Source: Luteithermobacter gelatinilyticus (GTDB lineage: Bacteria; Pseudomonadota; Alphaproteobacteria; Sphingomonadales; Emcibacteraceae). Taken from it: a stretch of 64,000 nt of DNA. A program made the position numbers and the translations under genes. Of the stretch, positions 1-64,000 are shown one piece after another. Below the pieces are notes generated by a model, which saw only the letters and a program-made list of their open reading frames with translations, was not told the DNA's origin and made no database searches. The DNA lies in contig NZ_CP040517.1 in the NCBI RefSeq assembly GCF_005849285.1, positions 2,920,501 through 2,984,500 on the forward strand. Direction: 5' to 3'. Numbering within the stretch: position 1 is the stretch's first letter; every line of letters begins with the position of its first letter.

Positions 1-1130
1 TGGAAGCCCTGGCCATGGTGGCCCAGAATGAAACGGGGCAGGCCCGGCGGCTCGGGGCCGACATTGCCGCCTGTCGTCGGGTGCTGCGACAGGCGAAACA
101 GTGGATGAAAGAACTGGGCATCAAAAAACGTCCCGGACAGTCCCTGGAAAAAGCCGGGCTGTGTCTGGCGCTGGCTTATCCCGAACGGATTGCCGGCAAC
201 CGGCAGCGTCTTTCCGCTTCGTCCCAGCGGCAGGGCCAGTTCCAGCTGGCGGGGGGCCGGGGCGCCGTCCTCCCCCCAGAAGATTCACTGGCGGCTGAGG
301 ATTTTCTGGCCGTCGCCAGCCTGGACAAAGGCACCCGGGATGCCCGGATTTTTCTGGCGGCGCCGTTGCACCTTTATGACCTGGAAGACCATTTCGAGGA
401 CCGGATCACCCGGGAAACGCTCATCCGCTGGGACACCCGCAGCGCCGCCGTCCTCAGTCAAAACCGCCGGTTGTTTGGTCGGTTGGTGTTGCAGGACACC
501 CCCCTGGCGGATCCGCCGGCGGATCTGGTTGCCACTGCCCTGATTGACGGAATCCGGCGTATGGGACTGGGCTGTCTGCCTTGGGATCGAAAAAGCCTGT
601 CACTCAGGGAACGGGTGGCGTTTATACGCCAACACCGCGAAACCAACCTGCCAGACCTGTCAGAAAAGGCGCTGACGGATACGCTGGAAGACTGGCTGAT
701 GCCGTATCTTGACGGGATGCGGCGCAAGGAGGATCTGGGAAAGCTGGATCTTTATGCCATCCTGACCGACTTGCTCGGCTGGCACGCCCAACAGGAACTG
801 GACCGGTTGGCCCCGCCCCGCATCACGGTACCCAGCGGGTCGTCCATGGCCATAGATTACAGCCAGGATCCGCCGGTTCTGGCGGTACGGATGCAGGAAA
901 TGTTCGGGGCCACGGAAACACCAGCGGTGCTTGAGGGTGAAGTAAAGCTCCTTGTCCACCTTTTGTCCCCGGCGCAGCGTCCGCTGCAGGTCACCCAGGA
1001 TCTGGCCGGGTTCTGGGCCAGCGGTTATGAGACCGTCAAAAAGGAGATGAAAGGCCGCTATCCGAAACATTACTGGCCCGATGATCCGCGACAGGCCACA
1101 CCGACACGGCGGACCAAACCGCGCAGCTGA
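1..1130 (+). CDS. hrpB: ATP-dependent helicase HrpB, C-terminal part
   Basis: About 376 residues are present; the frame is open to the left edge, so the N-terminal DEAH helicase core lies outside the window. The visible part matches the HrpB-specific C-terminal region. The last 80 residues carry the family's conserved block: LAVRMQEMFG, then a region ending in SGYETVKKEMKGRYPKHYWPDDP. HrpB is a DExH-box RNA helicase-like protein whose cellular role is poorly defined in most bacteria. The first ATG inside the window (15) is internal and not a start. The gene ends just before a short tandem repeat and a half copy of the palindromic repeat. Family assignment is firm; function is known only by homology. 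Confidence 0.9.
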   Translation, partial: EALAMVAQNETGQARRLGADIAACRRVLRQAKQWMKELGIKKRPGQSLEKAGLCLALAYPERIAGNRQRLSASSQRQGQFQLAGGRGAVLPPEDSLAAEDFLAVASLDKGTRDARIFLAAPLHLYDLEDHFEDRITRETLIRWDTRSAAVLSQNRRLFGRLVLQDTPLADPPADLVATALIDGIRRMGLGCLPWDRKSLSLRERVAFIRQHRETNLPDLSEKALTDTLEDWLMPYLDGMRRKEDLGKLDLYAILTDLLGWHAQQELDRLAPPRITVPSGSSMAIDYSQDPPVLAVRMQEMFGATETPAVLEGEVKLLVHLLSPAQRPLQVTQDLAGFWASGYETVKKEMKGRYPKHYWPDDPRQATPTRRTKPRS

Positions 1131-1165
1131 GCCTGCGGCTGAGTCTGCGGCTGAGTCTGCGGCCC
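1131..1165. repeat. three tandem 12-bp units after hrpB
   Basis: Immediately after the hrpB stop there are three consecutive units of the form GYCTGCGGCTGA, the last degenerate. Probably slippage-derived; no function is evident. Confidence 0.6.
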
Positions 1166-1220
1166 CGGTTTTATCCGGTCTGTTCCTGTGGGCCTGGCGG
1201 TGGAATCGGGCATCGCCAAA

Positions 1221-1264
1221 GCCGGTTAGAGTGAGCCGGTTAGAGTGAATTGTGAATAGGTTGG
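1221..1264. repeat. duplicated 14-mer leading into a half palindromic repeat
   Basis: The 14-mer GCCGGTTAGAGTGA occurs twice back to back (1221-1234 and 1235-1248). The second copy runs into the left half of the window's palindromic repeat (TAGAGTGAATTGTGAATAGG, from 1241). The right arm is absent, so this is a truncated member of the family. Confidence 0.7.
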
Positions 1265-1413
1265 TTATGGCATGAGGCCGCTTCGGAAGTAACCTGTTTG
1301 CGGATGAAATGCCTGCGGCTGTTGTGTATACTTGTTCGCCAGACTGGTGAGTCAGTGGACTCAGCGATGAAAAGACCCATGACGGCGGTTTCGGGCAGTC
1401 GTCCCTTTGCGGC

Positions 1414-1448
1414 CCCTGATGTATTTTTTGCCCTGATGTATTTTTTTG
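1414..1448. repeat. tandem 17-bp duplication
   Basis: CCCTGATGTATTTTTTG is present twice in a row, the second copy with one extra T. It lies in the hrpB-nrdA gap and has no coding content. Confidence 0.7.
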
Positions 1449-1524
1449 CAATGAAAATTTAAGTATAAACAGCCGTTTTTTGCGAAAAAATGACCGTCAA
1501 GAAAAAAGAGTAAAATACTAGTTA

Positions 1525-1560
1525 TTGACAAGATGTAGGGGTGTAAATACCATATCTTGT
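1525..1560 (+). promoter_or_regulatory. nrdA promoter overlapped by an inverted repeat (NrdR-type operator?)
   Basis: A -35 hexamer TTGACA (1525-1530), a 17-nt spacer and a -10-like TACCAT (1548-1553) form a plausible sigma-70 promoter. The inverted repeat ACAAGAT (1528-1534) / ATCTTGT (1554-1560) lies across it, so a repressor bound there would block polymerase. NrdR is the usual repressor of nrd operons and binds AT-rich palindromes, but the match to the canonical NrdR box is only partial. NrdR assignment is an inference. Confidence 0.55.
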
Positions 1561-1816
1561 GTCGAGGGTGATACTAAGGGGATGAAAGGCCGAAAGCCGT
1601 TGCCACACAGGGCTCTAGCAGGCTTGCGTGGGAAAAGTACTGGACAAACCATTGGGCAAATCAGGGCTTTCTTTTCGGCTTCTTCCATGTTTCAGGGTCT
1701 TCCTCATCGGGCAAACTTCAGGCCCAATTCCGACCGGTAGAGTCCATAGTCTCAGGAAAGTTGGCTGTGCCGGTAAATGATTCGGATGAGGGACAATTAA
1801 CCATAAGAGGTGGGAT
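1561..1816 (+). promoter_or_regulatory. long structured 5' leader of nrdA
   Basis: About 250 nt separate the predicted start site from the nrdA start and hold no credible gene. The leader contains a small GGC/GCC hairpin near 1590. It also has a 7-bp long-range pairing, ATTGGGC (1651-1657) with GCCCAAT (1722-1728). Between these, a GGGCAAA..TCAGG motif occurs twice (1654 and 1709). It does not match the cobalamin riboswitch core. It may be a regulatory RNA or simply a long untranslated region. Confidence 0.4.
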
Positions 1817-3661
1817 GTGTCGGTTTCAGTTTTAACAGATGCGGTGCAGGTCAAAGATCACTCACGGGTTGAAACGGATCCCTCGCGGGATGCCTTGTTG
1901 ACGGAATTTGGCAAGGCCACGCTGTCGGATCGCTATTTGATGCCGGGAGAAAGCTATCAGGACCTTTTTGCGCGGGTGGCCAGCTATTATGGTGATGACC
2001 GGGCGCATTCCCAGCGGCTTTACGATTATATCAGCCGGTTGTGGTTCATGCCGGCAACCCCAGTCCTCAGCAATGGTGGCACCAAACGGGGTCTGCCTAT
2101 TTCCTGTTTTCTCAACGAAACCCAGGACAGCCTGGAATCCATCGTCGGCCTATGGAACGAGAATGTCTGGCTTGCGGCCAAAGGCGGCGGGATTGGCAGC
2201 TATTGGGGCAATCTGCGTTCCATTGGTGAAAAGGTCAGCACCAATGGCAAAACCAGCGGCATCATCCCCTTTATCCGGGTCATGGACAGCCAAACCCTGG
2301 CGATCTCCCAAGGTTCTCTGCGGCGCGGCAGCGCGGCGGTTTATTTGCCGATCAGCCATCCGGAAATCGAGGAATTCATAGAAATCCGTCGCCCGACCGG
2401 CGGAGATCCAAACCGCAAGGCGCTTAATCTGCATCATGGTGTGGTGATTTCCGACGCGTTTATGCGGGCGGTGGAAAATGATGAGGAATGGGCGCTGGTC
2501 AGCCCTCATGACGGCAGCGTGCAGCGGACGGTCTCGGCCCGCAGCCTGTGGATTCGGATTCTTACCGCCCGAATTGAAACCGGGGAGCCGTATATGCTGT
2601 TCGGGGATCATGTGAACCGCAACATCCCGGAACATCACAAACTGGCTGGCCTGAATGTCAAAACGTCCAATCTGTGCTGCGAGATCACCCTGCCCACCGG
2701 GGAGGATCACCTGGGCAACCAACGCACGGCCGTCTGCTGCCTGTCCTCGCTGAACCTGGAAAAATATGACGCCTGGAAAGACAATGAGCAGTTCATTCCG
2801 GATATCATGCGGTTCCTCGACAATGTGCTTGAGGATTTCATCGAGCGGGCCCCGGACACCATGGCCCGGGCGAAATATTCCGCCATGCGCGAACGCAGCG
2901 TGGGGCTGGGCGTGATGGGTTTCCATTCTTTCCTGCAAGACCGGATGATTCCCTTTGAATCCGTCATGGCCCAGGTCTGGAACAAGAAAATCTTCACCCA
3001 TATCCAGGAAGAGGTGAATAAGGCCTCCCGTTTGCTGGCGGAAGAACGCGGCCCCTGCCCGGATGCGGCCGATTACGGCATTATGGAACGTTTTTCCAAC
3101 AAAACCGCCATTGCGCCAACGGCGTCCATTTCCATCATCTGTGGCGGCGCAAGCCCGGGAATTGAACCCATTGCCGCCAACAGCTTTACCCAGAAAACCC
3201 TGTCCGGGTCCTTTGCCGTGCGTAACCGTGCCCTGACCCGCCTGCTTGAAGAAAAAGGCAAAAATACCGACGAGGTCTGGTCTTCCATCACCGTCAATGG
3301 CGGGTCCGTGCAACATCTGGATTTCCTCAGCCAGGATGAAAAGGATGTTTTCAAGACCGCTTTTGAACTGGATCAGCGCTGGGTCGTGCAGCATGCCGCC
3401 GACCGGGCGCCGATGATCGACCAGGCGCAGTCCGTCAATGTCTTCCTGCCGGCGGATGTGCACAAACGGGACCTTCACCAGATTCATTACCAGGCCTGGA
3501 AAAAGGGTGTGAAAAGCCTGTATTATTGCCGCTCGCTGTCCATTCAGCGGGCCGAAAGCAGCGAAGCCTCCAAGACGGTTCAGCAGCGCAGCGCAGAGAT
3601 AAACACTGCACAGCCGACCACCGAAGTGGCCAATTATGAAGAATGCCTGTCCTGCCAATAA
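1817..3661 (+). CDS. nrdA: class I ribonucleoside-diphosphate reductase, alpha subunit
   Basis: Reduces ribonucleoside diphosphates to deoxyribonucleotides together with NrdB. Radical-site residues are visible in SNLCCEI: Asn285, Cys287 and Glu289 correspond to E. coli N437, C439 and E441. The redox pair is Cys97 (ISCFLN) and Cys307 (AVCCLS). The Tyr-Tyr radical relay sits in SLYYCRS near the C-terminus, and the tail ends in a CLSC thiol pair that receives electrons from thioredoxin. At 614 residues it lacks the N-terminal ATP-cone of longer NrdA proteins, so feedback by dATP through a cone is not expected. Translation starts at GTG 1817 with AGAGG six bases upstream; the overlapping ATG at 1815 is out of frame. 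nrdB follows after 77 nt. Confidence 0.96.
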   Translation: MSVSVLTDAVQVKDHSRVETDPSRDALLTEFGKATLSDRYLMPGESYQDLFARVASYYGDDRAHSQRLYDYISRLWFMPATPVLSNGGTKRGLPISCFLNETQDSLESIVGLWNENVWLAAKGGGIGSYWGNLRSIGEKVSTNGKTSGIIPFIRVMDSQTLAISQGSLRRGSAAVYLPISHPEIEEFIEIRRPTGGDPNRKALNLHHGVVISDAFMRAVENDEEWALVSPHDGSVQRTVSARSLWIRILTARIETGEPYMLFGDHVNRNIPEHHKLAGLNVKTSNLCCEITLPTGEDHLGNQRTAVCCLSSLNLEKYDAWKDNEQFIPDIMRFLDNVLEDFIERAPDTMARAKYSAMRERSVGLGVMGFHSFLQDRMIPFESVMAQVWNKKIFTHIQEEVNKASRLLAEERGPCPDAADYGIMERFSNKTAIAPTASISIICGGASPGIEPIAANSFTQKTLSGSFAVRNRALTRLLEEKGKNTDEVWSSITVNGGSVQHLDFLSQDEKDVFKTAFELDQRWVVQHAADRAPMIDQAQSVNVFLPADVHKRDLHQIHYQAWKKGVKSLYYCRSLSIQRAESSEASKTVQQRSAEINTAQPTTEVANYEECLSCQ

Positions 3662-3738
3662 GGCGGGGGAGGCGCGATGACGCGATTATTTGTTCGTGAA
3701 ACATCCTGATGTCCATTTCAGCAAAATGAGGACTTTCC

Positions 3739-4698
3739 ATGTCTCTCCTGAAGGAACGAGTTGTCTATAAACCTTTTCAGTACCCCTGGGCCTATGATGC
3801 CTGGCTGACCCAGCAGCGCATTCACTGGCTGCCGGAAGAAATTCCCATGGCGGATGATGTCAAGGATTGGAATCTGAAACTCTCGGAAGTGGAAAAACAC
3901 CTGCTGACCCAGATCTTCCGATTTTTTACTCAGGCCGATGTGGAAGTGAACAATTGCTACATGCGCCATTACACCCGGGTGTTCAAACCCACCGAGGTGC
4001 AAATGATGCTGGCGGCCTTTTCCAATATGGAAACCATTCATGTGGCCGCCTACAGCCATCTGCTGGATACGCTGGGCATGCCGGAAGTGGAATATGAAGC
4101 CTTCCTGAAGTATCAACAGATGAAGGATAAATACGATTATATGCAGGTCTGGGGCGTGGACACCAAGGAAGACATCGCCAAAACCCTGGCCGTATTCGGC
4201 GCGTTTACCGAAGGGCTGCAGCTGTTCGCCTCCTTTGCCATTCTGATGAATTTTCCGCGGTTTAACAAAATGAAAGGCATGGGGCAGGTGGTCACTTGGT
4301 CGGTGCGCGACGAGACCCTGCACACCAACAGCATCATCAAGCTGTTCCACACCTTCCTGCGGGAAAACCCAGAGGTCTGGACCGAGCAGTTGCAGAAGGA
4401 ACTTACGGAAGCCTGCCAGACCATTGTCGAACATGAAGACGCCTTTATTGATCTTGCCTTTGAACTGGGCGATGTGGAAGGCCTAAGCGCCCGGGAGGTG
4501 AAGGATTACATCCGTTATATTGCCGATCGGCGCCTGACCCAGCTGGGCCTGAGCCCGATTTATTATGTAGGCAATAACCCGCTGCCCTGGATGGACGAGA
4601 TCCTGAACGGCATTGAACATACCAACTTCTTTGAAAACCGGGCCACGGAATATTCCAAGGCCTCCACCCGGGGAACCTGGGAAGAGGCGTTTGAATAA
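3739..4698 (+). CDS. nrdB: class Ia ribonucleotide reductase, beta subunit
   Basis: Small subunit that stores the tyrosyl radical used by NrdA. All metal ligands and the radical tyrosine are present at family spacing: Asp67, Glu98 and His101 in METIHVAAY with Tyr105, then Glu158, Glu192 and His195 in RDETLHT. The tyrosine marks this as class Ia rather than the Mn/Fe class Ic, which has Phe there. Length 319 is slightly short and there is no ATP-cone, so neither subunit carries one. The start has a GAGGA ribosome site about 8 nt upstream. Likely co-transcribed with nrdA. Confidence 0.96.
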   Translation: MSLLKERVVYKPFQYPWAYDAWLTQQRIHWLPEEIPMADDVKDWNLKLSEVEKHLLTQIFRFFTQADVEVNNCYMRHYTRVFKPTEVQMMLAAFSNMETIHVAAYSHLLDTLGMPEVEYEAFLKYQQMKDKYDYMQVWGVDTKEDIAKTLAVFGAFTEGLQLFASFAILMNFPRFNKMKGMGQVVTWSVRDETLHTNSIIKLFHTFLRENPEVWTEQLQKELTEACQTIVEHEDAFIDLAFELGDVEGLSAREVKDYIRYIADRRLTQLGLSPIYYVGNNPLPWMDEILNGIEHTNFFENRATEYSKASTRGTWEEAFE

Positions 4699-4737
4699 AA
4701 TATGTGGTGACCAGGGTGACGGGTGATGAGAGCGTCT

Positions 4738-4800
4738 CGTCATTGCGGGTAAGCGTCTCATTGTAAGTAAGCGTCAGCGATGAAGCAATCCATGCTGGCC
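4738..4800. repeat. decayed GTCAT-type dispersed repeat
   Basis: CGTCATTGCGGGTAAG followed by GATGAAGCAATCCATGCTGG resembles the 5' and 3' parts of the dispersed repeats common between genes in Alphaproteobacteria. Similar fragments occur near 25590, 32864 and 55582. It directly abuts the 295-bp element. Confidence 0.5.
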
Positions 4801-4802
4801 TC

Positions 4803-5097
4803 TAGAGTGAATTGTGCAGAGGTTGACCCATTCTGCCGATCAGGTCTGGTTCAGGGGCCAGGGATTTGGCGCAGGCCATACTGGCGGTACGGCCCAGCCA
4901 ACCCCCGCAGGAACTGGGCCAGACCTGATCGGCCCTTCGGGGTGGCGGCTTGGGGCCGTTCACTTTGTCAGACGTTTGGCCCGATGCCTGGGTCAGACGC
5001 CTGGCCCGATGCCCCGCATCGCCCGGCGCCGTCTTCCGCGTGAGGCGGGCCACAATCCGCCAACAGAATTGAGCCAACCTCTGCACAATTCACTCTA
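4803..5097. mobile_element. 295-bp MITE-like element with 23-bp perfect terminal inverted repeats
   Basis: The left end TAGAGTGAATTGTGCAGAGG.. (4803-4825) is the exact reverse complement of the right end (5075-5097). Inside is a second perfect inverted repeat, CCGATCAGGTCTGG (4836-4849) / CCAGACCTGATCGG (4919-4932), then an imperfect tandem repeat built on GTCAGACGYYTGGCCCGATG. No ORF inside resembles a protein. Both ends carry TA, compatible with duplication of a TA target as in the IS630/Tc1 group, but no longer target duplication is visible. The ends are the same sequence as the short palindromic repeats elsewhere in the window, which look like internally deleted copies. Confidence 0.7.
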
Positions 5098-5163
5098 TGG
5101 GTCACCGCCCCCTTTCAGGGGCGGAAGCGTTGTTTTACGGGGAGAACGTAGGGGCGACCGATC

Positions 5164-6321
5164 ATGTTACAGAATCTCTTCGCCTTCCGCCGCGGTTCCG
5201 CTGACCGCCTGTTTTTCAGCCTGGCCTGTCTGTTCGCGGCAGGGGCTGTGCCGGTTCTTGTTTTGCACTATGGCGGAAGGCTGTCCTTTCTGACGCTCCC
5301 CCCGCCATACTGGCATGCTCATGAAATGATTTTCGGATTCGGCTTGGGCCTGATGGGCGGATATTTTGCGGCCGGCCTGCCCTTGCAGAAAAATGTTCTG
5401 TTGCTGATAAGCTGGCTGCTGGCCCGGATTGTGTTTCTTATTCCACCACCAAACATTTTTCTGCCAAACCTTTTCCTGTTTACGCCGCTTGTGATCCTTT
5501 ATCCTGGCCTGTTGTTTTTCTTTGTCGGCGGGCCCATGCTGAAAGCGGCCAAATCATGGCGCAACAGCATTTTCGGAATTATTCTGGCCGCCTTCCCGAT
5601 CCTGGATCTGGCGCTTGGCATCATGATATTCCGCAATGGGGACATGCCCGCGCCCGGCTTTTTTTCTTTCGGTTTGCTGCCCCTGATCGCCATGATTTAC
5701 GCCATGGGGGGACGCATCACCGCCGCCGCTACCAATGGCGCCTTGCAAAAACAAGGCCTCCGCCTGAACAAACCGTCCCAACCCCGTCTGGAATGGCTGG
5801 GCCTGGGGTGTCTCGCGCTGATGATTTTCAGTTTTGGCATGGGCCTACCCCCTTTCGTCAGCAGCCTGCTGGCGCTGGGATTTGCCGGCATCACCGCCCT
5901 GCGTTTGATCCGCTGGCATTTCTGGAAGCTCTCGGATCTTTCCATCCTTGCCCTGCACGGGGGCTTTTTCTGGCTCGCCGGCGGCTTCATCCTGATTGCC
6001 GCCCACCCGCTTCTTGAGCTGTTCAGCGTTGCCGATCTGCTGCACAGCCTGACCATTGGTGCACTCGGCACCCTGTCCATCACTATCATGACCCGCCTAA
6101 CCCTGCAACGCAGCCGCCAGCTGGTACGTCTGCCAGCTCTCACCCTGCTCATTCTTGGCGCCGTCAATCTGGCCGCGCTGCTGAGGCTGCTGTCCCCTTA
6201 TGCCTCCCCCGCGCTGCCAATGCTGGAGGCGGCGGCAGCCTTATGGTCCACCGCCTTTCTGTTGCAGCTTTTCTTCCTGATATCCGCCAAGCCCACACCC
6301 CCTAGAGTGAATTGTGAATAG
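5164..6321 (+). CDS. nnrS: NnrS family membrane protein
   Basis: Polytopic inner-membrane protein of 385 residues with about ten to twelve hydrophobic segments. The family signature HAHEMIFGFGLGLMGGY is at residues 52-68. NnrS proteins bind haem and copper and protect metabolism during nitric oxide stress; they are often regulated with denitrification genes, but no NO reductase is in this window. The last six codons (encoding RVNCE and the stop TAG) lie inside a copy of the palindromic repeat at 6303-6346, so the C-terminal tail is probably not ancestral. Confidence 0.9.
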   Translation: MLQNLFAFRRGSADRLFFSLACLFAAGAVPVLVLHYGGRLSFLTLPPPYWHAHEMIFGFGLGLMGGYFAAGLPLQKNVLLLISWLLARIVFLIPPPNIFLPNLFLFTPLVILYPGLLFFFVGGPMLKAAKSWRNSIFGIILAAFPILDLALGIMIFRNGDMPAPGFFSFGLLPLIAMIYAMGGRITAAATNGALQKQGLRLNKPSQPRLEWLGLGCLALMIFSFGMGLPPFVSSLLALGFAGITALRLIRWHFWKLSDLSILALHGGFFWLAGGFILIAAHPLLELFSVADLLHSLTIGALGTLSITIMTRLTLQRSRQLVRLPALTLLILGAVNLAALLRLLSPYASPALPMLEAAAALWSTAFLLQLFFLISAKPTPPRVNCE

Positions 6322-6346
6322 GTTGACCCACTCACACTTCACTCTA
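6303..6346. repeat. palindromic repeat overlapping the nnrS stop
   Basis: Arms TAGAGTGAA and TTCACTCTA enclose a 26-nt centre. The TAG stop of nnrS is at 6319-6321 within it. It lies between convergent genes, 32 nt from the end of the TPR gene on the other strand. Confidence 0.75.
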
Positions 6347-6377
6347 TTCCTTCTGTGGGTTAATTCCTCATCCGGGG

Positions 6378-9326
6378 TTAATTCTGGCGCCAGCCGGCGA
6401 GCAGTTTTTCCGCCTCTTCGCGTCCCTCAAAATCTTGACCCGACTGCAACGCTTCCCGGAGCGGACGGAGAGCTTCGGCGCGCCGGCCCAGTTTGTCGAG
6501 GGTTACTGCCAGATGATATTTGATTTCCGGATTGCCATATTCTAGCGCCAGGGACTTCCGCAACAGCGGCAACGCCACCTCGGGCCGGCCCCGACGGGTT
6601 TCGATCCACGCCAGCGTGTCCAGAATCGTGACATCTTCCGGTCGCAGTTCCTGCGCCCGGCGAGCATATTCCACGGCCTTTTCTTCATTTCCCAGAAGGA
6701 ACTGCACATTGGCGGCATTATTCAGAACGGCGGGCATATCGGGGAACCGCTTGAGCAGCGTTTCATAATGAACCACGGCTTTTTCAAGCTGCCCATCCAG
6801 CTTATAAGCCGTCCCGAGCGTAAGGCCCAGGGGCAGATCCTGGGGATATTTTTCCGTCCATTTTTCCAGCAGAGCAATGGCCCGCGGCAGGCGGTCGCTG
6901 TCCCGATACACTTTGAACAGACCCAGGACCGCCAGGGGATTATCCCCGATCGTCATGGCCTTTTTATAGGAGGCTTCGGCCTTGTCCAGATCCCGCAGCG
7001 CATAATACAGATTCCCTTCGAGAATATCCGCCGCCGGCGATCCCGATGTGATTTTGCGCAAGGATTTGAGCAGTTCCAGACCATTAAGCCGGTCCCGTTC
7101 TTCAATGGCGATATTGATTAGGGCGATATAGGCCTCCCGCAGCTCAGGGTCCCAGGCGATAGCCTTGCGAAAGGCAGACGCCGCGCCCTTGCGGTCATTG
7201 GTCCGCAATTGCGCCGCGCCCAGCGCCATCAGCGCCTCCCCCCGATTGATGGCATATTCCACCGCCATTTTATAGGATTTAATGGCCGCCACCGGATCAT
7301 TGGCCTGCATATAAAGGCGTCCCAAAAGATCATAGACGTCCTTGTCTTCGGGGAACCGGATGGTGAAGGACTGCGCCACCTCAATGGCTTTGTCCAGCTC
7401 CTCCACAGCCGCATAGCCCTCAGCGAGCTTGGCCAGTGTGGCAAATGTCTCCCCATCCAGGGAATAGGCCTTTTTATACCAGAACAGCGCTTCTTCGGGC
7501 TGACCGGCCTTGGTGAACAGGTCTCCCAGTTCCGTCATCAGCACCACGGACTCGGGATGCCTGCCCAGTTGCCCCTTAATCCGGTCAATGGCCTTGCGGA
7601 CGTCCCCGGCAATCAAATCCATCCGCGCCAGATGAATATGAGCGGAGATATTTTCCGGATCAAGTTCCAGCGCTTTCTCAAAACTTTGCCGCGCCAGGTC
7701 ATGCTGCCCGTCTAGCCCCACAGCCACAGCGTGAAGCTGATGCAGGAACGAACTGTCCGGATCCTGTTTTTTCAGCTCTTCCACGATGGCAATGGCTTTT
7801 TTATGGTCTCCGGCCTTCTGATAGGCCTGGGCCAGCAGCAACTTGATCCGGGTTGAATCCAGATTATGCTGTTCCGCCTTGATCAGATTCTGAATGGCTT
7901 CGGAAATGGACCCGGCCGCCATTTTCCCCCGCGCCAGATTGGTCAGGCCCTGGGCCGAGGTGGGCAGCAACGAAACTACCCGTTCAAAATAATAATTGGC
8001 TTTGCGTACATTGCCCATTTCCAGATAAGCCATGCCCAGAAGCGTAAGAATGGTGGGGTTGTCCGGCTGTTCCCGATAGGCATCCACAAGGACAAGGCTT
8101 GCCGCCATCGGGTCCCCGGCCTGCAATTCCAATGCCCCCAGAACCCGGCGGGCGCCAATGTCGTTTTTCTCCAGTTTCAAATATTCCTGCAAAAACTCCC
8201 GGGCCTCATCAAGGTTCCCAAACTGGAAATTCGTCAGTCCCGCCAGATAATAATAGGACGGGTTGTTTTTCATGATCTCTTCGGGAACGGCCCGCAGGGT
8301 ATTAATCACTTCATCCATTTTCTCCCGCGATTCCCCCAAATCCCCTGTGGCGGCCGCAATCACCGCCTTCAGATATTTGGCCCGCGGTTCGCGGGGAATT
8401 CTTTCCAGAATATAATCCACATCCTCTTCGGCTTTTTCGTATTCCCTGAGATCCACATACAGAGCCGCCCGGGTCAGGCGTGCCGCCAGATGATCCGTCG
8501 CCAAAGCCAAAGCTTCATTAATGGCGGTCAACGCTTCCCGGGGAAACCCCTGCATTTTGTATATCTGGGATTTCATAAGCCAGGCATTGGGCAAAGGGGT
8601 CAGGCCTTGCAGGGCCTGATCAATATACGCCATGGCCGCCCCATATTGTTTTCGGGTGGCGGCCACCTGGGCGCGCCCCAGCATGGCGTTCTGATGATCG
8701 GGGTTAAGCTCCAGGGCCCTGGCAAAGCTGCGGTCCGCATTGGCCAGTTTGCGTTGTCCCAGATACGCCTGCCCACGCAGAAAAGCGATTTGTGTTTCGA
8801 TCAGCCGGCCGCGATTGCCAGGGCGGATGGTCTCCAGCACCTTGTCATATTTGTTTTGCAGAATGTAGGATTCGCCGAACAACACCGCCAGGCGATCCGC
8901 ATCCGCGCCAAGAGAGCGGGCGAAGTTGAGTTCGATTTCCGCCGCCGCCCCGTCCCCGCGGGCAATCAGCGCCTCGGCCATCAGAAGCCGCGACGCCAAA
9001 TGATCGGGGTCGGCTTTCAAAGCATTACGCAAATGAATGATGGTGGCCTCGATATCCCGTTGATGGAAACTGGTCAGGGCTTTTTCATAGGCGCTATTGG
9101 CGTCAGCGCCCAAGGCCGGAAAAGGGGTCATCCCCCCGCCCAGACACAGCGCGATCACAAGAATCCCTGTCCTCAGCAAAGACTGCGGCCCCCGAGCCCG
9201 CACCACGGCTCTTTGGGAGCCGTCAAAGGTTGTGCTGTTGTCCCGGTCCCTGTCCGGGCCGCACAAAAGACGAAACCCTGTGTCTATCTTCCAGCGGATC
9301 TGTTCAAAACTTTTTTGATATCTCAT
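6378..9326 (-). CDS. prsT: PrsT-like TPR protein of the PEP-CTERM system
   Basis: About 982 residues built almost entirely from tetratricopeptide repeats, e.g. AFLRGQAYLGQRKLANADRS and GTAYKLDGQLEKAVVHYETL. After a hydrophobic stretch near residues 50-75 (signal or anchor), repeats run to the C-terminus. Size and repeat pattern match the PEP-CTERM-associated PrsT family, usually encoded in exosortase/exopolysaccharide regions. The assignment gains weight from the PEP-CTERM protein gene 416 bp away on the other strand. No clean lipobox is visible, although typical PrsT proteins are lipoproteins. The start is uncertain: the longest frame begins with TTG at 9380, ATG 9326 is preferred, and a start nearer the hydrophobic stretch is possible. 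No exosortase is in the window. Confidence 0.75.
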   Translation of the reverse strand: MRYQKSFEQIRWKIDTGFRLLCGPDRDRDNSTTFDGSQRAVVRARGPQSLLRTGILVIALCLGGGMTPFPALGADANSAYEKALTSFHQRDIEATIIHLRNALKADPDHLASRLLMAEALIARGDGAAAEIELNFARSLGADADRLAVLFGESYILQNKYDKVLETIRPGNRGRLIETQIAFLRGQAYLGQRKLANADRSFARALELNPDHQNAMLGRAQVAATRKQYGAAMAYIDQALQGLTPLPNAWLMKSQIYKMQGFPREALTAINEALALATDHLAARLTRAALYVDLREYEKAEEDVDYILERIPREPRAKYLKAVIAAATGDLGESREKMDEVINTLRAVPEEIMKNNPSYYYLAGLTNFQFGNLDEAREFLQEYLKLEKNDIGARRVLGALELQAGDPMAASLVLVDAYREQPDNPTILTLLGMAYLEMGNVRKANYYFERVVSLLPTSAQGLTNLARGKMAAGSISEAIQNLIKAEQHNLDSTRIKLLLAQAYQKAGDHKKAIAIVEELKKQDPDSSFLHQLHAVAVGLDGQHDLARQSFEKALELDPENISAHIHLARMDLIAGDVRKAIDRIKGQLGRHPESVVLMTELGDLFTKAGQPEEALFWYKKAYSLDGETFATLAKLAEGYAAVEELDKAIEVAQSFTIRFPEDKDVYDLLGRLYMQANDPVAAIKSYKMAVEYAINRGEALMALGAAQLRTNDRKGAASAFRKAIAWDPELREAYIALINIAIEERDRLNGLELLKSLRKITSGSPAADILEGNLYYALRDLDKAEASYKKAMTIGDNPLAVLGLFKVYRDSDRLPRAIALLEKWTEKYPQDLPLGLTLGTAYKLDGQLEKAVVHYETLLKRFPDMPAVLNNAANVQFLLGNEEKAVEYARRAQELRPEDVTILDTLAWIETRRGRPEVALPLLRKSLALEYGNPEIKYHLAVTLDKLGRRAEALRPLREALQSGQDFEGREEAEKLLAGWRQN

Positions 9327-9660
9327 GCCGTCCGTGTCTTTGATTATTAAAGATTTATTTAGAGCTCTGCCCCTAAACAATGTAAAACCATATATTACTG
9401 CAACAGAGTTATGAATAAGAAAGGTTACAATTTCTCTAAAATACGGTTTTCACACAGAGAGGGGCGAGTTCCCAAAGACGATCGGTTCTGCCAAATATGG
9501 CGTGACCCATAAGACGTGTGCCCTAAGACAAAAGCGGGCAGGAAGCGCGCCTGTATCATTTTAAGACATTGCCAGACATGCTGTCGGGAATCTTTACACA
9601 ATACTGAAGCGCCTCCATAACTAATTTTATTAACGTACTGACTCTATTGCATTTTATATA
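9327..9660. other. non-coding gap between prsT and the PEP-CTERM gene
   Basis: AT-rich in parts, with no convincing ORF. Apart from the sigma-54-type promoter at its right edge I see no defined element. The prsT promoter should be at its left end but is not recognisable. Confidence 0.5.
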
Positions 9661-9677
9661 TTGGCACATTAATTGCT
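9661..9677 (+). promoter_or_regulatory. sigma-54 (-24/-12) promoter of the PEP-CTERM gene
   Basis: TTGGCACATTAATTGCT fits the RpoN consensus TGGCAC-N5-TTGCW. The invariant GG (9663-9664) and GC (9675-9676) are separated by exactly 10 nt. Predicted transcription start is near 9688, giving a leader of about 55 nt. PEP-CTERM genes elsewhere are known to be driven by RpoN with the PrsK/PrsR two-component pair, so the site fits the gene behind it. Confidence 0.75.
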
Positions 9678-9742
9678 TTACAAGTTCAGAGACTAACGAA
9701 AGACGTATATTGCGACATTTTAAAAAGAACAGGTTGGGTAAA

Positions 9743-10504
9743 ATGAGAATAGTGAAACTGTTAGGTCTTGCCGCCGGGCTGAGCCTCGCCATCGTTTCAT
9801 CGGCATTCGCCATTGATTACGATATTACCGACAATTACATCGGCAAAGGGGATAGCCGGGATGTCATCGGGGGCTACAGATATGATGTTTACGGCATGAC
9901 CGTGGACAGAAGCGACAGCGGTGTCATGACCGTGCGCATTTACACCAAATTTGTGGATCATGTGGGGACCTATGAGTACGGGGACCTGCTGATGACCACC
10001 TCCGGCTGGAATCCGTATGGTTCCGCTCCGTATTACGGTGACGACTTTCAAAGAACCGGCACCACTTGGGAATATGCCTATGACCTGAATGGCGCCCGGG
10101 ACACACAGGGCAGTTTTGTCGACCACAACTCCGCCGAATTGGTGCAGATGCAATATCCTTCCTGGTCAGGATCCTATGAATATGGCAGCGAACGTTATGA
10201 TGGTCATAGCGTGAATGACCATATTTATCGGGTCAATGACCGCTACACCACATCGCTTGGCGGCGGCAGCGTCGAAGCCAATACGGCCGACAATTATCTG
10301 GAATTTATTTTTGATGTCAGCGGCACGTCCCTGGCGACGGCAAACCAGATCGCCTTCCACTGGACCATGAGCTGTGCCAATGACATTATCGAAGGCGTGA
10401 AACATTTCAACGGCACCACCGTGTCGGAACCGGCCGTGATGTCTCTGCTGCTGGCCGGTGTAGCGGGCCTGTTATATCGTCGCCGGCGTCTCCGGTTGTA
10501 CTGA
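9743..10504 (+). CDS. PEP-CTERM sorting domain protein
   Basis: 253-residue secreted protein of unknown function. ATG 9743 gives an ideal signal peptide (MRIVKLLGLAAGLSLAIVSS, cleavage after AFA), so the longer upstream frame is not used. The mature part is rich in Tyr, Asp and Gly. The C-terminus has the sorting signal layout: VSEPAVMSLL (a Glu-Pro variant of PEP), a hydrophobic segment LLAGVAGLLY, then RRRRLR. Exosortase enzymes recognise this tail and hand the protein to the cell surface or extracellular matrix. Preceded by a sigma-54 promoter and followed by a strong terminator, so it is monocistronic. Confidence 0.88.
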   Translation: MRIVKLLGLAAGLSLAIVSSAFAIDYDITDNYIGKGDSRDVIGGYRYDVYGMTVDRSDSGVMTVRIYTKFVDHVGTYEYGDLLMTTSGWNPYGSAPYYGDDFQRTGTTWEYAYDLNGARDTQGSFVDHNSAELVQMQYPSWSGSYEYGSERYDGHSVNDHIYRVNDRYTTSLGGGSVEANTADNYLEFIFDVSGTSLATANQIAFHWTMSCANDIIEGVKHFNGTTVSEPAVMSLLLAGVAGLLYRRRRLRLY

Positions 10505-10544
10505 AACCCACCTGATTTCCTAAAAGATTTACCCAGCTATAAAA

Positions 10545-10571
10545 ACGGCTCCCCCACGGAGCCGTTTTTTA
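10545..10571 (+). terminator. rho-independent terminator after the PEP-CTERM gene
   Basis: An 8-bp stem ACGGCTCC / GGAGCCGT with a 5-nt loop is followed directly by six T residues. Confidence 0.93.
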
Positions 10572-10666
10572 TTCAGATAAGAAAAGCGCCCGGGAAAGGG
10601 GGCAAAAGGAAACAGAATAAGGGGAAACGAGGCTATCCAAGGGGACGCACCCGTCGCCCTCAGCCT

Positions 10667-12802
10667 TTATTCCTTTTCCAGATGACGCTTTAGATACAAA
10701 TATTCCAGCGCCCGCATGGTGGCTTCCTGCTCGTGATTGGCATCGCCCTTATGTCCCCCTTCGATATTCTCATAATAATAATAGTCATGGCCCAGAAGCC
10801 CCATCTTGGCGGCCATCTTGCGGGCATGCCCCGGATGCACCCGGTCGTCCTTGGTCGAGGTGAAGAAATAAACCTTTGGATAGTCCACATCGGCGCGCAA
10901 ATTCTGGAATGGTGAATATTCCTTGATAAACGCCCAATGTTCCGGATTGTCCGGATTGCCATATTCCGCCATCCAGCTGGCCCCGGCCAGAAGCTTATTG
11001 TAGCGCTTCATATCCAGAAGCGGCACCCCGCAGACGATGGCGTTAAACAGGTCCGGCCGTTGGGTAAAGGCCACACCCATCAGCAAACCGCCATTGCTGC
11101 GTCCGATGGCGCCATAATGACGCGGAGAACTGAGCCCGCTTTTCTGCACCGCCTCGGCCACGGCGAAAAAATCGTCATAGGCCCGTTGGCGGTTTTCCAG
11201 CAGCGCCGCCTCATGCCAGCGCGGCCCATATTCACCACCGCCGCGGATATTGGCGATGACATAGGCGCCGCCCTTTTCCAGCCATAACTTGCCCATCAGC
11301 GGGCGGTAATGCGGCAAAATGGAAATCTCGAACCCGCCATAGCCATATTGCAGCACCGGCGTGGTGCCGTCCATCGGGCTGTCGTTGTGATAGACCAGGA
11401 AATAGGGAATGCGGGTGCCATCCCGGCTTGTTGCAAATTTCTTTTCCACCTTGAGGCCTGTGCTATCAAACCGAGGTGGCAGGGATTGCACCAGTTTCTG
11501 GTCCCCCTTGACAAAATCAGCCCAATACAGGCTGTCAGGGGTCAAAAGACCATCGCGGCTGAGCAACAGATCATTGCTGCGCGGATCCGCGGACATCAGA
11601 CTGATCACATCCCCGTCCCCGAACGCTAGCGAACGGCCTGTCCAGGCCCCGTTCACCAGACGAAATTCCCTGAGCCGGCTGGACACATGTTCCAGCCCCT
11701 GCACATAAACCGCATCCCGGGTGGTGACCACCCTTTCAATGGTGCCCTCAAGCCCCGGGTCAAAGACCTGGTGAAGGTGGTCAATCTGGCCTTTTTCCAT
11801 AAAGGCCGCCAGATCAAAACTGATCAGGCTGCCGGCACGATGGCCCTGCCAGTCTTCTTTCAGGGTGACAAGCACCTGCCCTTCGAACATGCCCGACAGA
11901 TCGGATTTTGGCGGCAGGGGCAACTGTTTCAACCCACCCGTGTCATCCACCACATAGTAGGTAAAACGATAAAAGTCATGACCGCGCATAATAAAATTGG
12001 CGCCGCCTTCGGGCCGATCGAAACTGACCGGAAAGACAAAGGTTTCCTCAACCGCCATCTCCAGCAGGGGATCTGCGGCCGTCATCGGGGTACCCCGCTG
12101 CCAGCGTTTGAGGATACGGGCATAGCCGGACGTATTCAGACTCCCCTCGCCCCAGTCCGTGGCAACCAGAAGCGTGTTTTCATCCTGCCAGCCGACCGAG
12201 GATTTGGCCAGCGGCACATAAAATCCGTCTTTGACAAAATCCTTTGTGGGAATATCAAACTCCCGATACACCGCGGCATCCGTTCCCCCGGGCGAGAGAG
12301 ACAAAATGCAGCGTTCAAAGGCCGGCGCCAGACAGTCAGCCCCCTTGAAGATCCAGTTCTTCCCCTCCCGCCGGGCCAGATCATCCACATCCAGAAGCAC
12401 CTCCCACTCCGGAGCGCCGGCCTTGTAGGTTTCGATCGGCGCGCGCCGCCAGATGCCACGGACATGGCTTTCATCCTGCCAGAAATTATAGACATACCCC
12501 CCGCGCAGCCGGCCGGCAGCGATCCGGTCCGGAGCGGTAAGAATGGCCAGGGCCTCCTGTTTATATTGGTCAAAGCGCGGATCTTTGGTGAGCTCCTCAA
12601 GGGTGCTGCGATTCTGTTCGCGCACCCAGTCAAGGGCCTTCTCCCCTTCGATATCTTCCAACCATAACAGGTCCTCATCCTGCACCTGTCGGGGTTTATC
12701 CGCCATATCCGCCGCCCCTGCCGACACCGACAGGGTCGTGCCCATCACCGTCATCCATGCGCCCGCCATTGCGGAAAAATTCACCCATCTGCCGAAGGTC
12801 AT
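10667..12802 (-). CDS. prolyl oligopeptidase family (S9) serine peptidase
   Basis: 711 residues with an N-terminal signal-like segment, then the beta-propeller domain (about 45-450) and the alpha/beta-hydrolase domain. The catalytic triad is visible: Ser569 in GRSNGG, Asp653 in TKDDRVHP and His684 in GGHKGD. Such enzymes cleave peptides shorter than about 30 residues after proline or, in some subfamilies, other residues; the signal-like N-terminus suggests periplasmic location. It stands alone, convergent with the PEP-CTERM gene. Exact specificity cannot be read from sequence. Confidence 0.92.
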   Translation of the reverse strand: MTFGRWVNFSAMAGAWMTVMGTTLSVSAGAADMADKPRQVQDEDLLWLEDIEGEKALDWVREQNRSTLEELTKDPRFDQYKQEALAILTAPDRIAAGRLRGGYVYNFWQDESHVRGIWRRAPIETYKAGAPEWEVLLDVDDLARREGKNWIFKGADCLAPAFERCILSLSPGGTDAAVYREFDIPTKDFVKDGFYVPLAKSSVGWQDENTLLVATDWGEGSLNTSGYARILKRWQRGTPMTAADPLLEMAVEETFVFPVSFDRPEGGANFIMRGHDFYRFTYYVVDDTGGLKQLPLPPKSDLSGMFEGQVLVTLKEDWQGHRAGSLISFDLAAFMEKGQIDHLHQVFDPGLEGTIERVVTTRDAVYVQGLEHVSSRLREFRLVNGAWTGRSLAFGDGDVISLMSADPRSNDLLLSRDGLLTPDSLYWADFVKGDQKLVQSLPPRFDSTGLKVEKKFATSRDGTRIPYFLVYHNDSPMDGTTPVLQYGYGGFEISILPHYRPLMGKLWLEKGGAYVIANIRGGGEYGPRWHEAALLENRQRAYDDFFAVAEAVQKSGLSSPRHYGAIGRSNGGLLMGVAFTQRPDLFNAIVCGVPLLDMKRYNKLLAGASWMAEYGNPDNPEHWAFIKEYSPFQNLRADVDYPKVYFFTSTKDDRVHPGHARKMAAKMGLLGHDYYYYENIEGGHKGDANHEQEATMRALEYLYLKRHLEKE

Positions 12803-12995
12803 GTGTCACACTCCCTGTTTATGGCCCCAATCCCGGTCATGGGCAGGGCTGTTGGTCAACGCAAAAAAGGAGTCTACCTATTTTCGGAAAACGCCCCAAG
12901 ACATATTTCACAGGCTCGGGAAAGGATAAAACGATCCCCTGTTATAACCCTGTTTTCCAGATAATTATGCCGTTCTTTTGCAATAAGATGGCCCT

Positions 12996-13033
12996 TAGAG
13001 TGAATTGAGCCACCCTATTCACAATTCACTCTA
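12996..13033. repeat. palindromic repeat between S9 peptidase and msrB
   Basis: Perfect 12-bp arms TAGAGTGAATTG and CAATTCACTCTA around a 14-nt centre. It lies 15 nt beyond the msrB stop. Confidence 0.85.
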
Positions 13034-13047
13034 ACGCTTCCAAAGAA

Positions 13048-13443
13048 CTAGGCTTTCCGGAAAACAAGAGCTGCGGAATTGATGCAGTAGCGCAGGCCCG
13101 TCGGCGGCGGCCCGTCCGGGAACACATGACCCAGATGGGCCTCACAACGCACACAAATTACCTCGTCGCGGATCATGCCGTGACTGGTATCCCGTCGTAG
13201 GGCCACCGAGGAGTCCGAGACCGGTTCATAATAACTGGGCCAGCCGCTGCCCGACTCATATTTGGCTTCGGAACTGAACAGCGGCGCCGCGCAGCAAACA
13301 CAGTGATAAATGCCCGCCTCCTTGTGATTCCAGTATTTGTTCATAAAGGGGCGTTCCGTATCTCCCTGGCGGGTCACCCGATATTGCTCTTCCTCAAGCT
13401 GCTCCCGCCATTCCTGGTCCGTTTTGCTGATTTTATCGCTCAT
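13048..13443 (-). CDS. msrB: peptide-methionine (R)-S-oxide reductase
   Basis: Reduces the R epimer of methionine sulfoxide in oxidised proteins. Full length at 131 residues. Zinc ligands form two CxxC pairs (Cys48/Cys51 and Cys97/Cys100), and the catalytic cysteine is Cys120 in [19 protein letters not shown] and the [10 protein letters not shown] substrate loop are also present. It sits 46 nt downstream of the FAD oxidase gene on the same strand, so the two may be co-transcribed. Confidence 0.97.
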
Positions 13444-13489
13444 GAGACACCCCTTTGCCGATTGTGGTCCTGTTTCAGCGCATCTTACT

Positions 13490-14872
13490 TCAGAATATCT
13501 TGCCGGGATTAAGAATATTATGCGGATCCAGCGCCCGTTTCAGGGTTTTCATCACCTCCACCGCCGCCGTGCCATGTTCTTTCACCAGAAACGCCTTTTT
13601 ACCGAGGCCAATGCCATGTTCACCGGTGCATGTGCCGCCCAGGCGCAGCGCCCGTTCCACCAGACGGGCATTCAGCTTTTCCACCCGGTCTATTTCATCC
13701 GGGTCGGTTTTGTCATAGGCCAGGATCAAATGGAAATTACCATCGCCCACATGGCCCACCAGCGGCGCCGTAAGCCGCTCCCGCTCAATATCTTCACGGG
13801 TGTGCAGAATACATTCGGTGAGTTTTGAGACCGGCACACACACGTCAGTGGTCAGAAAATCCCGCCCCGGAAAATAGGTGCGAACCGCGTAGAAGGCATC
13901 GTGGCGGGCCTTCCACAACCGTTTGCGGTCCTCAGGGCGGCTTGACCACCGGAAATCACCACCCCCTTGGCCAAGTGCGATTTCTTCGACCATTTCCGCC
14001 TGTTCCCGAACGCTGGCAGCGCTGCCGTGAAATTCCATGAACAGGGTTGGCTTTTCAGCATAGTCCAGATCCGCATACTGGTTGAGGATCATCATCTGCA
14101 CCTCGTCCAATAATTCGATCCGGGCGATGGGGATGCCCATCCGGATGACGTCCACCACGCTTTCCACCGCCTGCTGCAAGCTGTCAAAGGCACAGACGGC
14201 GGCGGAAATGGCCTCGGGAATACCCTGTAGTCTGAGGGTCAGTTCGGTAATGATACCCAGTGTCCCTTCGGAGCCAATCATGAGCCGGGTCAGGTCATAC
14301 CCTGCAGCGGATTTGCGGGCCCGGCCCCCGGTCTTGATCACCCGGCCATCGGCCAGCACAACCTTGAGGGAGAGCACATTGTCCCGCATGGTGCCGTAGC
14401 GCACCGCATTGGTGCCCGATGCCCGGGTTGCGGCCATGCCGCCGAGAGTGGCATCGGCCCCGGGGTCAATGGGGAAAAACAGCCCCTGATCCCGCAAATG
14501 GTGATTGAGCTGTTCCCGAGTCACGCCGGCCTCGACAGTTACGTCCATATCCTGCGCCTCCAGCCGCACAATACGGTTCATACCGTTCATATCCAGGCAC
14601 ACCCCGCCCTGCGAGGCCAGAAAATGCCCTTCCAGCGCCGTGCCGGCACCAAAAGCGATCACCGGCACCTGTGCGCCATGACACAGACGCAGAAGGTGGC
14701 TCACTTCCTCCGTATTCTGGACAAAGGCCACGGCGTCCGGCGGCGGGCTTTTAAGATGTGTCAGGCCCGTGCCGTGATGTTCACGCACCGCTGCCGCCAG
14801 CGACAATCGCTCGCCCAGCAATTTTTTCAGGTCAGGCAGGATGTGCTCCATATTGGGGTTTCGGCTCATAAG
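13490..14872 (-). CDS. FAD-linked oxidase of the GlcD / D-lactate dehydrogenase family
   Basis: About 460 residues. The N-terminal PCMH-type FAD-binding domain shows [14 protein letters not shown] and [20 protein letters not shown]; the C-terminal oxidase domain shows GHVGDGNFH and [14 protein letters not shown]. The family oxidises 2-hydroxy acids (D-lactate, glycolate, D-2-hydroxyglutarate) and passes electrons to quinone or cytochrome c. No GlcE/GlcF partners are adjacent, favouring a stand-alone D-lactate dehydrogenase-like enzyme; the substrate is not certain. ATG 14872 is preferred over the longer TTG frame at 14920. Confidence 0.88.
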
Positions 14873-14999
14873 CCTACCATACTCCAGGATGCCGGACGTG
14901 ACCAGCCCGACAGGGAGCAAGCACAGGAAAAAACGCCGCAGGGCTTTTCAAGACCGGCCTTTTGAGGCAATGTTTGAAAACGCCGAACAGGGAGGAAAC

Positions 15000-16049
15000 A
15001 TGTCCTATCGTCTTGTACAGATCCGCGTCACAGACAGTGCCGGCGATCTGGCCCATAAAATCGGCCGGATCAAACCGGTCAGCGACAGCTGGCCGTTGGG
15101 CAATGAAGGGACGAGTTATGCGCTCCTGGTGCGCACCCAGGACGTACAGACAGTTACCGACCGGCTGCGGGATATTTTCCCGCCCAGCCAGATTCGCCGA
15201 ATCGTTGTTCTGCCGGTGGAGGCGGTCATGCCCCTGCCGCAGGTGGACAAGGGCCTGCCGCCACTCCAGGAAGGAGACTCCGCCCCGGAAGAGGACAAGA
15301 AAACCCCGCCTAAAAAACCGCGTCCCTTTGCCGGGATCAGCCGCGAAGAACTTTACGCCGACATTTCCCGTGGGGCGGAAATCAGCAACAGTTATCTTCT
15401 TCTGGTGATCTTTTCCACCATCGTCGCCAGTATCGGTCTGCTTGAAAACAATGTGGCTGTGGTGATCGGTGCGATGGTCATCGCTCCCTTGCTGGGGCCC
15501 AATCTGGCGCTGGCATTGTCCACGGCGCTGGGCGATCTGAAACTGATGAAACGTGCCATCCGTACCATGTTGACGGGGTTTGGTCTGGCGCTCGCCCTCA
15601 GCATCGCCGTGGGCTATCTCTGGCCCTATGAGCTTGACAGTCCGGAACTGATGAGCCGCACCGATGTGGGGTTTGACAGCATTGCGCTCGCGTTGGTCTC
15701 GGGGGCGGCGGCCGTCTTGTCACTGGCCAGCGGCATTTCCAGCGTACTGGTAGGGGTGATGGTGGCCGTGGCGCTGCTGCCGCCCGGTGCAACCATGGGC
15801 ATTATGATCGGCGCCGGCGAGCTGGATTTGGCGCTCGGGGCCGGATTGCTGCTGGCAGTAAACATTGTTTGCGTCAATCTGGCGGCCAAACTGGTGTTCT
15901 ATTTCAAAGGGGTGCGGCCCCGGGAATGGTACGAACAGCAGAAAGCCCGCCGGGCCATGCGGTTTTATATTATTTTCTGGGTCATCACGCTTGGCATTCT
16001 GGCGGCCACGATCCTAAACCGCTCGGTAACGGATCTGACGTCCCCGTGA
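15000..16049 (+). CDS. DUF389 family membrane protein (TIGR00341-like)
   Basis: 349 residues. The N-terminal ~90 residues form a small soluble domain, followed by a charged Pro/Lys linker (about 90-110) and six or so membrane segments, with IGAMVIAPLLGPN and VALLPPGATMG as family hallmarks. The function of DUF389 proteins is not established. ATG 15000 is preceded by AGGGAGGAA, a strong ribosome site, so the 53-codon upstream extension is rejected. Divergent from the FAD oxidase gene. Confidence 0.9.
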   Translation: MSYRLVQIRVTDSAGDLAHKIGRIKPVSDSWPLGNEGTSYALLVRTQDVQTVTDRLRDIFPPSQIRRIVVLPVEAVMPLPQVDKGLPPLQEGDSAPEEDKKTPPKKPRPFAGISREELYADISRGAEISNSYLLLVIFSTIVASIGLLENNVAVVIGAMVIAPLLGPNLALALSTALGDLKLMKRAIRTMLTGFGLALALSIAVGYLWPYELDSPELMSRTDVGFDSIALALVSGAAAVLSLASGISSVLVGVMVAVALLPPGATMGIMIGAGELDLALGAGLLLAVNIVCVNLAAKLVFYFKGVRPREWYEQQKARRAMRFYIIFWVITLGILAATILNRSVTDLTSP

Positions 16050-16063
16050 CCCGACGGCAACAG

Positions 16064-16094
16064 AATTGAGCCAACCTATTCACAATTCACTCTA
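16064..16094. repeat. palindromic repeat supplying the DUF1853 gene stop
   Basis: Read on the minus strand it begins TAGAGTGAATTGTGAATAGG and ends with the truncated arm CAATT. Its first three bases (16092-16094) are the TAG stop of the DUF1853 gene. Confidence 0.8.
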
Positions 16095-16982
16095 GGCGCC
16101 CCGAAACGGCCAGACCACAGGCGTAATAAACCCCCGGTGAACTTCCCGATAGCTTTGCCCCCAGGTTTCACCCTGACAGTCTTCCGGCAGGAGGGCCGCC
16201 ACCAGAAGCGGACTTTTGGTAAGGCAAAAATGTTTTTCCAGACGGCGGAAGAGCTCATCAGGGGTTAGAATATCCACCTCTCTGGCGCTTTGGCCGGTAG
16301 AAAGCCAGTGCGGTTTTTTCAGAATGGTCCAGTATTCGGCGGTATGGAGAATTTCCTGTGCCCGATCCAGCGGACACCACCAGCCCTTAAGATGCGCCGG
16401 GGCGATCACGTCAGGCCAGGAAAATGCGGCCCGGCTCCAGCGATCATAAGGGTAAAACAACATACCCTTGACCAGGTGACAGGGCACCACCTCCCCATAT
16501 CCCAGTTGGGCGAGACAATCTTTTCCAGCCGACGTCTGTGAAAGTTTCAGCTGTTTCTGGAACATCTTGTCCAGTTTCAGCGACAGCCGGTCGTGACAGT
16601 TGGGACCGAACCAGTTTTCCGCCCGGGAAAGATCTCCGCTGCCCAGATAAAATTTTATGGCCACTTCCAGATGGCAGGCCAGGTCGTGGCGGCGAAACAG
16701 GAAATCGAATTCGCCAATGGTGTTTCTGCCGTCGCTGACCTGAACATTGCGGACCAGGTCTGAAATCTGCCGGTCTCCTGTCAACGCAAAGGCCAACAGG
16801 TTTTCAAAATACTGCCCCAGAAGAGGACGGGCGTGAGCGGGGATAAACGACACAAGATCATCTGCGCCTGCCGCATTTAGCGGACGCCAGGTGACCTGGT
16901 AACAGCCGCGCACCAGATCGGGGCACTCCATCAACCATTGATAGTCCCAGGCCAGAAACGATTTTTTGATCATGGCGGCCAT
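16092..16982 (-). CDS. DUF1853 family protein
   Basis: 296 residues. Characteristic segments are GQYFENLLAFAL, IGEFDFLFRR and LEVAIKFYLG. The acidic residue in the GEFDFL strand followed by E-x-x-x-K resembles the PD-(D/E)XK nuclease fold, but activity is not established for the family. ATG 16982 has GAGGA five bases upstream, better than the GTG at 16997. The stop codon is contributed by the adjacent palindromic repeat, so the last residues (PFRGA) may differ from relatives. I recall the family mainly from Gammaproteobacteria, so horizontal origin is possible but not shown. Confidence 0.82.
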   Translation of the reverse strand: MAAMIKKSFLAWDYQWLMECPDLVRGCYQVTWRPLNAAGADDLVSFIPAHARPLLGQYFENLLAFALTGDRQISDLVRNVQVSDGRNTIGEFDFLFRRHDLACHLEVAIKFYLGSGDLSRAENWFGPNCHDRLSLKLDKMFQKQLKLSQTSAGKDCLAQLGYGEVVPCHLVKGMLFYPYDRWSRAAFSWPDVIAPAHLKGWWCPLDRAQEILHTAEYWTILKKPHWLSTGQSAREVDILTPDELFRRLEKHFCLTKSPLLVAALLPEDCQGETWGQSYREVHRGFITPVVWPFRGA

Positions 16983-17111
16983 TTTTATCCTCTTCACATA
17001 AAAGACTCTTCTTCACAGAACATTAGCTGTAGAATAGCCTCAGTCCGGCGGCAAGGCGGACACAACATAACATCACACCATAACACACCAAAAATATAAG
17101 GAGAAAAATCC

Positions 17112-17354
17112 ATGAATCTGATCGGGTTTTTGCTGATTGGCATACTTGCCGGGTTTCTGGCCGGAAAAATCATGAAGGGCGGAGGGTTCGGCCTATTGGG
17201 TAATCTGATACTGGGCATTGTCGGCGCGTTTCTGGGCGGCGGTGTTTTGGGGCTTCTGGGGATAAGTTTCGGCGGAATGATCGGCAGTCTGGTAACCGCC
17301 GTGATTGGGGCCGTGCTGCTGCTGTGGGTCGTTGGCATGGTCAAAAAAGCCTGA
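17112..17354 (+). CDS. GlsB/YeaQ/YmgE family stress membrane protein
   Basis: 80 residues forming three closely packed Gly-rich transmembrane segments: LIGFLLIGILAGFLAGKI, then GLLGNLILGIVGAFLGG, then LVTAVIGAVLLLWVVGMV. This is the transglycosylase-associated-protein family, commonly induced in stationary phase or acid stress; its biochemical function is unknown. AAGGAG lies eight bases before the ATG. Monocistronic, with a terminator 37 nt downstream. Confidence 0.92.
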   Translation: MNLIGFLLIGILAGFLAGKIMKGGGFGLLGNLILGIVGAFLGGGVLGLLGISFGGMIGSLVTAVIGAVLLLWVVGMVKKA

Positions 17355-17387
17355 CATAGATCCAGGCGATACTGTAAAACCAGTAAG

Positions 17388-17419
17388 AGGAAAAAGTAGG
17401 GGCTCCCCTTCTTTTTTTG
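17388..17419 (+). terminator. rho-independent terminator after the GlsB-like gene
   Basis: GTAGGGG and CCCCTTC pair with one mismatch around a tight loop, preceded by an A run and followed by seven T residues. Confidence 0.7.
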
Positions 17420-17507
17420 AGCGTTTTTCTTGTCTGGCGACACAGCTGCCGTATAGAGTTAACGCTATTGAATGAATTGTGATGAAGAGAAAAACAGGGG
17501 AGTATCC

Positions 17508-18557
17508 ATGGACTATCGACGTCTCGGCTGCACTGACCTAAACGTTTCTCAGGTCTGTCTTGGCACCATGACCTGGGGAGAACAGAACAGCGAGGACGAC
17601 GCTTTCGCGCAACTGGATTACGCCCTGGATCAGGGAGTCAATTTCATTGATACAGCAGAGCTGTATCCGGTGCCGCGGCGGGGCGACACCCAGGGACGCA
17701 CGGAAACCTATATCGGCAACTGGCTGGCCCGGCGGGGCGGACGTGACCGCCTCATTCTCGCCACCAAGGTCACGGGTCGTTCCCAGGACGCCTGGTTTCG
17801 TCCCTTTGCCAACATGACAAGGCTCAACCGGGAACAGATCACCTATGCCCTGGAACAAAGCCTGCGCCGCCTAAAAACCGATTATGTGGATCTGTATCAG
17901 CTGCACTGGCCGGACCGGCCGCTGAATTTGTTCGGCGACTCCAAGGGATATCGCCACATCCCGGAGAAAGATGTGGTGCCCCTTGAAGAAACGCTGGCCG
18001 TATTGGACGATCTGGTCCGCGAAGGCAAGATCCGATATGTGGGACTCTCCAATGAAACCCCGTGGGGGGTAATGTCATGCCTGCATCATGCAGAAGTCCG
18101 TGGCCTGCCGCGCGTACATTCCGTCCAGAACGCCTATAATCTGCTCAATCGGCTGTATGAACAGGGCCTGGCCGAAATTTCCCTGCGCGAAGAGGTCTCC
18201 TGCCTGCCCTATTCCCCGCTGGGTGGCGGGTGTTTGAGCGGTAAATATCTGGACGGTGCCCTGCCCCAGGGCAGCCGGCGGCAGTTGTTCCCGGACTTTA
18301 CCTGCCGTTATCAGAAGGAAAATGTGGATGAGGCCATCAGGGCCTATCGGGACCTGGCCGCCCAACATGGCCTGAGCCTGGTGCAACTGGCCCTGAAATT
18401 CGTTGACAGCCGCCCCTTCGTAGCCGCCAGCATTATCGGCGCCACCACGCTGGATCAGCTCCGCGAAGACATTGCCGCCTTCAGAACCAAATGGACCGAT
18501 GAGCTGGAACAGGGGGTAGAGCACATTCACCGGCGTTATCCCGACCCCGCCCCGTAA
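17508..18557 (+). CDS. aldo/keto reductase, Tas-like
   Basis: 349-residue (beta/alpha)8 NADPH-dependent oxidoreductase. The N-terminus LGLGTMTWGEQNSE-like block and DTAELYPVP..GDTQGRTETYIGNWLA closely follow E. coli Tas. Catalytic Asp and Tyr are in DTAELYP, the Lys in ATKV and the His in QLHWPDR. Tas homologues reduce aldehydes and ketones, with unclear natural substrates. ATG 17508 is preceded by AGGGGAG. Convergent with the ankyrin gene. Confidence 0.9.
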   Translation: MDYRRLGCTDLNVSQVCLGTMTWGEQNSEDDAFAQLDYALDQGVNFIDTAELYPVPRRGDTQGRTETYIGNWLARRGGRDRLILATKVTGRSQDAWFRPFANMTRLNREQITYALEQSLRRLKTDYVDLYQLHWPDRPLNLFGDSKGYRHIPEKDVVPLEETLAVLDDLVREGKIRYVGLSNETPWGVMSCLHHAEVRGLPRVHSVQNAYNLLNRLYEQGLAEISLREEVSCLPYSPLGGGCLSGKYLDGALPQGSRRQLFPDFTCRYQKENVDEAIRAYRDLAAQHGLSLVQLALKFVDSRPFVAASIIGATTLDQLREDIAAFRTKWTDELEQGVEHIHRRYPDPAP

Positions 18558-18575
18558 CCGGGACGGACGGGCCCG

Positions 18576-19154
18576 TCAATATTCCGCGCCGGCGTCTTCC
18601 AGAAGACGGACAATATCCCGACGCCGTTGTTCCCGGGCATGCATCAGCGCCGTACGCCCCGAATAATCCTCCAGCGTCAGATCAGCCCCGGCCTCGACCA
18701 TCAAACGGACAATATCCCGGGCATTGGCCCGGATGGCTTTGATCAGCGCCGTCTCCCCGTTCCGGTCCGCCAGATCCACATCCGCCTGGTACTCCAGCAG
18801 CAGGCTGGCGGAACGTTTGTCCCGTTGTCGGGCCGCCACCATCAGGGGGGTTTCGCCGGTTTCCCGAAGATCCAGATCGGGGTTGGCGCCGTTTTTCAAC
18901 AGATATCCGACCAGCGGCGCATCCTTGTTGCTGACCGCGATATAAAGCGGCGTGGTCCCGTCATCCAGATCCCGGGTATTGATATTCACCCCGCGTTGCA
19001 GCAATATCTTGATCTGGCGGTAATCCTGCTCCCGGACCGCCTTAAGAAATTCATAAGAGTCGGAAAATGCCAGCGCCGAGGATAATGGCACCGCCACAGT
19101 GCCGATGGCCACCAATATCAAAACTTTCATCGCTGTGAACAATTTGCCCGACAT
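18576..19154 (-). CDS. secreted ankyrin-repeat protein
   Basis: 192 residues: a signal peptide (hydrophobic core VLILVAIGTVAVPLSSALA) followed by five ankyrin repeats with hallmarks such as DDGTTPLYIAVS, TGETPLMVAARQRD, NGETALIKAIRANARDIV and SGRTALMHA. Ankyrin repeats mediate protein-protein contact; the partner is unknown. The signal peptide indicates periplasmic location. The neighbouring SCO1 gene is divergent. Confidence 0.9.
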   Translation of the reverse strand: MSGKLFTAMKVLILVAIGTVAVPLSSALAFSDSYEFLKAVREQDYRQIKILLQRGVNINTRDLDDGTTPLYIAVSNKDAPLVGYLLKNGANPDLDLRETGETPLMVAARQRDKRSASLLLEYQADVDLADRNGETALIKAIRANARDIVRLMVEAGADLTLEDYSGRTALMHAREQRRRDIVRLLEDAGAEY

Positions 19155-19237
19155 TCCTTACTCCAGTTTTTAATCTCTTGTTCCTGATCGCAGAGGCTCT
19201 ATATTTAGGGGATTCCAACAAAAAAGCAAACGGACCC

Positions 19238-19879
19238 ATGGCAAAAAACTCAAAAGCTTCTTCATCCGCCGCCGCCCGACGCTTCCCCCGCGGCGTGTTT
19301 CTGGGATTTGCAGCGCTGGCCGCTGTGGCGGTGCTATTGATCACCTGGCTGGGCGAGGCTCCCCAGAACAGAAGTGCCCGTGAAAATGCAAAAGCCCTGA
19401 TCGGCGGCCCCTTCACCCTTGTCACCCACAAGGGCGAGACGGTCACCGAACAGACCTACAAAGGCAAATATATGCTGATTTATTTCGGCTACACCTTCTG
19501 CCCGGATGTCTGCCCCACCGAACTTCAGGCCATGACCTCGGCGTTGGACCTGGTGCCGGAAAACGTGCGCCAAAAAATCGCCCCGCTGTTCATCACCGTG
19601 GATCCCGAACGGGACACAGTGGAGATCATGGCCCAGTATGTCCCCCTGTTTCATGAGGCGTTGACCGGTCTGACCGGCAGCCGGGAACAGGTTGATGCCG
19701 TGAAAAAGGCCTATCGGGTCTATGCGGTCAAAACCGAAGAAACCGATGCCTCAGAGTATCTGGTGGATCATACATCACTGATTTATCTGATGGATAAAAA
19801 CGGCGACTATCTCAGCCATTTCAGTTATGGCACCCCGGCGGACCAGATTGCCGCCAGACTTGCCAAACTGGTCAGGTAA
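19238..19879 (+). CDS. SCO1/SenC/PrrC family copper chaperone
   Basis: 213 residues: one N-terminal membrane anchor (about 19-38) and a thioredoxin-fold periplasmic domain. Copper ligands are Cys88 and Cys92 in TFCPDVCPTEL and His178 in LVDHTSL. SCO proteins deliver copper to the CuA site of cytochrome c oxidase or act in thiol/redox sensing. No cytochrome oxidase genes adjoin it. The frame extends upstream to a TTG at 19178, but ATG 19238 gives the typical length. YcgN follows after 12 nt. Confidence 0.93.
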   Translation: MAKNSKASSSAAARRFPRGVFLGFAALAAVAVLLITWLGEAPQNRSARENAKALIGGPFTLVTHKGETVTEQTYKGKYMLIYFGYTFCPDVCPTELQAMTSALDLVPENVRQKIAPLFITVDPERDTVEIMAQYVPLFHEALTGLTGSREQVDAVKKAYRVYAVKTEETDASEYLVDHTSLIYLMDKNGDYLSHFSYGTPADQIAARLAKLVR

Positions 19880-19891
19880 AGGACCGACCAG

Positions 19892-20356
19892 ATGGGAAAT
19901 ATCGCCGTCACGCCTTTCTGGAAAACCACCCCCCTCGAAAAGATGACCCGCGAGGAATGGGAATCGCTCTGTGACGGCTGCGGACAATGCTGCCTGCATA
20001 AACTCCAGGACGAGGACACGGACGAAATCGCCTATACCAATGTGGCCTGCCGGCTTCTGGACCTGCATAGCTGCCGCTGCCGCAACTACGATATACGCAA
20101 ACTTCTGGTACCGGATTGCGTGGTGCTTAGTCCCGATCAGGTGGCGGCATTTTCCTGGTTGCCTACCACCTGTGCCTATCGGCTGATTGCGGAAGGCCGG
20201 GACCTGTATCCCTGGCATCCACTCATTTCCGGAAACCCGGACAGCGTGCATGAGGCCGGCATCTCCGTACGCGGCAAGGCGATTTCCGAACGGGACGCCG
20301 GCGAGCTGGAAGACCATGTGGTCGAGAAACCTTTGACGGCGGGAGAAGTCTCATAA
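19892..20356 (+). CDS. YcgN family cysteine cluster protein
   Basis: 154 residues. Conserved motifs are [16 protein letters not shown] and the following C-x-C cysteines ([16 protein letters not shown]). The cysteine arrangement suggests a bound metal or Fe-S cluster, though the role of this UPF0260-type family is not established. It lies between SCO1 and the metallopeptidase gene on the same strand, probably in one transcript. Confidence 0.92.
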
Positions 20357-20409
20357 TCCGCCGACGCAAGACCCTTGACACCACAGCAGGGCATCTGTCC
20401 GATCCACAG

Positions 20410-21120
20410 GTGCCGCTGATGGTTCGCCGCCATCCCCGCGCCCGGCGCATGAAATTGCGTTTCGATCCCCACCAGGCGGCCGCGATCGTCACGGTACCGT
20501 CGCACCTGCCGGCAGGCAGCGCCCATGACCTCGCCCATGCTTTCGCCAGCGAACACCGTGCCTGGCTCAGGGCGGAAATGGCCCGTTATCCCGCCGAAAA
20601 CCTGGTCCGCCCCGGCGGCTTTATCGCCTTTCGGGGTCATGACCACAAACTGCTGCACCGGGCCGACCTGCCGGGCGGGGTTCACCACTCAGAGGGCAGA
20701 ATTCATGTGGGCGGACCGATCCACGGGTTTGAAAAACGTTTGGAACTTTGGCTCAGGAAAGAAGCGCGGCACAGTCTGGAAGCACAGGCCCGCAGCCACG
20801 CGGAACGGTTGGAGGTAAGGTTTCGGCGGTTGCGTATTACCGACACCAAAAGCCGTTGGGGAAGCTGTTCCGGACGGGGGGTATTGTCCTTTTCCTGGCG
20901 GTTGGTGATGGCGCCGGAGCGGGTGCTGGATTATGTGGCCGCTCATGAGGTGGCGCATCTGAAAGAAATGAACCACAGTGCCGCATTCTGGGCACTGGTG
21001 GACAGGCTTGTCCCCCATGCCAAAACTTCCCGCGCCTGGCTTAGGCAGCATGGCCCCGCTCTTATGGCGTTGCGGTTTGATCCCCACCCCAATTGCCCCC
21101 CCTTGCAGAGTCCGGATTAG
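20410..21120 (+). CDS. YgjP-like (DUF45) metal-dependent peptidase
   Basis: 236 residues. The zinc motif HEVAHLKEMNH (H-E-x-x-H with a later His) is at about 178-188, preceded by the family hallmark KSRWGSCS and LSFSWRLVMAP. The N-terminal RRHPRARRMKLRFDP strand region is typical. Related to SprT-type peptidases; substrates unknown. The frame begins with GTG 20410; an ATG three codons later is equally possible. Convergent with the MaoC gene, with only 2 nt between the stops. Confidence 0.9.
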   Translation: MPLMVRRHPRARRMKLRFDPHQAAAIVTVPSHLPAGSAHDLAHAFASEHRAWLRAEMARYPAENLVRPGGFIAFRGHDHKLLHRADLPGGVHHSEGRIHVGGPIHGFEKRLELWLRKEARHSLEAQARSHAERLEVRFRRLRITDTKSRWGSCSGRGVLSFSWRLVMAPERVLDYVAAHEVAHLKEMNHSAAFWALVDRLVPHAKTSRAWLRQHGPALMALRFDPHPNCPPLQSPD

Positions 21121-21122
21121 GT

Positions 21123-21599
21123 CTAACCGTCTGAGTCTATCGGGGCCAGAAGAATCAGTGTTTCACTGATCATCACCGGCCGTTCCTGCCCCTGTCGTTC
21201 CATCACCATCCCGAAATGCCCCAGAAGGGTTCCGTCCCGCCGTTTTTCCAGCTTGTCCAGGCTCATCCGCCCCCGTACCAGTGACCCCACGGGCACAGGC
21301 GAGGTAAAGCGTACCTTGTTGACCCCGTAATTCAGCCCATAGCGCAGGCCGGAAATCTCGATGATTTCTTCAAAAAACTGGGGTACCAGAGACAGGATCA
21401 GATAGCCATGCGCAATGGTCTTGCCCCCCGGCATTTCGGTTCTGGCCCGTTCCACATCCACATGAATCCACTGAAAGTCCCCGGTCGCCTCGGCAAATTT
21501 GTTGATCCGGCTCTGGTTGATTTCCATCCAGCTAGACACCCCCAGCTCCCGGCCCACATAATTTTCAATATTCGCCATATCCACTTTCAAAGCACACAT
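21123..21599 (-). CDS. MaoC-like (R)-specific enoyl-CoA hydratase
   Basis: 158-residue hot-dog fold protein. The hydratase-2 motif is visible as ATGDFQWIHVDVERARTEMPGGKTIAHGYLILSL, with Asp and His as the expected catalytic pair. It probably hydrates enoyl-CoA thioesters; relatives annotated NodN are close. The start could be ATG 21599 (AGGA three bases away) or the Met eight codons downstream. No PHA or fatty-acid partners adjoin. Confidence 0.88.
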   Translation of the reverse strand: MCALKVDMANIENYVGRELGVSSWMEINQSRINKFAEATGDFQWIHVDVERARTEMPGGKTIAHGYLILSLVPQFFEEIIEISGLRYGLNYGVNKVRFTSPVPVGSLVRGRMSLDKLEKRRDGTLLGHFGMVMERQGQERPVMISETLILLAPIDSDG

Positions 21600-21655
21600 T
21601 ATCCTGTTCCTGTCGGTTAGGGGCTAAGTTATCAACGTGACTTGGGCCGATTTCA

Positions 21656-23602
21656 TCATAATTCACTCTTGTCGGGCGGCGGCCCGTCCGGTGACGGTTT
21701 GTTTCGGGGCCGCACATCAGGAGTGGTCAACGTTGCATCATTACGCCCCAGACTAACCCGGATCATGAAATTTTTCCAGATCCGCGCCGGGGTGCCGCCG
21801 CCGGTGACGCCGGCGGTGGGCGTCGCCTGATCATTGCCCACCCAGATGCCGTTGATCATATTTTTGGCATATCCAACAAACAGTGCATCCTTGTAATCCT
21901 GGGTCGTCCCTGTTTTCCCCGCCACGGGAAAACCCAGCCGGGCGGCACGGGCGGTGCCGTTTTCCACCACGCGGGACAGCATCTGCTGCATGGTGGCGGC
22001 CACCTCTTCCGATAAGAGCCGCCGGGGCGGGCCCGGCATATGGCGATACAGGATCTGGCCGGTACTGTTCTGAATTTCCACAATGCCATAAGGATTGACC
22101 TCATAACCGCCATTACCCACCACCGCATAGGCGGCGGTCAGCTCCAACAGCGATACTTCGGAGGTTCCCAGCGCCAGACTTGGCTCCTCCACCAGCGGCG
22201 AGCTCAAGCCAAGCCGGCGCGCCATGGCGGCCACGGTACGGCGATTGACCTTTTCCGCCAGTTTGACGGCCACCGTATTGATGGACTGCTCAAACGCTTC
22301 TGCCAAGGTGACCTCGCCCCGGTACGTGCCCGAATAGTTTTTCGGCTCCCAGCCGCCAAGACTGACCGGACTGTCCCGCAATACAGTTTCGGGGCCAAAG
22401 CCCCGTTCCAGCGCCGCCAGATAGACAAACAGCTTGAACGCGCTGCCCGGCTGGCGGCGGGCCTGGGTCACGCGGTTAAACTGGCTTTCGGCATAATCAC
22501 GCCCCCCCACCATGGCGCGGATGGCCCCATCCATATCCATGGACACTAGCGCCGCCTGCTCCGCTTTCAGCACTGGCCCGTCCCGGTCCATAACCTGTTG
22601 CAAAGCACCAGTGGCCATGGCCTGAATTTCGGAAACCAGTGTGGTATAGACCACAATCGGCTCCTCCACCGGTCCGATCAGATCGGGCAGCTGTTCCACC
22701 ACCCAGTCGGTGAAATAGCGCACATTGTTGCTCACCACCTGCTCCGCCAGCGTCACATTGGCTTCTTTGGCAGCGGCGGCCGTCGCCGGTTGAATAAAAC
22801 CGGCCTCCACCATGTTATCCAGAACTTCTTCGGTGCGCCGATAGGCCCGCTCCACATCCCTGAGCGGCGAATAAAGCGCCGGCCCTTTCAGCATCCCCAC
22901 CAGCATGGCCGCCTCGGTCAGGGTCAGGTTCCGCCCGTCATGGCCAAAGATGGTTCGCGCCGCCGCATCCAGCCCGTAAGCGCCACCGCCGTAATAGACC
23001 CGGTTGATATACAGGGTCAGGATTTCCTGTTTGGAAAAATTCATTTCCAGCCAGAAAGACAACATCATTTCCTGGACTTTACGTTTTACGGTCCGCTCAG
23101 GGGACAGAAACAGATTTTTGGCCAGCTGCTGGGTAATGGTGCTGCCGCCTTCCACCACATCGCCGCGCTGAATATTACGTACCAGCGCCCGCGCCACCCC
23201 GCGCAGATCCAATCCCACGTGACTGAAAAACCGCCGGTCTTCCGTCGCGATCAGGGCCTGAATGTAGGGGATGGGCACCTCGTCATATTCCAGCCATTCC
23301 CCATAGACGTTGCCATAACTGGCCAGGCGTTCGCCCTGACGATCCATCACCATGATCGTGGCGCGCCCGGGTTTCTGGGCTATTTTTGAAACATCCGGAA
23401 GGTCAAGGGCAAAATAAATAACCACAGGCACCATGATCACCAGCGCCCAGATGAAAAGCGCAGACAGAATATAAAGGGTCTTTGCAAATCGCCCCCGGGG
23501 CAGGGCTTGCCGATCCCGGGGCGCACGCTGCGCCTTACGGGACGCGCTGTGTTTCTGTTTGCCTGTTCGGCCCTTTTGCGAAGGGGAAGACTGTCGTGCC
23601 AT
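21656..23602 (-). CDS. class A penicillin-binding protein (PBP1A family)
   Basis: 648 residues: a basic cytoplasmic N-terminus, one membrane anchor (about 43-63), a GT51 glycosyltransferase domain (ATEDRRFFSHVG, EGGSTITQQLAKN, KVQEMMLSFWLE) and a transpeptidase domain. Transpeptidase motifs are SAFK (SxxK), SIN (SxN) and KTGTT. It polymerises and crosslinks peptidoglycan in the periplasm. ATG 23602 (MARQSSPSQ) is preferred to the ORF-start at 23683. The final codons (KSEL, stop TGA 21656-21658) come from a degraded palindromic repeat arm, AATTCACTCT. Confidence 0.93.
   Translation of the reverse strand: MARQSSPSQKGRTGKQKHSASRKAQRAPRDRQALPRGRFAKTLYILSALFIWALVIMVPVVIYFALDLPDVSKIAQKPGRATIMVMDRQGERLASYGNVYGEWLEYDEVPIPYIQALIATEDRRFFSHVGLDLRGVARALVRNIQRGDVVEGGSTITQQLAKNLFLSPERTVKRKVQEMMLSFWLEMNFSKQEILTLYINRVYYGGGAYGLDAAARTIFGHDGRNLTLTEAAMLVGMLKGPALYSPLRDVERAYRRTEEVLDNMVEAGFIQPATAAAAKEANVTLAEQVVSNNVRYFTDWVVEQLPDLIGPVEEPIVVYTTLVSEIQAMATGALQQVMDRDGPVLKAEQAALVSMDMDGAIRAMVGGRDYAESQFNRVTQARRQPGSAFKLFVYLAALERGFGPETVLRDSPVSLGGWEPKNYSGTYRGEVTLAEAFEQSINTVAVKLAEKVNRRTVAAMARRLGLSSPLVEEPSLALGTSEVSLLELTAAYAVVGNGGYEVNPYGIVEIQNSTGQILYRHMPGPPRRLLSEEVAATMQQMLSRVVENGTARAARLGFPVAGKTGTTQDYKDALFVGYAKNMINGIWVGNDQATPTAGVTGGGTPARIWKNFMIRVSLGRNDATLTTPDVRPRNKPSPDGPPPDKSEL
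21658..21670. repeat. half palindromic repeat at the PBP1A gene 3' end
   Basis: Only one arm (minus strand AAGAGTGAATTAT) survives; it encodes the last residues of the PBP1A-type protein and reaches its stop codon. Confidence 0.55.
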
Positions 23603-23832
23603 TACGGTTCCGTTATTATTCGCCCCAAATTTCTTGGCCCATAAAATAGGTGAAGCTTTCCTGGGGGACAACCGGCAAATCATCGAAAATCACTGTGATT
23701 TTTCCTTGCGCCCCCTGTTCTCTGACGCGTCCTCTCCCCTTTCAAGCGAATCATTGCGCCCCGCCGATACCTTGGCCCGCCAGTTTCATGAGCCTGCTTC
23801 ATATAACAGAAGGCACAAAAATGACTGTTTGA

Positions 23833-23916
23833 AGGCCAGCCCCAAAATATTGCTTCAGAAAAACTCATAAAACAGCAATTTAAATTTTATTTTCCGGCTG
23901 GCCTGTTTTTTTCTTT
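23833..23916 (+). ncRNA. two-stem structure with U-tract: candidate small RNA or leader terminator
   Basis: AGGCCAGCC (23833-23841) pairs perfectly with GGCTGGCCT (23896-23904), followed by GTTTTTTTCTTTT. An inner stem ATTGCT / AGCAAT lies between. There is no ORF. It lies in the gap between the divergent PBP1A and PAS genes. It could terminate a small transcript or act as a leader terminator before the PAS gene. The long separation of the outer arms lowers confidence. Confidence 0.4.
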
Positions 23917-24014
23917 TACATATTCGAATGTCTTGATATTAGGGATTTCTGAAATACATATTATTTTCGTAAATATGCATTGAAAACACGAATTTATTTC
24001 ATGGAATTAACTCC

Positions 24015-24635
24015 ATGGTTGAGTATATTTTACCGCTAACTCGACATTTGCTGGCCGGAAACAGCAAAAAACTCGAGGCTTTCATGGTAGAGCGGGGATT
24101 TGCCCGGGTGCAGGTGGTCCCGTCTCCGCTTCATACCCTGTTGCCCTGTGCCAAACTGCGCTATACCTACCATTATTGGGAAACACTGCGAAGCCACGAA
24201 CCCCTGCCTTCCCGGAAACAGATTGATCCGCGTCGTCTCGGCATCGCTTTGGGAAATATTTGTCTATTGGAAGCGGTCAATCTGGGGCGGGACATGAAAT
24301 ACCGGCTTTATGGCAGCAACATTGCCTATCATGCCGGTCATGATCTGCAGGGGATGACACTGAGGGAAATTCCCCGGCACTTTCCACGCAAAGATTTTTC
24401 CGATCTTCCGTTTCATCTGGCTCTCTTTCAGGCCTGCCTGATTGAAAAGAGGCCCTATTTCAGCGAATATATGACCACCTCTGCCCAACGGCGAACCCCC
24501 AGAATCTGGAGCCGTCTCAGCCTTCCTCTGGCCAATAACCGCGGCGAGGTGACAATGATATTGCATTGCATCAGTCCACGACCCACCGAACAGCCCGCCG
24601 CCCGGGTCCCGTCCGATATGAAAATGGTTGTCTGA
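24015..24635 (+). CDS. PAS_5-type PAS domain protein
   Basis: 206 residues. The central part (about 60-175) matches the single-domain alphaproteobacterial PAS_5 family: LPSRKQIDPRRLGIALGNICLLEAV, then DMKYRLYGSNIAYHAGHDLQGMTLREIP. No histidine kinase, GGDEF or DNA-binding domain follows, so it is a stand-alone sensor-like protein of unknown output. AT-rich DNA upstream (23905-24014) is likely its promoter region. No neighbour indicates what it senses. Confidence 0.82.
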   Translation: MVEYILPLTRHLLAGNSKKLEAFMVERGFARVQVVPSPLHTLLPCAKLRYTYHYWETLRSHEPLPSRKQIDPRRLGIALGNICLLEAVNLGRDMKYRLYGSNIAYHAGHDLQGMTLREIPRHFPRKDFSDLPFHLALFQACLIEKRPYFSEYMTTSAQRRTPRIWSRLSLPLANNRGEVTMILHCISPRPTEQPAARVPSDMKMVV

Positions 24636-24743
24636 TCTTCCTGCCTGCCACATCAGCTCGACTTCCCTCCGCGCGGCACTTCACTTTGGCCCATGAGATG
24701 GAGCACCACCCCCTTGCCCTCTTTCACGCGGGCAGCACCCCCC

Positions 24744-24772
24744 TTGACAAAAGTTTCATATGTAACTATAAA
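24744..24772 (+). promoter_or_regulatory. near-consensus sigma-70 promoter of the VOC gene
   Basis: TTGACA (24744-24749), a 17-nt spacer and TATAAA (24767-24772): the strongest sigma-70-like promoter seen in the window. It is fully overlapped by two operators. Confidence 0.85.
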
Positions 24773-24789
24773 GTTTCAATTGAAACTTT
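24752..24789. promoter_or_regulatory. two palindromic operators 20 bp apart
   Basis: Site 1 AGTTTCATATGTAACT (24752-24767) is a near palindrome in the promoter spacer. Site 2 AAAGTTTCAATTGAAACTTT (24770-24789) is a perfect 20-bp palindrome over the -10 and start region. Centres are exactly 20 bp apart, placing both on the same DNA face. The AGTTTCAWWTGAAACT layout suits a MarR- or TetR-type dimer. No such regulator gene is adjacent. Confidence 0.82.
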
Positions 24790-24809
24790 TGCCCTGAGAG
24801 GACAAAGCC

Positions 24810-25349
24810 ATGAAAATCGAACAAATTCATCATGTGGCCTATCGCTGCAAGGACGCTAAAGAAACCGTTGAATGGTACCAGAAACATCTGAATATGGATT
24901 TTCTGCTGGCCATTTCCGAAGATCACGTGCCCTCCACCAAGGAGCCGGACCCTTATATGCATGTTTTCCTGGATGCCGGAAACGGGAATATCCTGGCCTT
25001 TTTTGAGTTGCCCAACTCGCCAGAAATGGACCGGGACCGAAACACACCGGAATGGGTGCAGCATATCGCCTTCCGGGTCAAAGATATGGATACTCTGCTT
25101 CAAGCCAAAAAAGATCTGGAAGACGCCGGTATCGAGGTCGTAGGGCCAACCAATCACGAAATCATCCAGTCCATCTATTTTTTCGATCCCAATGGCCATC
25201 GCATTGAACTGACCACCGTGACCGCCACGGAGGAAATGCTTCAGGAGCTCAAGCGGCTGGGTCCGGAGATGCTGGAAGAATGGTCCCGCACGCGCAAGGC
25301 CGTCAAACACGCCGCTTGGCTTCATGAAAAGGAATTCCGGAAGCCCTGA
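24810..25349 (+). CDS. VOC (glyoxalase/bleomycin-resistance) superfamily protein
   Basis: 179 residues with two beta-alpha-beta-beta-beta modules. Likely metal ligands are His in IHHVAYR (residues 7-8), His in WVQHIAFRV and Glu in GHRIELTT. This arrangement suits an extradiol dioxygenase- or lyase-like metalloenzyme; the substrate is unknown. The C-terminal 35 residues form a charged helix beyond the core. A strong promoter with tandem operators indicates tight inducible repression, consistent with a catabolic or detoxification role. A hairpin follows at 25381. Confidence 0.85.
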   Translation: MKIEQIHHVAYRCKDAKETVEWYQKHLNMDFLLAISEDHVPSTKEPDPYMHVFLDAGNGNILAFFELPNSPEMDRDRNTPEWVQHIAFRVKDMDTLLQAKKDLEDAGIEVVGPTNHEIIQSIYFFDPNGHRIELTTVTATEEMLQELKRLGPEMLEEWSRTRKAVKHAAWLHEKEFRKP

Positions 25350-25380
25350 GCAGACTTTCACGGGAAGAACTCTCTCTGAA

Positions 25381-25402
25381 GAGAGGCTTTGTTAAGCCTC
25401 TC
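25381..25402 (+). terminator. hairpin after the VOC gene
   Basis: Perfect 9-bp stem GAGAGGCTT / AAGCCTCTC with a TGTT loop, 31 nt after the stop. No T-tract follows, so it may be an attenuated terminator or mRNA-stabilising hairpin. Confidence 0.5.
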
Positions 25403-25453
25403 CGAACAGGAGAACGCAGCCCTTTTATGGGGCATCGGCGTCCTTGCCTGCTG

Positions 25454-25489
25454 GAGTGAATTGTGAAGAGGTTGGCTCAATTCACTCTA
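25454..25489. repeat. palindromic repeat
   Basis: Arms GAGTGAATTG and CAATTCACTC around TGAAGAGGTTGGCT. It lies between the VOC gene and a non-coding stretch. Confidence 0.8.
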
Positions 25490-25815
25490 AGCACCATCCC
25501 CCCATAACCCCCGTGGATCGCCAGATCATAAATGATAAATGGCGGCGTAGCCGATGCGACAATCCATAGGGCTTCATCCCGCCTGGCTATTTCGTCATGC
25601 CGGACACGCGTAAGCGCGATCCGGTATCCACCGAACCTTTGGTGAGGGCCTCTGGGTGGGAGCCTCTGGGTGGGGTCTTCTGAGTAGTGAGCTGCGTAAT
25701 GTTCCACCCAGCCAGACACCCTGATCAATATGACTGGCATCACTTCTTGCGGAAAAGCTTCCCTTTCTTCCCAAATATGATAAACCAGATATAATAGAAA
25801 CAAACGTATGATTTC
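25490..25815. other. non-coding stretch with decayed repeats
   Basis: Contains a GTCAT-type repeat fragment (about 25588-25630: CGTCATGCCGGAC..GATCCGGTATCCA) and a tandem duplication of GCCTCTGGGTGGG (25649-25676). A minus-strand frame of 124 codons crosses the region but has no protein-like composition and ends inside the palindromic repeat. I see no gene here. Confidence 0.6.
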
Positions 25816-25832
25816 TTGCCAAGGAGAGTGCC

Positions 25833-26783
25833 ATGTCTGCTGATCTTTCATCTTCCACCCCCCCTTCTTTTGAATTTTCAGGCGATTTTTCAGGCCGGGT
25901 GGCCATTGTCACCGGTGCGGGTGGCGGGCTGGGCCGCTGTCATGCTTTGGCCTTTGCCGAACGCGGCGCGGCGGTTGTGATCAACGATCTGGGCGGCGAT
26001 GTGCATGGGCAGGGCGCCTCTGAAAGCGCCGCGCAAAAAGTGGTGCGCGAGATCACCGACAAAGGCGGTAAGGCCATCGCCCATGGCGGCAACGTCACCA
26101 AATTCGCCGAGATGCAGGATATGGTGGAGGCGGCCTGTAAGGCCTTTGGCCGGGTAGACATCCTGGTCAACAATGCGGGCATCTTGCGGGACAAAACCTT
26201 CGCCAAGATGGACCTTGAGGATTTCCGGGCGGTGGTGGATGTGCATCTGATGGGCTCTGCCAATGCCACCAAGGCCGTCTTTCCCGTCATGCAGGACCAG
26301 AATTATGGCCGCATCGTCATGACCTCGTCGTCATCCGGCCTGTATGGAAATTTCGGGCAAAGCAATTATGGCGCCGCCAAGCTGGGGCTAGCCGGGTTGA
26401 TGAATACGCTGAAACTGGAAGGCGCCAAATACGGCATCAAAGTCAATGCAGTGGTCCCCGTGGCCGCCACCCGCATGACGGAAAATATCATCCCGGCGGA
26501 GATGCTGGACCTGCTCAAGCCGGAACTGGTCTCGCCGGCGGTCCTGTTTCTCGCTGCCGAAGAAGCGCCGACGGGGGCGATTATATCGGCCGGGGCCGGA
26601 ACATTTGCCCGCGCCGCAGTGGTGGAAACGGACGGGGTTTATCTGGGCGAACAGCCCACCCCGGAACAGATTGCGCAACATTGGGCAGAAATCTCCGATC
26701 TGGCGCGCGCCAAACCCTATGATCAGGGCAGCGCCCACACCCAGAAAGTGGTCTCCCTCGCCTTTCAGGGCAAAAATCGCTGA
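25833..26783 (+). CDS. SDR family 3-hydroxyacyl-CoA dehydrogenase-like oxidoreductase
   Basis: 316 residues. The NAD(P)-binding motif TGAGGGLGRCHA, the LVNNAG motif and the catalytic YGAAK (with upstream TSSSSGLYGNFGQSN) are present. The insert INDLGGDVHGQGASESAAQKVVREI and the C-terminal extension are typical of the dehydrogenase domain of peroxisomal multifunctional enzyme type 2 (HSD17B4-like). It probably acts on (3R)-hydroxyacyl-CoA or related substrates. AAGGAGAG precedes the ATG by seven bases. Its 3' end overlaps the convergent cbiX by 19 nt. Confidence 0.9.
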   Translation: MSADLSSSTPPSFEFSGDFSGRVAIVTGAGGGLGRCHALAFAERGAAVVINDLGGDVHGQGASESAAQKVVREITDKGGKAIAHGGNVTKFAEMQDMVEAACKAFGRVDILVNNAGILRDKTFAKMDLEDFRAVVDVHLMGSANATKAVFPVMQDQNYGRIVMTSSSSGLYGNFGQSNYGAAKLGLAGLMNTLKLEGAKYGIKVNAVVPVAATRMTENIIPAEMLDLLKPELVSPAVLFLAAEEAPTGAIISAGAGTFARAAVVETDGVYLGEQPTPEQIAQHWAEISDLARAKPYDQGSAHTQKVVSLAFQGKNR

Positions 26784-27505
26784 AGCTGCTCCAGGATAGC
26801 GGCCCGTACGCCGGCCTGATTGTATAGGGCGCCCGATATTCGGATGTCGGGCGCAGCATATGTGCGCCGGAACCGTTCGACCGTTTTTTCCGCGCAGTCC
26901 AGCAGACGGCCTGAAAACAGGAAATAGGGACACACCGCCACCTGCGAAATACCGTCCCGGACCGCTTCTTCCAGGACCTCCTCCAGACCCGGGGACTTGT
27001 CGCCACTGAAAGCCAGGCGGGTGCTCGCATAACCGAAATGGTGTTCCAGTGCGCCCAGCACGTCCTGTGCGCGTGCCGCAATGGCGGGGTTGGAAGCCCC
27101 CTTAACCAGCAGGACCAGCCGGTCGGCCTGATCCGCCGCAACGGCGACCAACGCATTCCGGGTGGCGTCGATCAGTTTTTCGCTTTTGCCGATTTCAACA
27201 CCATACTGAATATGCATGGCCGGATGTTGTTGCTGGTAATGAGCCAACCGCCCGGGAATATCCTCCGCCACATGCAGGGCCGGAAACAGCATGACCGGCA
27301 CGGCCAGAATCCGGTAAAGGCCCCGGTCAATCAGCCGTTCCAGACACTGTTCCAGCGACGGCTCCGCCAGTTCCAAATACCCTGCTTCCACCGGCAAATC
27401 CGGCCACTCCCCCCGTATCTGCGCCGCCAGCGCGTCAAACTCCGCCGCCGCCCGCACCGAGCGGCTGCCATGAGAAATCAAAAGAAGGCCCGTTTGTGCT
27501 GTCAT
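26765..27505 (-). CDS. cbiX: sirohydrochlorin cobaltochelatase CbiX
   Basis: 246 residues made of two homologous chelatase modules. The first carries LLISHGSR and PVMLFPALHVAEDIP with the metal-binding His residues; the second carries VAVCPYFLFSGRL, where the second His is replaced. It inserts cobalt into sirohydrochlorin in the anaerobic-type cobalamin branch; similar proteins can act as ferrochelatases. Together with cobQ and btuCD it shows B12 synthesis and uptake capacity, although the cob operon itself is elsewhere. Confidence 0.9.
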   Translation of the reverse strand: MTAQTGLLLISHGSRSVRAAAEFDALAAQIRGEWPDLPVEAGYLELAEPSLEQCLERLIDRGLYRILAVPVMLFPALHVAEDIPGRLAHYQQQHPAMHIQYGVEIGKSEKLIDATRNALVAVAADQADRLVLLVKGASNPAIAARAQDVLGALEHHFGYASTRLAFSGDKSPGLEEVLEEAVRDGISQVAVCPYFLFSGRLLDCAEKTVERFRRTYAAPDIRISGALYNQAGVRAAILEQLQRFLP

Positions 27506-27565
27506 TCTCCTAGGATACGCCAGTCCGCGCCTACGGTCATCTGGAATCAGAGTTTTTTGGCAGAA

Positions 27566-28708
27566 TCAGGGTTTTTTGGGTGGTGCCTTGCGATAAGTGA
27601 CGGGAGTCCTGGAAAATTTAATCGGATTGGCAACAGTGGGGATGCAGGTACCGTCCTCGCGCATAAGCTCCCTAAGCAGGCCACGATGTTTCACCTGCGG
27701 GTCCTCAAATACCTGATCCAGCCGGTTCACCGGTCCACATGGCACATTGATGTCTTCCAGCGCGGCAATCCAGTCCGCCGTGGTCTTCTCACGCAGAACC
27801 TCCCCAATCAGCGGGATCAGCAGATCACGGTGCTGGACCCGGGCGGCGTTGGTTTTAAAACGCGAATCCGCTGCCCAGTCGTCCCGGCCGATGAGCGCCG
27901 CAAAGCGGGCAAACTGTCCGTCATTGCCCACCGCCAGAATCAGATGCCCGTCTTTGGTGGCAAACGCCTCATAGGGCACGATGTTGGGATGGGCATTGCC
28001 CAAAAGCCCCGGCGGCGTGCCCCCGATCAGGTAATTCATGTTCTGGTTGGCCAGCATGGCCACCTGACAATCCAGCAGCGCCAGATCAATATGCTGTCCT
28101 TCGCCGGTGCGTTCCTTATGATTGAGCGCCGCCACAATGGCCACGCTGGCATACATGCCGGTCATCAGATCGGCAATCGCCACCCCCACCTTCTGCGGAC
28201 CGCTCTCAGGACTGCCGGTAAGGCTCATCAACCCGCCCATACCCTGGATCAGAAAATCATATCCCGGCCGTGCCGCATAGGGGCCGCTCTGGCCAAAACC
28301 GGTGATGGAACAATAAATCAGTCCGGGATTAATCTGTTTCAGGCTGTCATAATCCAGACCGTATTTTTTCAAGCCGCCAACCTTAAAATTCTCCACCACA
28401 ACATCGCTTTCGCGCACCAAGTCACGCACCTGCGCCTGACCCTCAGCGGTGGTGAAATCAATGGCCCGGCTGTCCTTGTTGCGATTGGCGCACAGAAAAT
28501 AAGCCGCATCCCCCTGCGTGCCATCGGCGTTTTCGAGAAAAGGCGGCCCCCAGCCACGCGTATCATCGCCCCCCGGATGACGGGCCGAGGCGGGCTGTTC
28601 GATCTTGATCACTTCCGCCCCCAGATCCCCCAGCATCTGCGTCGCCCACGGCCCCGCCAGAACCCGGCTCAAATCCACAACTCGAACATGCGACAGCGGT
28701 CCATTCAT
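27566..28708 (-). CDS. CaiB/BaiF family III CoA transferase
   Basis: 380 residues from ATG 28708 (GAGGA nine bases upstream); the longer frame to 28807 runs through the upstream terminator and is rejected. Family features are RVVDLSRVLAGPWATQMLGDLGAEVIKIE at the N-terminus and the Asp nucleophile in ALLDCQVA. It transfers CoA between carboxylic acids. Next to an ALDH7-type dehydrogenase, a role like human SUGCT (glutarate plus succinyl-CoA) in lysine breakdown is attractive but unproven. Confidence 0.88.
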   Translation of the reverse strand: MNGPLSHVRVVDLSRVLAGPWATQMLGDLGAEVIKIEQPASARHPGGDDTRGWGPPFLENADGTQGDAAYFLCANRNKDSRAIDFTTAEGQAQVRDLVRESDVVVENFKVGGLKKYGLDYDSLKQINPGLIYCSITGFGQSGPYAARPGYDFLIQGMGGLMSLTGSPESGPQKVGVAIADLMTGMYASVAIVAALNHKERTGEGQHIDLALLDCQVAMLANQNMNYLIGGTPPGLLGNAHPNIVPYEAFATKDGHLILAVGNDGQFARFAALIGRDDWAADSRFKTNAARVQHRDLLIPLIGEVLREKTTADWIAALEDINVPCGPVNRLDQVFEDPQVKHRGLLRELMREDGTCIPTVANPIKFSRTPVTYRKAPPKKP

Positions 28709-28774
28709 CGTTCCATCCTCATTTTTCAACGCGTCTTTTTTCACCATTTCCGCCCAACAGATCCACATAAGACC

Positions 28775-28804
28775 CAAAAAACCGCAGGCCGGTCCGGCCT
28801 GCGG
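28775..28804 (-). terminator. rho-independent terminator after the ALDH gene
   Basis: On the minus strand an 11-bp perfect stem CCGCAGGCCGG / CCGGCCTGCGG with a single-base centre (the tip must open) is followed by TTTTTT. It separates the aldehyde dehydrogenase transcript from the CoA transferase. Confidence 0.92.
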
Positions 28805-28835
28805 CATTGGGATTTCATTTCATCGACCTTTGGCC

Positions 28836-30344
28836 TCAGTCTTCGGCGCCGAATTTGATGCCCTGGGCCAGCGGCAGCTCTGTGGAATAATTCAGCGTGC
28901 TGGTCATGCGGCGCATATACCCTTTCCAGGCATCAGAGCCGCTTTCCCGGCCGCCGCCGGTTTCTTTCTCTCCGCCAAAGGCCCCGCCGATTTCCGCACC
29001 GCTGGTGCCGATATTCACATTGGCGATACCACAATCGCTGCCCACCTCGCTGGTGAACAGCTCCGCTTCGCGCACATCGCGGGTGAAGATCGCCGAACTC
29101 AGGCCCTGTGGCACCGCATTCTGCCGCGCGATGGCATCTTCCAGATCACGGTATTTGAAAATATACAGGATCGGAGCGAAAGTCTCTTCGGTCACATTGT
29201 CCACGCTGTCCGGCATTTCCACAATGGCCGGATGGACGTAATAGGCGTCGGGATACTGGTCTTCCAGCGCCCGGCCACCGCCGAACACCTCGCCGCCCTT
29301 CTCCCGGGCTTTTGCCAGCGCGTTTTGCATGGCCTCGAAGGCCGCCTTGTCAATCAGGGGTCCCACAAGTGTCTTTTCGTCCAAGGGGCTGCCGATGGAA
29401 AGACCCTCATAGGCTTGTTTCAGCCGGGGCACCATGCTGTCATAGACGCTTTCGTGCAGGAACAGACGCCGGGTCGTGGTGCAACGCTGGCCACAGGTGC
29501 CGACTGCACCGAACAGGATGCCCTGAAACGCCAGATCCAGATCCGCGTTCGGGGTTACGATCACGGCATTATTTCCCCCCAGTTCCAGAATGGACTTGCC
29601 GAAACGGGCGGCCACTTTCTGGCCCACCTCGCGGCCCATGCGGCAGCTTCCCGTCGCGCTGATCAGCGGAACGCGGGTATCCGTCACCAGTTCCTCGCCA
29701 ATGTCCCGGTCCCCAATGATGATCTGGCTCAAATGCTCCGGAGCTTCGCCAAACCGGGCGCAGGCTTCCAGAAACAGCTTCTGGGTGGCCAAAGCCGTGA
29801 GTGGGGTTTTTTCTGACGGTTTCCAGATCACACTGTCCCCGCAGACCACGGCGAGCGCCGCATTCCAGGCCCAAACGGCCACGGGGAAGTTAAAGGCGCT
29901 GATGATGCCCACCGGCCCCAATGGCTGCCAGTATTCGCGCATCTTGTGACCGGGCCGTTCGGAGGCGATGGTGAGACCGTAAAGCTGGCGGCTGAGGCCC
30001 ACGGCGAAATCGCAAATGTCGATCATTTCCTGTACTTCGCCGTAACCTTCCTGCAGGATCTTGCCGCATTCCAGGCTGACAAGGGCCCCAAGATCCTCTT
30101 TTTTCTCTCTCAAAAGATTGCCGAACAGGCGGACCAGTTCCCCCCGTTTCGGGGCCGGCACCGACCGCCAGGCCTTGAAGGCGTGCACGCTGTTACGGAT
30201 TTTCCGATCCACATCTTCCACCGTATCCATATGCACATGGGCAATTTCGGCCCCGTCCACGGGACTGGTGACCTTGAGTTTGCCGCCTTTGACATCGGCA
30301 TCGCTGAGGTTCAGACTGTCAAAAATTTTCTGTTTATCCATCAT
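28836..30344 (-). CDS. ALDH7-type aldehyde dehydrogenase (alpha-aminoadipate semialdehyde dehydrogenase)
   Basis: 502 residues. Catalytic Cys288 is in GTCGQRCTTTRR and Glu254 in LELGGNNA. The C-terminal TSGAEIGGAFGGEKETGGGRESGSDAWK is the antiquitin (ALDH7A1) signature, which supports oxidation of alpha-aminoadipate 6-semialdehyde / piperideine-6-carboxylate, a lysine catabolic step. It lies between a ThDP enzyme and a CoA transferase downstream of an Lrp regulator. GGGGA precedes ATG 30344; ATG 30341 is an alternative. Confidence 0.92.
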   Translation of the reverse strand: MMDKQKIFDSLNLSDADVKGGKLKVTSPVDGAEIAHVHMDTVEDVDRKIRNSVHAFKAWRSVPAPKRGELVRLFGNLLREKKEDLGALVSLECGKILQEGYGEVQEMIDICDFAVGLSRQLYGLTIASERPGHKMREYWQPLGPVGIISAFNFPVAVWAWNAALAVVCGDSVIWKPSEKTPLTALATQKLFLEACARFGEAPEHLSQIIIGDRDIGEELVTDTRVPLISATGSCRMGREVGQKVAARFGKSILELGGNNAVIVTPNADLDLAFQGILFGAVGTCGQRCTTTRRLFLHESVYDSMVPRLKQAYEGLSIGSPLDEKTLVGPLIDKAAFEAMQNALAKAREKGGEVFGGGRALEDQYPDAYYVHPAIVEMPDSVDNVTEETFAPILYIFKYRDLEDAIARQNAVPQGLSSAIFTRDVREAELFTSEVGSDCGIANVNIGTSGAEIGGAFGGEKETGGGRESGSDAWKGYMRRMTSTLNYSTELPLAQGIKFGAED

Positions 30345-30404
30345 ATATCCCCGTTGTAAAACGTTATGGTCAGGTTACTGAAATGCCGTCTTTGACAAGA
30401 GGCG

Positions 30405-32078
30405 TCATTTTGGCTGCCGGGCCTGGCGGCGAATCTCCTCCAGAGTCGCAGCGGGGGTGAGCGCCTGCGGGTCCACCCGGACCTCCAGCAGCGTGGTTTT
30501 GCCCGCTGTGAGCGCTGCCTCGAAAGCAGGTGCGAAATCCTCTGTTTTTTCCACCACCACCCCATTCAGGCCATAAGCCCGCGCAAGGGCGGCAAAATCC
30601 GGGTTGCTGAGGTCCGTGCCGATCACCCGGGCCGGATAACTGCGTTCCTGATGCATGCGGATTGTACCATACATGCCATTATTAAACAGCAGGATGATCA
30701 CCGGCAAATCGTGATGGGCAGCGGTGGCCAGTTCCTGCCCCGTCATCATGAAATCCCCGTCCCCAGTAAAACAGACCACCGGCCGGTCGGGCGCCGCCAC
30801 CTTCGCCGCCAGCGCCGCCGGCAGGCCATAACCCATGGCCCCACTGGTGGGAGCAAGCTGGCTTTTGAAGCGGGAATACCGGAAAAACCGGTGCAGCCAG
30901 ATGGAAAAATTGCCCGCGCCATTGGTGAGAATGGCATCTCTGGGCATTTCGGCATTCAGATACTGATAAACCTGTCCCAGATCCACCCCGCCCGGCGAGG
31001 CCGGCGGCGTGCTCCAGTGGTCATAATCGCGCCGCGCCGCCTGCACTTCTTCCCGCCATAGGGGATTATCCACCGAGGGCAGATCCCTGAGGGCCCGCGC
31101 CAGTTCCGGCAGGGATCCCGAGAGGCTCAAATACGGGCAATAGACATGGCCACTTTCTTCCGGGGCCGTGTGCATCATAATCAGCTTCTGCTTTGGAAAG
31201 GGAACATCAAACAGCGTATAACCACTGCTGGTCATCTCCCCCAGACGCGGCCCGATGCTGAGCACAAGGTCGGCCTCCCTGATCCGCCTGGCCAGCTTCG
31301 GATTGATGCCGATGCCCACATCCCCGATATAATGCGGATGCGTGTTGTCAAACAGATCCTGACACCGGAAGGCGCAGGCCACAGGCAGATGATTGTTTTC
31401 CGCAAAAATCCGGATGTTCGTGACCGCTTCCGCTGTCCAACCACTGCCGCCCAGCAGCAGCAGCGGGCGTTCGGCCTGGATCAGCGCCTTCTGCACCTCA
31501 GCGAGGCTTTCAGCCGCCGGCGCAATCCGTGGCGGGCAGGCGGGGCGCAACTCCTGCGGGTTGACCGGCTCCACCAGCATATCTTCGGGCAGGGCGAGAA
31601 CCACCGGGCCGGGCCGGCCGGACAGGGCCGTATGAAAGGCCCGGTTGACATATTCGGGAATCCGGCGGGCATCGCGAATCTCGGCCACCCATTTACACAG
31701 GGGCCCAAACATCTGGGTATAATCCACTTCCTGAAAGGCTTCCCGGTCCGCCTGATCGCGGGCCACCTGGCCGATAAACAGGATCATCGGCGTGGAATCC
31801 TGAAACGCCGTATGAACCCCGATGCTGGCATTGGTGGCCCCCGGGCCACGGGTCACAAAACAAATCCCCGGCTGGCCACTCAGCTTGCCATAGGCTTCCG
31901 CCATATTGGCCGCGCCGCCTTCCTGACGGCAGGTGATCAGATCCAGCCGGTCCCGCACGTCATACAACGCATCAAGCACCGACAGATAACTTTCTCCCGG
32001 CACACAAAAGGCGTGCCTCACGCCATTCACCAGAAGACATTCGACCAGAGAACGGGCCGCGGTCATCCTTTCTGTCAT
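30405..32078 (-). CDS. thiamine diphosphate-dependent enzyme (acetolactate synthase-like)
   Basis: 557 residues with the three-domain ThDP architecture: N-terminal pyrimidine-binding domain with the catalytic Glu (CVPGESYLSVLDALY), central domain, and C-terminal diphosphate-binding domain with GDGDFMMTGQELATA..NNGMYG. It resembles catalytic subunits of acetolactate synthase-like decarboxylases without a regulatory partner nearby. The substrate is not readable. ATG 32078 with AAGGTGA upstream is chosen over the 32138 frame. Lrp-type operators lie just upstream. Confidence 0.85.
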   Translation of the reverse strand: MTERMTAARSLVECLLVNGVRHAFCVPGESYLSVLDALYDVRDRLDLITCRQEGGAANMAEAYGKLSGQPGICFVTRGPGATNASIGVHTAFQDSTPMILFIGQVARDQADREAFQEVDYTQMFGPLCKWVAEIRDARRIPEYVNRAFHTALSGRPGPVVLALPEDMLVEPVNPQELRPACPPRIAPAAESLAEVQKALIQAERPLLLLGGSGWTAEAVTNIRIFAENNHLPVACAFRCQDLFDNTHPHYIGDVGIGINPKLARRIREADLVLSIGPRLGEMTSSGYTLFDVPFPKQKLIMMHTAPEESGHVYCPYLSLSGSLPELARALRDLPSVDNPLWREEVQAARRDYDHWSTPPASPGGVDLGQVYQYLNAEMPRDAILTNGAGNFSIWLHRFFRYSRFKSQLAPTSGAMGYGLPAALAAKVAAPDRPVVCFTGDGDFMMTGQELATAAHHDLPVIILLFNNGMYGTIRMHQERSYPARVIGTDLSNPDFAALARAYGLNGVVVEKTEDFAPAFEAALTAGKTTLLEVRVDPQALTPAATLEEIRRQARQPK

Positions 32079-32189
32079 GCTGTCACCTTCAAATTTGGCA
32101 TCTTCAAAACCGAACCTCAGCCAGCGCCTTTCCAGCACCGTAAATTCTTTGGATTAAGACGGCAATATCTACAAAAGTCAAGAAATAAC

Positions 32190-32213
32190 GAACAAATAGT
32201 TCTTAATATGAAC
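32190..32213. promoter_or_regulatory. Lrp-type operator upstream of the ThDP gene
   Basis: Overlapping inverted repeats GAACAAATAGTTC (32190-32202) and GTTCTTAATATGAAC (32199-32213) share a GTTC/GAAC half-site with the palindrome before the lrp gene itself. Surrounding DNA is very AT-rich. Confidence 0.65.
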
Positions 32214-32273
32214 AATAATTAGTTATTATAGATAATTCGATACTTTCCTGCCGGTGTCCTGCTATTTCTCCGC

Positions 32274-32714
32274 CTATTTCCCAATACGGCGGTCGAACTT
32301 GGGCGACAGGATGATGTGAGTCTCGGTTTTAATAATACCGGGCAACAGGGCGATACTGGTCAACACATCATCCAGTTCGGCATGGGTGGTGGTGCGCACC
32401 AGGGCAATAAAATCATAGGCCCCTGCCACTGTGCTCAGACACTCCACGCTAGGCATATCATAAAGCGCCTGTTCGATTTCCGCAGTTTTTTTGGGGTCGC
32501 GGGTGATCATCACATAACAGCTGATTTTCGGGACATCCAGTTCGGGCTTCAGGGTGATGGTATAGCTGTCGATGGCCTTTTCTTCCAGTTTTTGCAGCAT
32601 CATATGAATGGTGGAACGAGCCAGCCCCAGCTTGCGCCCCAGCTCCGCCGCACTCAACCGACTATTCACCTTCAACAGCTCCAAAAGCTTCTTTTCATTG
32701 TCCTGAAGATCCAT
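32274..32714 (-). CDS. Lrp/AsnC family transcriptional regulator
   Basis: 146 residues: an N-terminal winged helix-turn-helix (NEKKLLELLKVNSRLSAAELGRKLGLARSTIHMMLQKL, about 6-45) and a C-terminal RAM ligand-binding domain (about 60-140). Lrp proteins sense amino acids and control amino-acid metabolism. Its own promoter and the downstream ThDP gene carry matching GTTC..GAAC sites, so it likely regulates itself and the adjoining catabolic genes, plausibly in response to lysine or another amino acid. Confidence 0.92.
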   Translation of the reverse strand: MDLQDNEKKLLELLKVNSRLSAAELGRKLGLARSTIHMMLQKLEEKAIDSYTITLKPELDVPKISCYVMITRDPKKTAEIEQALYDMPSVECLSTVAGAYDFIALVRTTTHAELDDVLTSIALLPGIIKTETHIILSPKFDRRIGK

Positions 32715-32727
32715 ATTTTGCCCTTTT

Positions 32728-32744
32728 GTTCAATGATTTTGAAC
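32728..32744. promoter_or_regulatory. autoregulatory Lrp operator
   Basis: Perfect inverted repeat GTTCAA-TGATT-TTGAAC, 14 nt upstream of the lrp start codon, with another GTTC half-site at about 32773. Confidence 0.65.
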
Positions 32745-32863
32745 GACCGTAACACAAAAATGACGAATGTTCATTATTTTTTGCATTCATGGCGGACCGG
32801 CGATACAAGCCCTCTCTCTGACAACCCGCCCTTCCGAGCGTAAGCAATGGCGGCACAGTCTCA

Positions 32864-32897
32864 CCGTCATGACGAGGCGCGCCAGCATCGAAGCCAT
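32864..32897. repeat. GTCAT-type repeat fragment
   Basis: CGTCATGACGAGGCGCGCCAG..CGAAGCCAT resembles the dispersed repeats at 4738, 25588 and 55582. It runs directly into the following hairpin element. Confidence 0.5.
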
Positions 32898-32975
32898 CTA
32901 GAGTGGTGAATTTGAAGTTCCTGTTATTGATTATGTCATACGACTAAGGAACTTCAAATTCAGAAACCACACTAG
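32898..32975. repeat. 78-bp hairpin element with CTAGaGTGGT ends
   Basis: Outer arms CTAGAGTGGT / ACCACACTAG (one mismatch) and perfect 14-bp inner arms GAATTTGAAGTTCC (32908-32921) / GGAACTTCAAATTC (32948-32961) surround a 26-nt loop. The end sequence CTAGAGTG is shared with the window's other palindromic repeats. Confidence 0.8.
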
Positions 32976-32989
32976 AGCCAAATAATTAA

Positions 32990-33064
32990 CCAGTCTTCTT
33001 GTTGACTCTGAAATTCGAATAGCCCGCTACAAATATGATACGAATTTCAGAGTCAGAAGACTAG
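32990..33064. repeat. second hairpin element, different sequence
   Basis: Arms AGTCTTCT / AGAAGACT (8 bp) and GACTCTGAAATTCG / CGAATTTCAGAGTC (14 bp) enclose a 23-nt loop. The architecture is like the preceding element but the sequence is unrelated. It ends 86 nt before the helicase start. Confidence 0.8.
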
Positions 33065-33149
33065 CCCCGCGGATCGTGGCGACGGTTTGACGGTGATTTT
33101 TCTGTCTATTCTGCATGACGACCTGACCGTTTCATGCTAAACCGCAGGC

Positions 33150-36100
33150 ATGATGACTGTATCCAACCGGGCCGTGGAAAGTTCCCTGCATCAGCCGGGT
33201 TATGTCAAGGCGGTGCTGGGCCCGACCAATACGGGGAAAACCCATCTGGCTGTCGAACGCATGCTGGGTCATTCCACAGGAATGATCGGACTGCCGTTGC
33301 GGCTTCTGGCCCGGGAAATCTATGACCGTATCATCACCTCGCCACAGAATCCAGGCGGACGTAATACCGTGGCGCTGATTACCGGCGAGGAAAAGATCAT
33401 GCCCAAAAATCCGCGCTGGTATGTGTGCACCGTGGAAAGCATGCCGATGGAAAAGGAGGTGGCGTTCCTCGCCCTCGATGAAGTGCAACTGGCCGCAGAC
33501 CGGGAGCGGGGCCATGTGTTCACCGATCGGCTGCTCAGGGCGCGAGGGCGGGAGGAAACCATGTTTTTGGGCGCCGACACCATGCGTCCGCTGATTCGGC
33601 AACTTGTGCCGAATGTGGACTTTTCCACCCGCCGGCGCTTTTCAACCCTGAGCTATGTCACGCCGAAAAAACTCTCGCGTCTGCCGCGGCGCTCGGCCCT
33701 GGTCGCCTTCAGCGCCAATAATGTGTACGGTTATGCGGAAATGATCCGCCGGCAAAAAGGCGGGGCCGCCGTGGTCATGGGCGCACTCAGCCCGCGCACC
33801 CGCAATGCCCAGGTCGAATTATACCAGAACGGCGATGTGGATTATCTGGTGGCCACCGACGCCATCGGCATGGGGCTCAATATGGACATCGACCATGTCT
33901 GTTTCGCCCAGACCTGGAAATTCGACGGTCAGCGGATGCGCACGCTCACCCCGGCGGAACTGGGTCAGATCGCCGGACGCGCCGGCCGCCACATGAACAA
34001 TGGCACCTTCGGCATCCTGAGCGAAGGCGCGGATTATGAACGCGGCCTGCCGGAAGAGGTGGTTCGTGCCATTGAAGATCATGACTTTGCCCCGGAAACC
34101 GTCCTGCAATGGCGCAATGCCTATCTGGATTTCAGTCACCCGGACGCCCTGATTCGTTCGCTGGAGGCCCCGCCGGAGCGGCCCGGCCTCACCCGCACCC
34201 TGGAAAAGATCGACCTGCTGGCGCTGCGCCGCCTGGTGGACAACCCCCGGATCAGACCCTTGCTCGGGGGCCCCGCAGCCCTTAAGACATTATGGGAAGT
34301 ATGCCAGATTCCGGACTTCCGCAAAACCTCAGACGAGGAACATGTCAACCTCCTGGCGGAGATTTTTTGGCAGATTTCCTCGGACAACGGGGTGTTGTCC
34401 CATGATTGGGTTGCCCGCCAGATCGCTCCCCTGGATCGTACCGATGGCGGGATCGATAGCCTGTCATCGCGTATTGCGCATATCCGGACCTGGACGTATA
34501 TTTCCCACCGGGCGGGATGGCTGGACAGGGCGGCACATTGGCAGGATGTGACAAGAGATATTGAAGACAGGCTGTCAGATGCGCTACATGAACGCCTGAC
34601 ACAACGATTCGTCGACCGGCGCACGTCGGTCTTGATGAGAGAGTTACGCCAAAAAGGAAGGTTGATGGCAACGATTGATACAGACGGCAGTGTTTTCGTG
34701 GAAGGCCATTTCATCGGAACACTGGAAGGATTCCAGTTCCGGGAGGATCCCGGAGCCTATGGAGAAGACAGCAAAACGCTGCGTCATGCAGCCGACAAGG
34801 TGCTGGCTGAAGAAATCGCCCGGCGGGCCCGGGACCTCAGTGAAGCGAGTGAGGGCGAACTCTCGCTGATTTTTGCACAAGACCTGACCCAGAGCACCAT
34901 CAACTGGCGGGGCATCCCCATCGCCCGTGTGATCAAGGGGGCGGACATCCTCTCTCCGCGGACGCAGGTGATCCCCACACCGCTGCTGCAGGGTGACAGC
35001 CTGGCACTGGTTCAGGAAACGGTGAGCCGCTGGCTGAAAAATCATGTGGAAGAGATTCTGGCCCCGATCTTTGTCCTCAAAGAGGCCGTCGATGGCGGCA
35101 CGGACGAAAACGGCACCCCCTTGATTGAAGGGTTGGCCCGGGGCATCGCCTTCCAGATGGTCGAAAAGCTGGGCACCATTCCGCGCCGACTGATCGCCCG
35201 AGATTTCAAACAGGTGGATCGGGAAGGCCGGTTCCAGATCAAGAAACTGGGCGTGTGGCTGGGGGCGGCGAGCCTTTATATTCCAGCCGTCCTCAAACCC
35301 GCGCCGGCGCAGCTCAGGCTGTTTCTCTGGGCGCTCTATAACGATATGTCCAACCTGCCGGAAATGCCGCCGGCGGGCCTATGTACCATCAAGATTGATG
35401 AGACAGCCCCGCGCACCTTTTACGAAGTTTCCGGCTACCGGGTGACCGGCAAGAATGCCGTGCGGCTTGATATGCTGGAGCGGCTGGCCAATGCCGCCCG
35501 GGAAATCTCCCTCAAGGGCCCCTTTCCACCCAGCCCTGATCTGATGAGTCTGGTGGGCGTCAGCGGTGAGGATTTTGAGGAAATCATGCGCTATCTGGGA
35601 TATGTGCTGAAAGAATTCAGCCCACAGGAAGCGGCCGAAATCGAACAAAAACGGGGTGCCGCCGCAACAGAAACACCCCCCGCAGCCGAAACGCAGGCAA
35701 GCACAGACAACCAGACCGAAGCCCAGCCTGAGCCCAGTTCCGAGAACGGATCAGAAGACGCCCCGGTAACCGCTGCTGAGGCGCCCCCGGAAGCCCCCTC
35801 TGAAACACCCCCGGAAGCCCCCTCTGAAATGGCCGCGGAAACGAACAGCCCCCTTCCCGAGCTGGAAGAAAATGCGGCCGCCGCAACAGGCGGCGGGGAA
35901 GCGCCGGCGGCTGCTGAAGAAACGGCTGAAGAAACAACTCCGCAGGAGACGGCCGCACAAGGGACAAATCCGGAAGAAACAGACCGGAAAGAAAGTCCGG
36001 CCGAAAAGACCGCCGAACCGGAAGTTCCTGAAAAAATCATGCTGTTTGTGCATCAGCCGGATGTCGCCCGGGCCCCGTCCCGTCATAAAAGAGCGAAAAA

Positions 36101-36329
36101 ATCTTTTGCCCGGAACGCCAAAGGCCCGTCATCCGGACCGAAGGATGCCGATCCCCGGCGTACTAAGGGAGGCAAGGGCCGCAAAGGCGGTAAACCCCGC
36201 CAGGGCGGCGCCTCCAAGCCACGGGTGATCACCGCAACCGCCCCGCGCAAGAAAAACCAGGCCATCGATCCGGATTCACCTTTTGCGGCATTGGCCGAGC
36301 TGAAAAAAAGCCTGAGCGGCAAAAAATAG
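33150..36329 (+). CDS. MgpS/SUV3-like RNA helicase with a long disordered tail
   Basis: 1059 residues. Helicase motifs are GPTNTGKTH (Walker A, about 25-33), LDEVQLAADRERG (motif II) and GQIAGRAGRH (motif VI), followed by the SUV3-type C-terminal region. The catalytic part ends near residue 830. The remaining 230 residues are low-complexity: first acidic and Pro/Ala/Glu-rich (about 830-955), then Lys/Arg/Gly-rich (about 965-1040). Alphaproteobacterial members resemble the mitochondrial degradosome helicase SUV3 and are linked to RNA turnover. The S4 RNA-binding gene 43 nt downstream supports an RNA role. Confidence 0.9.
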   Translation: MMTVSNRAVESSLHQPGYVKAVLGPTNTGKTHLAVERMLGHSTGMIGLPLRLLAREIYDRIITSPQNPGGRNTVALITGEEKIMPKNPRWYVCTVESMPMEKEVAFLALDEVQLAADRERGHVFTDRLLRARGREETMFLGADTMRPLIRQLVPNVDFSTRRRFSTLSYVTPKKLSRLPRRSALVAFSANNVYGYAEMIRRQKGGAAVVMGALSPRTRNAQVELYQNGDVDYLVATDAIGMGLNMDIDHVCFAQTWKFDGQRMRTLTPAELGQIAGRAGRHMNNGTFGILSEGADYERGLPEEVVRAIEDHDFAPETVLQWRNAYLDFSHPDALIRSLEAPPERPGLTRTLEKIDLLALRRLVDNPRIRPLLGGPAALKTLWEVCQIPDFRKTSDEEHVNLLAEIFWQISSDNGVLSHDWVARQIAPLDRTDGGIDSLSSRIAHIRTWTYISHRAGWLDRAAHWQDVTRDIEDRLSDALHERLTQRFVDRRTSVLMRELRQKGRLMATIDTDGSVFVEGHFIGTLEGFQFREDPGAYGEDSKTLRHAADKVLAEEIARRARDLSEASEGELSLIFAQDLTQSTINWRGIPIARVIKGADILSPRTQVIPTPLLQGDSLALVQETVSRWLKNHVEEILAPIFVLKEAVDGGTDENGTPLIEGLARGIAFQMVEKLGTIPRRLIARDFKQVDREGRFQIKKLGVWLGAASLYIPAVLKPAPAQLRLFLWALYNDMSNLPEMPPAGLCTIKIDETAPRTFYEVSGYRVTGKNAVRLDMLERLANAAREISLKGPFPPSPDLMSLVGVSGEDFEEIMRYLGYVLKEFSPQEAAEIEQKRGAAATETPPAAETQASTDNQTEAQPEPSSENGSEDAPVTAAEAPPEAPSETPPEAPSEMAAETNSPLPELEENAAAATGGGEAPAAAEETAEETTPQETAAQGTNPEETDRKESPAEKTAEPEVPEKIMLFVHQPDVARAPSRHKRAKKSFARNAKGPSSGPKDADPRRTKGGKGRKGGKPRQGGASKPRVITATAPRKKNQAIDPDSPFAALAELKKSLSGKK

Positions 36330-36372
36330 GCTGGATCAAGCAAGCCGGAAGGCCAGTAATGGAAACAGCGGC

Positions 36373-36759
36373 ATGACAGAACAGACCAAAAGCCAGCGCC
36401 TGGATGTCTGGCTCTGGCATGCCCGTTTTTTCAAAACCCGCACTCTGGCCACAAAAATCTGTCGCGGGGGTAAAGTCCGCCTCAATGGCCAGACCATCAA
36501 AAAAGCCAGCGTTATGATTGGCACAGAAGACGTGATCACCTTTCCCCAAGGCGGCGAAACGCGCATTGCCCGGGTGCGGGCGCTGGGGCTGCGGCGCGGC
36601 CCGGCAGCGGAAGCCCGCGAATTATATGAGGACCTGACCCCGCCACGCGCCCCCAAATCGGCATCCCCGAAAATCGGCCAGCGGGACAAGGGGGCCGGAC
36701 GGCCGACCAAGGCGGAGCGGCGCGCGCTCGATAAATTCCGCGACAAATTCGGCAAATAA
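36373..36759 (+). CDS. S4-domain RNA-binding protein (Hsp15/HslR-like)
   Basis: 128 residues with an S4 fold at the N-terminus (RLDVWLWHARFFKTRTLATKICRGGKVRLNGQTIKKAS) and a basic tail. In E. coli, Hsp15 binds 50S subunits carrying stalled nascent chains. It follows the helicase closely on the same strand, a pairing common in Alphaproteobacteria. Probably co-transcribed. Confidence 0.9.
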   Translation: MTEQTKSQRLDVWLWHARFFKTRTLATKICRGGKVRLNGQTIKKASVMIGTEDVITFPQGGETRIARVRALGLRRGPAAEARELYEDLTPPRAPKSASPKIGQRDKGAGRPTKAERRALDKFRDKFGK

Positions 36760-36807
36760 CTCCCGTTAGATAGAATCCCGTCTAATCTTAAACGGCCCTT
36801 AACCCTT

Positions 36808-36894
36808 TTGTCCCAAAATAAGGATGGGCTCAGGGGCGCAAACCCTGTTGGGGATGTCGCCATCGCGCCAGGAGTCCGGATGATTTTGGGACAA
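36808..36894 (+). promoter_or_regulatory. 12-bp inverted repeat placing the retropepsin start codon in a stem
   Basis: TTGTCCCAAAAT (36808-36819) and ATTTTGGGACAA (36883-36894) pair perfectly around 63 nt. The second arm ends on the A of the retropepsin ATG. A five-codon ORF (MILGQ) with AGGAG upstream starts at 36880 and its TGA overlaps that ATG, suggesting translational coupling. Confidence 0.5.
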
Positions 36895-37439
36895 TGACGA
36901 TGATACATCCCTACAAGATCTTTTTTGGCGCCCTGGCCATAACCATCGGGGTTGCCTATTGGGCCGACGGTTTCATGGCGGCTGTGGACAGACAGGGCGG
37001 TTCTTCCGGGAGCGAAAGACGTGATGAGCCCCGCGAAGACCCGCCAGCAGCACCAAGCGCTGAAGTTTTTGACGAAATTCACATTCCCCGCGGTCCTGAC
37101 GGACATTACTGGGTGAAGGGCGACATCAAGGGGGTGAAAGTTTCCTTTGTGGTGGATACCGGCGCGAGCCATCTTGCCCTCACATATGAAGACGCCGAAC
37201 AGATCGGTCTGTATCCTGCACATCTGGAATATAGCATATCTGTCAGTACTGCCAATGGCCCGACCCGGATGGCCCATGTCACGCTGCCCTCCGTCAGCCT
37301 GGGTGATGTGGAAGTCACTGACGTAAGCGCCACAGTAGCGCAGCAAGGACAATTACCCGTCTCACTGCTGGGCATGAGTTTTCTCAATCAGCTCAATAGT
37401 TTCGAATTCCAGGGTGAGGAGCTGGTGCTGCGCCGCTGA
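36894..37439 (+). CDS. retropepsin-like aspartic protease family protein
   Basis: 181 residues: one N-terminal membrane segment (IFFGALAITIGVAYWADGF), a Pro/Glu linker, and a single aspartic-protease lobe with the active-site motif VVDTGASHLALT at about 84-95. It ends in the hydrophobic GMSFLNQL strand region. Single-lobe proteins of this TIGR02281-like family are expected to dimerise like retroviral protease; periplasmic orientation is likely. Start sites ATG 36894 or ATG 36900 are both possible. Substrates unknown. Confidence 0.88.
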   Translation: MTMIHPYKIFFGALAITIGVAYWADGFMAAVDRQGGSSGSERRDEPREDPPAAPSAEVFDEIHIPRGPDGHYWVKGDIKGVKVSFVVDTGASHLALTYEDAEQIGLYPAHLEYSISVSTANGPTRMAHVTLPSVSLGDVEVTDVSATVAQQGQLPVSLLGMSFLNQLNSFEFQGEELVLRR

Positions 37440-37474
37440 GGCAACATTCCTCATGCCCCCAATGGTACTGCGGG

Positions 37475-40336
37475 TTATTCCGCGATCCGGCGGGTTTTCC
37501 GGGCCAGGGCTTCATGATGCTTCTGCCATGAGGCGGGCTTGTCGCATCGGCGTACCTCTACCGCTGTCACCTTATATTCCGGGCAGTTGGTGGCCCAGTC
37601 GCTGAGTTCCGTGGTCACCACATTGGCCCCGGTTTCCGGCATGTGAAAAGTGGTATAGACGACCCCGGGCTGCATTCTTTCGGAAAGGACAGCACGCAAC
37701 GTCGTTTCGCCCATGCGGCTTTTGAGCACCACCCGGTCCCCGTTGCGGATATTACGGTCTGCGGCATCACGCGGATGAATTTCCAGGAGGTCTTCCTCAT
37801 GCCAGATATTGTTGTCCGTGCGCCGGGTCTGGGCCCCCACATTATACTGGCTTAAGATCCGGCCGGTGGTGAGAATCAGCGGAAACCTCCGGCTGGTCTT
37901 TTCGCGGGTGGGCACAAATTCGGTAATGACAAAATTGCCCTTACCGCGCACAAATCCCCCCACATGCATGATCTCCGTCCCCTCGGGCGCCGCATCATTG
38001 CACGGCCATTGCAGGCTGCCCACCTCATCAAGTTTCCGGAAACTCACCCCGGCAAATGTCGGGGTCAGCCGGGCAATCTCATCCATAATCTGGGCCGCAT
38101 TGCCGTAACGCATATCATATCCCATGGCGCGGGCGAGGCGGCAGGTAATCTCCCACTCCTCCAGTCCCGTCTCCCCCGGCGGGGCATTTTTGGGGCGTAT
38201 GGCCCGGCGGACGCGGTTGATGCGCCGTTCCGCATTGATGAAAGTGCCATTCTTTTCCAGAAAACTGGTCCCCGGCAGAAAAACATGGGCAAACTGCGCA
38301 GTTTCATTGAGAAACAGATCCTGCACAATCAGACAGTCGAGTTTGGTCAGTGCTTCTTCCACATGCTGAATGTTGGGATCACTCTGCGCGACATCCTCGC
38401 CCTGGATATAAAGGGCCTTGAACGCCCCGTCCACCGCCGCGTTGAACATGCCCGGAATGCGCAGGCCCGGCTCCCCGTCCAGCATCACTCCCCAGTCCGC
38501 TTCGAAAAGCGTACGGGTCGCCGCGTCATTCACTGGCCGGTAGCCTGGCAGTTCATGGGGGAAAGAGCCCATATCGCAGGAGCCTTGAACGTTATTCTGC
38601 CCCCGTAACGGATTAACGCCACAGCCCGGAAAACCGAGATTGCCAGTGGCCATGGCCAGATTCGCCATTGCCATGACCGCCGTGGATCCCTGACTGTGTT
38701 CGGTCACGCCAAGTCCGTAATAGATGGCCGCACGGCCTTCGCCATTTTTCCTGGCCGCGGCATAAAGACGTGCTGCGGCGCGTATATCTGCCGCTGAAAC
38801 CCCGGTGAGTTCGGAAACGGCTTCGGGACTGTTTTCTGGCTTCAGGACAAACTCTCGCCAAGCTTTAAACGCCTCATGATCACAGCGCTGGCGCACATAT
38901 TTCTCATCTACCAGATTTTCCTCAACCACCACATGGGCCAAGGCATTGAGCAAAGCCACATTGGTGCCGGGGCGCAACGGCAGGTGATAGGTTGCCTCCA
39001 CATGTGGCGAGCGCACCAGATCAATGGCCCGCGGATCAATGACGATCAGTTTCGCCCCCTCGCGCAGGCGGCGTTTCATCTGGGACGCGAAAACCGGATG
39101 CGCATCGGTGGGGTTGGCGCCGATGACCATAATCACCTCGGCCTGCATCACGCTGTCGAAATGCTGGGTGCCGGCGGACGTGCCCAGAGTCTGCTTCAGC
39201 CCGTAGCCCGTCGGGCTGTGACAAACCCGCGCACAGGTATCCACATTGTTGTTGCCAAAGACGGCCCGCACCAGTTTCTGCATCACATACACTTCTTCAT
39301 TGGTACAGCGCGACGAGGTGATGGCGCCGATAGACTTGCGGCCATATTTGTCCTGCACGTCCCTGAGGCGGCGGGCGGCGGTGGAAATGGCCTCGTCCCA
39401 GCCGACCTGGCGCCAGGGATCGGTGATCTTGTCACGGATCAGAGGGGTGGTGATGCGATCCTTGTGGGTGGCATATCCCCAGGCGAAACGCCCTTTGACA
39501 CAGCTGTGTCCGTGATTGGCCTTACCGTCCTTCCACGGCACCATGCGGATCACCTCCTCGCCCCTCATTTCAGCCTTGAAGCCGCACCCCACGCCGCAAT
39601 AGGCGCAGGTGGTCAGCACGGTATGCTCGCCCAACCCCCGCTCAATCACCGTATCTTCCATCAGCGCGGCCGTAGGGCAGACCTGAAGGCAGGCGCCGCA
39701 GGACACACATTCGCTGTCCAGAAAAGCCTGCTTCGCGCCGGCCACCACCTGGCTGTCAAATCCGCGCCCTTCAATGGTCAGCGCAAAGGTGCCCTGAATT
39801 TCGTCACAGGCCCGCACACAACGGCTGCACACAATACATTTCGACGGGTCAAAGGTGAAATAGGGGTTGCTGCTATCCCGGGGCTGATCCAGGTGGGTTC
39901 TGCCCCCCGCTTCATACCGCACATTCCGCAATCCCACGACCCCCGCCATATCCTGTAATTCACAGTCCCCGTTGGCGGAACAGGTCAGACAGTCCAGCGG
40001 ATGATCCGAAATATACAGCTCCATTACCCCCCGACGCAGCCGGGCGAGACGTTCTGATTCCGTACATACCTCCATACCATCGCGCACCGGGGTGGTGCAG
40101 CTTGCCGGCGTTCCTTTTTGACCGGCAATTTCCACCAGACATAACCGGCAGGAGCCGAATTCCTTCAAACTGTCCGTAGCGCAGAGCCGGGGAATGTCAA
40201 TGCCCGCCGCCGCCGCCGCCCGCATCACCGTCGTTCCCTCGGACACGGTGATTCCGACCCCGTCAATTGTCACCGTTACCTGACGAGACCCGGATCCTGC
40301 CGGCGTGCCATAATCACGTTCCTTGAGAATACTCAT
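37475..40336 (-). CDS. fdsA: NAD-dependent formate dehydrogenase, alpha (molybdopterin) subunit
   Basis: 953 residues from ATG 40336. In order: a [2Fe-2S] domain (Cys52, 63, 66, 80), an NuoG-like cluster region (Cys116, 119, 125), two 4Fe-4S ferredoxin motifs (Cys167-177 and Cys210-220), the molybdopterin-domain 4Fe-4S site (Cys244, 247, 251, 279) and the bis-MGD catalytic domain. The metal-bound catalytic residue is Cys372 followed by His373 (ARVCHSP), so no selenocysteine is used. It oxidises formate to CO2 in the cytoplasm and passes electrons through FdsG/FdsB to NAD. The usual fdsC and fdsD genes do not follow. Confidence 0.95.
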   Translation of the reverse strand: MSILKERDYGTPAGSGSRQVTVTIDGVGITVSEGTTVMRAAAAAGIDIPRLCATDSLKEFGSCRLCLVEIAGQKGTPASCTTPVRDGMEVCTESERLARLRRGVMELYISDHPLDCLTCSANGDCELQDMAGVVGLRNVRYEAGGRTHLDQPRDSSNPYFTFDPSKCIVCSRCVRACDEIQGTFALTIEGRGFDSQVVAGAKQAFLDSECVSCGACLQVCPTAALMEDTVIERGLGEHTVLTTCAYCGVGCGFKAEMRGEEVIRMVPWKDGKANHGHSCVKGRFAWGYATHKDRITTPLIRDKITDPWRQVGWDEAISTAARRLRDVQDKYGRKSIGAITSSRCTNEEVYVMQKLVRAVFGNNNVDTCARVCHSPTGYGLKQTLGTSAGTQHFDSVMQAEVIMVIGANPTDAHPVFASQMKRRLREGAKLIVIDPRAIDLVRSPHVEATYHLPLRPGTNVALLNALAHVVVEENLVDEKYVRQRCDHEAFKAWREFVLKPENSPEAVSELTGVSAADIRAAARLYAAARKNGEGRAAIYYGLGVTEHSQGSTAVMAMANLAMATGNLGFPGCGVNPLRGQNNVQGSCDMGSFPHELPGYRPVNDAATRTLFEADWGVMLDGEPGLRIPGMFNAAVDGAFKALYIQGEDVAQSDPNIQHVEEALTKLDCLIVQDLFLNETAQFAHVFLPGTSFLEKNGTFINAERRINRVRRAIRPKNAPPGETGLEEWEITCRLARAMGYDMRYGNAAQIMDEIARLTPTFAGVSFRKLDEVGSLQWPCNDAAPEGTEIMHVGGFVRGKGNFVITEFVPTREKTSRRFPLILTTGRILSQYNVGAQTRRTDNNIWHEEDLLEIHPRDAADRNIRNGDRVVLKSRMGETTLRAVLSERMQPGVVYTTFHMPETGANVVTTELSDWATNCPEYKVTAVEVRRCDKPASWQKHHEALARKTRRIAE

Positions 40337-40340
40337 TCCC

Positions 40341-41918
40341 TCACTCCGCCACATTCTTCAGGGCCGGAAAGTCTTCCGGAAAATATTTCAGCGCCGATTT
40401 CACGGGATAGGGAATAAGCCCCCCCATGGCGCAAAGCGAGCCCTGCTCCATGACTTCACATAGATCCTTCAGCAACGCATGATTGTCTACCGGATTTTCG
40501 CCGCTGATAATCCTGTCCAGGGTTTCCGCCCCACGCACCGATCCCAGACGACAGGGGGTGCATTTCCCACAGGATTCCACTTCACAGAATTCAAAGGCAA
40601 ATTTCGCCTGTTCCGCCATATCCACCGTGTCATCAAACACCACGACCCCGCCATGGCCAAGCATGGCGCCGACATGGGCCAACGTCTCATAGGCCATCGG
40701 CAGGTCCATTTGACGGGCCGGAAGATAAGCTCCCAACGGCCCGCCCAGCTGAATGGCACGTATCGGCCTTCCTGAAAACGTTCCGCCCCCGAAATCTTCC
40801 ACCAGCTCGCGCAGGGTAATACCAAACGCCTTTTCCACCAGCCCGCCGCACCGGATATTGCCTGCAAGCTGGAACGGCTGGGTGCCACGGGAACGGCCCC
40901 GGCCAAAATCGGCATAAGCCTCTGCACCTTCGGCAAGAATGAACGGCACGGTGGCCAGCGTCACCACATTGTTGACCACGGTCGGCTTGCCGAACAGGCC
41001 TTCGTGCGCTGGCAGCGGCGGTTTGGCACGCACCTGTCCGCGTTTGCCTTCCAGGCTTTCGAGCATGCTGGTCTCTTCCCCGCAAATATAAGCGCCGGCC
41101 CCTTTGCGCAGCTCAATGTCAAACGCGCGACCGGAGCCTTGGATATCCGGTCCCAACCATCCCTGCGTTCGCAGGACCTCCAGCGCCTCTTCCAGGATTT
41201 CGTAACAGAGCGGATATTCACTTCTGAGATAGATAAAGCCCTTGTCCGCTCCCACCGCCAGAGCGGCAATAATCATACCTTCGATCACAGAGAAGGGATC
41301 CCCTTCCATCAAAAGCCGATCGGCAAAAGTGCCGCTGTCGCCCTCATCGGCGTTGCAGGCGATATATTTCTGATCCGCCCCAGCCTTCAGCACCGTCTCC
41401 CATTTGATGCCGGTGGGAAAGGCTGCCCCCCCACGTCCGCGCAGCCCGGACCCGATCACCTCCCGCACGATGGCCTCAGGCGACATGACAAGGGCTTTTT
41501 CCAGTCCCTCGAACCCGCCAGTGTCCCGATAGTCTTCCACATTCAGGGGTTCGATCCGGCCAATGCGAGCAAAGGTCAGCCGTTCCTGCCGCGCCAGATA
41601 GGGAATGTCCACCGTCGGCCCCAGTGACAGCTCATGTGTTCCCCCGTCCAGGAAACCGGCCTTAAAAAGTCCGGGCACATCATCCGGGTTCACCGGACCA
41701 TAGGCCAGCCGCCCCCAGGGCGTTTCCACCTCAACCATGGGTTCCAGCCAGCTTAAGCCCCAGCTGCCGTTGCGCACAATATCCAGCTCGATACCGCGCC
41801 GGCGCGCCTCATCAAAGATTGCCACGGCCACCTCATCCGCCCCCAAGGACAGCGCCGTGGTTTCCAGCGGGATATAAATCCGGGCCAGGCGATCGTTATG
41901 GGTATAAAGGTCGCTCAT
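40341..41918 (-). CDS. fdsB: formate dehydrogenase, beta (flavin, NAD-binding) subunit
   Basis: 525 residues, NuoF-like. FMN/NAD binding is seen in GSGLRGRGGAAFPTGIKW and ACNADEGDSGTFADR; the 4Fe-4S site is CGKCTPCRLG plus a later Cys in GSLCAMGG. The N-terminal ~110 residues are the extension typical of FdsB proteins. Its ATG overlaps the fdsG stop (ATGA), and fdsA begins five bases past its stop, so the three subunits are translationally coupled. Confidence 0.95.
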   Translation of the reverse strand: MSDLYTHNDRLARIYIPLETTALSLGADEVAVAIFDEARRRGIELDIVRNGSWGLSWLEPMVEVETPWGRLAYGPVNPDDVPGLFKAGFLDGGTHELSLGPTVDIPYLARQERLTFARIGRIEPLNVEDYRDTGGFEGLEKALVMSPEAIVREVIGSGLRGRGGAAFPTGIKWETVLKAGADQKYIACNADEGDSGTFADRLLMEGDPFSVIEGMIIAALAVGADKGFIYLRSEYPLCYEILEEALEVLRTQGWLGPDIQGSGRAFDIELRKGAGAYICGEETSMLESLEGKRGQVRAKPPLPAHEGLFGKPTVVNNVVTLATVPFILAEGAEAYADFGRGRSRGTQPFQLAGNIRCGGLVEKAFGITLRELVEDFGGGTFSGRPIRAIQLGGPLGAYLPARQMDLPMAYETLAHVGAMLGHGGVVVFDDTVDMAEQAKFAFEFCEVESCGKCTPCRLGSVRGAETLDRIISGENPVDNHALLKDLCEVMEQGSLCAMGGLIPYPVKSALKYFPEDFPALKNVAE

Positions 41919-42400
41919 GAGGGCCTCCCCCGAACAAGACGACTGAACCTTTCCGCCGTCATCCGGCCATAGACCCGATCGTCAATCATGACACTGGGCG
42001 GAGTGGCGCAGTTGCCCAGACAATAGACCGCTTCCAGGGTCACCGCCCCGTCGCAGGTGGTTTCGCCAAAATCAACCCCCAAGAAATCCTTGACCGCAGC
42101 CGTGAGTTTTCGTGACCCCATCGCCTGGCAAGCTTCGGCCTGGCAGAGTTTCACGACCTTGTGTCCGGCCGGGCGGTCGCGGAAATCGTGGTAAAAACTC
42201 ACCACCCCATAAACTTCCGCCCGGGACAGGTTAAAAGCCTTGGCCAGCGTCTCATAAGCGGCCTCATCAATATACCCGAATTCCGCCTGCAAGGCGTGTA
42301 GCGCTTCGATCAGGCCACCTTTCACCCCACAATGTCCGGAGATGATCTGATCCGCCCGACCCGGGTCCCAGTCGGGTCCCGGGTTCCGTTCTGTTGCCAC
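41915..42400 (-). CDS. fdsG: formate dehydrogenase, gamma subunit
   Basis: 161 residues, NuoE-like thioredoxin-fold [2Fe-2S] protein. Cluster ligands are CQAEACQAMG (two Cys, four apart) and CLGNCATPP (two Cys, three apart). The start is GTG 42400 with AAGGAGAATAT upstream. First gene of the fdsGBA set. Confidence 0.94.
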   Translation of the reverse strand: MATERNPGPDWDPGRADQIISGHCGVKGGLIEALHALQAEFGYIDEAAYETLAKAFNLSRAEVYGVVSFYHDFRDRPAGHKVVKLCQAEACQAMGSRKLTAAVKDFLGVDFGETTCDGAVTLEAVYCLGNCATPPSVMIDDRVYGRMTAERFSRLVRGRPS

Positions 42401-42491
42401 CCCATATTCTCCTTTTCTCCGGCCTCCGTTGTGGGGGACATTGTATCACAGTTTATCTTCGTCGCCTACACCACCGCCGGCTTTACCCCCC

Positions 42492-42547
42492 TAGAGTGAA
42501 TTGTGAAGAGAGAGTGAATTGTGAAGAGGTTGACTCAATTCACTCTA
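42492..42547. repeat. palindromic repeat with duplicated left arm, inside the fghA 3' end
   Basis: The left arm occurs twice (42492-42508 and 42510-42530) before one right arm CAATTCACTCTA (42536-42547). The TGA stop of fghA (42540-42542) lies in that right arm. The copy separates fghA from fdsG. Confidence 0.85.
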
Positions 42548-43399
42548 ACAGGGCCGCATGATGCCGAAGATGATCATCCATAAAGGTCTGGATGAAAAAA
42601 TAGCCATGATCATAACCCTCATGCCGGCGCAGGGTCAGTTTCTGGCCCACCGCCCGGCAGGCCTCCTCGAACAGATGCGGTTTGAGCTGGTTCTCAAGGA
42701 AACTGTCCGCCAAGCCCTGATCAATCAGGATTTCCGGACGATCCGTCGCCGCGCCCAGCGCCCGCATCAGCTCACAACTGTCATAGCGCCGCCAGCTTTC
42801 CCGGTCCTCGCCCAGATAGGCGCTGAGCGCCTTTTGCCCCCAGGGACAGTTCATCGGCGCGACAATCGGCGCGAAGGCCGACAGCGATGTATAAATGTCC
42901 TGATTTTTAAGATACAGCGTGATCGCACCATGTCCGCCCATGCTGTGTCCGAAAAGGCCCAGCCGCGCCCCATCCACGGGAAAGGCATCGAGCACCAACC
43001 GCCGCAATTCCTCGGTTATGTAGGTTTCCATCCGGAAATGCTCTTGCCAGGGATCGCGCGTCGCATCCACATAAAAGCCCGCCCCCTGGCCCAGGTCATA
43101 GGCCGGATCATCCGGGACATTCTCGCCGCGCGGCGAGGTATCCGGCGCCAGGAGCGCCAGCCCCAGTTCAGCGGCCTTCCGGTACGCCCCGGCCTTGGTG
43201 GTGAAATTCTCTTCGGTACAGGTCAGTCCCGCCAGATAAGTGAGAAGCGGTACTCGTCCCTCTTCTGCCGCCGGCGGCAGAAACAGGGAAAAACGCATAC
43301 GGCACCGGGTGACGGCGGAGGAATGTTCACAATACAGCACCCGGCCGCCAAAACAGCGATGTTCGCCGACAATCAGATCCGTCATGTCTATGTTGTCCA

Positions 43400-43400
<1 letters not shown>
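42540..43400 (-). CDS. fghA: S-formylglutathione hydrolase
   Basis: 286-residue esterase-D type alpha/beta hydrolase that releases formate and glutathione from S-formylglutathione. The nucleophile elbow is GHSMGGHGA, with the His in YDHGYFF near the C-terminus. ATG 43400 overlaps the frmA stop (TGATG), so the two are coupled; the listed TTG one codon earlier is not needed. The last two codons and stop come from the palindromic repeat (LLE, TGA). Confidence 0.95.
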
Positions 43401-44506
<1,106 letters not shown>

Positions 44507-44638
44507 GATGATGTCTCCTTTGTAAGGTGTTGGTGCGGATCTTTTACGGCCTTGCAGAGCGAGGCCCTTGCCCCAGGAATAACACTGGTTTGCCCCCGGT
44601 CTCAATTCATTTATTGCAATTCATTTATCTGTGAAGCT

Positions 44639-47311
44639 TCATTTATCCGTGAAACTGAATCTGCGCCCCGAGGCCGGGCGCGCACTCCGCCGGCGCAGGA
44701 CTTTTTCCCCCTCAATCACCAGCATGATGACAAAGGCCACCGCCAGCAACAATCCCCATTGATGCGGACTGACCGGATGAATATGCAAAGCCTCGCGCAG
44801 GCCCGGCGTATACATGGCCGCAATATGCAACATTTGGGCCGCCAGCGTGCCGTAAATCAGCAACGAATTGGTCATCAGCGGGCGCTGGAAAAAGGATAGG
44901 GTTTCCGAACGGCAGTTCAGCACCATCACATTTTCAAAAAACACAAACTGCAACAGCACCAGATTGCGGGCATCCGCCTCACTGAAGCCGCCGTAATTGA
45001 GCATCCAGTAAAATTCGGCAAAACTGATCAGCCCCATAATACCTGAAACCAGGGCAATCCGCCCAATCATCAGCCGGTCAAAGATGGGCTCCTTGGGATT
45101 GCGGGGCGGGCGCTTCAGTTCATTGCCTTCTGGCGGATCGAAGGCCAGGGCCACATCCTGAATGATGCTGGTGACGAAATTGAGCCACAACAGCTGGGTG
45201 GCATAAAGCGGGACCGGCATGCTGAGCAAGATCGCCGCCAGAATCATGATGATTTCCGTCATGCTGGTGGAAATCAGGAAAAAGACGATCTTGCGGATAT
45301 TGGCATAAACGGTCCGGCCTTCCTCAATGCCTGAAACGATGGAGGCAAAATTATCATCGGTCAGTACGATTTCGGCACTCTCGCGCGCCACATCCGTGCC
45401 CTTGCAGCCCATGGCCACCCCCACATGGGCATGTTTGAGGGCTGGCGCATCATTGACCCCGTCGCCAGTCACCGCCACAAAATGACCATTGCGGATCAGG
45501 GAATCCACAATATCCAGCTTTTGTCCCGGTTCCACCCGCGCGAACACCCGATGATCCCGGGTCAGTCGGTCCACCGCCGCCGGCCCTTCCGCCTTGGCCG
45601 CCTCCAGCTCCCGGCCGCTTACTACCTCATCCTGATCCGACACTAAAGACAGATCACGGGCGATGGCCCGTGCCGTTTCAGGATGGTCCCCGGTGATCAT
45701 GACCACCTCCACACCCGCTTCATGGCAGGCCCGGATGGCCGGACGGGCCTCTTCACGCAAGGGGTCGCGCATGCCCATAAGGCCCAAAAAGGTCAATTCT
45801 TTCAGATCCGAAATATGGTAATGATCCTTTTTTTCAATGGGGCCCATGGCAAAGGCCAGTACCCGGTATTGCTGGCGGCTGAGAGATTGCTCCTGCCGGC
45901 GGATTGCTGCTGGATCAAGGGGCACCCTTTCCGTTTCCCCGCCCAGTTGATAGCAGCACATTTCCAGAAGAGTCTCCACCGCGCCCTTGACAAAAACCAG
46001 GGGCTCGCCATGGGGGGCTTCATGCATGCTGGCCGCAATTTTGAGCGCCGATTCATAGGGAATTTTTTGAAACGGCGGATAGGTCTTTTCAAGGTCTTCC
46101 CGGCTGAATCCTTCCTCCCGCGCCTTCATCAACAGTGCCACATCCACCGCATCACCATGTCCGTGAAGGGCCCCGTTTTCCTCCCGCAGATAGGCTTCAT
46201 TGGCCAATACCGCGGCCGCAAACAGGCTCTTCCGGCCCGCCGGGGACGGCGTCGCATCCCCTGGAAAGACGACTTGCTCCACCGTCAGTTCATTACGGGT
46301 CAGCGTACCGGTCTTATCGCTGGCGATCAGGGTGCAGGACCCAAGAGCCTCCACCGCCACCAGCCGACGCACAATCACATGACGTCGGGCCATGCGCTGC
46401 ATGCCGATGGCCAGCGCGATGGTGAGCGTGACCGGCAGACCTTCAGGGATGGTGGCCACCGCAAGCCCCACAGCAATCAGAAAAATCTGCTCCGGCGTGG
46501 CGCCCTGAAAATAAAGCGCTGTCGAAATCAGCAGGATCAGCACGGCAATCAGCACGGAAATTCTGAACGTAAACCGCTCCATACGGATCAGCAGCGGGGA
46601 GCGGGCGCGGGACTTTTCCGTGATCTGGCGGGCAATTTCGCCCAATCGGGTATTAAGCCCCGTGGCGACCACAACCCCCTCCGCCCGCCCGCGGGTGAGC
46701 AAGGTGCCGGCAAAGGCCATATTGACCCTGTCCCCCGTGGCGACCTCCTCGTCCAGCACTCTGTCGGCGTCTTTGGTCACCGCAAGGGATTCCCCGGTCA
46801 GCAGGGATTCGTCAATCAGACAATCGACCGTCCGGATCAGCCGCAGGTCCGCGGGGATCTTGTTCCCGCTTTCCAGCAGCACAATGTCCCCCGGCACCAG
46901 TTTGCTGGCATCCACTTCGCAGATTTCACCACCCCGGCGCACCCGGGCCAGCGATGTGGTCATTTTTCTGAGCGCTGCCGCAGCCCGGTTGGCAGAGTGT
47001 TCTTGGAACGTGCCAATGACGGCATTGATTAGAAGAACCGCAAAGATAAAGACAGTGCCCGGATATTCCCGCAGCATCAGGGTCACAAAACCGGCAAAAA
47101 GCAGAACATAGATCAGCGGACTTTTGAACTGTTTGAGGAACACCACGCCAACCGACGGCACGCGTTCCTGTGGCAGGCGGTTTTCGCCAAACCGGTCAAG
47201 CCGGGCGGCGCTTTCTTGTTCGGATAACCCCTGTGGAGAGCTGTCTACAGCCTGCAAACAGGCTTCAATACTCAGGCCATGTGCATTCTTGATAAGACTG
47301 TCCCCCGTCAT
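44639..47311 (-). CDS. P-type cation-transporting ATPase, P2 (Ca2+-ATPase-like)
   Basis: 890 residues. The N-terminal cation-ATPase domain has SEQESAARLDRFGENRLP. Then come the actuator domain (IDESLLTGES), membrane helix 4 with ATIPEGLPVTLTIALA (typical of P2 pumps), the phosphorylation site SDKTGTLTRNE, the hinge TGDGVNDAPALKHAHVGVAMG, and six C-terminal membrane helices. The PEGLP motif suggests Ca2+, Mg2+ or monovalent cations rather than heavy metals. AAGGAG precedes ATG 47311. It lies 10 nt after the kinase gene, and an FNR-like box precedes the pair. Confidence 0.9.
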   Translation of the reverse strand: MTGDSLIKNAHGLSIEACLQAVDSSPQGLSEQESAARLDRFGENRLPQERVPSVGVVFLKQFKSPLIYVLLFAGFVTLMLREYPGTVFIFAVLLINAVIGTFQEHSANRAAAALRKMTTSLARVRRGGEICEVDASKLVPGDIVLLESGNKIPADLRLIRTVDCLIDESLLTGESLAVTKDADRVLDEEVATGDRVNMAFAGTLLTRGRAEGVVVATGLNTRLGEIARQITEKSRARSPLLIRMERFTFRISVLIAVLILLISTALYFQGATPEQIFLIAVGLAVATIPEGLPVTLTIALAIGMQRMARRHVIVRRLVAVEALGSCTLIASDKTGTLTRNELTVEQVVFPGDATPSPAGRKSLFAAAVLANEAYLREENGALHGHGDAVDVALLMKAREEGFSREDLEKTYPPFQKIPYESALKIAASMHEAPHGEPLVFVKGAVETLLEMCCYQLGGETERVPLDPAAIRRQEQSLSRQQYRVLAFAMGPIEKKDHYHISDLKELTFLGLMGMRDPLREEARPAIRACHEAGVEVVMITGDHPETARAIARDLSLVSDQDEVVSGRELEAAKAEGPAAVDRLTRDHRVFARVEPGQKLDIVDSLIRNGHFVAVTGDGVNDAPALKHAHVGVAMGCKGTDVARESAEIVLTDDNFASIVSGIEEGRTVYANIRKIVFFLISTSMTEIIMILAAILLSMPVPLYATQLLWLNFVTSIIQDVALAFDPPEGNELKRPPRNPKEPIFDRLMIGRIALVSGIMGLISFAEFYWMLNYGGFSEADARNLVLLQFVFFENVMVLNCRSETLSFFQRPLMTNSLLIYGTLAAQMLHIAAMYTPGLREALHIHPVSPHQWGLLLAVAFVIMLVIEGEKVLRRRSARPASGRRFSFTDK

Positions 47312-47321
47312 GGTTTTCTCC

Positions 47322-48863
47322 TTAATGCAGCGCCGCCAAAACATGTTTAAGAATTTCACCAGGGGTTCCCTGGGCCGGAATTCTGGGCCAGGTCACAGAC
47401 CCGGTACTGCGTGCAAGTTGCTCCTCCAGCACCCTGACATCCGCATCAGAGGCATCCCCGGTTCGTCCTTTCAAACGTTCGCGCATAACCTCCGCCGGCA
47501 CGTCCAGCCAGATTCCGCTGAACCCCACCCCGCGCTGGCGCGCCCGGCGGGCAATATCCTGGCGAGAGGTTTCCGCCTGAAAGGTAGCGTCCACAATGAC
47601 CGACCAGCCGGCATCCAGTGCCTGGTCCATGACCTGCATCATCCTGTCATAAATCCTGCGCGCGTTTTCCCGGGTATAATTTTCCGGCGGCAGTTTTTGT
47701 TCCGGCGGCACATTGAAGAGCTGTTTGCGGATCACATCACTGCGCAGAATCACCGCCCCCGGCAGACGCCCGATATGAGGCGCAAGATGCCGGGCCAGTG
47801 TGGATTTGCCACTGCCGGACAGGCCGCCCACGGCCACAAGCCGCGGCGTCCCCCCACCCAACAACCGCACGGCAAGATCAAAATACGCGCGGGCCCGGGC
47901 GCGCGCCTTGTGCGCCGATATCAGGCCCGTGACCATAGCCCTCACCCCGGCTCTGAGCGAAAGGAATGCCGGCAAGACGGCGAGACCGTCATAATCGGCC
48001 GTCTGTTCCAGATAACGATTCAGCAGATATGCGGCCTGGGTCTTTTGGCCAAAATACATCAGATCCATCACCGGAAACGCCAGCTCATAAAAAACGTCTA
48101 TGTGAGACAGCGCGGGATTGAATTCAATGGCATCAAAAGGCGCCACCCGCCCCTCCAGGCAACAAAGATTGCCCAGATGCAGATCCCCATGACAGGCCCG
48201 GACTCGGCCCGCTGCCCGGCGCTGATCAAGATGCGCGCCAATATCGTCATAACACTGGGTGAGTTTTTTACCCCACTGCTGCAATTCCGAATCATTAAAC
48301 AGCCGGTCGGTTTGCCGGGCAAGTCCCGAAAGAATATCGCCTCTGACCTTGTGCATGGCCCGGGCCCCGCCATATCGGGGATCGGCCGGCAGGCTGTTGT
48401 GGAACCGCGCCATCACCGCCGCCAGCTGGTCAATCAGGTCCAAGCTAAGCGGCCCCTGGGCGGCCATATGGCTCATGACCTCTTCATCCTTGAAGCGGAT
48501 CATTTCCACCAGCCATTCCACCGCCCTGTCTGTTTCTGTAAGCTGTTGGTCCGGCTTGAGAATGAAGCCGCCCCTCTCGCGCAATACGGCCACACAGCCC
48601 CGATAAAGTTCCGGGGTCAGGCGGCGGTTGATGTCCACTTCTCGGCGGCAGTATTTTTCCCGCAACGACAGGGTGGAATAATCAAGAAACTCATTTTTCA
48701 GGTGTTTTTTGAGTTTGTAAGCTTTCTCGCCCACCAGAAAAACATGGGAAATATGGGTCTCCACATGCTCCACGGGATGATCGCCGTGACTCGCCGGATC
48801 CCGCAGAAAGTCAATCACCTGCTGCTGGTCAATATGATCTTTTTCATGATCTTCTTCCGGCAT
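47322..48863 (-). CDS. bifunctional aminoglycoside-phosphotransferase-like / P-loop ATP-binding protein
   Basis: 513 residues in two parts. The N-terminal ~330 residues resemble an APH-type kinase with the catalytic loop CHGDLHLGNLC and Asp in FDAIEFN. The C-terminal ~180 residues are an AAA-type P-loop kinase with VGGLSGSGKSTLA and DATFQ. This fusion is recurrent in Proteobacteria, often beside P-type ATPases or low-oxygen genes; its substrate is unknown. Antibiotic resistance is not implied. Confidence 0.88.
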   Translation of the reverse strand: MPEEDHEKDHIDQQQVIDFLRDPASHGDHPVEHVETHISHVFLVGEKAYKLKKHLKNEFLDYSTLSLREKYCRREVDINRRLTPELYRGCVAVLRERGGFILKPDQQLTETDRAVEWLVEMIRFKDEEVMSHMAAQGPLSLDLIDQLAAVMARFHNSLPADPRYGGARAMHKVRGDILSGLARQTDRLFNDSELQQWGKKLTQCYDDIGAHLDQRRAAGRVRACHGDLHLGNLCCLEGRVAPFDAIEFNPALSHIDVFYELAFPVMDLMYFGQKTQAAYLLNRYLEQTADYDGLAVLPAFLSLRAGVRAMVTGLISAHKARARARAYFDLAVRLLGGGTPRLVAVGGLSGSGKSTLARHLAPHIGRLPGAVILRSDVIRKQLFNVPPEQKLPPENYTRENARRIYDRMMQVMDQALDAGWSVIVDATFQAETSRQDIARRARQRGVGFSGIWLDVPAEVMRERLKGRTGDASDADVRVLEEQLARSTGSVTWPRIPAQGTPGEILKHVLAALH

Positions 48864-48919
48864 AAAATATCCTTTTGGTTCTCTCTTGGCGTGTATACCT
48901 TCAAAAGGATAAAACGTCG

Positions 48920-48933
48920 TTGCGATAAATCAA
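48920..48933 (-). promoter_or_regulatory. FNR/FixK-like box
   Basis: On the minus strand TTGATTTATCGCAA fits the TTGA-N6-(T/G)CAA pattern of the CRP/FNR family, centred about 63 nt upstream of the kinase start. One half is imperfect. Confidence 0.45.
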
Positions 48934-48943
48934 CCTTTGACGC

Positions 48944-50461
48944 TCAGGCCGCCGGGGAGGTCCCGTATCGTTGCCGCAACAGGTTTTTTTGCACCTTGCC
49001 CATGCTGTTGCGCGGCAGTTCGTCCACAAAATAATAGACCTTCGGATGTTTGAACCGAGCCAGTTTTTCCGCAACTGCCGCCCGCACCCCCTCTTCCGAC
49101 AGCTCCTCGCCCCCCTCCGGCACGATCACGGCAGCCACCGCCTCGCCAAAATCCGCATCGGGAAGACCGATGACCGCCGATTCCCGCACCCCGGGCAGGG
49201 CATCCAGACAGGCTTCGATTTCCTTGGGATAAATGTTGAGGCCCCCGGAAATAATCAGATCCTTGGCCCGTCCTTCCAGGGTCAGGCGGCCGTCTTCATC
49301 CAGATGCCCCACATCACCGGTGATGAAATAACCGTCGGCGCGAAATTCCTCGGCGGTTTTTTCCGCCATCCGCCAATAGCCCTTGAACACATTGGGCCCT
49401 TTGACCTCCACCACGCCGGTCTCGCCCGCTCCAAGGAGAGTACCGGCCTCATCGGCAATGCGCACGGCAATACCGGGCAGGGCATACCCCACGGTCCCCG
49501 CAAGACGCGCCCCGTCATAAGGGTTAGAGGTGATCATGCCGGTCTCGGTCATGCCATACCGTTCCAAAATACAGTGCCCGGTACGTTCTTCAAATGCCCG
49601 ATGCAGTTGTGCCGTCATCGGCGCCGAACCGGAAATAAACAACCGCATGCCCTCACAGTCTGCGCGCCCGAAACCGGGATCGTCCAGAAGACGGGAATAA
49701 AAAGTGGGGACTCCCATCAATATCGTGGCTTTCTTCAGATGACGCCGCACCAGACTCACATCAAATTTTTCCAGGAAAATCACCGTCGAACCGTTCAGAA
49801 ACGCCGTATGCAGCGCCACAAACAGTCCATGCACATGAAAGATTGGCAGGGCATGCAACAACACATCGCCCTCCTCAAACGCCCAATAATCCAGCAGGGT
49901 CAGCGCATTGGAAGCCAGATTGTCATGGCTCAGCATGGCCCCCTTGGGCTTGCCGGTGGTGCCCGAGGTATACAGAATCGCCGCCAGATCGTCTTTGGAG
50001 CGGGGTTCGATCCGCTCCTGCGGCGGCGTCGCCAGGGCATCGGCCCACCAGTGCGCCCCGGGTTCGGGACCCAGAATTTTCAGATGCGCCACCCCGAGCC
50101 TTGCCACGAGCGGCTGAAAATCGGCGTATTTTTCCGGCCGGCAGATAAAAATCCGCGGCGCGGCATCTTCGAGGAAATAAGCCACCTCCGCATCGGTATA
50201 GGCGGTATTGAGCGGAATAATGATGGCCCCGACCCTCAGACATGCCAGATAACAGGCCACCGCCCCCACTGACTTGTCCACCTGCATGACCACCCGGTCC
50301 CCTGGCCGCACCCCATGCGTCCCTAGCAGCGCGGCAAAACGGGCCGCAAGATCGTCCAGTGCACCGTAAGACCAACTCGTCCCCTCCGTCAATATAAACG
50401 CCGGTTTGTCCCGATATTGCCGGAAACGGGCCTGAAAAAGATCATACAGATTATCGCTCAT
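48944..50461 (-). CDS. matB: malonyl-CoA synthetase (MatB-like acyl-CoA ligase)
   Basis: 505-residue ANL-superfamily ligase that activates malonate to malonyl-CoA with ATP. Adenylation motifs are ILYTSGTTGKPKGAMLSH, ERYGMTETGMITSNPYDG and the C-terminal Lys in PRNSMGKVQKNLLR. LPIFHVHGLFVALH and AGTVGYALPG are typical of MatB rather than long-chain ligases. No malonyl-CoA decarboxylase adjoins it, so the specificity call rests on motifs. Confidence 0.82.
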   Translation of the reverse strand: MSDNLYDLFQARFRQYRDKPAFILTEGTSWSYGALDDLAARFAALLGTHGVRPGDRVVMQVDKSVGAVACYLACLRVGAIIIPLNTAYTDAEVAYFLEDAAPRIFICRPEKYADFQPLVARLGVAHLKILGPEPGAHWWADALATPPQERIEPRSKDDLAAILYTSGTTGKPKGAMLSHDNLASNALTLLDYWAFEEGDVLLHALPIFHVHGLFVALHTAFLNGSTVIFLEKFDVSLVRRHLKKATILMGVPTFYSRLLDDPGFGRADCEGMRLFISGSAPMTAQLHRAFEERTGHCILERYGMTETGMITSNPYDGARLAGTVGYALPGIAVRIADEAGTLLGAGETGVVEVKGPNVFKGYWRMAEKTAEEFRADGYFITGDVGHLDEDGRLTLEGRAKDLIISGGLNIYPKEIEACLDALPGVRESAVIGLPDADFGEAVAAVIVPEGGEELSEEGVRAAVAEKLARFKHPKVYYFVDELPRNSMGKVQKNLLRQRYGTSPAA

Positions 50462-50541
50462 GCGTTCTGTCCTCCTGTACTGCCTTGGCCCCGAGAGTAC
50501 TCACCCCGGGGCCTGTCCAGCAAGAGGAAATGCCAAAAAAT

Positions 50542-51810
50542 CTATTCCAGTTTTTCGACCCCCAGCGCCTTCAGGATATATTTTTCATAGATCGGTTCGC
50601 TGGTGCCTTTTTTCATTTTGCGCAGGAAATATTTCTCGAAGGCCAGTTTGGCAAGATGGACCCATTTGCCTTTTTTGAACCAGGTCACGTTGCGTGGCGG
50701 GATTTGCGGCATAGCGACAAATGCCGCCCCGTTATCCCCCATATCCGCAAGACAGATCGCATTCCAGGAAGCCTTGGCCTGAGGACTTTTGCCTTCCAGT
50801 TCCGCCTTGATGTTATGGGCAATGGCGGTCACCATGGATTCGATCATATACCCGGTTTTGGGCGTTCCTGTGGGCACCGGTGTTTCCTCCACCGGCGGAA
50901 TGGCGACACAGACGCCTGCCGAATAAATATTGGGATAGGTCGGATTGCGCTGATAATCGTCAATCAGCACGAATCCCTTGGGGTTGCACAACCCTTCCAC
51001 GCTGGCGACCGCCTCTACCCCGGTGAAAGGCGGGATCATCATGGCATGCACATAAGGCAGGCTGTGACGTTCCACCACCTCGCGCTTTTCGTTGTATTCT
51101 TCAACCTCAAAGGCGTCCGGGGTTACTTCCTTGACGCTGGCGTTGGTAATCCATTTGATGTGCCGGTTCCTGAGCTCGCTTTCCAGAAGCGTCTTGGAAT
51201 CGCCCACGCCCCCCAGTCCCATATGACCAATATAGGGTTCAGCGGTTACAAAGGTTATCGGCACCTTGTGGCGGATTTTCTTGTCCCGTAGCGCCTTGTC
51301 GAGGATAAAGGCATATTCATAAGCCGGCCCGAAACAGCTGGCCCCCTGAAACGCGCCCACCACCACGGGCCCCGGATTTGCCACCAGTTTTTCAAAGTCC
51401 CGAAAACTGTCCTCGGCATGTTCCAGGGTACAGATGGAGCGGGTATGATACGCGGGCCCCGCCCCCTTGATCTGGTCGAAGGCCAACCGTGGACCGGTGG
51501 TGATGACCAGAAAATCATAGCTCTCCTCCGTCCCGTCGGCGAGAATCAGCCGGTTTTCCCCGGCATGAATTTTATCCACGCGCTGGGCCAGAAACCGCAC
51601 CCCTTTTTTCGCCAGATAGGGTTCCAGATCAAAACTGATGTCCTCCGCCTTGCGCCAGCCCACCGCCACCCAGGGATTGGAAGGAACAAATTTGAATTTC
51701 GGACTTTCATTGATCAGCAGCACCTCGTGCTCGCGGCCCAGCATCTCCCTGATTTCATAGGCCGCCGGGACACCTCCCGTGCCGGCCCCGACAATGACTA
51801 TGCGCGCCAT
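50542..51810 (-). CDS. sqr: sulfide:quinone oxidoreductase, type I
   Basis: 422-residue FAD flavoprotein, N-terminal VIVGAGTGGVPAAYEI. The three redox-active cysteines of type I enzymes fall at Cys127 (RSICTLE), Cys159 (GASCFGP) and Cys353 (NAICLAD), the same numbering as the Rhodobacter capsulatus enzyme. The C-terminal VHLAKLAFEKYFLRKMKKG is the amphipathic membrane-attachment region. It oxidises sulfide at the membrane and reduces quinone. A CRP-like site is 68 nt upstream. No persulfide dioxygenase or rhodanese adjoins. Confidence 0.93.
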   Translation of the reverse strand: MARIVIVGAGTGGVPAAYEIREMLGREHEVLLINESPKFKFVPSNPWVAVGWRKAEDISFDLEPYLAKKGVRFLAQRVDKIHAGENRLILADGTEESYDFLVITTGPRLAFDQIKGAGPAYHTRSICTLEHAEDSFRDFEKLVANPGPVVVGAFQGASCFGPAYEYAFILDKALRDKKIRHKVPITFVTAEPYIGHMGLGGVGDSKTLLESELRNRHIKWITNASVKEVTPDAFEVEEYNEKREVVERHSLPYVHAMMIPPFTGVEAVASVEGLCNPKGFVLIDDYQRNPTYPNIYSAGVCVAIPPVEETPVPTGTPKTGYMIESMVTAIAHNIKAELEGKSPQAKASWNAICLADMGDNGAAFVAMPQIPPRNVTWFKKGKWVHLAKLAFEKYFLRKMKKGTSEPIYEKYILKALGVEKLE

Positions 51811-51878
51811 ATCATGTCTCCTTACAGCCTTTAATACATTTCAAGACTGTAAAAAGACCACGTTTTGCCGAAAAAGTC

Positions 51879-51894
51879 TGTGACCTGGATCACA
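51879..51894 (-). promoter_or_regulatory. CRP-type palindrome upstream of sqr
   Basis: TGTGACCTGGATCACA is a perfect TGTGA-N6-TCACA inverted repeat, centred about 76 nt before the sqr start. It is a good match to CRP-like regulators; which family member binds is unknown. Confidence 0.72.
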
Positions 51895-51904
51895 TAAGGG
51901 GAAA

Positions 51905-52462
51905 TTATTCCTCCGCCTTGCGGGCCGTGATGTCCACCATAACCGTCACGTCAAGGCCCACCCACTGACCGGTGGCCCACATGCCCTGTCCCACCCCGTA
52001 ATCGGTGCGCACCAGCCGTAGTTCCCCCCGGGCCCGGGCCAGACCATCAATCAGACGCAAACTGAACGGCAACACCACCGGCCGGCTGACATCGCGAATG
52101 GTGAGCGTGCCGTGAGCCTCATAACGCCCATTCCCCAGCGCCCGCACATCGGAAGAGACAAAACGGGCCTCGGGGAAGGCGCTGACATGGAACCAGTCCT
52201 GTCCCGGCAGGGCGCCGTTGCGCTGCTTGTCCCCGGCTTCTACCGACGCCATGTTGATATTTACCCGGATGACCGCCTGTTCGGGGGCGGCCGGGTCAAA
52301 CCGGATCGCCGCGCGCCAGTCCCGGAACAGGCCTTCAAAGGGTGTGCCGGTCTGTGTAGCCTTAAAGCCGAGCCGGCTTGCCTCATAATCCACCTGCCAA
52401 TCGGCGGCCAACGCCAAAACCGGCACGGCCATTACCATCAGAACAACAAACAAATGGCGCAT
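51905..52462 (-). CDS. YceI family periplasmic protein
   Basis: 185 residues with a signal peptide (MRHLFVVLMVMAVPVLALAA) and a lipocalin-like YceI barrel (WQVDYEASRLGFKATQTGTPFEG). YceI proteins bind polyisoprenoid-type lipids. Its ATG overlaps the stop of the cytochrome b561 gene (TAATG), so it is coupled to it. It is the second YceI protein in this three-gene set. Confidence 0.92.
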   Translation of the reverse strand: MRHLFVVLMVMAVPVLALAADWQVDYEASRLGFKATQTGTPFEGLFRDWRAAIRFDPAAPEQAVIRVNINMASVEAGDKQRNGALPGQDWFHVSAFPEARFVSSDVRALGNGRYEAHGTLTIRDVSRPVVLPFSLRLIDGLARARGELRLVRTDYGVGQGMWATGQWVGLDVTVMVDITARKAEE

Positions 52463-53031
52463 TATGACTTTCCCCGCTTCACAAAGGGGAGCATTCTGGC
52501 AAGCACGTCATCCCGATCCATAAAATGATGTTTCAGTGCCCCTGCCATATGCACCCCGATCAGTCCGATGGTCCCGAAGGCCAGTATTTCATGGATTTCC
52601 TTGAGCAGGGCCTCCATCGTTTTTTTATCCGCCACGGTGGAAAAATACGGCAGATGCGGCCAGTCCAGAACCCCATAAAGCACTGTTGGCAGATTCCAAG
52701 GAGAAGCCGACACCATGGCCCAGCCGCTCAGCGGCAGGACGATCATCAGCACATAAAACAGCCCATGGGTCAACCGCGCCAGGACTTTTTCCCAGGCCGC
52801 CAGATGCTCCGGCAGCGGCGGCGGACGGTGCATCAGCCGCCAGCCCAGCCGACACAGGGACAACACCAGAACCGTAATACCAATGGATTTATGCAGCTGA
52901 TACAATTTCAGCTTTTCGGCCGCCGCGCTATCCGGCAGGCCGGTCATGTAAAACCCCAGGCCCAGCAGAATGAAAATTGCCACCGCAATCAGCCAGTGCA
53001 GAACAATGGCTACTATGGAATAACGGGTCAT
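52462..53031 (-). CDS. cytochrome b561 family protein
   Basis: 189 residues, four membrane helices. Haem-ligand candidates are His in VLHWLIAV, LHKSIG, THGLFYVLM and GVHMAGALKHHF. Such di-haem proteins move electrons within the membrane, probably from quinol. ATG 53031 replaces the longer frame because it starts at the first helix (TRYSIVAIVLHW). The YceI / b561 / YceI arrangement is a recurrent one, suggesting joint handling of an isoprenoid compound, but function is unproven. Confidence 0.9.
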   Translation of the reverse strand: MTRYSIVAIVLHWLIAVAIFILLGLGFYMTGLPDSAAAEKLKLYQLHKSIGITVLVLSLCRLGWRLMHRPPPLPEHLAAWEKVLARLTHGLFYVLMIVLPLSGWAMVSASPWNLPTVLYGVLDWPHLPYFSTVADKKTMEALLKEIHEILAFGTIGLIGVHMAGALKHHFMDRDDVLARMLPFVKRGKS

Positions 53032-53119
53032 GACTGTATCCCTGTGTTGTCTCGCGGCACGGCCCCTGATTCCGAAAAAAGTTATGCCAAAGCCCGGCCG
53101 AACGAAGTAATGATAAGGG

Positions 53120-53719
53120 TTACTGGATGAATTCCGCTTCAATCCTGAGCGTCACCTCGTCACTGACCACGGGTACATATTTATCCAGCCCCCAGTCGGA
53201 CCGTTTCAGACGCCCGGTGGCGGAAAATCCCAATGCCGGCTTGTTTTTCATGGGATGCTGAAACGCCTTGTTCAGGGTAACGTCAAGAGTGACGGGTTTG
53301 CTCACCTCCTTAATGGTCAGGTCGCCCATAACACGGCCGGTATTCTCCCCGGTCACCTCTATGGACGTGGCCTTGAAGGTCATGCGGGGATAGGCGGCTG
53401 CGTCGAAAAAGTCCGCGCTTTTCAGATGATCGTCCAGTTTTTCTACGCCGCTGTCCACACTGGCGGCCTCAATGGTCACCATCAGGGAACTTTGGGACGG
53501 ATCTTGCGCATCAAAATTCAGATCCACGTCAAAATCATTAAACCGGACCACAGGAAAGGACAGCCCCAAATGGCTGTAGGAGAACAGGATATAGGCATGG
53601 GTTTTGTCCATTTCATATGTCCCGGATGGTACGTCAAGCGCCACCTCCCGGGCCTCTGGGCGATAGGCCACTGTTGCCGTCACAAGAACCATTACCGCCA
53701 TGAGAATTGTTTTTTTCAT
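53120..53719 (-). CDS. YceI family periplasmic protein
   Basis: 199 residues from ATG 53719, with a signal peptide (MKKTILMAVMVLVTATVA) and YceI barrel strands YEMDKTHAYILFSYSHLGLSF and GVMGDLTIKEVSKPVTLDV. It shares fold but modest sequence with the second YceI protein downstream. It heads the three-gene set and is divergent from cobQ. Confidence 0.92.
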   Translation of the reverse strand: MKKTILMAVMVLVTATVAYRPEAREVALDVPSGTYEMDKTHAYILFSYSHLGLSFPVVRFNDFDVDLNFDAQDPSQSSLMVTIEAASVDSGVEKLDDHLKSADFFDAAAYPRMTFKATSIEVTGENTGRVMGDLTIKEVSKPVTLDVTLNKAFQHPMKNKPALGFSATGRLKRSDWGLDKYVPVVSDEVTLRIEAEFIQ

Positions 53720-53865
53720 GCGATTCTCTCCTTCTCCTGTTTTGCGTTGCATGTGCCAAGCATATATGCTGCGGGCGTCACTCAATCTTCACAATTTCGT
53801 GAACCGGTCCTCTCAACAGGTCTGACAAATCAGGATACGGATTTACAGACAGACGAAAAACCGCC

Positions 53866-53921
53866 TATATATGGGTCACTTCCATATAAGGATACAAGCC
53901 TTTCATGACCACCATATATGG
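53866..53921. promoter_or_regulatory. clustered CCATATA motifs upstream of cobQ
   Basis: An inverted repeat TATATGG-N7-CCATATA (53868-53888) and a 10-bp palindrome CCATATATGG (53912-53921) lie 40-95 nt before the cobQ start, in the region shared with the divergent yceI gene. The cobalamin riboswitch motifs are absent. Probable operators of an unknown regulator. Confidence 0.45.
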
Positions 53922-53960
53922 GGACAAACACAAACCAGATCACATTCGGGAGCAGTCTTT

Positions 53961-55451
53961 ATGACGGCCTCTCCTGCATTATCGCTCATGTTTCAGGGTA
54001 CGGGATCAGATGTGGGCAAGTCGCTGATCGTGGCCGGGCTGTGCCGGGCCTACGCCAATCGTGGTCTTGCCGTTCTGCCGTTCAAACCCCAAAATATGTC
54101 CAATAATGCCGCCGTGACAGCGGATGGCGGCGAGATTGGCCGTGCCCAGTGGCTACAGGCGCGGGCAGCCCGGGCCACGCCCAGCGTGCACATGAATCCG
54201 GTGCTTCTCAAACCTCAGACGGATATCGGCGCCCAGGTCATTGTGCAGGGCAAGGTGCGCGGCACCGCCGCCGCAATGGATTATCAAACCCTGAAGGCGG
54301 AGCTGATGGACGCCGTGATGGACAGTTATGACCATCTGCGCGGGCGGGCCGACCTGGTGCTGGTGGAAGGTGCGGGCAGCCCGGCGGAGGTGAACCTGCG
54401 CGCCCATGACATCGCCAATATGGGGTTTGCCCGCCGCGCCCGCTGCCCCGTGGTGCTGATCGGCGATATCGACCGGGGCGGTGTGATTGCGAGCCTCGCG
54501 GGCACCCATGCGATTCTGGAGGCGGAAGACCGCGCCATGATCACGGGCTTCCTGATCAATAAATTCCGCGGCGATGTGCGGCTGTTTGACGATGGCTACC
54601 GCTTCATTGCCGATAAAACCGGTTGGCCCGGTTTCGGCGTGGTGCCCTTCTGGCGGGACGCCGGGAAACTGCCCGCCGAGGACGCCGTGGTGCTGGAGAG
54701 ACCGTCACCAGCCGCCGCCGAAAAAATCCATATCGCCATCCCGATGCTGAGCCGGATTTCCAATTTCGACGATTTCGATCCGCTGAAATTGGAACCGGAC
54801 GTGTTGGTGGAGTTCGTACCGCCCGGCTGGCCTCTGCCGCGCGAAGCTGACGTGATCATCCTGCCCGGCAGCAAGGCGACCATCGCCGACCTGAATTTTC
54901 TCCGCGCCCAGGGCTGGCATATCGACCTTCTCAGCCATCTGCGTCATGGCGGGCGGGTGCTGGGCATTTGCGGCGGCTATCAGATGCTGGGGCGCACACT
55001 CTATGACCCGGACGGCATCGAAGGGCCGCCCGGCCAGAGCGCCGAGGGCCTGGGACTTTTGGATCTGAACACCCGCTTTGCAGCCACAAAGCGGCTTGAA
55101 GAAGTGAGCGGCCGGCATCTGCTCACCGGCCAGCCGGTCACAGGCTATGAAATGCATATGGGCCGCAGCACGGGCCCCGCCACCACCCGGCCGATGGTGC
55201 TCCTCAACGACCGTCCGGACGGGGCGCGTTCAGAAGACGGGCTGGTGGAAGGCTGTTACCTGCACGGCCTGTTCGCAGAGGATGCCTTCCGCGCCGCCTG
55301 GCTTAGGGAGCTGCGCCCCGGCCGCCGGGCCAGCACGGCCTATGCCGGCCGGGTGGACCACCTGCTCGACGGCCTCGCTGATCACCTGGAACGCCATCTC
55401 GACCTCGACGCCCTGCTACAGGCGGCACGGGCGTTCAGGAACCTTCCGTAA
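53961..55451 (+). CDS. cobQ: cobyric acid synthase
   Basis: 496 residues. The N-terminal ATP-binding domain ([31 protein letters not shown]) and C-terminal glutamine amidotransferase domain ([11 protein letters not shown] with the nucleophilic Cys; His in YEMHMG) are both complete. It amidates side chains of adenosylcobyrinic acid a,c-diamide to give cobyric acid. ATG 53961 is used; the longer frame from 53871 runs through the motif-rich promoter region. It is isolated from other cob genes. Confidence 0.95.
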
Positions 55452-55739
55452 TGGCGGCACTTTCGCTCTCCTTCCCGTCGCTCCCGCCTACGCGGAAATG
55501 GCGAAAATGACGAAAGAGAAGCGGCAAGGACAAGCAAGGGAAACGTCATCTATCATGTTTTGGTTTCATTCAGGATAGCATGCGTCATCGCGAACCCGCG
55601 TCAGCGGGTGTGGCGATTCATAAGCCTGCTGTCCCTATGAGATATGACCATTGGTTTCATGGCTTCACAATAATGAACAGGCTTTTGACGGGGCTGCCCT
55701 GACCCGGAATCTCCGAAAAAGAACAAGGCCACCGTTCTC
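55452..55739. other. non-coding gap with a repeat fragment
   Basis: Contains a GTCAT-type repeat (55582-55621) with a 6-bp hairpin ACCCGC / GCGGGT. No ORF or other signal is seen up to the gbsR promoter. Confidence 0.55.
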
Positions 55740-55785
55740 TTGACTTCAATTTAAAATGATTCTAAATTTTCAGAAATTTCTGAAA
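55740..55785 (+). promoter_or_regulatory. gbsR-cio promoter with an 18-bp palindromic operator
   Basis: TTGACT (55740-55745), a 17-nt spacer and TAAATT (55763-55768) form a promoter. TTTCAGAAATTTCTGAAA (55768-55785), a perfect palindrome, covers the expected start site and ends 18 nt before the regulator's ATG. This geometry fits negative autoregulation. Confidence 0.78.
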
Positions 55786-55803
55786 TTTAAGGAAATACAG
55801 AAA

Positions 55804-56415
55804 ATGAAGCTTTCCGATCCGTTGCAGGCCTTCGTCTCCCATTTCGGGGAAATGGGCAGCCGCTGGGGCATCAACCGCACGGTGGGGCAGATTTACGCCC
55901 TGCTGTATATCAGCGAAGAGGCATTGTGCGCCGATGAGATTGCCGCAGCGTTGCATATCTCACGCTCCAATGTGAGCATGGGACTGAAGGAGCTGCAAAG
56001 CTGGCGCCTGGTGCGGCTCAAACATTTTCCGGGCGACCGCAAGGATTATTTCACCGTACCCGAAGACATCTGGGAGATTGTGCGCACCCTGGTGGAGGAA
56101 CGCCGCAAACGGGAAATCGAGCCCACGCTGTCGGTGTTGCGCGATATCCTGATGAAACAGCCGCCGGACAAGGATGAGGCCTATGCCCACAGGAAACTCG
56201 AAGAACTGCATGATCTGATCGATATGCTGACCCGCTGGTACATGGACATGCAGAAAATCGACAATGAGCGTCTGGTGCACCTTCTGAGCCTCGGCGCCAA
56301 GGTCTACAAACTTTATGAAATGAAAAACAAACTGCGGCTGATTCCGGGGCGAAAATCCCAGGAACACCGCGCATCCGCAAAGCCCCAGAAATCCGAGGAG
56401 ACAGACGATGTTTGA
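55804..56415 (+). CDS. GbsR/MarR family transcriptional regulator
   Basis: 203 residues with a winged helix-turn-helix (AALHISRSNVSMGLKELQSWRLVRLKHFPGDRKDYFTV, about 47-86) of the GbsR group and a helical C-terminal half. ATG 55804 follows AAGGAAATACAG. It overlaps cioA by 8 nt, so it is co-translated with the oxidase it most likely controls. The signal it senses is unknown; candidates are respiratory inhibition, low oxygen or cell-envelope stress. Confidence 0.9.
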   Translation: MKLSDPLQAFVSHFGEMGSRWGINRTVGQIYALLYISEEALCADEIAAALHISRSNVSMGLKELQSWRLVRLKHFPGDRKDYFTVPEDIWEIVRTLVEERRKREIEPTLSVLRDILMKQPPDKDEAYAHRKLEELHDLIDMLTRWYMDMQKIDNERLVHLLSLGAKVYKLYEMKNKLRLIPGRKSQEHRASAKPQKSEETDDV

Positions 56416-57805
56416 CCTCGATCCCCTGCTTCTGGCCCGTATCCAGTTTGCCTTCACCATTTCTTTCCATATCGTTTTTCCCGCCTTCACCATCGGTCTG
56501 GCAAGCTGGCTGGCCGTCCTTGAAGGGCTGTGGCTCAAGACCGGCAATCCGGTCTATCGCGACATCTACAGATTCTGGGTCAAGATTTTCGCCGTCGCTT
56601 TCGGCATGGGCGTGGTCTCAGGCGTGGTGATGTCCTATCAGTTCGGCACCAACTGGTCGGCCTTTTCCGACAAGACTGGCAATATCATGGGGCCGCTTCT
56701 GGGGTATGAGGTGCTCACCGCCTTTTTCCTCGAGGCCAGTTTCCTGGGCGTCATGCTGTTCGGCTGGAACCGGGTGAGTGCGAAAATGCACTTTGCCGCC
56801 ACCGTCGTGGTGGCCATCGGCACCCTGATCTCCAGCTTCTGGATCCTGTCCGCCAACAGCTGGATGCAAACCCCGCAGGGCTTCCGCATCGACGAGATGG
56901 GCATCTTTCATCCCACCGACTGGTGGGAGGTGATTTTCAACCCCTCCTTCCCGTATCGCTTTGCCCATATGGTGACAGCCGCCTATCTGACCACCGCCTT
57001 TGTGGTCGGCGGGGTGGCGGCCTTTTACCTGTGGCGCGGCCGGCATCGGCAGCCGGCGCGGGTCATGTTCGCCATGGCCATGCTGATGGCGGTCTTTGTG
57101 GCGCCCTTGCAGATTTTCATCGGTGATCTGCACGGGCTCAACACCCTCAAGCATCAACCCGCCAAGGTGGCCGCCATGGAAGGCATCTGGGACACGGAAA
57201 AAAGCGCCGGTCTCAGGCTGTTCGCCTGGCCCGACGAAGCGGCGGAAACCAACCATTATGAAGTTCAGGTGCCGGGGCTCGCCAGCCTGATTCTTACCCA
57301 TGACTGGCAGGGCGAGGTGAAGGGGCTCAAGGAATGGGCGAAGGAAGATCGCCCGCCCGTGGCCATCGTGTTCTGGTCGTTCCGGGTGATGGTGGGCCTG
57401 GGCACGCTGATGGCGCTGACCGGAGTCTTCGCGCTGATCCTCCATTTTCGCAAGCGACTCTATGACAGCCGCTGGTTCCAGATCTGGTGTATGGCGCTCA
57501 CCCCGTCCGGTTTCATTGCCCTGCTCGCGGGCTGGTTTGTGACGGAAGTAGGCCGTCAGCCCTATACGGTTTACGGCCTGCTGCGTACGGATCAGTCCGC
57601 CTCCCCGATCCTCGGTGAACAGGTGGCCGTGTCGCTGTTGGCCTTTGTGGTGGTATATACCTTCCTGTTCGGCGCCGCCAGCTATTATATCCTGCGCACG
57701 CTTGCCAAAGGCCCGACTGAAAGCAGTGAGGAGGCCGATGAAACCCCGTATGGCGCGCATGGCCTGAAACAGCCGCCCACCGCTGCGGACATGCTGGGTG
57801 AATAA
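56408..57805 (+). CDS. cioA: cytochrome bd-type quinol oxidase subunit I (CIO type)
   Basis: 465 residues. His21 in ISFHIVFPAF is the haem ligand equivalent to H19 of E. coli CydA; the proton-channel acidic residues are in GYEVLTAFFLEASFLG; the quinol-site region ends in GRQPYTVYGLLRT. The Q-loop is short, and that RTDQSASP stretch is typical of cyanide-insensitive CIO oxidases rather than CydA. It reduces oxygen to water with quinol electrons without pumping protons. Confidence 0.93.
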   Translation: MFDLDPLLLARIQFAFTISFHIVFPAFTIGLASWLAVLEGLWLKTGNPVYRDIYRFWVKIFAVAFGMGVVSGVVMSYQFGTNWSAFSDKTGNIMGPLLGYEVLTAFFLEASFLGVMLFGWNRVSAKMHFAATVVVAIGTLISSFWILSANSWMQTPQGFRIDEMGIFHPTDWWEVIFNPSFPYRFAHMVTAAYLTTAFVVGGVAAFYLWRGRHRQPARVMFAMAMLMAVFVAPLQIFIGDLHGLNTLKHQPAKVAAMEGIWDTEKSAGLRLFAWPDEAAETNHYEVQVPGLASLILTHDWQGEVKGLKEWAKEDRPPVAIVFWSFRVMVGLGTLMALTGVFALILHFRKRLYDSRWFQIWCMALTPSGFIALLAGWFVTEVGRQPYTVYGLLRTDQSASPILGEQVAVSLLAFVVVYTFLFGAASYYILRTLAKGPTESSEEADETPYGAHGLKQPPTAADMLGE

Positions 57806-57816
57806 GGAGACGAACG

Positions 57817-58839
57817 ATGTTCAATTTTGACAGCTTTCTCAATCTGCCGCTGATCTGGGGCGGCCTGATCGCTACCGCTATCCTGCTTTATGTGCTGCTG
57901 GACGGTTTTGATCTGGGGCTTGGCATCCTGTTTCCCTTCGCCCCCGATGAACAAAGTCGGGACCGCATGATGAACAGCATCGCGCCGTTCTGGGACGGGA
58001 ATGAAACCTGGCTGGTGCTGGGCGGCGGTGGCCTGTTCGCGGCTTTTCCCCTGGCCTATGCGGTACTGTTGCCGGCGCTCTATATTCCGATCATCCTGAT
58101 GCTGCTGGGGCTGATTTTCCGGGGCGTGGCGTTTGAATTCCGGTTCAAGGCCACAGGCCGGGACCGCCAGCTGTGGGATCTGGCGTTTCATAGCGGTTCG
58201 CTGCTGGCCACCTTTATGCAGGGCATGGTGCTAGGTGGGTTCGTGCAGGGAGTTATGGTAGCAGGCCGCAGCTTCGCGGGCGGGCCATTTGACTGGCTCA
58301 CCGCCTTCAGCGTCATGACCGGTCTCGCCCTGGTGTTCGGCTATACCCTGCTGGGGGCCACCTGGCTGGTAATGAAAACCGACGGCCCCTTGCAACACTG
58401 GGCCCGGCGGGTGGCCCGGTATGTATTGGGTTTTGTGGGGCTTGGCCTGGCGTTGGTCAGCCTGACCATGCCATTCCTCAATGAAGGAGTGAAGGAGTTC
58501 TGGTTCTCTCTGCCCAACTTCTGGGCATTGTTGCCACTTCCACTGATCACCGCCGGGCTGTTCGCGCTGCTTTGGCGCAGCCTTGGCCGCGGCCGGGAGG
58601 TTCAGCCCTTTCTGCTCGCACTCACAATTTTCCTGATGGGGTTCCTGGGGCTCGGCCTCAGCCTCTGGCCCTGGGTTGTGCCCTACCACTTTACACTGGA
58701 AGAGGCCGCCGCCGCCCCGGAAAGCCTGTCGCTGCTGTTGGTGGGGGCGGTAATCTTCCTGCCGATGGTGCTCGCTTATACCGCCTGGAGTTATTATGTG
58801 TTCCGGGGAAAGACAGCGGAAAATGAAACCACTTACTAA
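57817..58839 (+). CDS. cioB: cytochrome bd-type quinol oxidase subunit II (CIO type)
   Basis: 340 residues with about nine membrane helices. The conserved N-terminal YVLLDGFDLGLGILF and NGNETWLVLGGGGLFAAFP are subunit II signatures. AAGGAG precedes the ATG, 11 nt after cioA. Its last codons overlap a third, short gene. Confidence 0.94.
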   Translation: MFNFDSFLNLPLIWGGLIATAILLYVLLDGFDLGLGILFPFAPDEQSRDRMMNSIAPFWDGNETWLVLGGGGLFAAFPLAYAVLLPALYIPIILMLLGLIFRGVAFEFRFKATGRDRQLWDLAFHSGSLLATFMQGMVLGGFVQGVMVAGRSFAGGPFDWLTAFSVMTGLALVFGYTLLGATWLVMKTDGPLQHWARRVARYVLGFVGLGLALVSLTMPFLNEGVKEFWFSLPNFWALLPLPLITAGLFALLWRSLGRGREVQPFLLALTIFLMGFLGLGLSLWPWVVPYHFTLEEAAAAPESLSLLLVGAVIFLPMVLAYTAWSYYVFRGKTAENETTY

Positions 58840-58942
58840 AGGTCAGAAACAATGGCTATGGTTCCTGATCCTGGGGATCGGGAGCCTCGTCGCCACCGGC
58901 CTGCTCTCCCTCCTCGTCAAGCTGGTGATGAATATCTTCTGA
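58823..58942 (+). CDS. 39-residue single-helix peptide of the cio operon (CydX / DUF2474-like)
   Basis: ATG 58823 lies inside the end of cioB (17-nt overlap) in another frame. The product begins MKPLTKGQKQWLWFLILGIG, continues with a hydrophobic stretch and ends KLVMNIF. That is a basic N-terminus and one transmembrane helix (about 11-36), the form of the small accessory subunits that stabilise bd oxidases (CydX/CydS/DUF2474). Position, size and topology all fit; family membership by residue match cannot be checked here. Confidence 0.78.
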   Translation: MKPLTKGQKQWLWFLILGIGSLVATGLLSLLVKLVMNIF

Positions 58943-58987
58943 CGCCTGTGCTTGCGGCAATGCCGCTTTTCCGTTATAGCTTTTCCC

Positions 58988-59173
58988 GATGGTGCCTAGC
59001 CCCCGCATCGGGGACCGGGATAATAGGGAACACGGACGGAAATGATTCCGAAACCGTGGCTGTGCCCGCAACTGTATGTGGCGAGCCGCTTGCCCAGAGA
59101 CCACTGGATCATCATACAGGATCCGGGAAGGTATGCAGACGGCCCTGACCCATGAGCCAGGAAACCTGCCATC
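58988..59173 (+). ncRNA. cobalamin riboswitch
   Basis: Core elements appear in order: ATAATAGGGAACACGG, then ATTCCGAAACCGTGGCTGTGC, CCCGCAACTGTATG (B12 box region), GCCCAGAGACCACTGG, GGGAAGGTATGCAGACGG and CATGAGCCAGGAAACCTGCC. P1 closes with GATGG (58988-58992) and CCATC (59169-59173). It binds adenosylcobalamin and turns off the downstream btuCD genes when B12 is sufficient. The remaining 150 nt to btuC presumably hold the expression platform, which I could not assign. Confidence 0.95.
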
Positions 59174-59326
59174 ACGTCGCCCGCCGGCCCTCGGGACAAG
59201 GGACCGGGACGGAACGGATTTTCCCCTCCGGTTATCCCCTTTGGCGACATGACTGTAACATGTGTGACAAGGTGCCCTTTTCGCCCGGGCGCCCTGCATT
59301 ACGGGAGAGGATCCGGATCAGACATC

Positions 59327-60334
59327 ATGAATGAGCAACACCCGCTTCATCAGCATCTTTTTCACATCTTCCTGTTGGCCCTTGCCCTGCTGATCGGATT
59401 TTTCAACCTGTTTATTGGCGAAGTTCCCCTTTCCGCCGGGGATATTCTGGCGGGCCTTGCCGGTACGGGAGACGAAACCACCACCATCATCATACAGGAA
59501 CTGCGCCTGCCCCGGGTGGCCCTCGGGCTTCTGGCGGGAGCAACCCTGGGACTCAGCGGCGCAGCATTGCAGGGACTGTTACGCAATCCGCTGGCGGACC
59601 CCGGGGTGATCGGCGTGTCCTCCAGCGCGGGGCTCGGCGCCGTCATCGCCATTTATTTCGGGCTCAGCGCGAGCCTCCCCCTCACCGTGCCGCTTCTGGC
59701 CATGACCGGGGCGCTACTGGCAACCCTGGTGCTGTTGTTTCTCGCCGCCCGCGACGCCAGCATCCTGACCCTGATCCTTGCCGGCATCGGCATCAGTTCA
59801 CTGGCCACCGCCCTGATGTCCCTGGTTCTTAATTTCGCGCCCACCGCCATGAGCGTACAGGATATGATCATGTGGCTGCTGGGCAGCTTGGAAAACCGTA
59901 CCATCCAGGACCTGGGACTGGCGCTGCCCTTTATTCTGTTGGGCTGGGGCCTGATGTTGGGGGTCGGACAAGGACTGGACGCCACCAGCCTGGGCGAAGA
60001 AACCGCACATACGCTGGGCATCAACCTGAAACGGCTGAGGCTTCAGGTGGTTCTTGGCAGTGCGCTGAGCGTAGGCGCCGTGGTTTCCATCTGTGGAGCG
60101 GTGGGTTTTGTGGGGCTGGTGGTGCCCCATATCATGCGCCATTTCGTGGGGCATGCGCCCGGCCGGCTGCTGCTGTCCAGCGCCCTGGGCGGTGCCATTC
60201 TGCTGAGCCTCGCCGATCTTGCCACCCGGCTGCCAATAGGGCAGGGGCAGCTGCGCCTGGGCGTGGTCACCGCCTTTGTGGGCGCTCCGCTGTTCCTGTA
60301 TATCATTTACAAAACCCGGGAGATGATGCGATGA
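59327..60334 (+). CDS. btuC: FecCD-family ABC permease, cobalamin uptake (BtuC-like)
   Basis: 335 residues with about ten membrane helices. Family motifs are LRLPRVALGLLAGATLGLSGAALQGLLRNPLADPGVIGVSSSAGLGA and GFVGLVVPHIMRHFVGHAPG. Substrate assignment to cobalamin rests on the riboswitch immediately upstream; by family alone it could be a siderophore permease. ATG 59327 fits the length; the longer frame to 59249 enters the leader. The stop overlaps the btuD start (ATGA). Confidence 0.88.
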   Translation: MNEQHPLHQHLFHIFLLALALLIGFFNLFIGEVPLSAGDILAGLAGTGDETTTIIIQELRLPRVALGLLAGATLGLSGAALQGLLRNPLADPGVIGVSSSAGLGAVIAIYFGLSASLPLTVPLLAMTGALLATLVLLFLAARDASILTLILAGIGISSLATALMSLVLNFAPTAMSVQDMIMWLLGSLENRTIQDLGLALPFILLGWGLMLGVGQGLDATSLGEETAHTLGINLKRLRLQVVLGSALSVGAVVSICGAVGFVGLVVPHIMRHFVGHAPGRLLLSSALGGAILLSLADLATRLPIGQGQLRLGVVTAFVGAPLFLYIIYKTREMMR

Positions 60335-61155
60335 ACCATCAGAATGACGGACCGCTCGGACTGTGGGCCGAGGATCTCCGGGTCAAGGTTGGCGGCAGAC
60401 AGATCCTTAAAGACGTCACCTTCTGTCTGCCCCGAGGCGGGGTTGTGGGCCTGATCGGCCCCAATGGCGCGGGCAAAAGCACTTTGCTGCGCGCCACGTT
60501 GAACCTGATCACACCGCAGAGCGGCCGGGTCCGGATTGACGGCCGCGACAGCGCCAGTTTCCCCCCGAAAGAGCGCGCCCGCAAGATCGCCTATATGGCC
60601 CAGGGCGCACCGGTACACTGGCCGCTGACGGTGGGGTATCTGGTGGCTCTGGGCCGCATTCCCCATCTCGATCCGTGGCGGAAGCTCGGCGCGCAAGACC
60701 AGGCAGCTATCGACCGGGCGCTCAGACTCACCGATACGCTACACTTGAAAGACCGAATCACCACCACACTCTCCGGCGGCGAACGGGCCTGCGCCATGCT
60801 GGCACGCGCCATCGTCTCCGACGCGCCCTATCTTCTGGTTGACGAGCCGGTGGCAAGCCTGGATCCGTTTCATCAGTTACAGGTGATGACGATCCTGAAG
60901 GATCTGGCGCGCGAAGGACACGGGGTCATGATCGTGCTGCATGACCTCACCCTGGCGCAGCGATTCTGCGATTACCTGATCCTGCTTCATGAGGGCGAAG
61001 TGCTGGCGCAGGGCGGCCCAGATACGGTGTTAAACGACGAATACCTTGCCCGCGCCTTCCACATCCGCGCCGCCCGCTGGCGGGAAAACGGGGATCATTT
61101 CCTAGTGCCGCGTACGGGGCTTGCGCCTTATGAGCGGGAAACGAAAAACGCCTGA
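60331..61155 (+). CDS. btuD: ABC transporter ATP-binding protein, cobalamin uptake (BtuD-like)
   Basis: 274 residues. Walker A GPNGAGKST, signature LSGGERACAMLARA and Walker B YLLVDEPVASLD are present; the switch His is in LHDLTLAQRF. Translationally coupled to btuC. No substrate-binding protein or TonB-dependent receptor gene follows, so those parts must be encoded elsewhere. The 3' end overlaps the convergent hutG by 28 nt. Confidence 0.9.
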   Translation: MNHQNDGPLGLWAEDLRVKVGGRQILKDVTFCLPRGGVVGLIGPNGAGKSTLLRATLNLITPQSGRVRIDGRDSASFPPKERARKIAYMAQGAPVHWPLTVGYLVALGRIPHLDPWRKLGAQDQAAIDRALRLTDTLHLKDRITTTLSGGERACAMLARAIVSDAPYLLVDEPVASLDPFHQLQVMTILKDLAREGHGVMIVLHDLTLAQRFCDYLILLHEGEVLAQGGPDTVLNDEYLARAFHIRAARWRENGDHFLVPRTGLAPYERETKNA

Positions 61156-61928
61156 TAGGCCCGGAGCATGTCTTTGAGTACCGGCCGCAACGCCTGCGCC
61201 CGGTCTTCAAGGAAGGTATAGGGCGCCTCTTCCCGCATATAGCTGGCCTGCGCGATTTCCATCTGAATCGCGTGGATATTCCGCGCCGGATCGCCGTAAT
61301 GACGGGTGATATAACCGCCCTTGAAACGGCCGTTCAGCACCGTCTCGTAGGGGGACTTTTGACCCAGTTCCAGAAGTCGCGCAGCCACCTCAGGGGCACA
61401 GCTCACCCCCCCTCCCGTGCCCAGGTTAAGATCCGGAAGTGTCCCCTCAAAAAACCGTGGCACCCGGCTCTTGATCGAATGGGCATCCCATAACAGGGCA
61501 ACCCCATATTTTTGCCGCAAACGATCCAGTTCCGCCCGCAGCCGCTTGTGATAAGGCCGCCAGTACCGTTCAACCCGTTCGGCCACTTCGTCCGACGTCG
61601 GGGTCTCACCGTCAAGATAAAGCGGTTGGTCGTCAAAACTGGTGGTCGGGCAGATTTCCGTCTCGCTCTGTCCTGGATAAAGCGCGCTGCCGCCGGGATC
61701 CCGGTTCAGATCCACCACATACCGGCTGTAGCGGGCCCGGATCACCGAAGCCCCAAGCTCCCGGCAAAAATCATACAACCGGTCCACATGCCAGTCGGTA
61801 TCCGCCAGTTCCCACCCCACTCCTGTCATGCGGCCGGCAAGGGCCCCGGGAATCTCCTGACCCACATGCGGCATGCTGATCAGCAACGGGCCGTCACCCG
61901 CCTCAAACTCATAGACCGGATCACTCAT
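61128..61928 (-). CDS. hutG: N-formylglutamate amidohydrolase
   Basis: 266 residues from ATG 61928. Features are [12 protein letters not shown] at the N-terminus, [28 protein letters not shown] and [18 protein letters not shown], matching the zinc enzyme that converts N-formylglutamate to glutamate and formate in histidine breakdown. Its start overlaps the hutH stop. The product formate could feed the formate dehydrogenase encoded at 37.5-42.4 kb. Confidence 0.93.
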
Positions 61929-63462
61929 GATCCCCTCCGGAAGGCAGGATCGCTTTGGCAGGGCCAGAAAACGCCCCATCCCGCACCAGACGCGCGGCCT
62001 TGTCCAGATCGGGGGCAAAATAGCGGTCCTGATCATAAAACGCCACCTCTTCCCGGATGATCTGGTGAAACTTCTGGAGCGCGGGCGAGGTTTTCAGCGG
62101 ATGCAGCAGATCAATGCCCTGCACCGCCGCCAGAAGCTCGATGCCCACTACCGTTGCCGCATTGCGGGCCATGTCATGAAGCCGGCGCGCACCAAAGGTG
62201 GCCATGCTTACATGATCTTCCTGATTGGCGGAGGTGGGCAGGCTGTCCACGCTGGAGGGATGGCTCAGGGTCTTGTTTTCCGACACCAGCGCCGCTGCGG
62301 TCACCTGGGCGATCATGAACCCGGAATTGAGCCCGCTGTCCTGCACCAAAAAGGCAGGCAGGCCGCTCATTTTGGGATCCACCAGAATGGCAAGCCGGCG
62401 TTCCGACAGCGCGGCAATCTCGGATATGGCCATGGCGAGAATATCGGCGGCGAAGGCCACCGGTTCGGCATGAAAATTGCCCCCGGAGATCACGTCCCCC
62501 TGTTCGGGGAAGATCAGCGGGTTGTCGGTCACCGCATCCGCTTCGCACAGCAGGGTCGCCGCGGCCTGACGGATCAGGTCCAGCGCCGCCCCCATCACCT
62601 GCGGCTGGCAACGCAGGGAATAGGGATCCTGCACTTTCTTGCAATTTTGGTGCGAGGCGAGAATCCCACTGCCCTCCAGCAATACCGGATAAAGCGGCGC
62701 CACGTCGATCTGCCCCGGCTGACGGCGCGCGGCATGGATGCGCCCGTCAAAGGGCGCGATGCTGCCCTTCAGCGCATCAATGCTCATGGCCCCCGCCACC
62801 ACCGCTGCGGCAAACACATCCTCAATCATAAACAAAGCCTTAAGCGCCAGGGCCGTTGAGACTTGTGTGCCGTTGAGCAGCGCCAGGCCCTCCTTGGCCG
62901 CGAGGTTCAGGGGTTTCAAACCGGTCTTGTCCAGCGCTACCGGCGCCGGGAGTTTTTCGCCCTCAAGATAAATATGACCATATCCCATCAGCGCCGCCGT
63001 GAGATGCGCCAGCGGCGCCAGGTCCCCCGACGCGCCGACGGACCCTTTTTCCGGAATGGCGGCGACCAGGCCGGCATTGTTAAAGTCTATCAGAGCGCGC
63101 ACCACCTCCGGTCGCACGCCGGACAGACCCTGCGACAGGCTGGAAATCTTCAAGGCGATAATCAGCCGCACCACCTCTTCCGGCAGGTCCTTCCCCACAC
63201 CGCAACTGTGGGACAGCACCAGATTTCTCTGCAACTCTTCCAACTGGTCTTTGGGGATTCCTGTATGGGCCAGAAGGCCGAAACCGGTATTGATGCCATA
63301 GGCGGTTTTGTCTTCTGCGATGATTTTTTCCACCACCGCGCGGGATTTTTCGATCCGTTGCCAAGCCCCGTCCTCAAGTTTAAGATGATGGGTTTCCTGA
63401 GAAAGACGGCGTAGATCCGCCAGGGTGAGATCTCCGGGGCGCAGGATAAATTCTGAGGTCAT
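61921..63462 (-). CDS. hutH: histidine ammonia-lyase
   Basis: 513 residues. The MIO cofactor forms from Ala144-Ser145-Gly146 in [27 protein letters not shown] is the N-terminal signature. It eliminates ammonia from histidine to give urocanate. ATG 63462 follows GAGGGGG at nine bases and is four bases past the hutU stop; the upstream ATG 63480 is less suitable. Confidence 0.96.
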
Positions 63463-63466
63463 GATG

Positions 63467-64000
63467 TCATTCCCCCTCATTTAACATCGGCAGATTCAGA
63501 TGATGTTCACGGGCACACTCACGGGCAATGTCATAGCCCGCATCCGCATGACGCATCACACCGGTGGCCGGATCATTCCACAACACCCGCGCAATGCGTC
63601 GGGCCGCCGCCTCGGTGCCGTCGCACAGCACCACCATGCCCGCATGCTGTGAAAAGCCCATGCCGACACCGCCACCGTGATGCAGGCTGACCCAGGTAGC
63701 TCCGCTCGCCGTATTCAACAGCGCATTGAGCAGCGGCCAGTCGGACACTGCATCCGAACCGTCCTTCATGGCTTCGGTTTCCCGGTTGGGGCTCGCCACC
63801 GAGCCACTGTCCAGATGGTCGCGGCCAATCACCACCGGCGCCTTCAGTTCTCCGGACCTCACCATGTCGTTAAAGGCCAGACCCAGCCGGTGCCGCTCGC
63901 CAAGCCCGACCCAGCAGATCCGCGCCGGCAGCCCCTGGAACTGGATGCGTTCCCGGGCCATGTCCAGCCAGTTATGCAGGTGTTTGTGGTCCGGCAGCAG
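63467..64000 (-). CDS. hutU: urocanate hydratase, C-terminal part
   Basis: About 177 C-terminal residues; the frame stays open to the right edge, so the start is outside the window. Recognisable segments are [60 protein letters not shown] and [19 protein letters not shown]. It hydrates urocanate with a tightly bound NAD. First gene visible of hutU-hutH-hutG. Confidence 0.96.

Follow-up and report, generated by a model that had tools for sequence, protein, structure and literature searches.

The locus considered here raises the question of whether a sigma-54-type promoter match upstream of a putative PEP-CTERM gene in Luteithermobacter gelatinilyticus is a genuine regulatory element and, if so, to which circuit it belongs. 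In the window, the 64,000-nucleotide stretch of DNA that was analysed, this match lies between the gene for a 253-aa protein and the divergent gene for a 982-aa TPR protein (Table 1). The evidence set out below suggests that the region from 9552 to 9677 is very probably the switch of one target gene of a complete XrtA/PEP-CTERM (exosortase A) system of the conventional kind. As such, it is a well-supported, ordinary example of a circuit known since 2006.

Table 1. Features of the PEP-CTERM/prsT locus (positions in the window)
Feature	Position	Strand	Evidence
Sigma-54 -24/-12 promoter TTGGCACATTAATTGCT	9661..9677	+	Sequence; conserved in orthologues
Motif 1 TGTCGGGAATCTTTACA, predicted PrsR binding site (upstream activator sequence)	9582..9598	+	
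TGT-N11-ACA dyad TGTATCATTTTAAGACA, probable second activator site	9552..9568	+	Conservation in orthologous loci
PEP-CTERM protein of 253 aa with a signal-peptide-like N-terminus, a beta-rich body and a sorting tail	9743..10504	+	ORF, model matches, homologues, predicted structure
PEP-CTERM tail VSEPAVMSLLLAGVAGLLYRRRR (residues 227-249)	10421..10489	+	TIGR02595 and PF07589 alignments, hydrophobicity
PrsT, 982-aa TPR protein, divergent from the PEP-CTERM gene	6378..9326	-	TIGR02917, synteny in relatives

The promoter is a complete match to the -24/-12 consensus. Its GG and GC fall at 9663-9664 and 9675-9676, which places the predicted transcription start near 9688, and 65 nt separate the element from the ATG of the PEP-CTERM gene. 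In a first-order Markov simulation, a 64-kb window is expected to contain 0.26 perfect-score (11/11) sites over its two strands, and one is observed; taken alone, the match is therefore moderately unlikely to arise by chance and only suggestive. Across the genome (3.15 Mb, one contig), TGGCACN5TTGCW occurs ten times, against two occurrences of a reversed-pattern control. The reality of the promoter is decided by conservation. All seven orthologous loci in named records contain a matching sigma-54 site in the same prsT/PEP-CTERM intergenic region, scoring 11 in six cases and 10 in one. The textbook element described in the original prediction is thus borne out. A minus-strand sigma-54 site serving the window's prsT gene was looked for and not found.

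The promoter forms half of a composite element with motif 1, located 63 nt upstream. This activator site, absent from the original prediction, is the more telling half of the composite. Motif 1 is common to the genome's PEP-CTERM genes and is conserved in orthologues: both elements are kept in each of ten orthologous loci compared, the window included, with a spacer of 62-64 nt. This bears directly on the possibility that the -24/-12 match is a coincidence and that the gene uses another promoter. An expectation of 0.26 perfect matches per window leaves some room for such a coincidence, but the conservation of position and spacer in 10/10 loci reduces its probability to a negligible level. The TGT-N11-ACA dyad is also present in all ten loci, where it precedes motif 1 by 30-31 nt (42 nt in one locus), with 0.12 such dyads expected per intergenic region from shuffling. 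The window composite has a 17-nt motif ending TTTACA, a spacer within 32-92 nt and a sigma-54 site (taken as 9662-9677), as in the system of Haft et al. 2006 (PMC1569441), the motif having been compared through the wording of that paper. The upstream motif was considered as a new element; this was dropped, as it is already in Haft et al. 2006.

The same architecture recurs within the genome, where a common motif near TGTCRGNNNNNTTTACA lies upstream of the PEP-CTERM genes, ahead of the -24/-12 element. The strict composite pattern is found at six places, each of them ahead of a PEP-CTERM gene, and the control gives no match; the 17-nt motif 1 alone is found 17 times versus twice in the control. 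When exact and weaker sigma-54 sites are both counted, the composite precedes nine of the ten PEP-CTERM genes found. The spacers range over 51-85 nt, and five of them measure 63 nt. The weaker sites were admitted once the motif had been recognised, which makes the six strict matches the cleaner count. The gene at G000:C1:1274958, one of these nine, falls outside the Pfam-derived list. The gene lacking the composite encodes a metalloprotease-like protein whose tail has IPAPS. Upstream of that gene (L104; G000:C1:1597762-1597846) there is a sigma-54-like site (TGGTACAGAATTTGCT), with a nearby motif 1 located downstream of the site and in reverse orientation.

The remaining components of the system are encoded in the same genome. 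A single exosortase A gene (TIGR03109, 309 bits, cut-off 208) carries a fused EpsI domain and adjoins the gene for a PEP-CTERM FemAB protein; an XrtA-associated ATPase, a TIGR03016 outer-membrane protein and a chain-length determinant are encoded nearby. The exopolysaccharide-linked models TIGR03019, TIGR03015, TIGR03016, TIGR03007 and TIGR03013 are all matched above cut-off. PrsK (673 bits, cut-off 300) and PrsR (703 bits, cut-off 502.6) are encoded in tandem behind a TIGR03013 glycosyltransferase, and the genome has one RpoN. The original prediction had linked RpoN here to the PrsK/PrsR circuit and had looked to an exosortase, prsK/prsR and more PEP-CTERM genes preceded by sigma-54 sites as its checks. 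Each of these is found, and the presence of XrtA, PrsK, PrsR, PrsT and RpoN in one genome supports the link.

Because the genome encodes about ten sigma-54 activator domains, the specificity of PrsR for the composite site is something we infer. The same domains would allow a genuine sigma-54 site to be driven by an RpoN activator other than PrsR. However, motif 1 is common to nine PEP-CTERM genes and, over the class as a whole, the composite goes with PrsR, as in Haft et al. 2006, making this alternative distinctly improbable. Control by PrsR remains the preferred assignment.

The association with PrsR was assessed over 385 evenly sampled alphaproteobacterial genomes. PrsR is present above cut-off in 32, and the strict composite occurs in 16 of these versus 4 of the 353 without a PrsR match (Fisher p=3e-16, a value uncorrected for relatedness, which overstates the independence of these related genomes). 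The composite thus tracks PrsR over the sample, with half of the PrsR-positive genomes showing no strict match. G268, which has the composite and no PrsR match, is congeneric with two PrsR-positive genomes. The count of 32 makes it fair to call PEP-CTERM systems uncommon in this class, as was originally stated; their occurrence there was already known (Haft et al. 2006, PMC1569441).

The product of the switch would be the 253-aa protein. Analysis of sequence and hydrophobicity identifies a signal peptide, a PEP-like motif, a helix and a basic end, and the C-terminus (VSEPAVMSLLLAGVAGLLYRRRRLRLY) has the form VSEPA-helix-RRRR. The exosortase-type tail originally proposed is therefore present, with two qualifications: the motif is VSEPA in place of PEP, and the model scores are borderline. 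The protein scores 15.8 bits against TIGR02595 (cut-off 16) and 16.3 bits against PF07589 (cut-off 20.7) in hmmscan; a six-frame genome search gave exactly 20.7 bits, marked over cut-off. By these values it is a marginal match to the PEP-CTERM models. Such features might be expected of a protein that is no exosortase substrate and whose C-terminal helix keeps it in the membrane, with a degenerate motif left unprocessed. Set against this, the majority of orthologues at the same genomic place have canonical VPEPA-helix-RRR tails (for example VPEPAALGLLLLGLAGVGFARRR), and the gene lies in a regulon of canonical PEP-CTERM genes and adjoins a PrsT gene. A non-substrate is thus a highly unlikely reading, and the protein is treated here as a probable exosortase target. 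TIGR02595 is matched by 6/8 members of its family, with a best E-value of 2e-6.

Relatives of the 253-aa protein occur in 10 of 61 genomes searched (its own counted), all in one taxonomic family, and the named records are MAGs labelled Emcibacter, Kordiimonas or unnamed Alphaproteobacteria. The family is seen only in Emcibacter-like relatives; a plasmid search found no relative, and the papers searched included none that connects Emcibacter with exosortase. Structure prediction gives a beta-rich fold (pLDDT 69, pTM 0.70) with a low-confidence C-terminal helix at residues 230-252. Because a Foldseek search of this structure against the PDB returned nothing at E<=0.001 and the best PDB sequence match (AMdnB, E=0.002) is marginal, no function is claimed for the body of the protein. 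Two relatives (L087, 7085-7705; L051/L052) have the PEP-CTERM gene duplicated in tandem, with no sigma-54 site seen directly upstream of the second copy, suggesting co-transcription or other control.

The divergent neighbour was originally described as PrsT-like, and this holds: the 982-aa protein matches TIGR02917 at 633 bits (cut-off 312) over model positions 7-898 of 899. The qualification is that it is the second PrsT copy of the genome, as another PrsT (670 bits) directly follows prsK-prsR; the two share 28% identity. As to the lipoprotein signal that Haft et al. 2006 describe for PrsT, the N-terminal segment of the window copy (RTGILVIALCLGGGMTPFPALGADA) contains a Cys within what is, by eye, a poor lipobox (Leu before Cys). 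The head-to-head PrsT/PEP-CTERM pair is kept in relatives, and a ribonucleotide reductase gene adjoins it in seven named loci. This module of a PEP-CTERM gene and a PrsT copy with a two-dyad operator, conserved in the lineage, is a less ordinary feature of the locus. On its other side, the window's PrsT gene is adjoined by a gene for an NnrS-family membrane protein (5164-6321; PF05940, 181 bits), for which no connection with the PEP-CTERM/PrsT finding was seen.

If the circuit operates as proposed, the first step would be phosphorylation of PrsR by PrsK. PrsR would then bind motif 1, and probably also the upstream dyad, some 80-110 bp ahead of the -24/-12 element, and remodel the closed RpoN-polymerase complex to allow transcription. 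The 253-aa product would be exported via its signal peptide, with the C-terminal helix holding it in the inner membrane. Next, exosortase A may process the protein near the VSEPA motif, and it would pass to the outer surface or the exopolysaccharide layer. PrsT would act as a TPR helper of this export route.

Two described systems are close to this arrangement. Haft et al. 2006 (PMC1569441) described a motif 1 of 17 nt that ends TTTACA and is sometimes repeated, followed after a spacer of 62.8 +/- 10.6 nt by a 17-nt sigma-54 motif 2. The two motifs co-occur with PrsK, PrsR and PrsT, and the alphaproteobacterial cases listed include Rhodospirillum rubrum and 'Acidophilum cryptum'. The likeness extends to both 17-nt motifs and an approximately 63-nt spacer, the PrsK-PrsR tandem, PrsT, EpsH, a PEP-CTERM unit consisting of one gene preceded by a long upstream region, and alphaproteobacterial examples. 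In contrast, the present locus has a second PrsT copy divergent from the PEP-CTERM gene and keeps a TGT-N11-ACA dyad upstream of motif 1; Haft et al. do mention occasional repeats of motif 1. In Aquincola tertiaricarbonis RN12 (PMC9850573, 2023), RpoN-dependent pepA lies beside prsT and has a TGGCAC/CTGCTT promoter with a mapped start. Both loci place a PEP-CTERM gene beside prsT, with a TGGCAC-type promoter and a predicted enhancer upstream, and in RN12 epsB2 with prsK-prsR is likewise found elsewhere in the genome. The Aquincola prsT is downstream of pepA, not divergent, and the window protein is outside the PepA family, with only its tail matching NF033554. For Zoogloea, control of PEP-CTERM genes by PrsK-PrsR and RpoN is stated as background in PMC9012009.

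The composite also occurs away from PEP-CTERM genes. An HPr-rel-A cassette at G000:C1:1865749-1867796 (L033 5723-7797, minus strand) carries motif 1 and a sigma-54-like site with a 62-nt spacer. The cassette encodes an HprK-related kinase A (TIGR04352) together with a PqqD-like protein and a small Tat-signal-like protein, both recognised by eye, and no PEP-CTERM protein. One other genome (L093) has such a composite with a 64-nt spacer and two motif-1 copies, giving 2 of the 11 HPr-rel-A cassettes in the sample. One tentative possibility, which we consider somewhat doubtful, would be that PrsR/RpoN also controls the HPr-rel-A cassette and that, in Emcibacter-like bacteria, a duplicated PrsT is tied to one private substrate with a two-site operator. 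If true, the PrsR/RpoN regulon would be wider than the PEP-CTERM genes. Neither the cassette nor the PrsT module alters the overall verdict of a known circuit.

These results confirm an intact PEP-CTERM regulatory circuit for this lineage of alphaproteobacteria. The compact regulon, with ten candidate targets in 3.15 Mb, offers a testbed for the predicted PrsR site, and the conserved association of one PEP-CTERM family with a divergent PrsT copy of its own may provide a handle on the role of PrsT.
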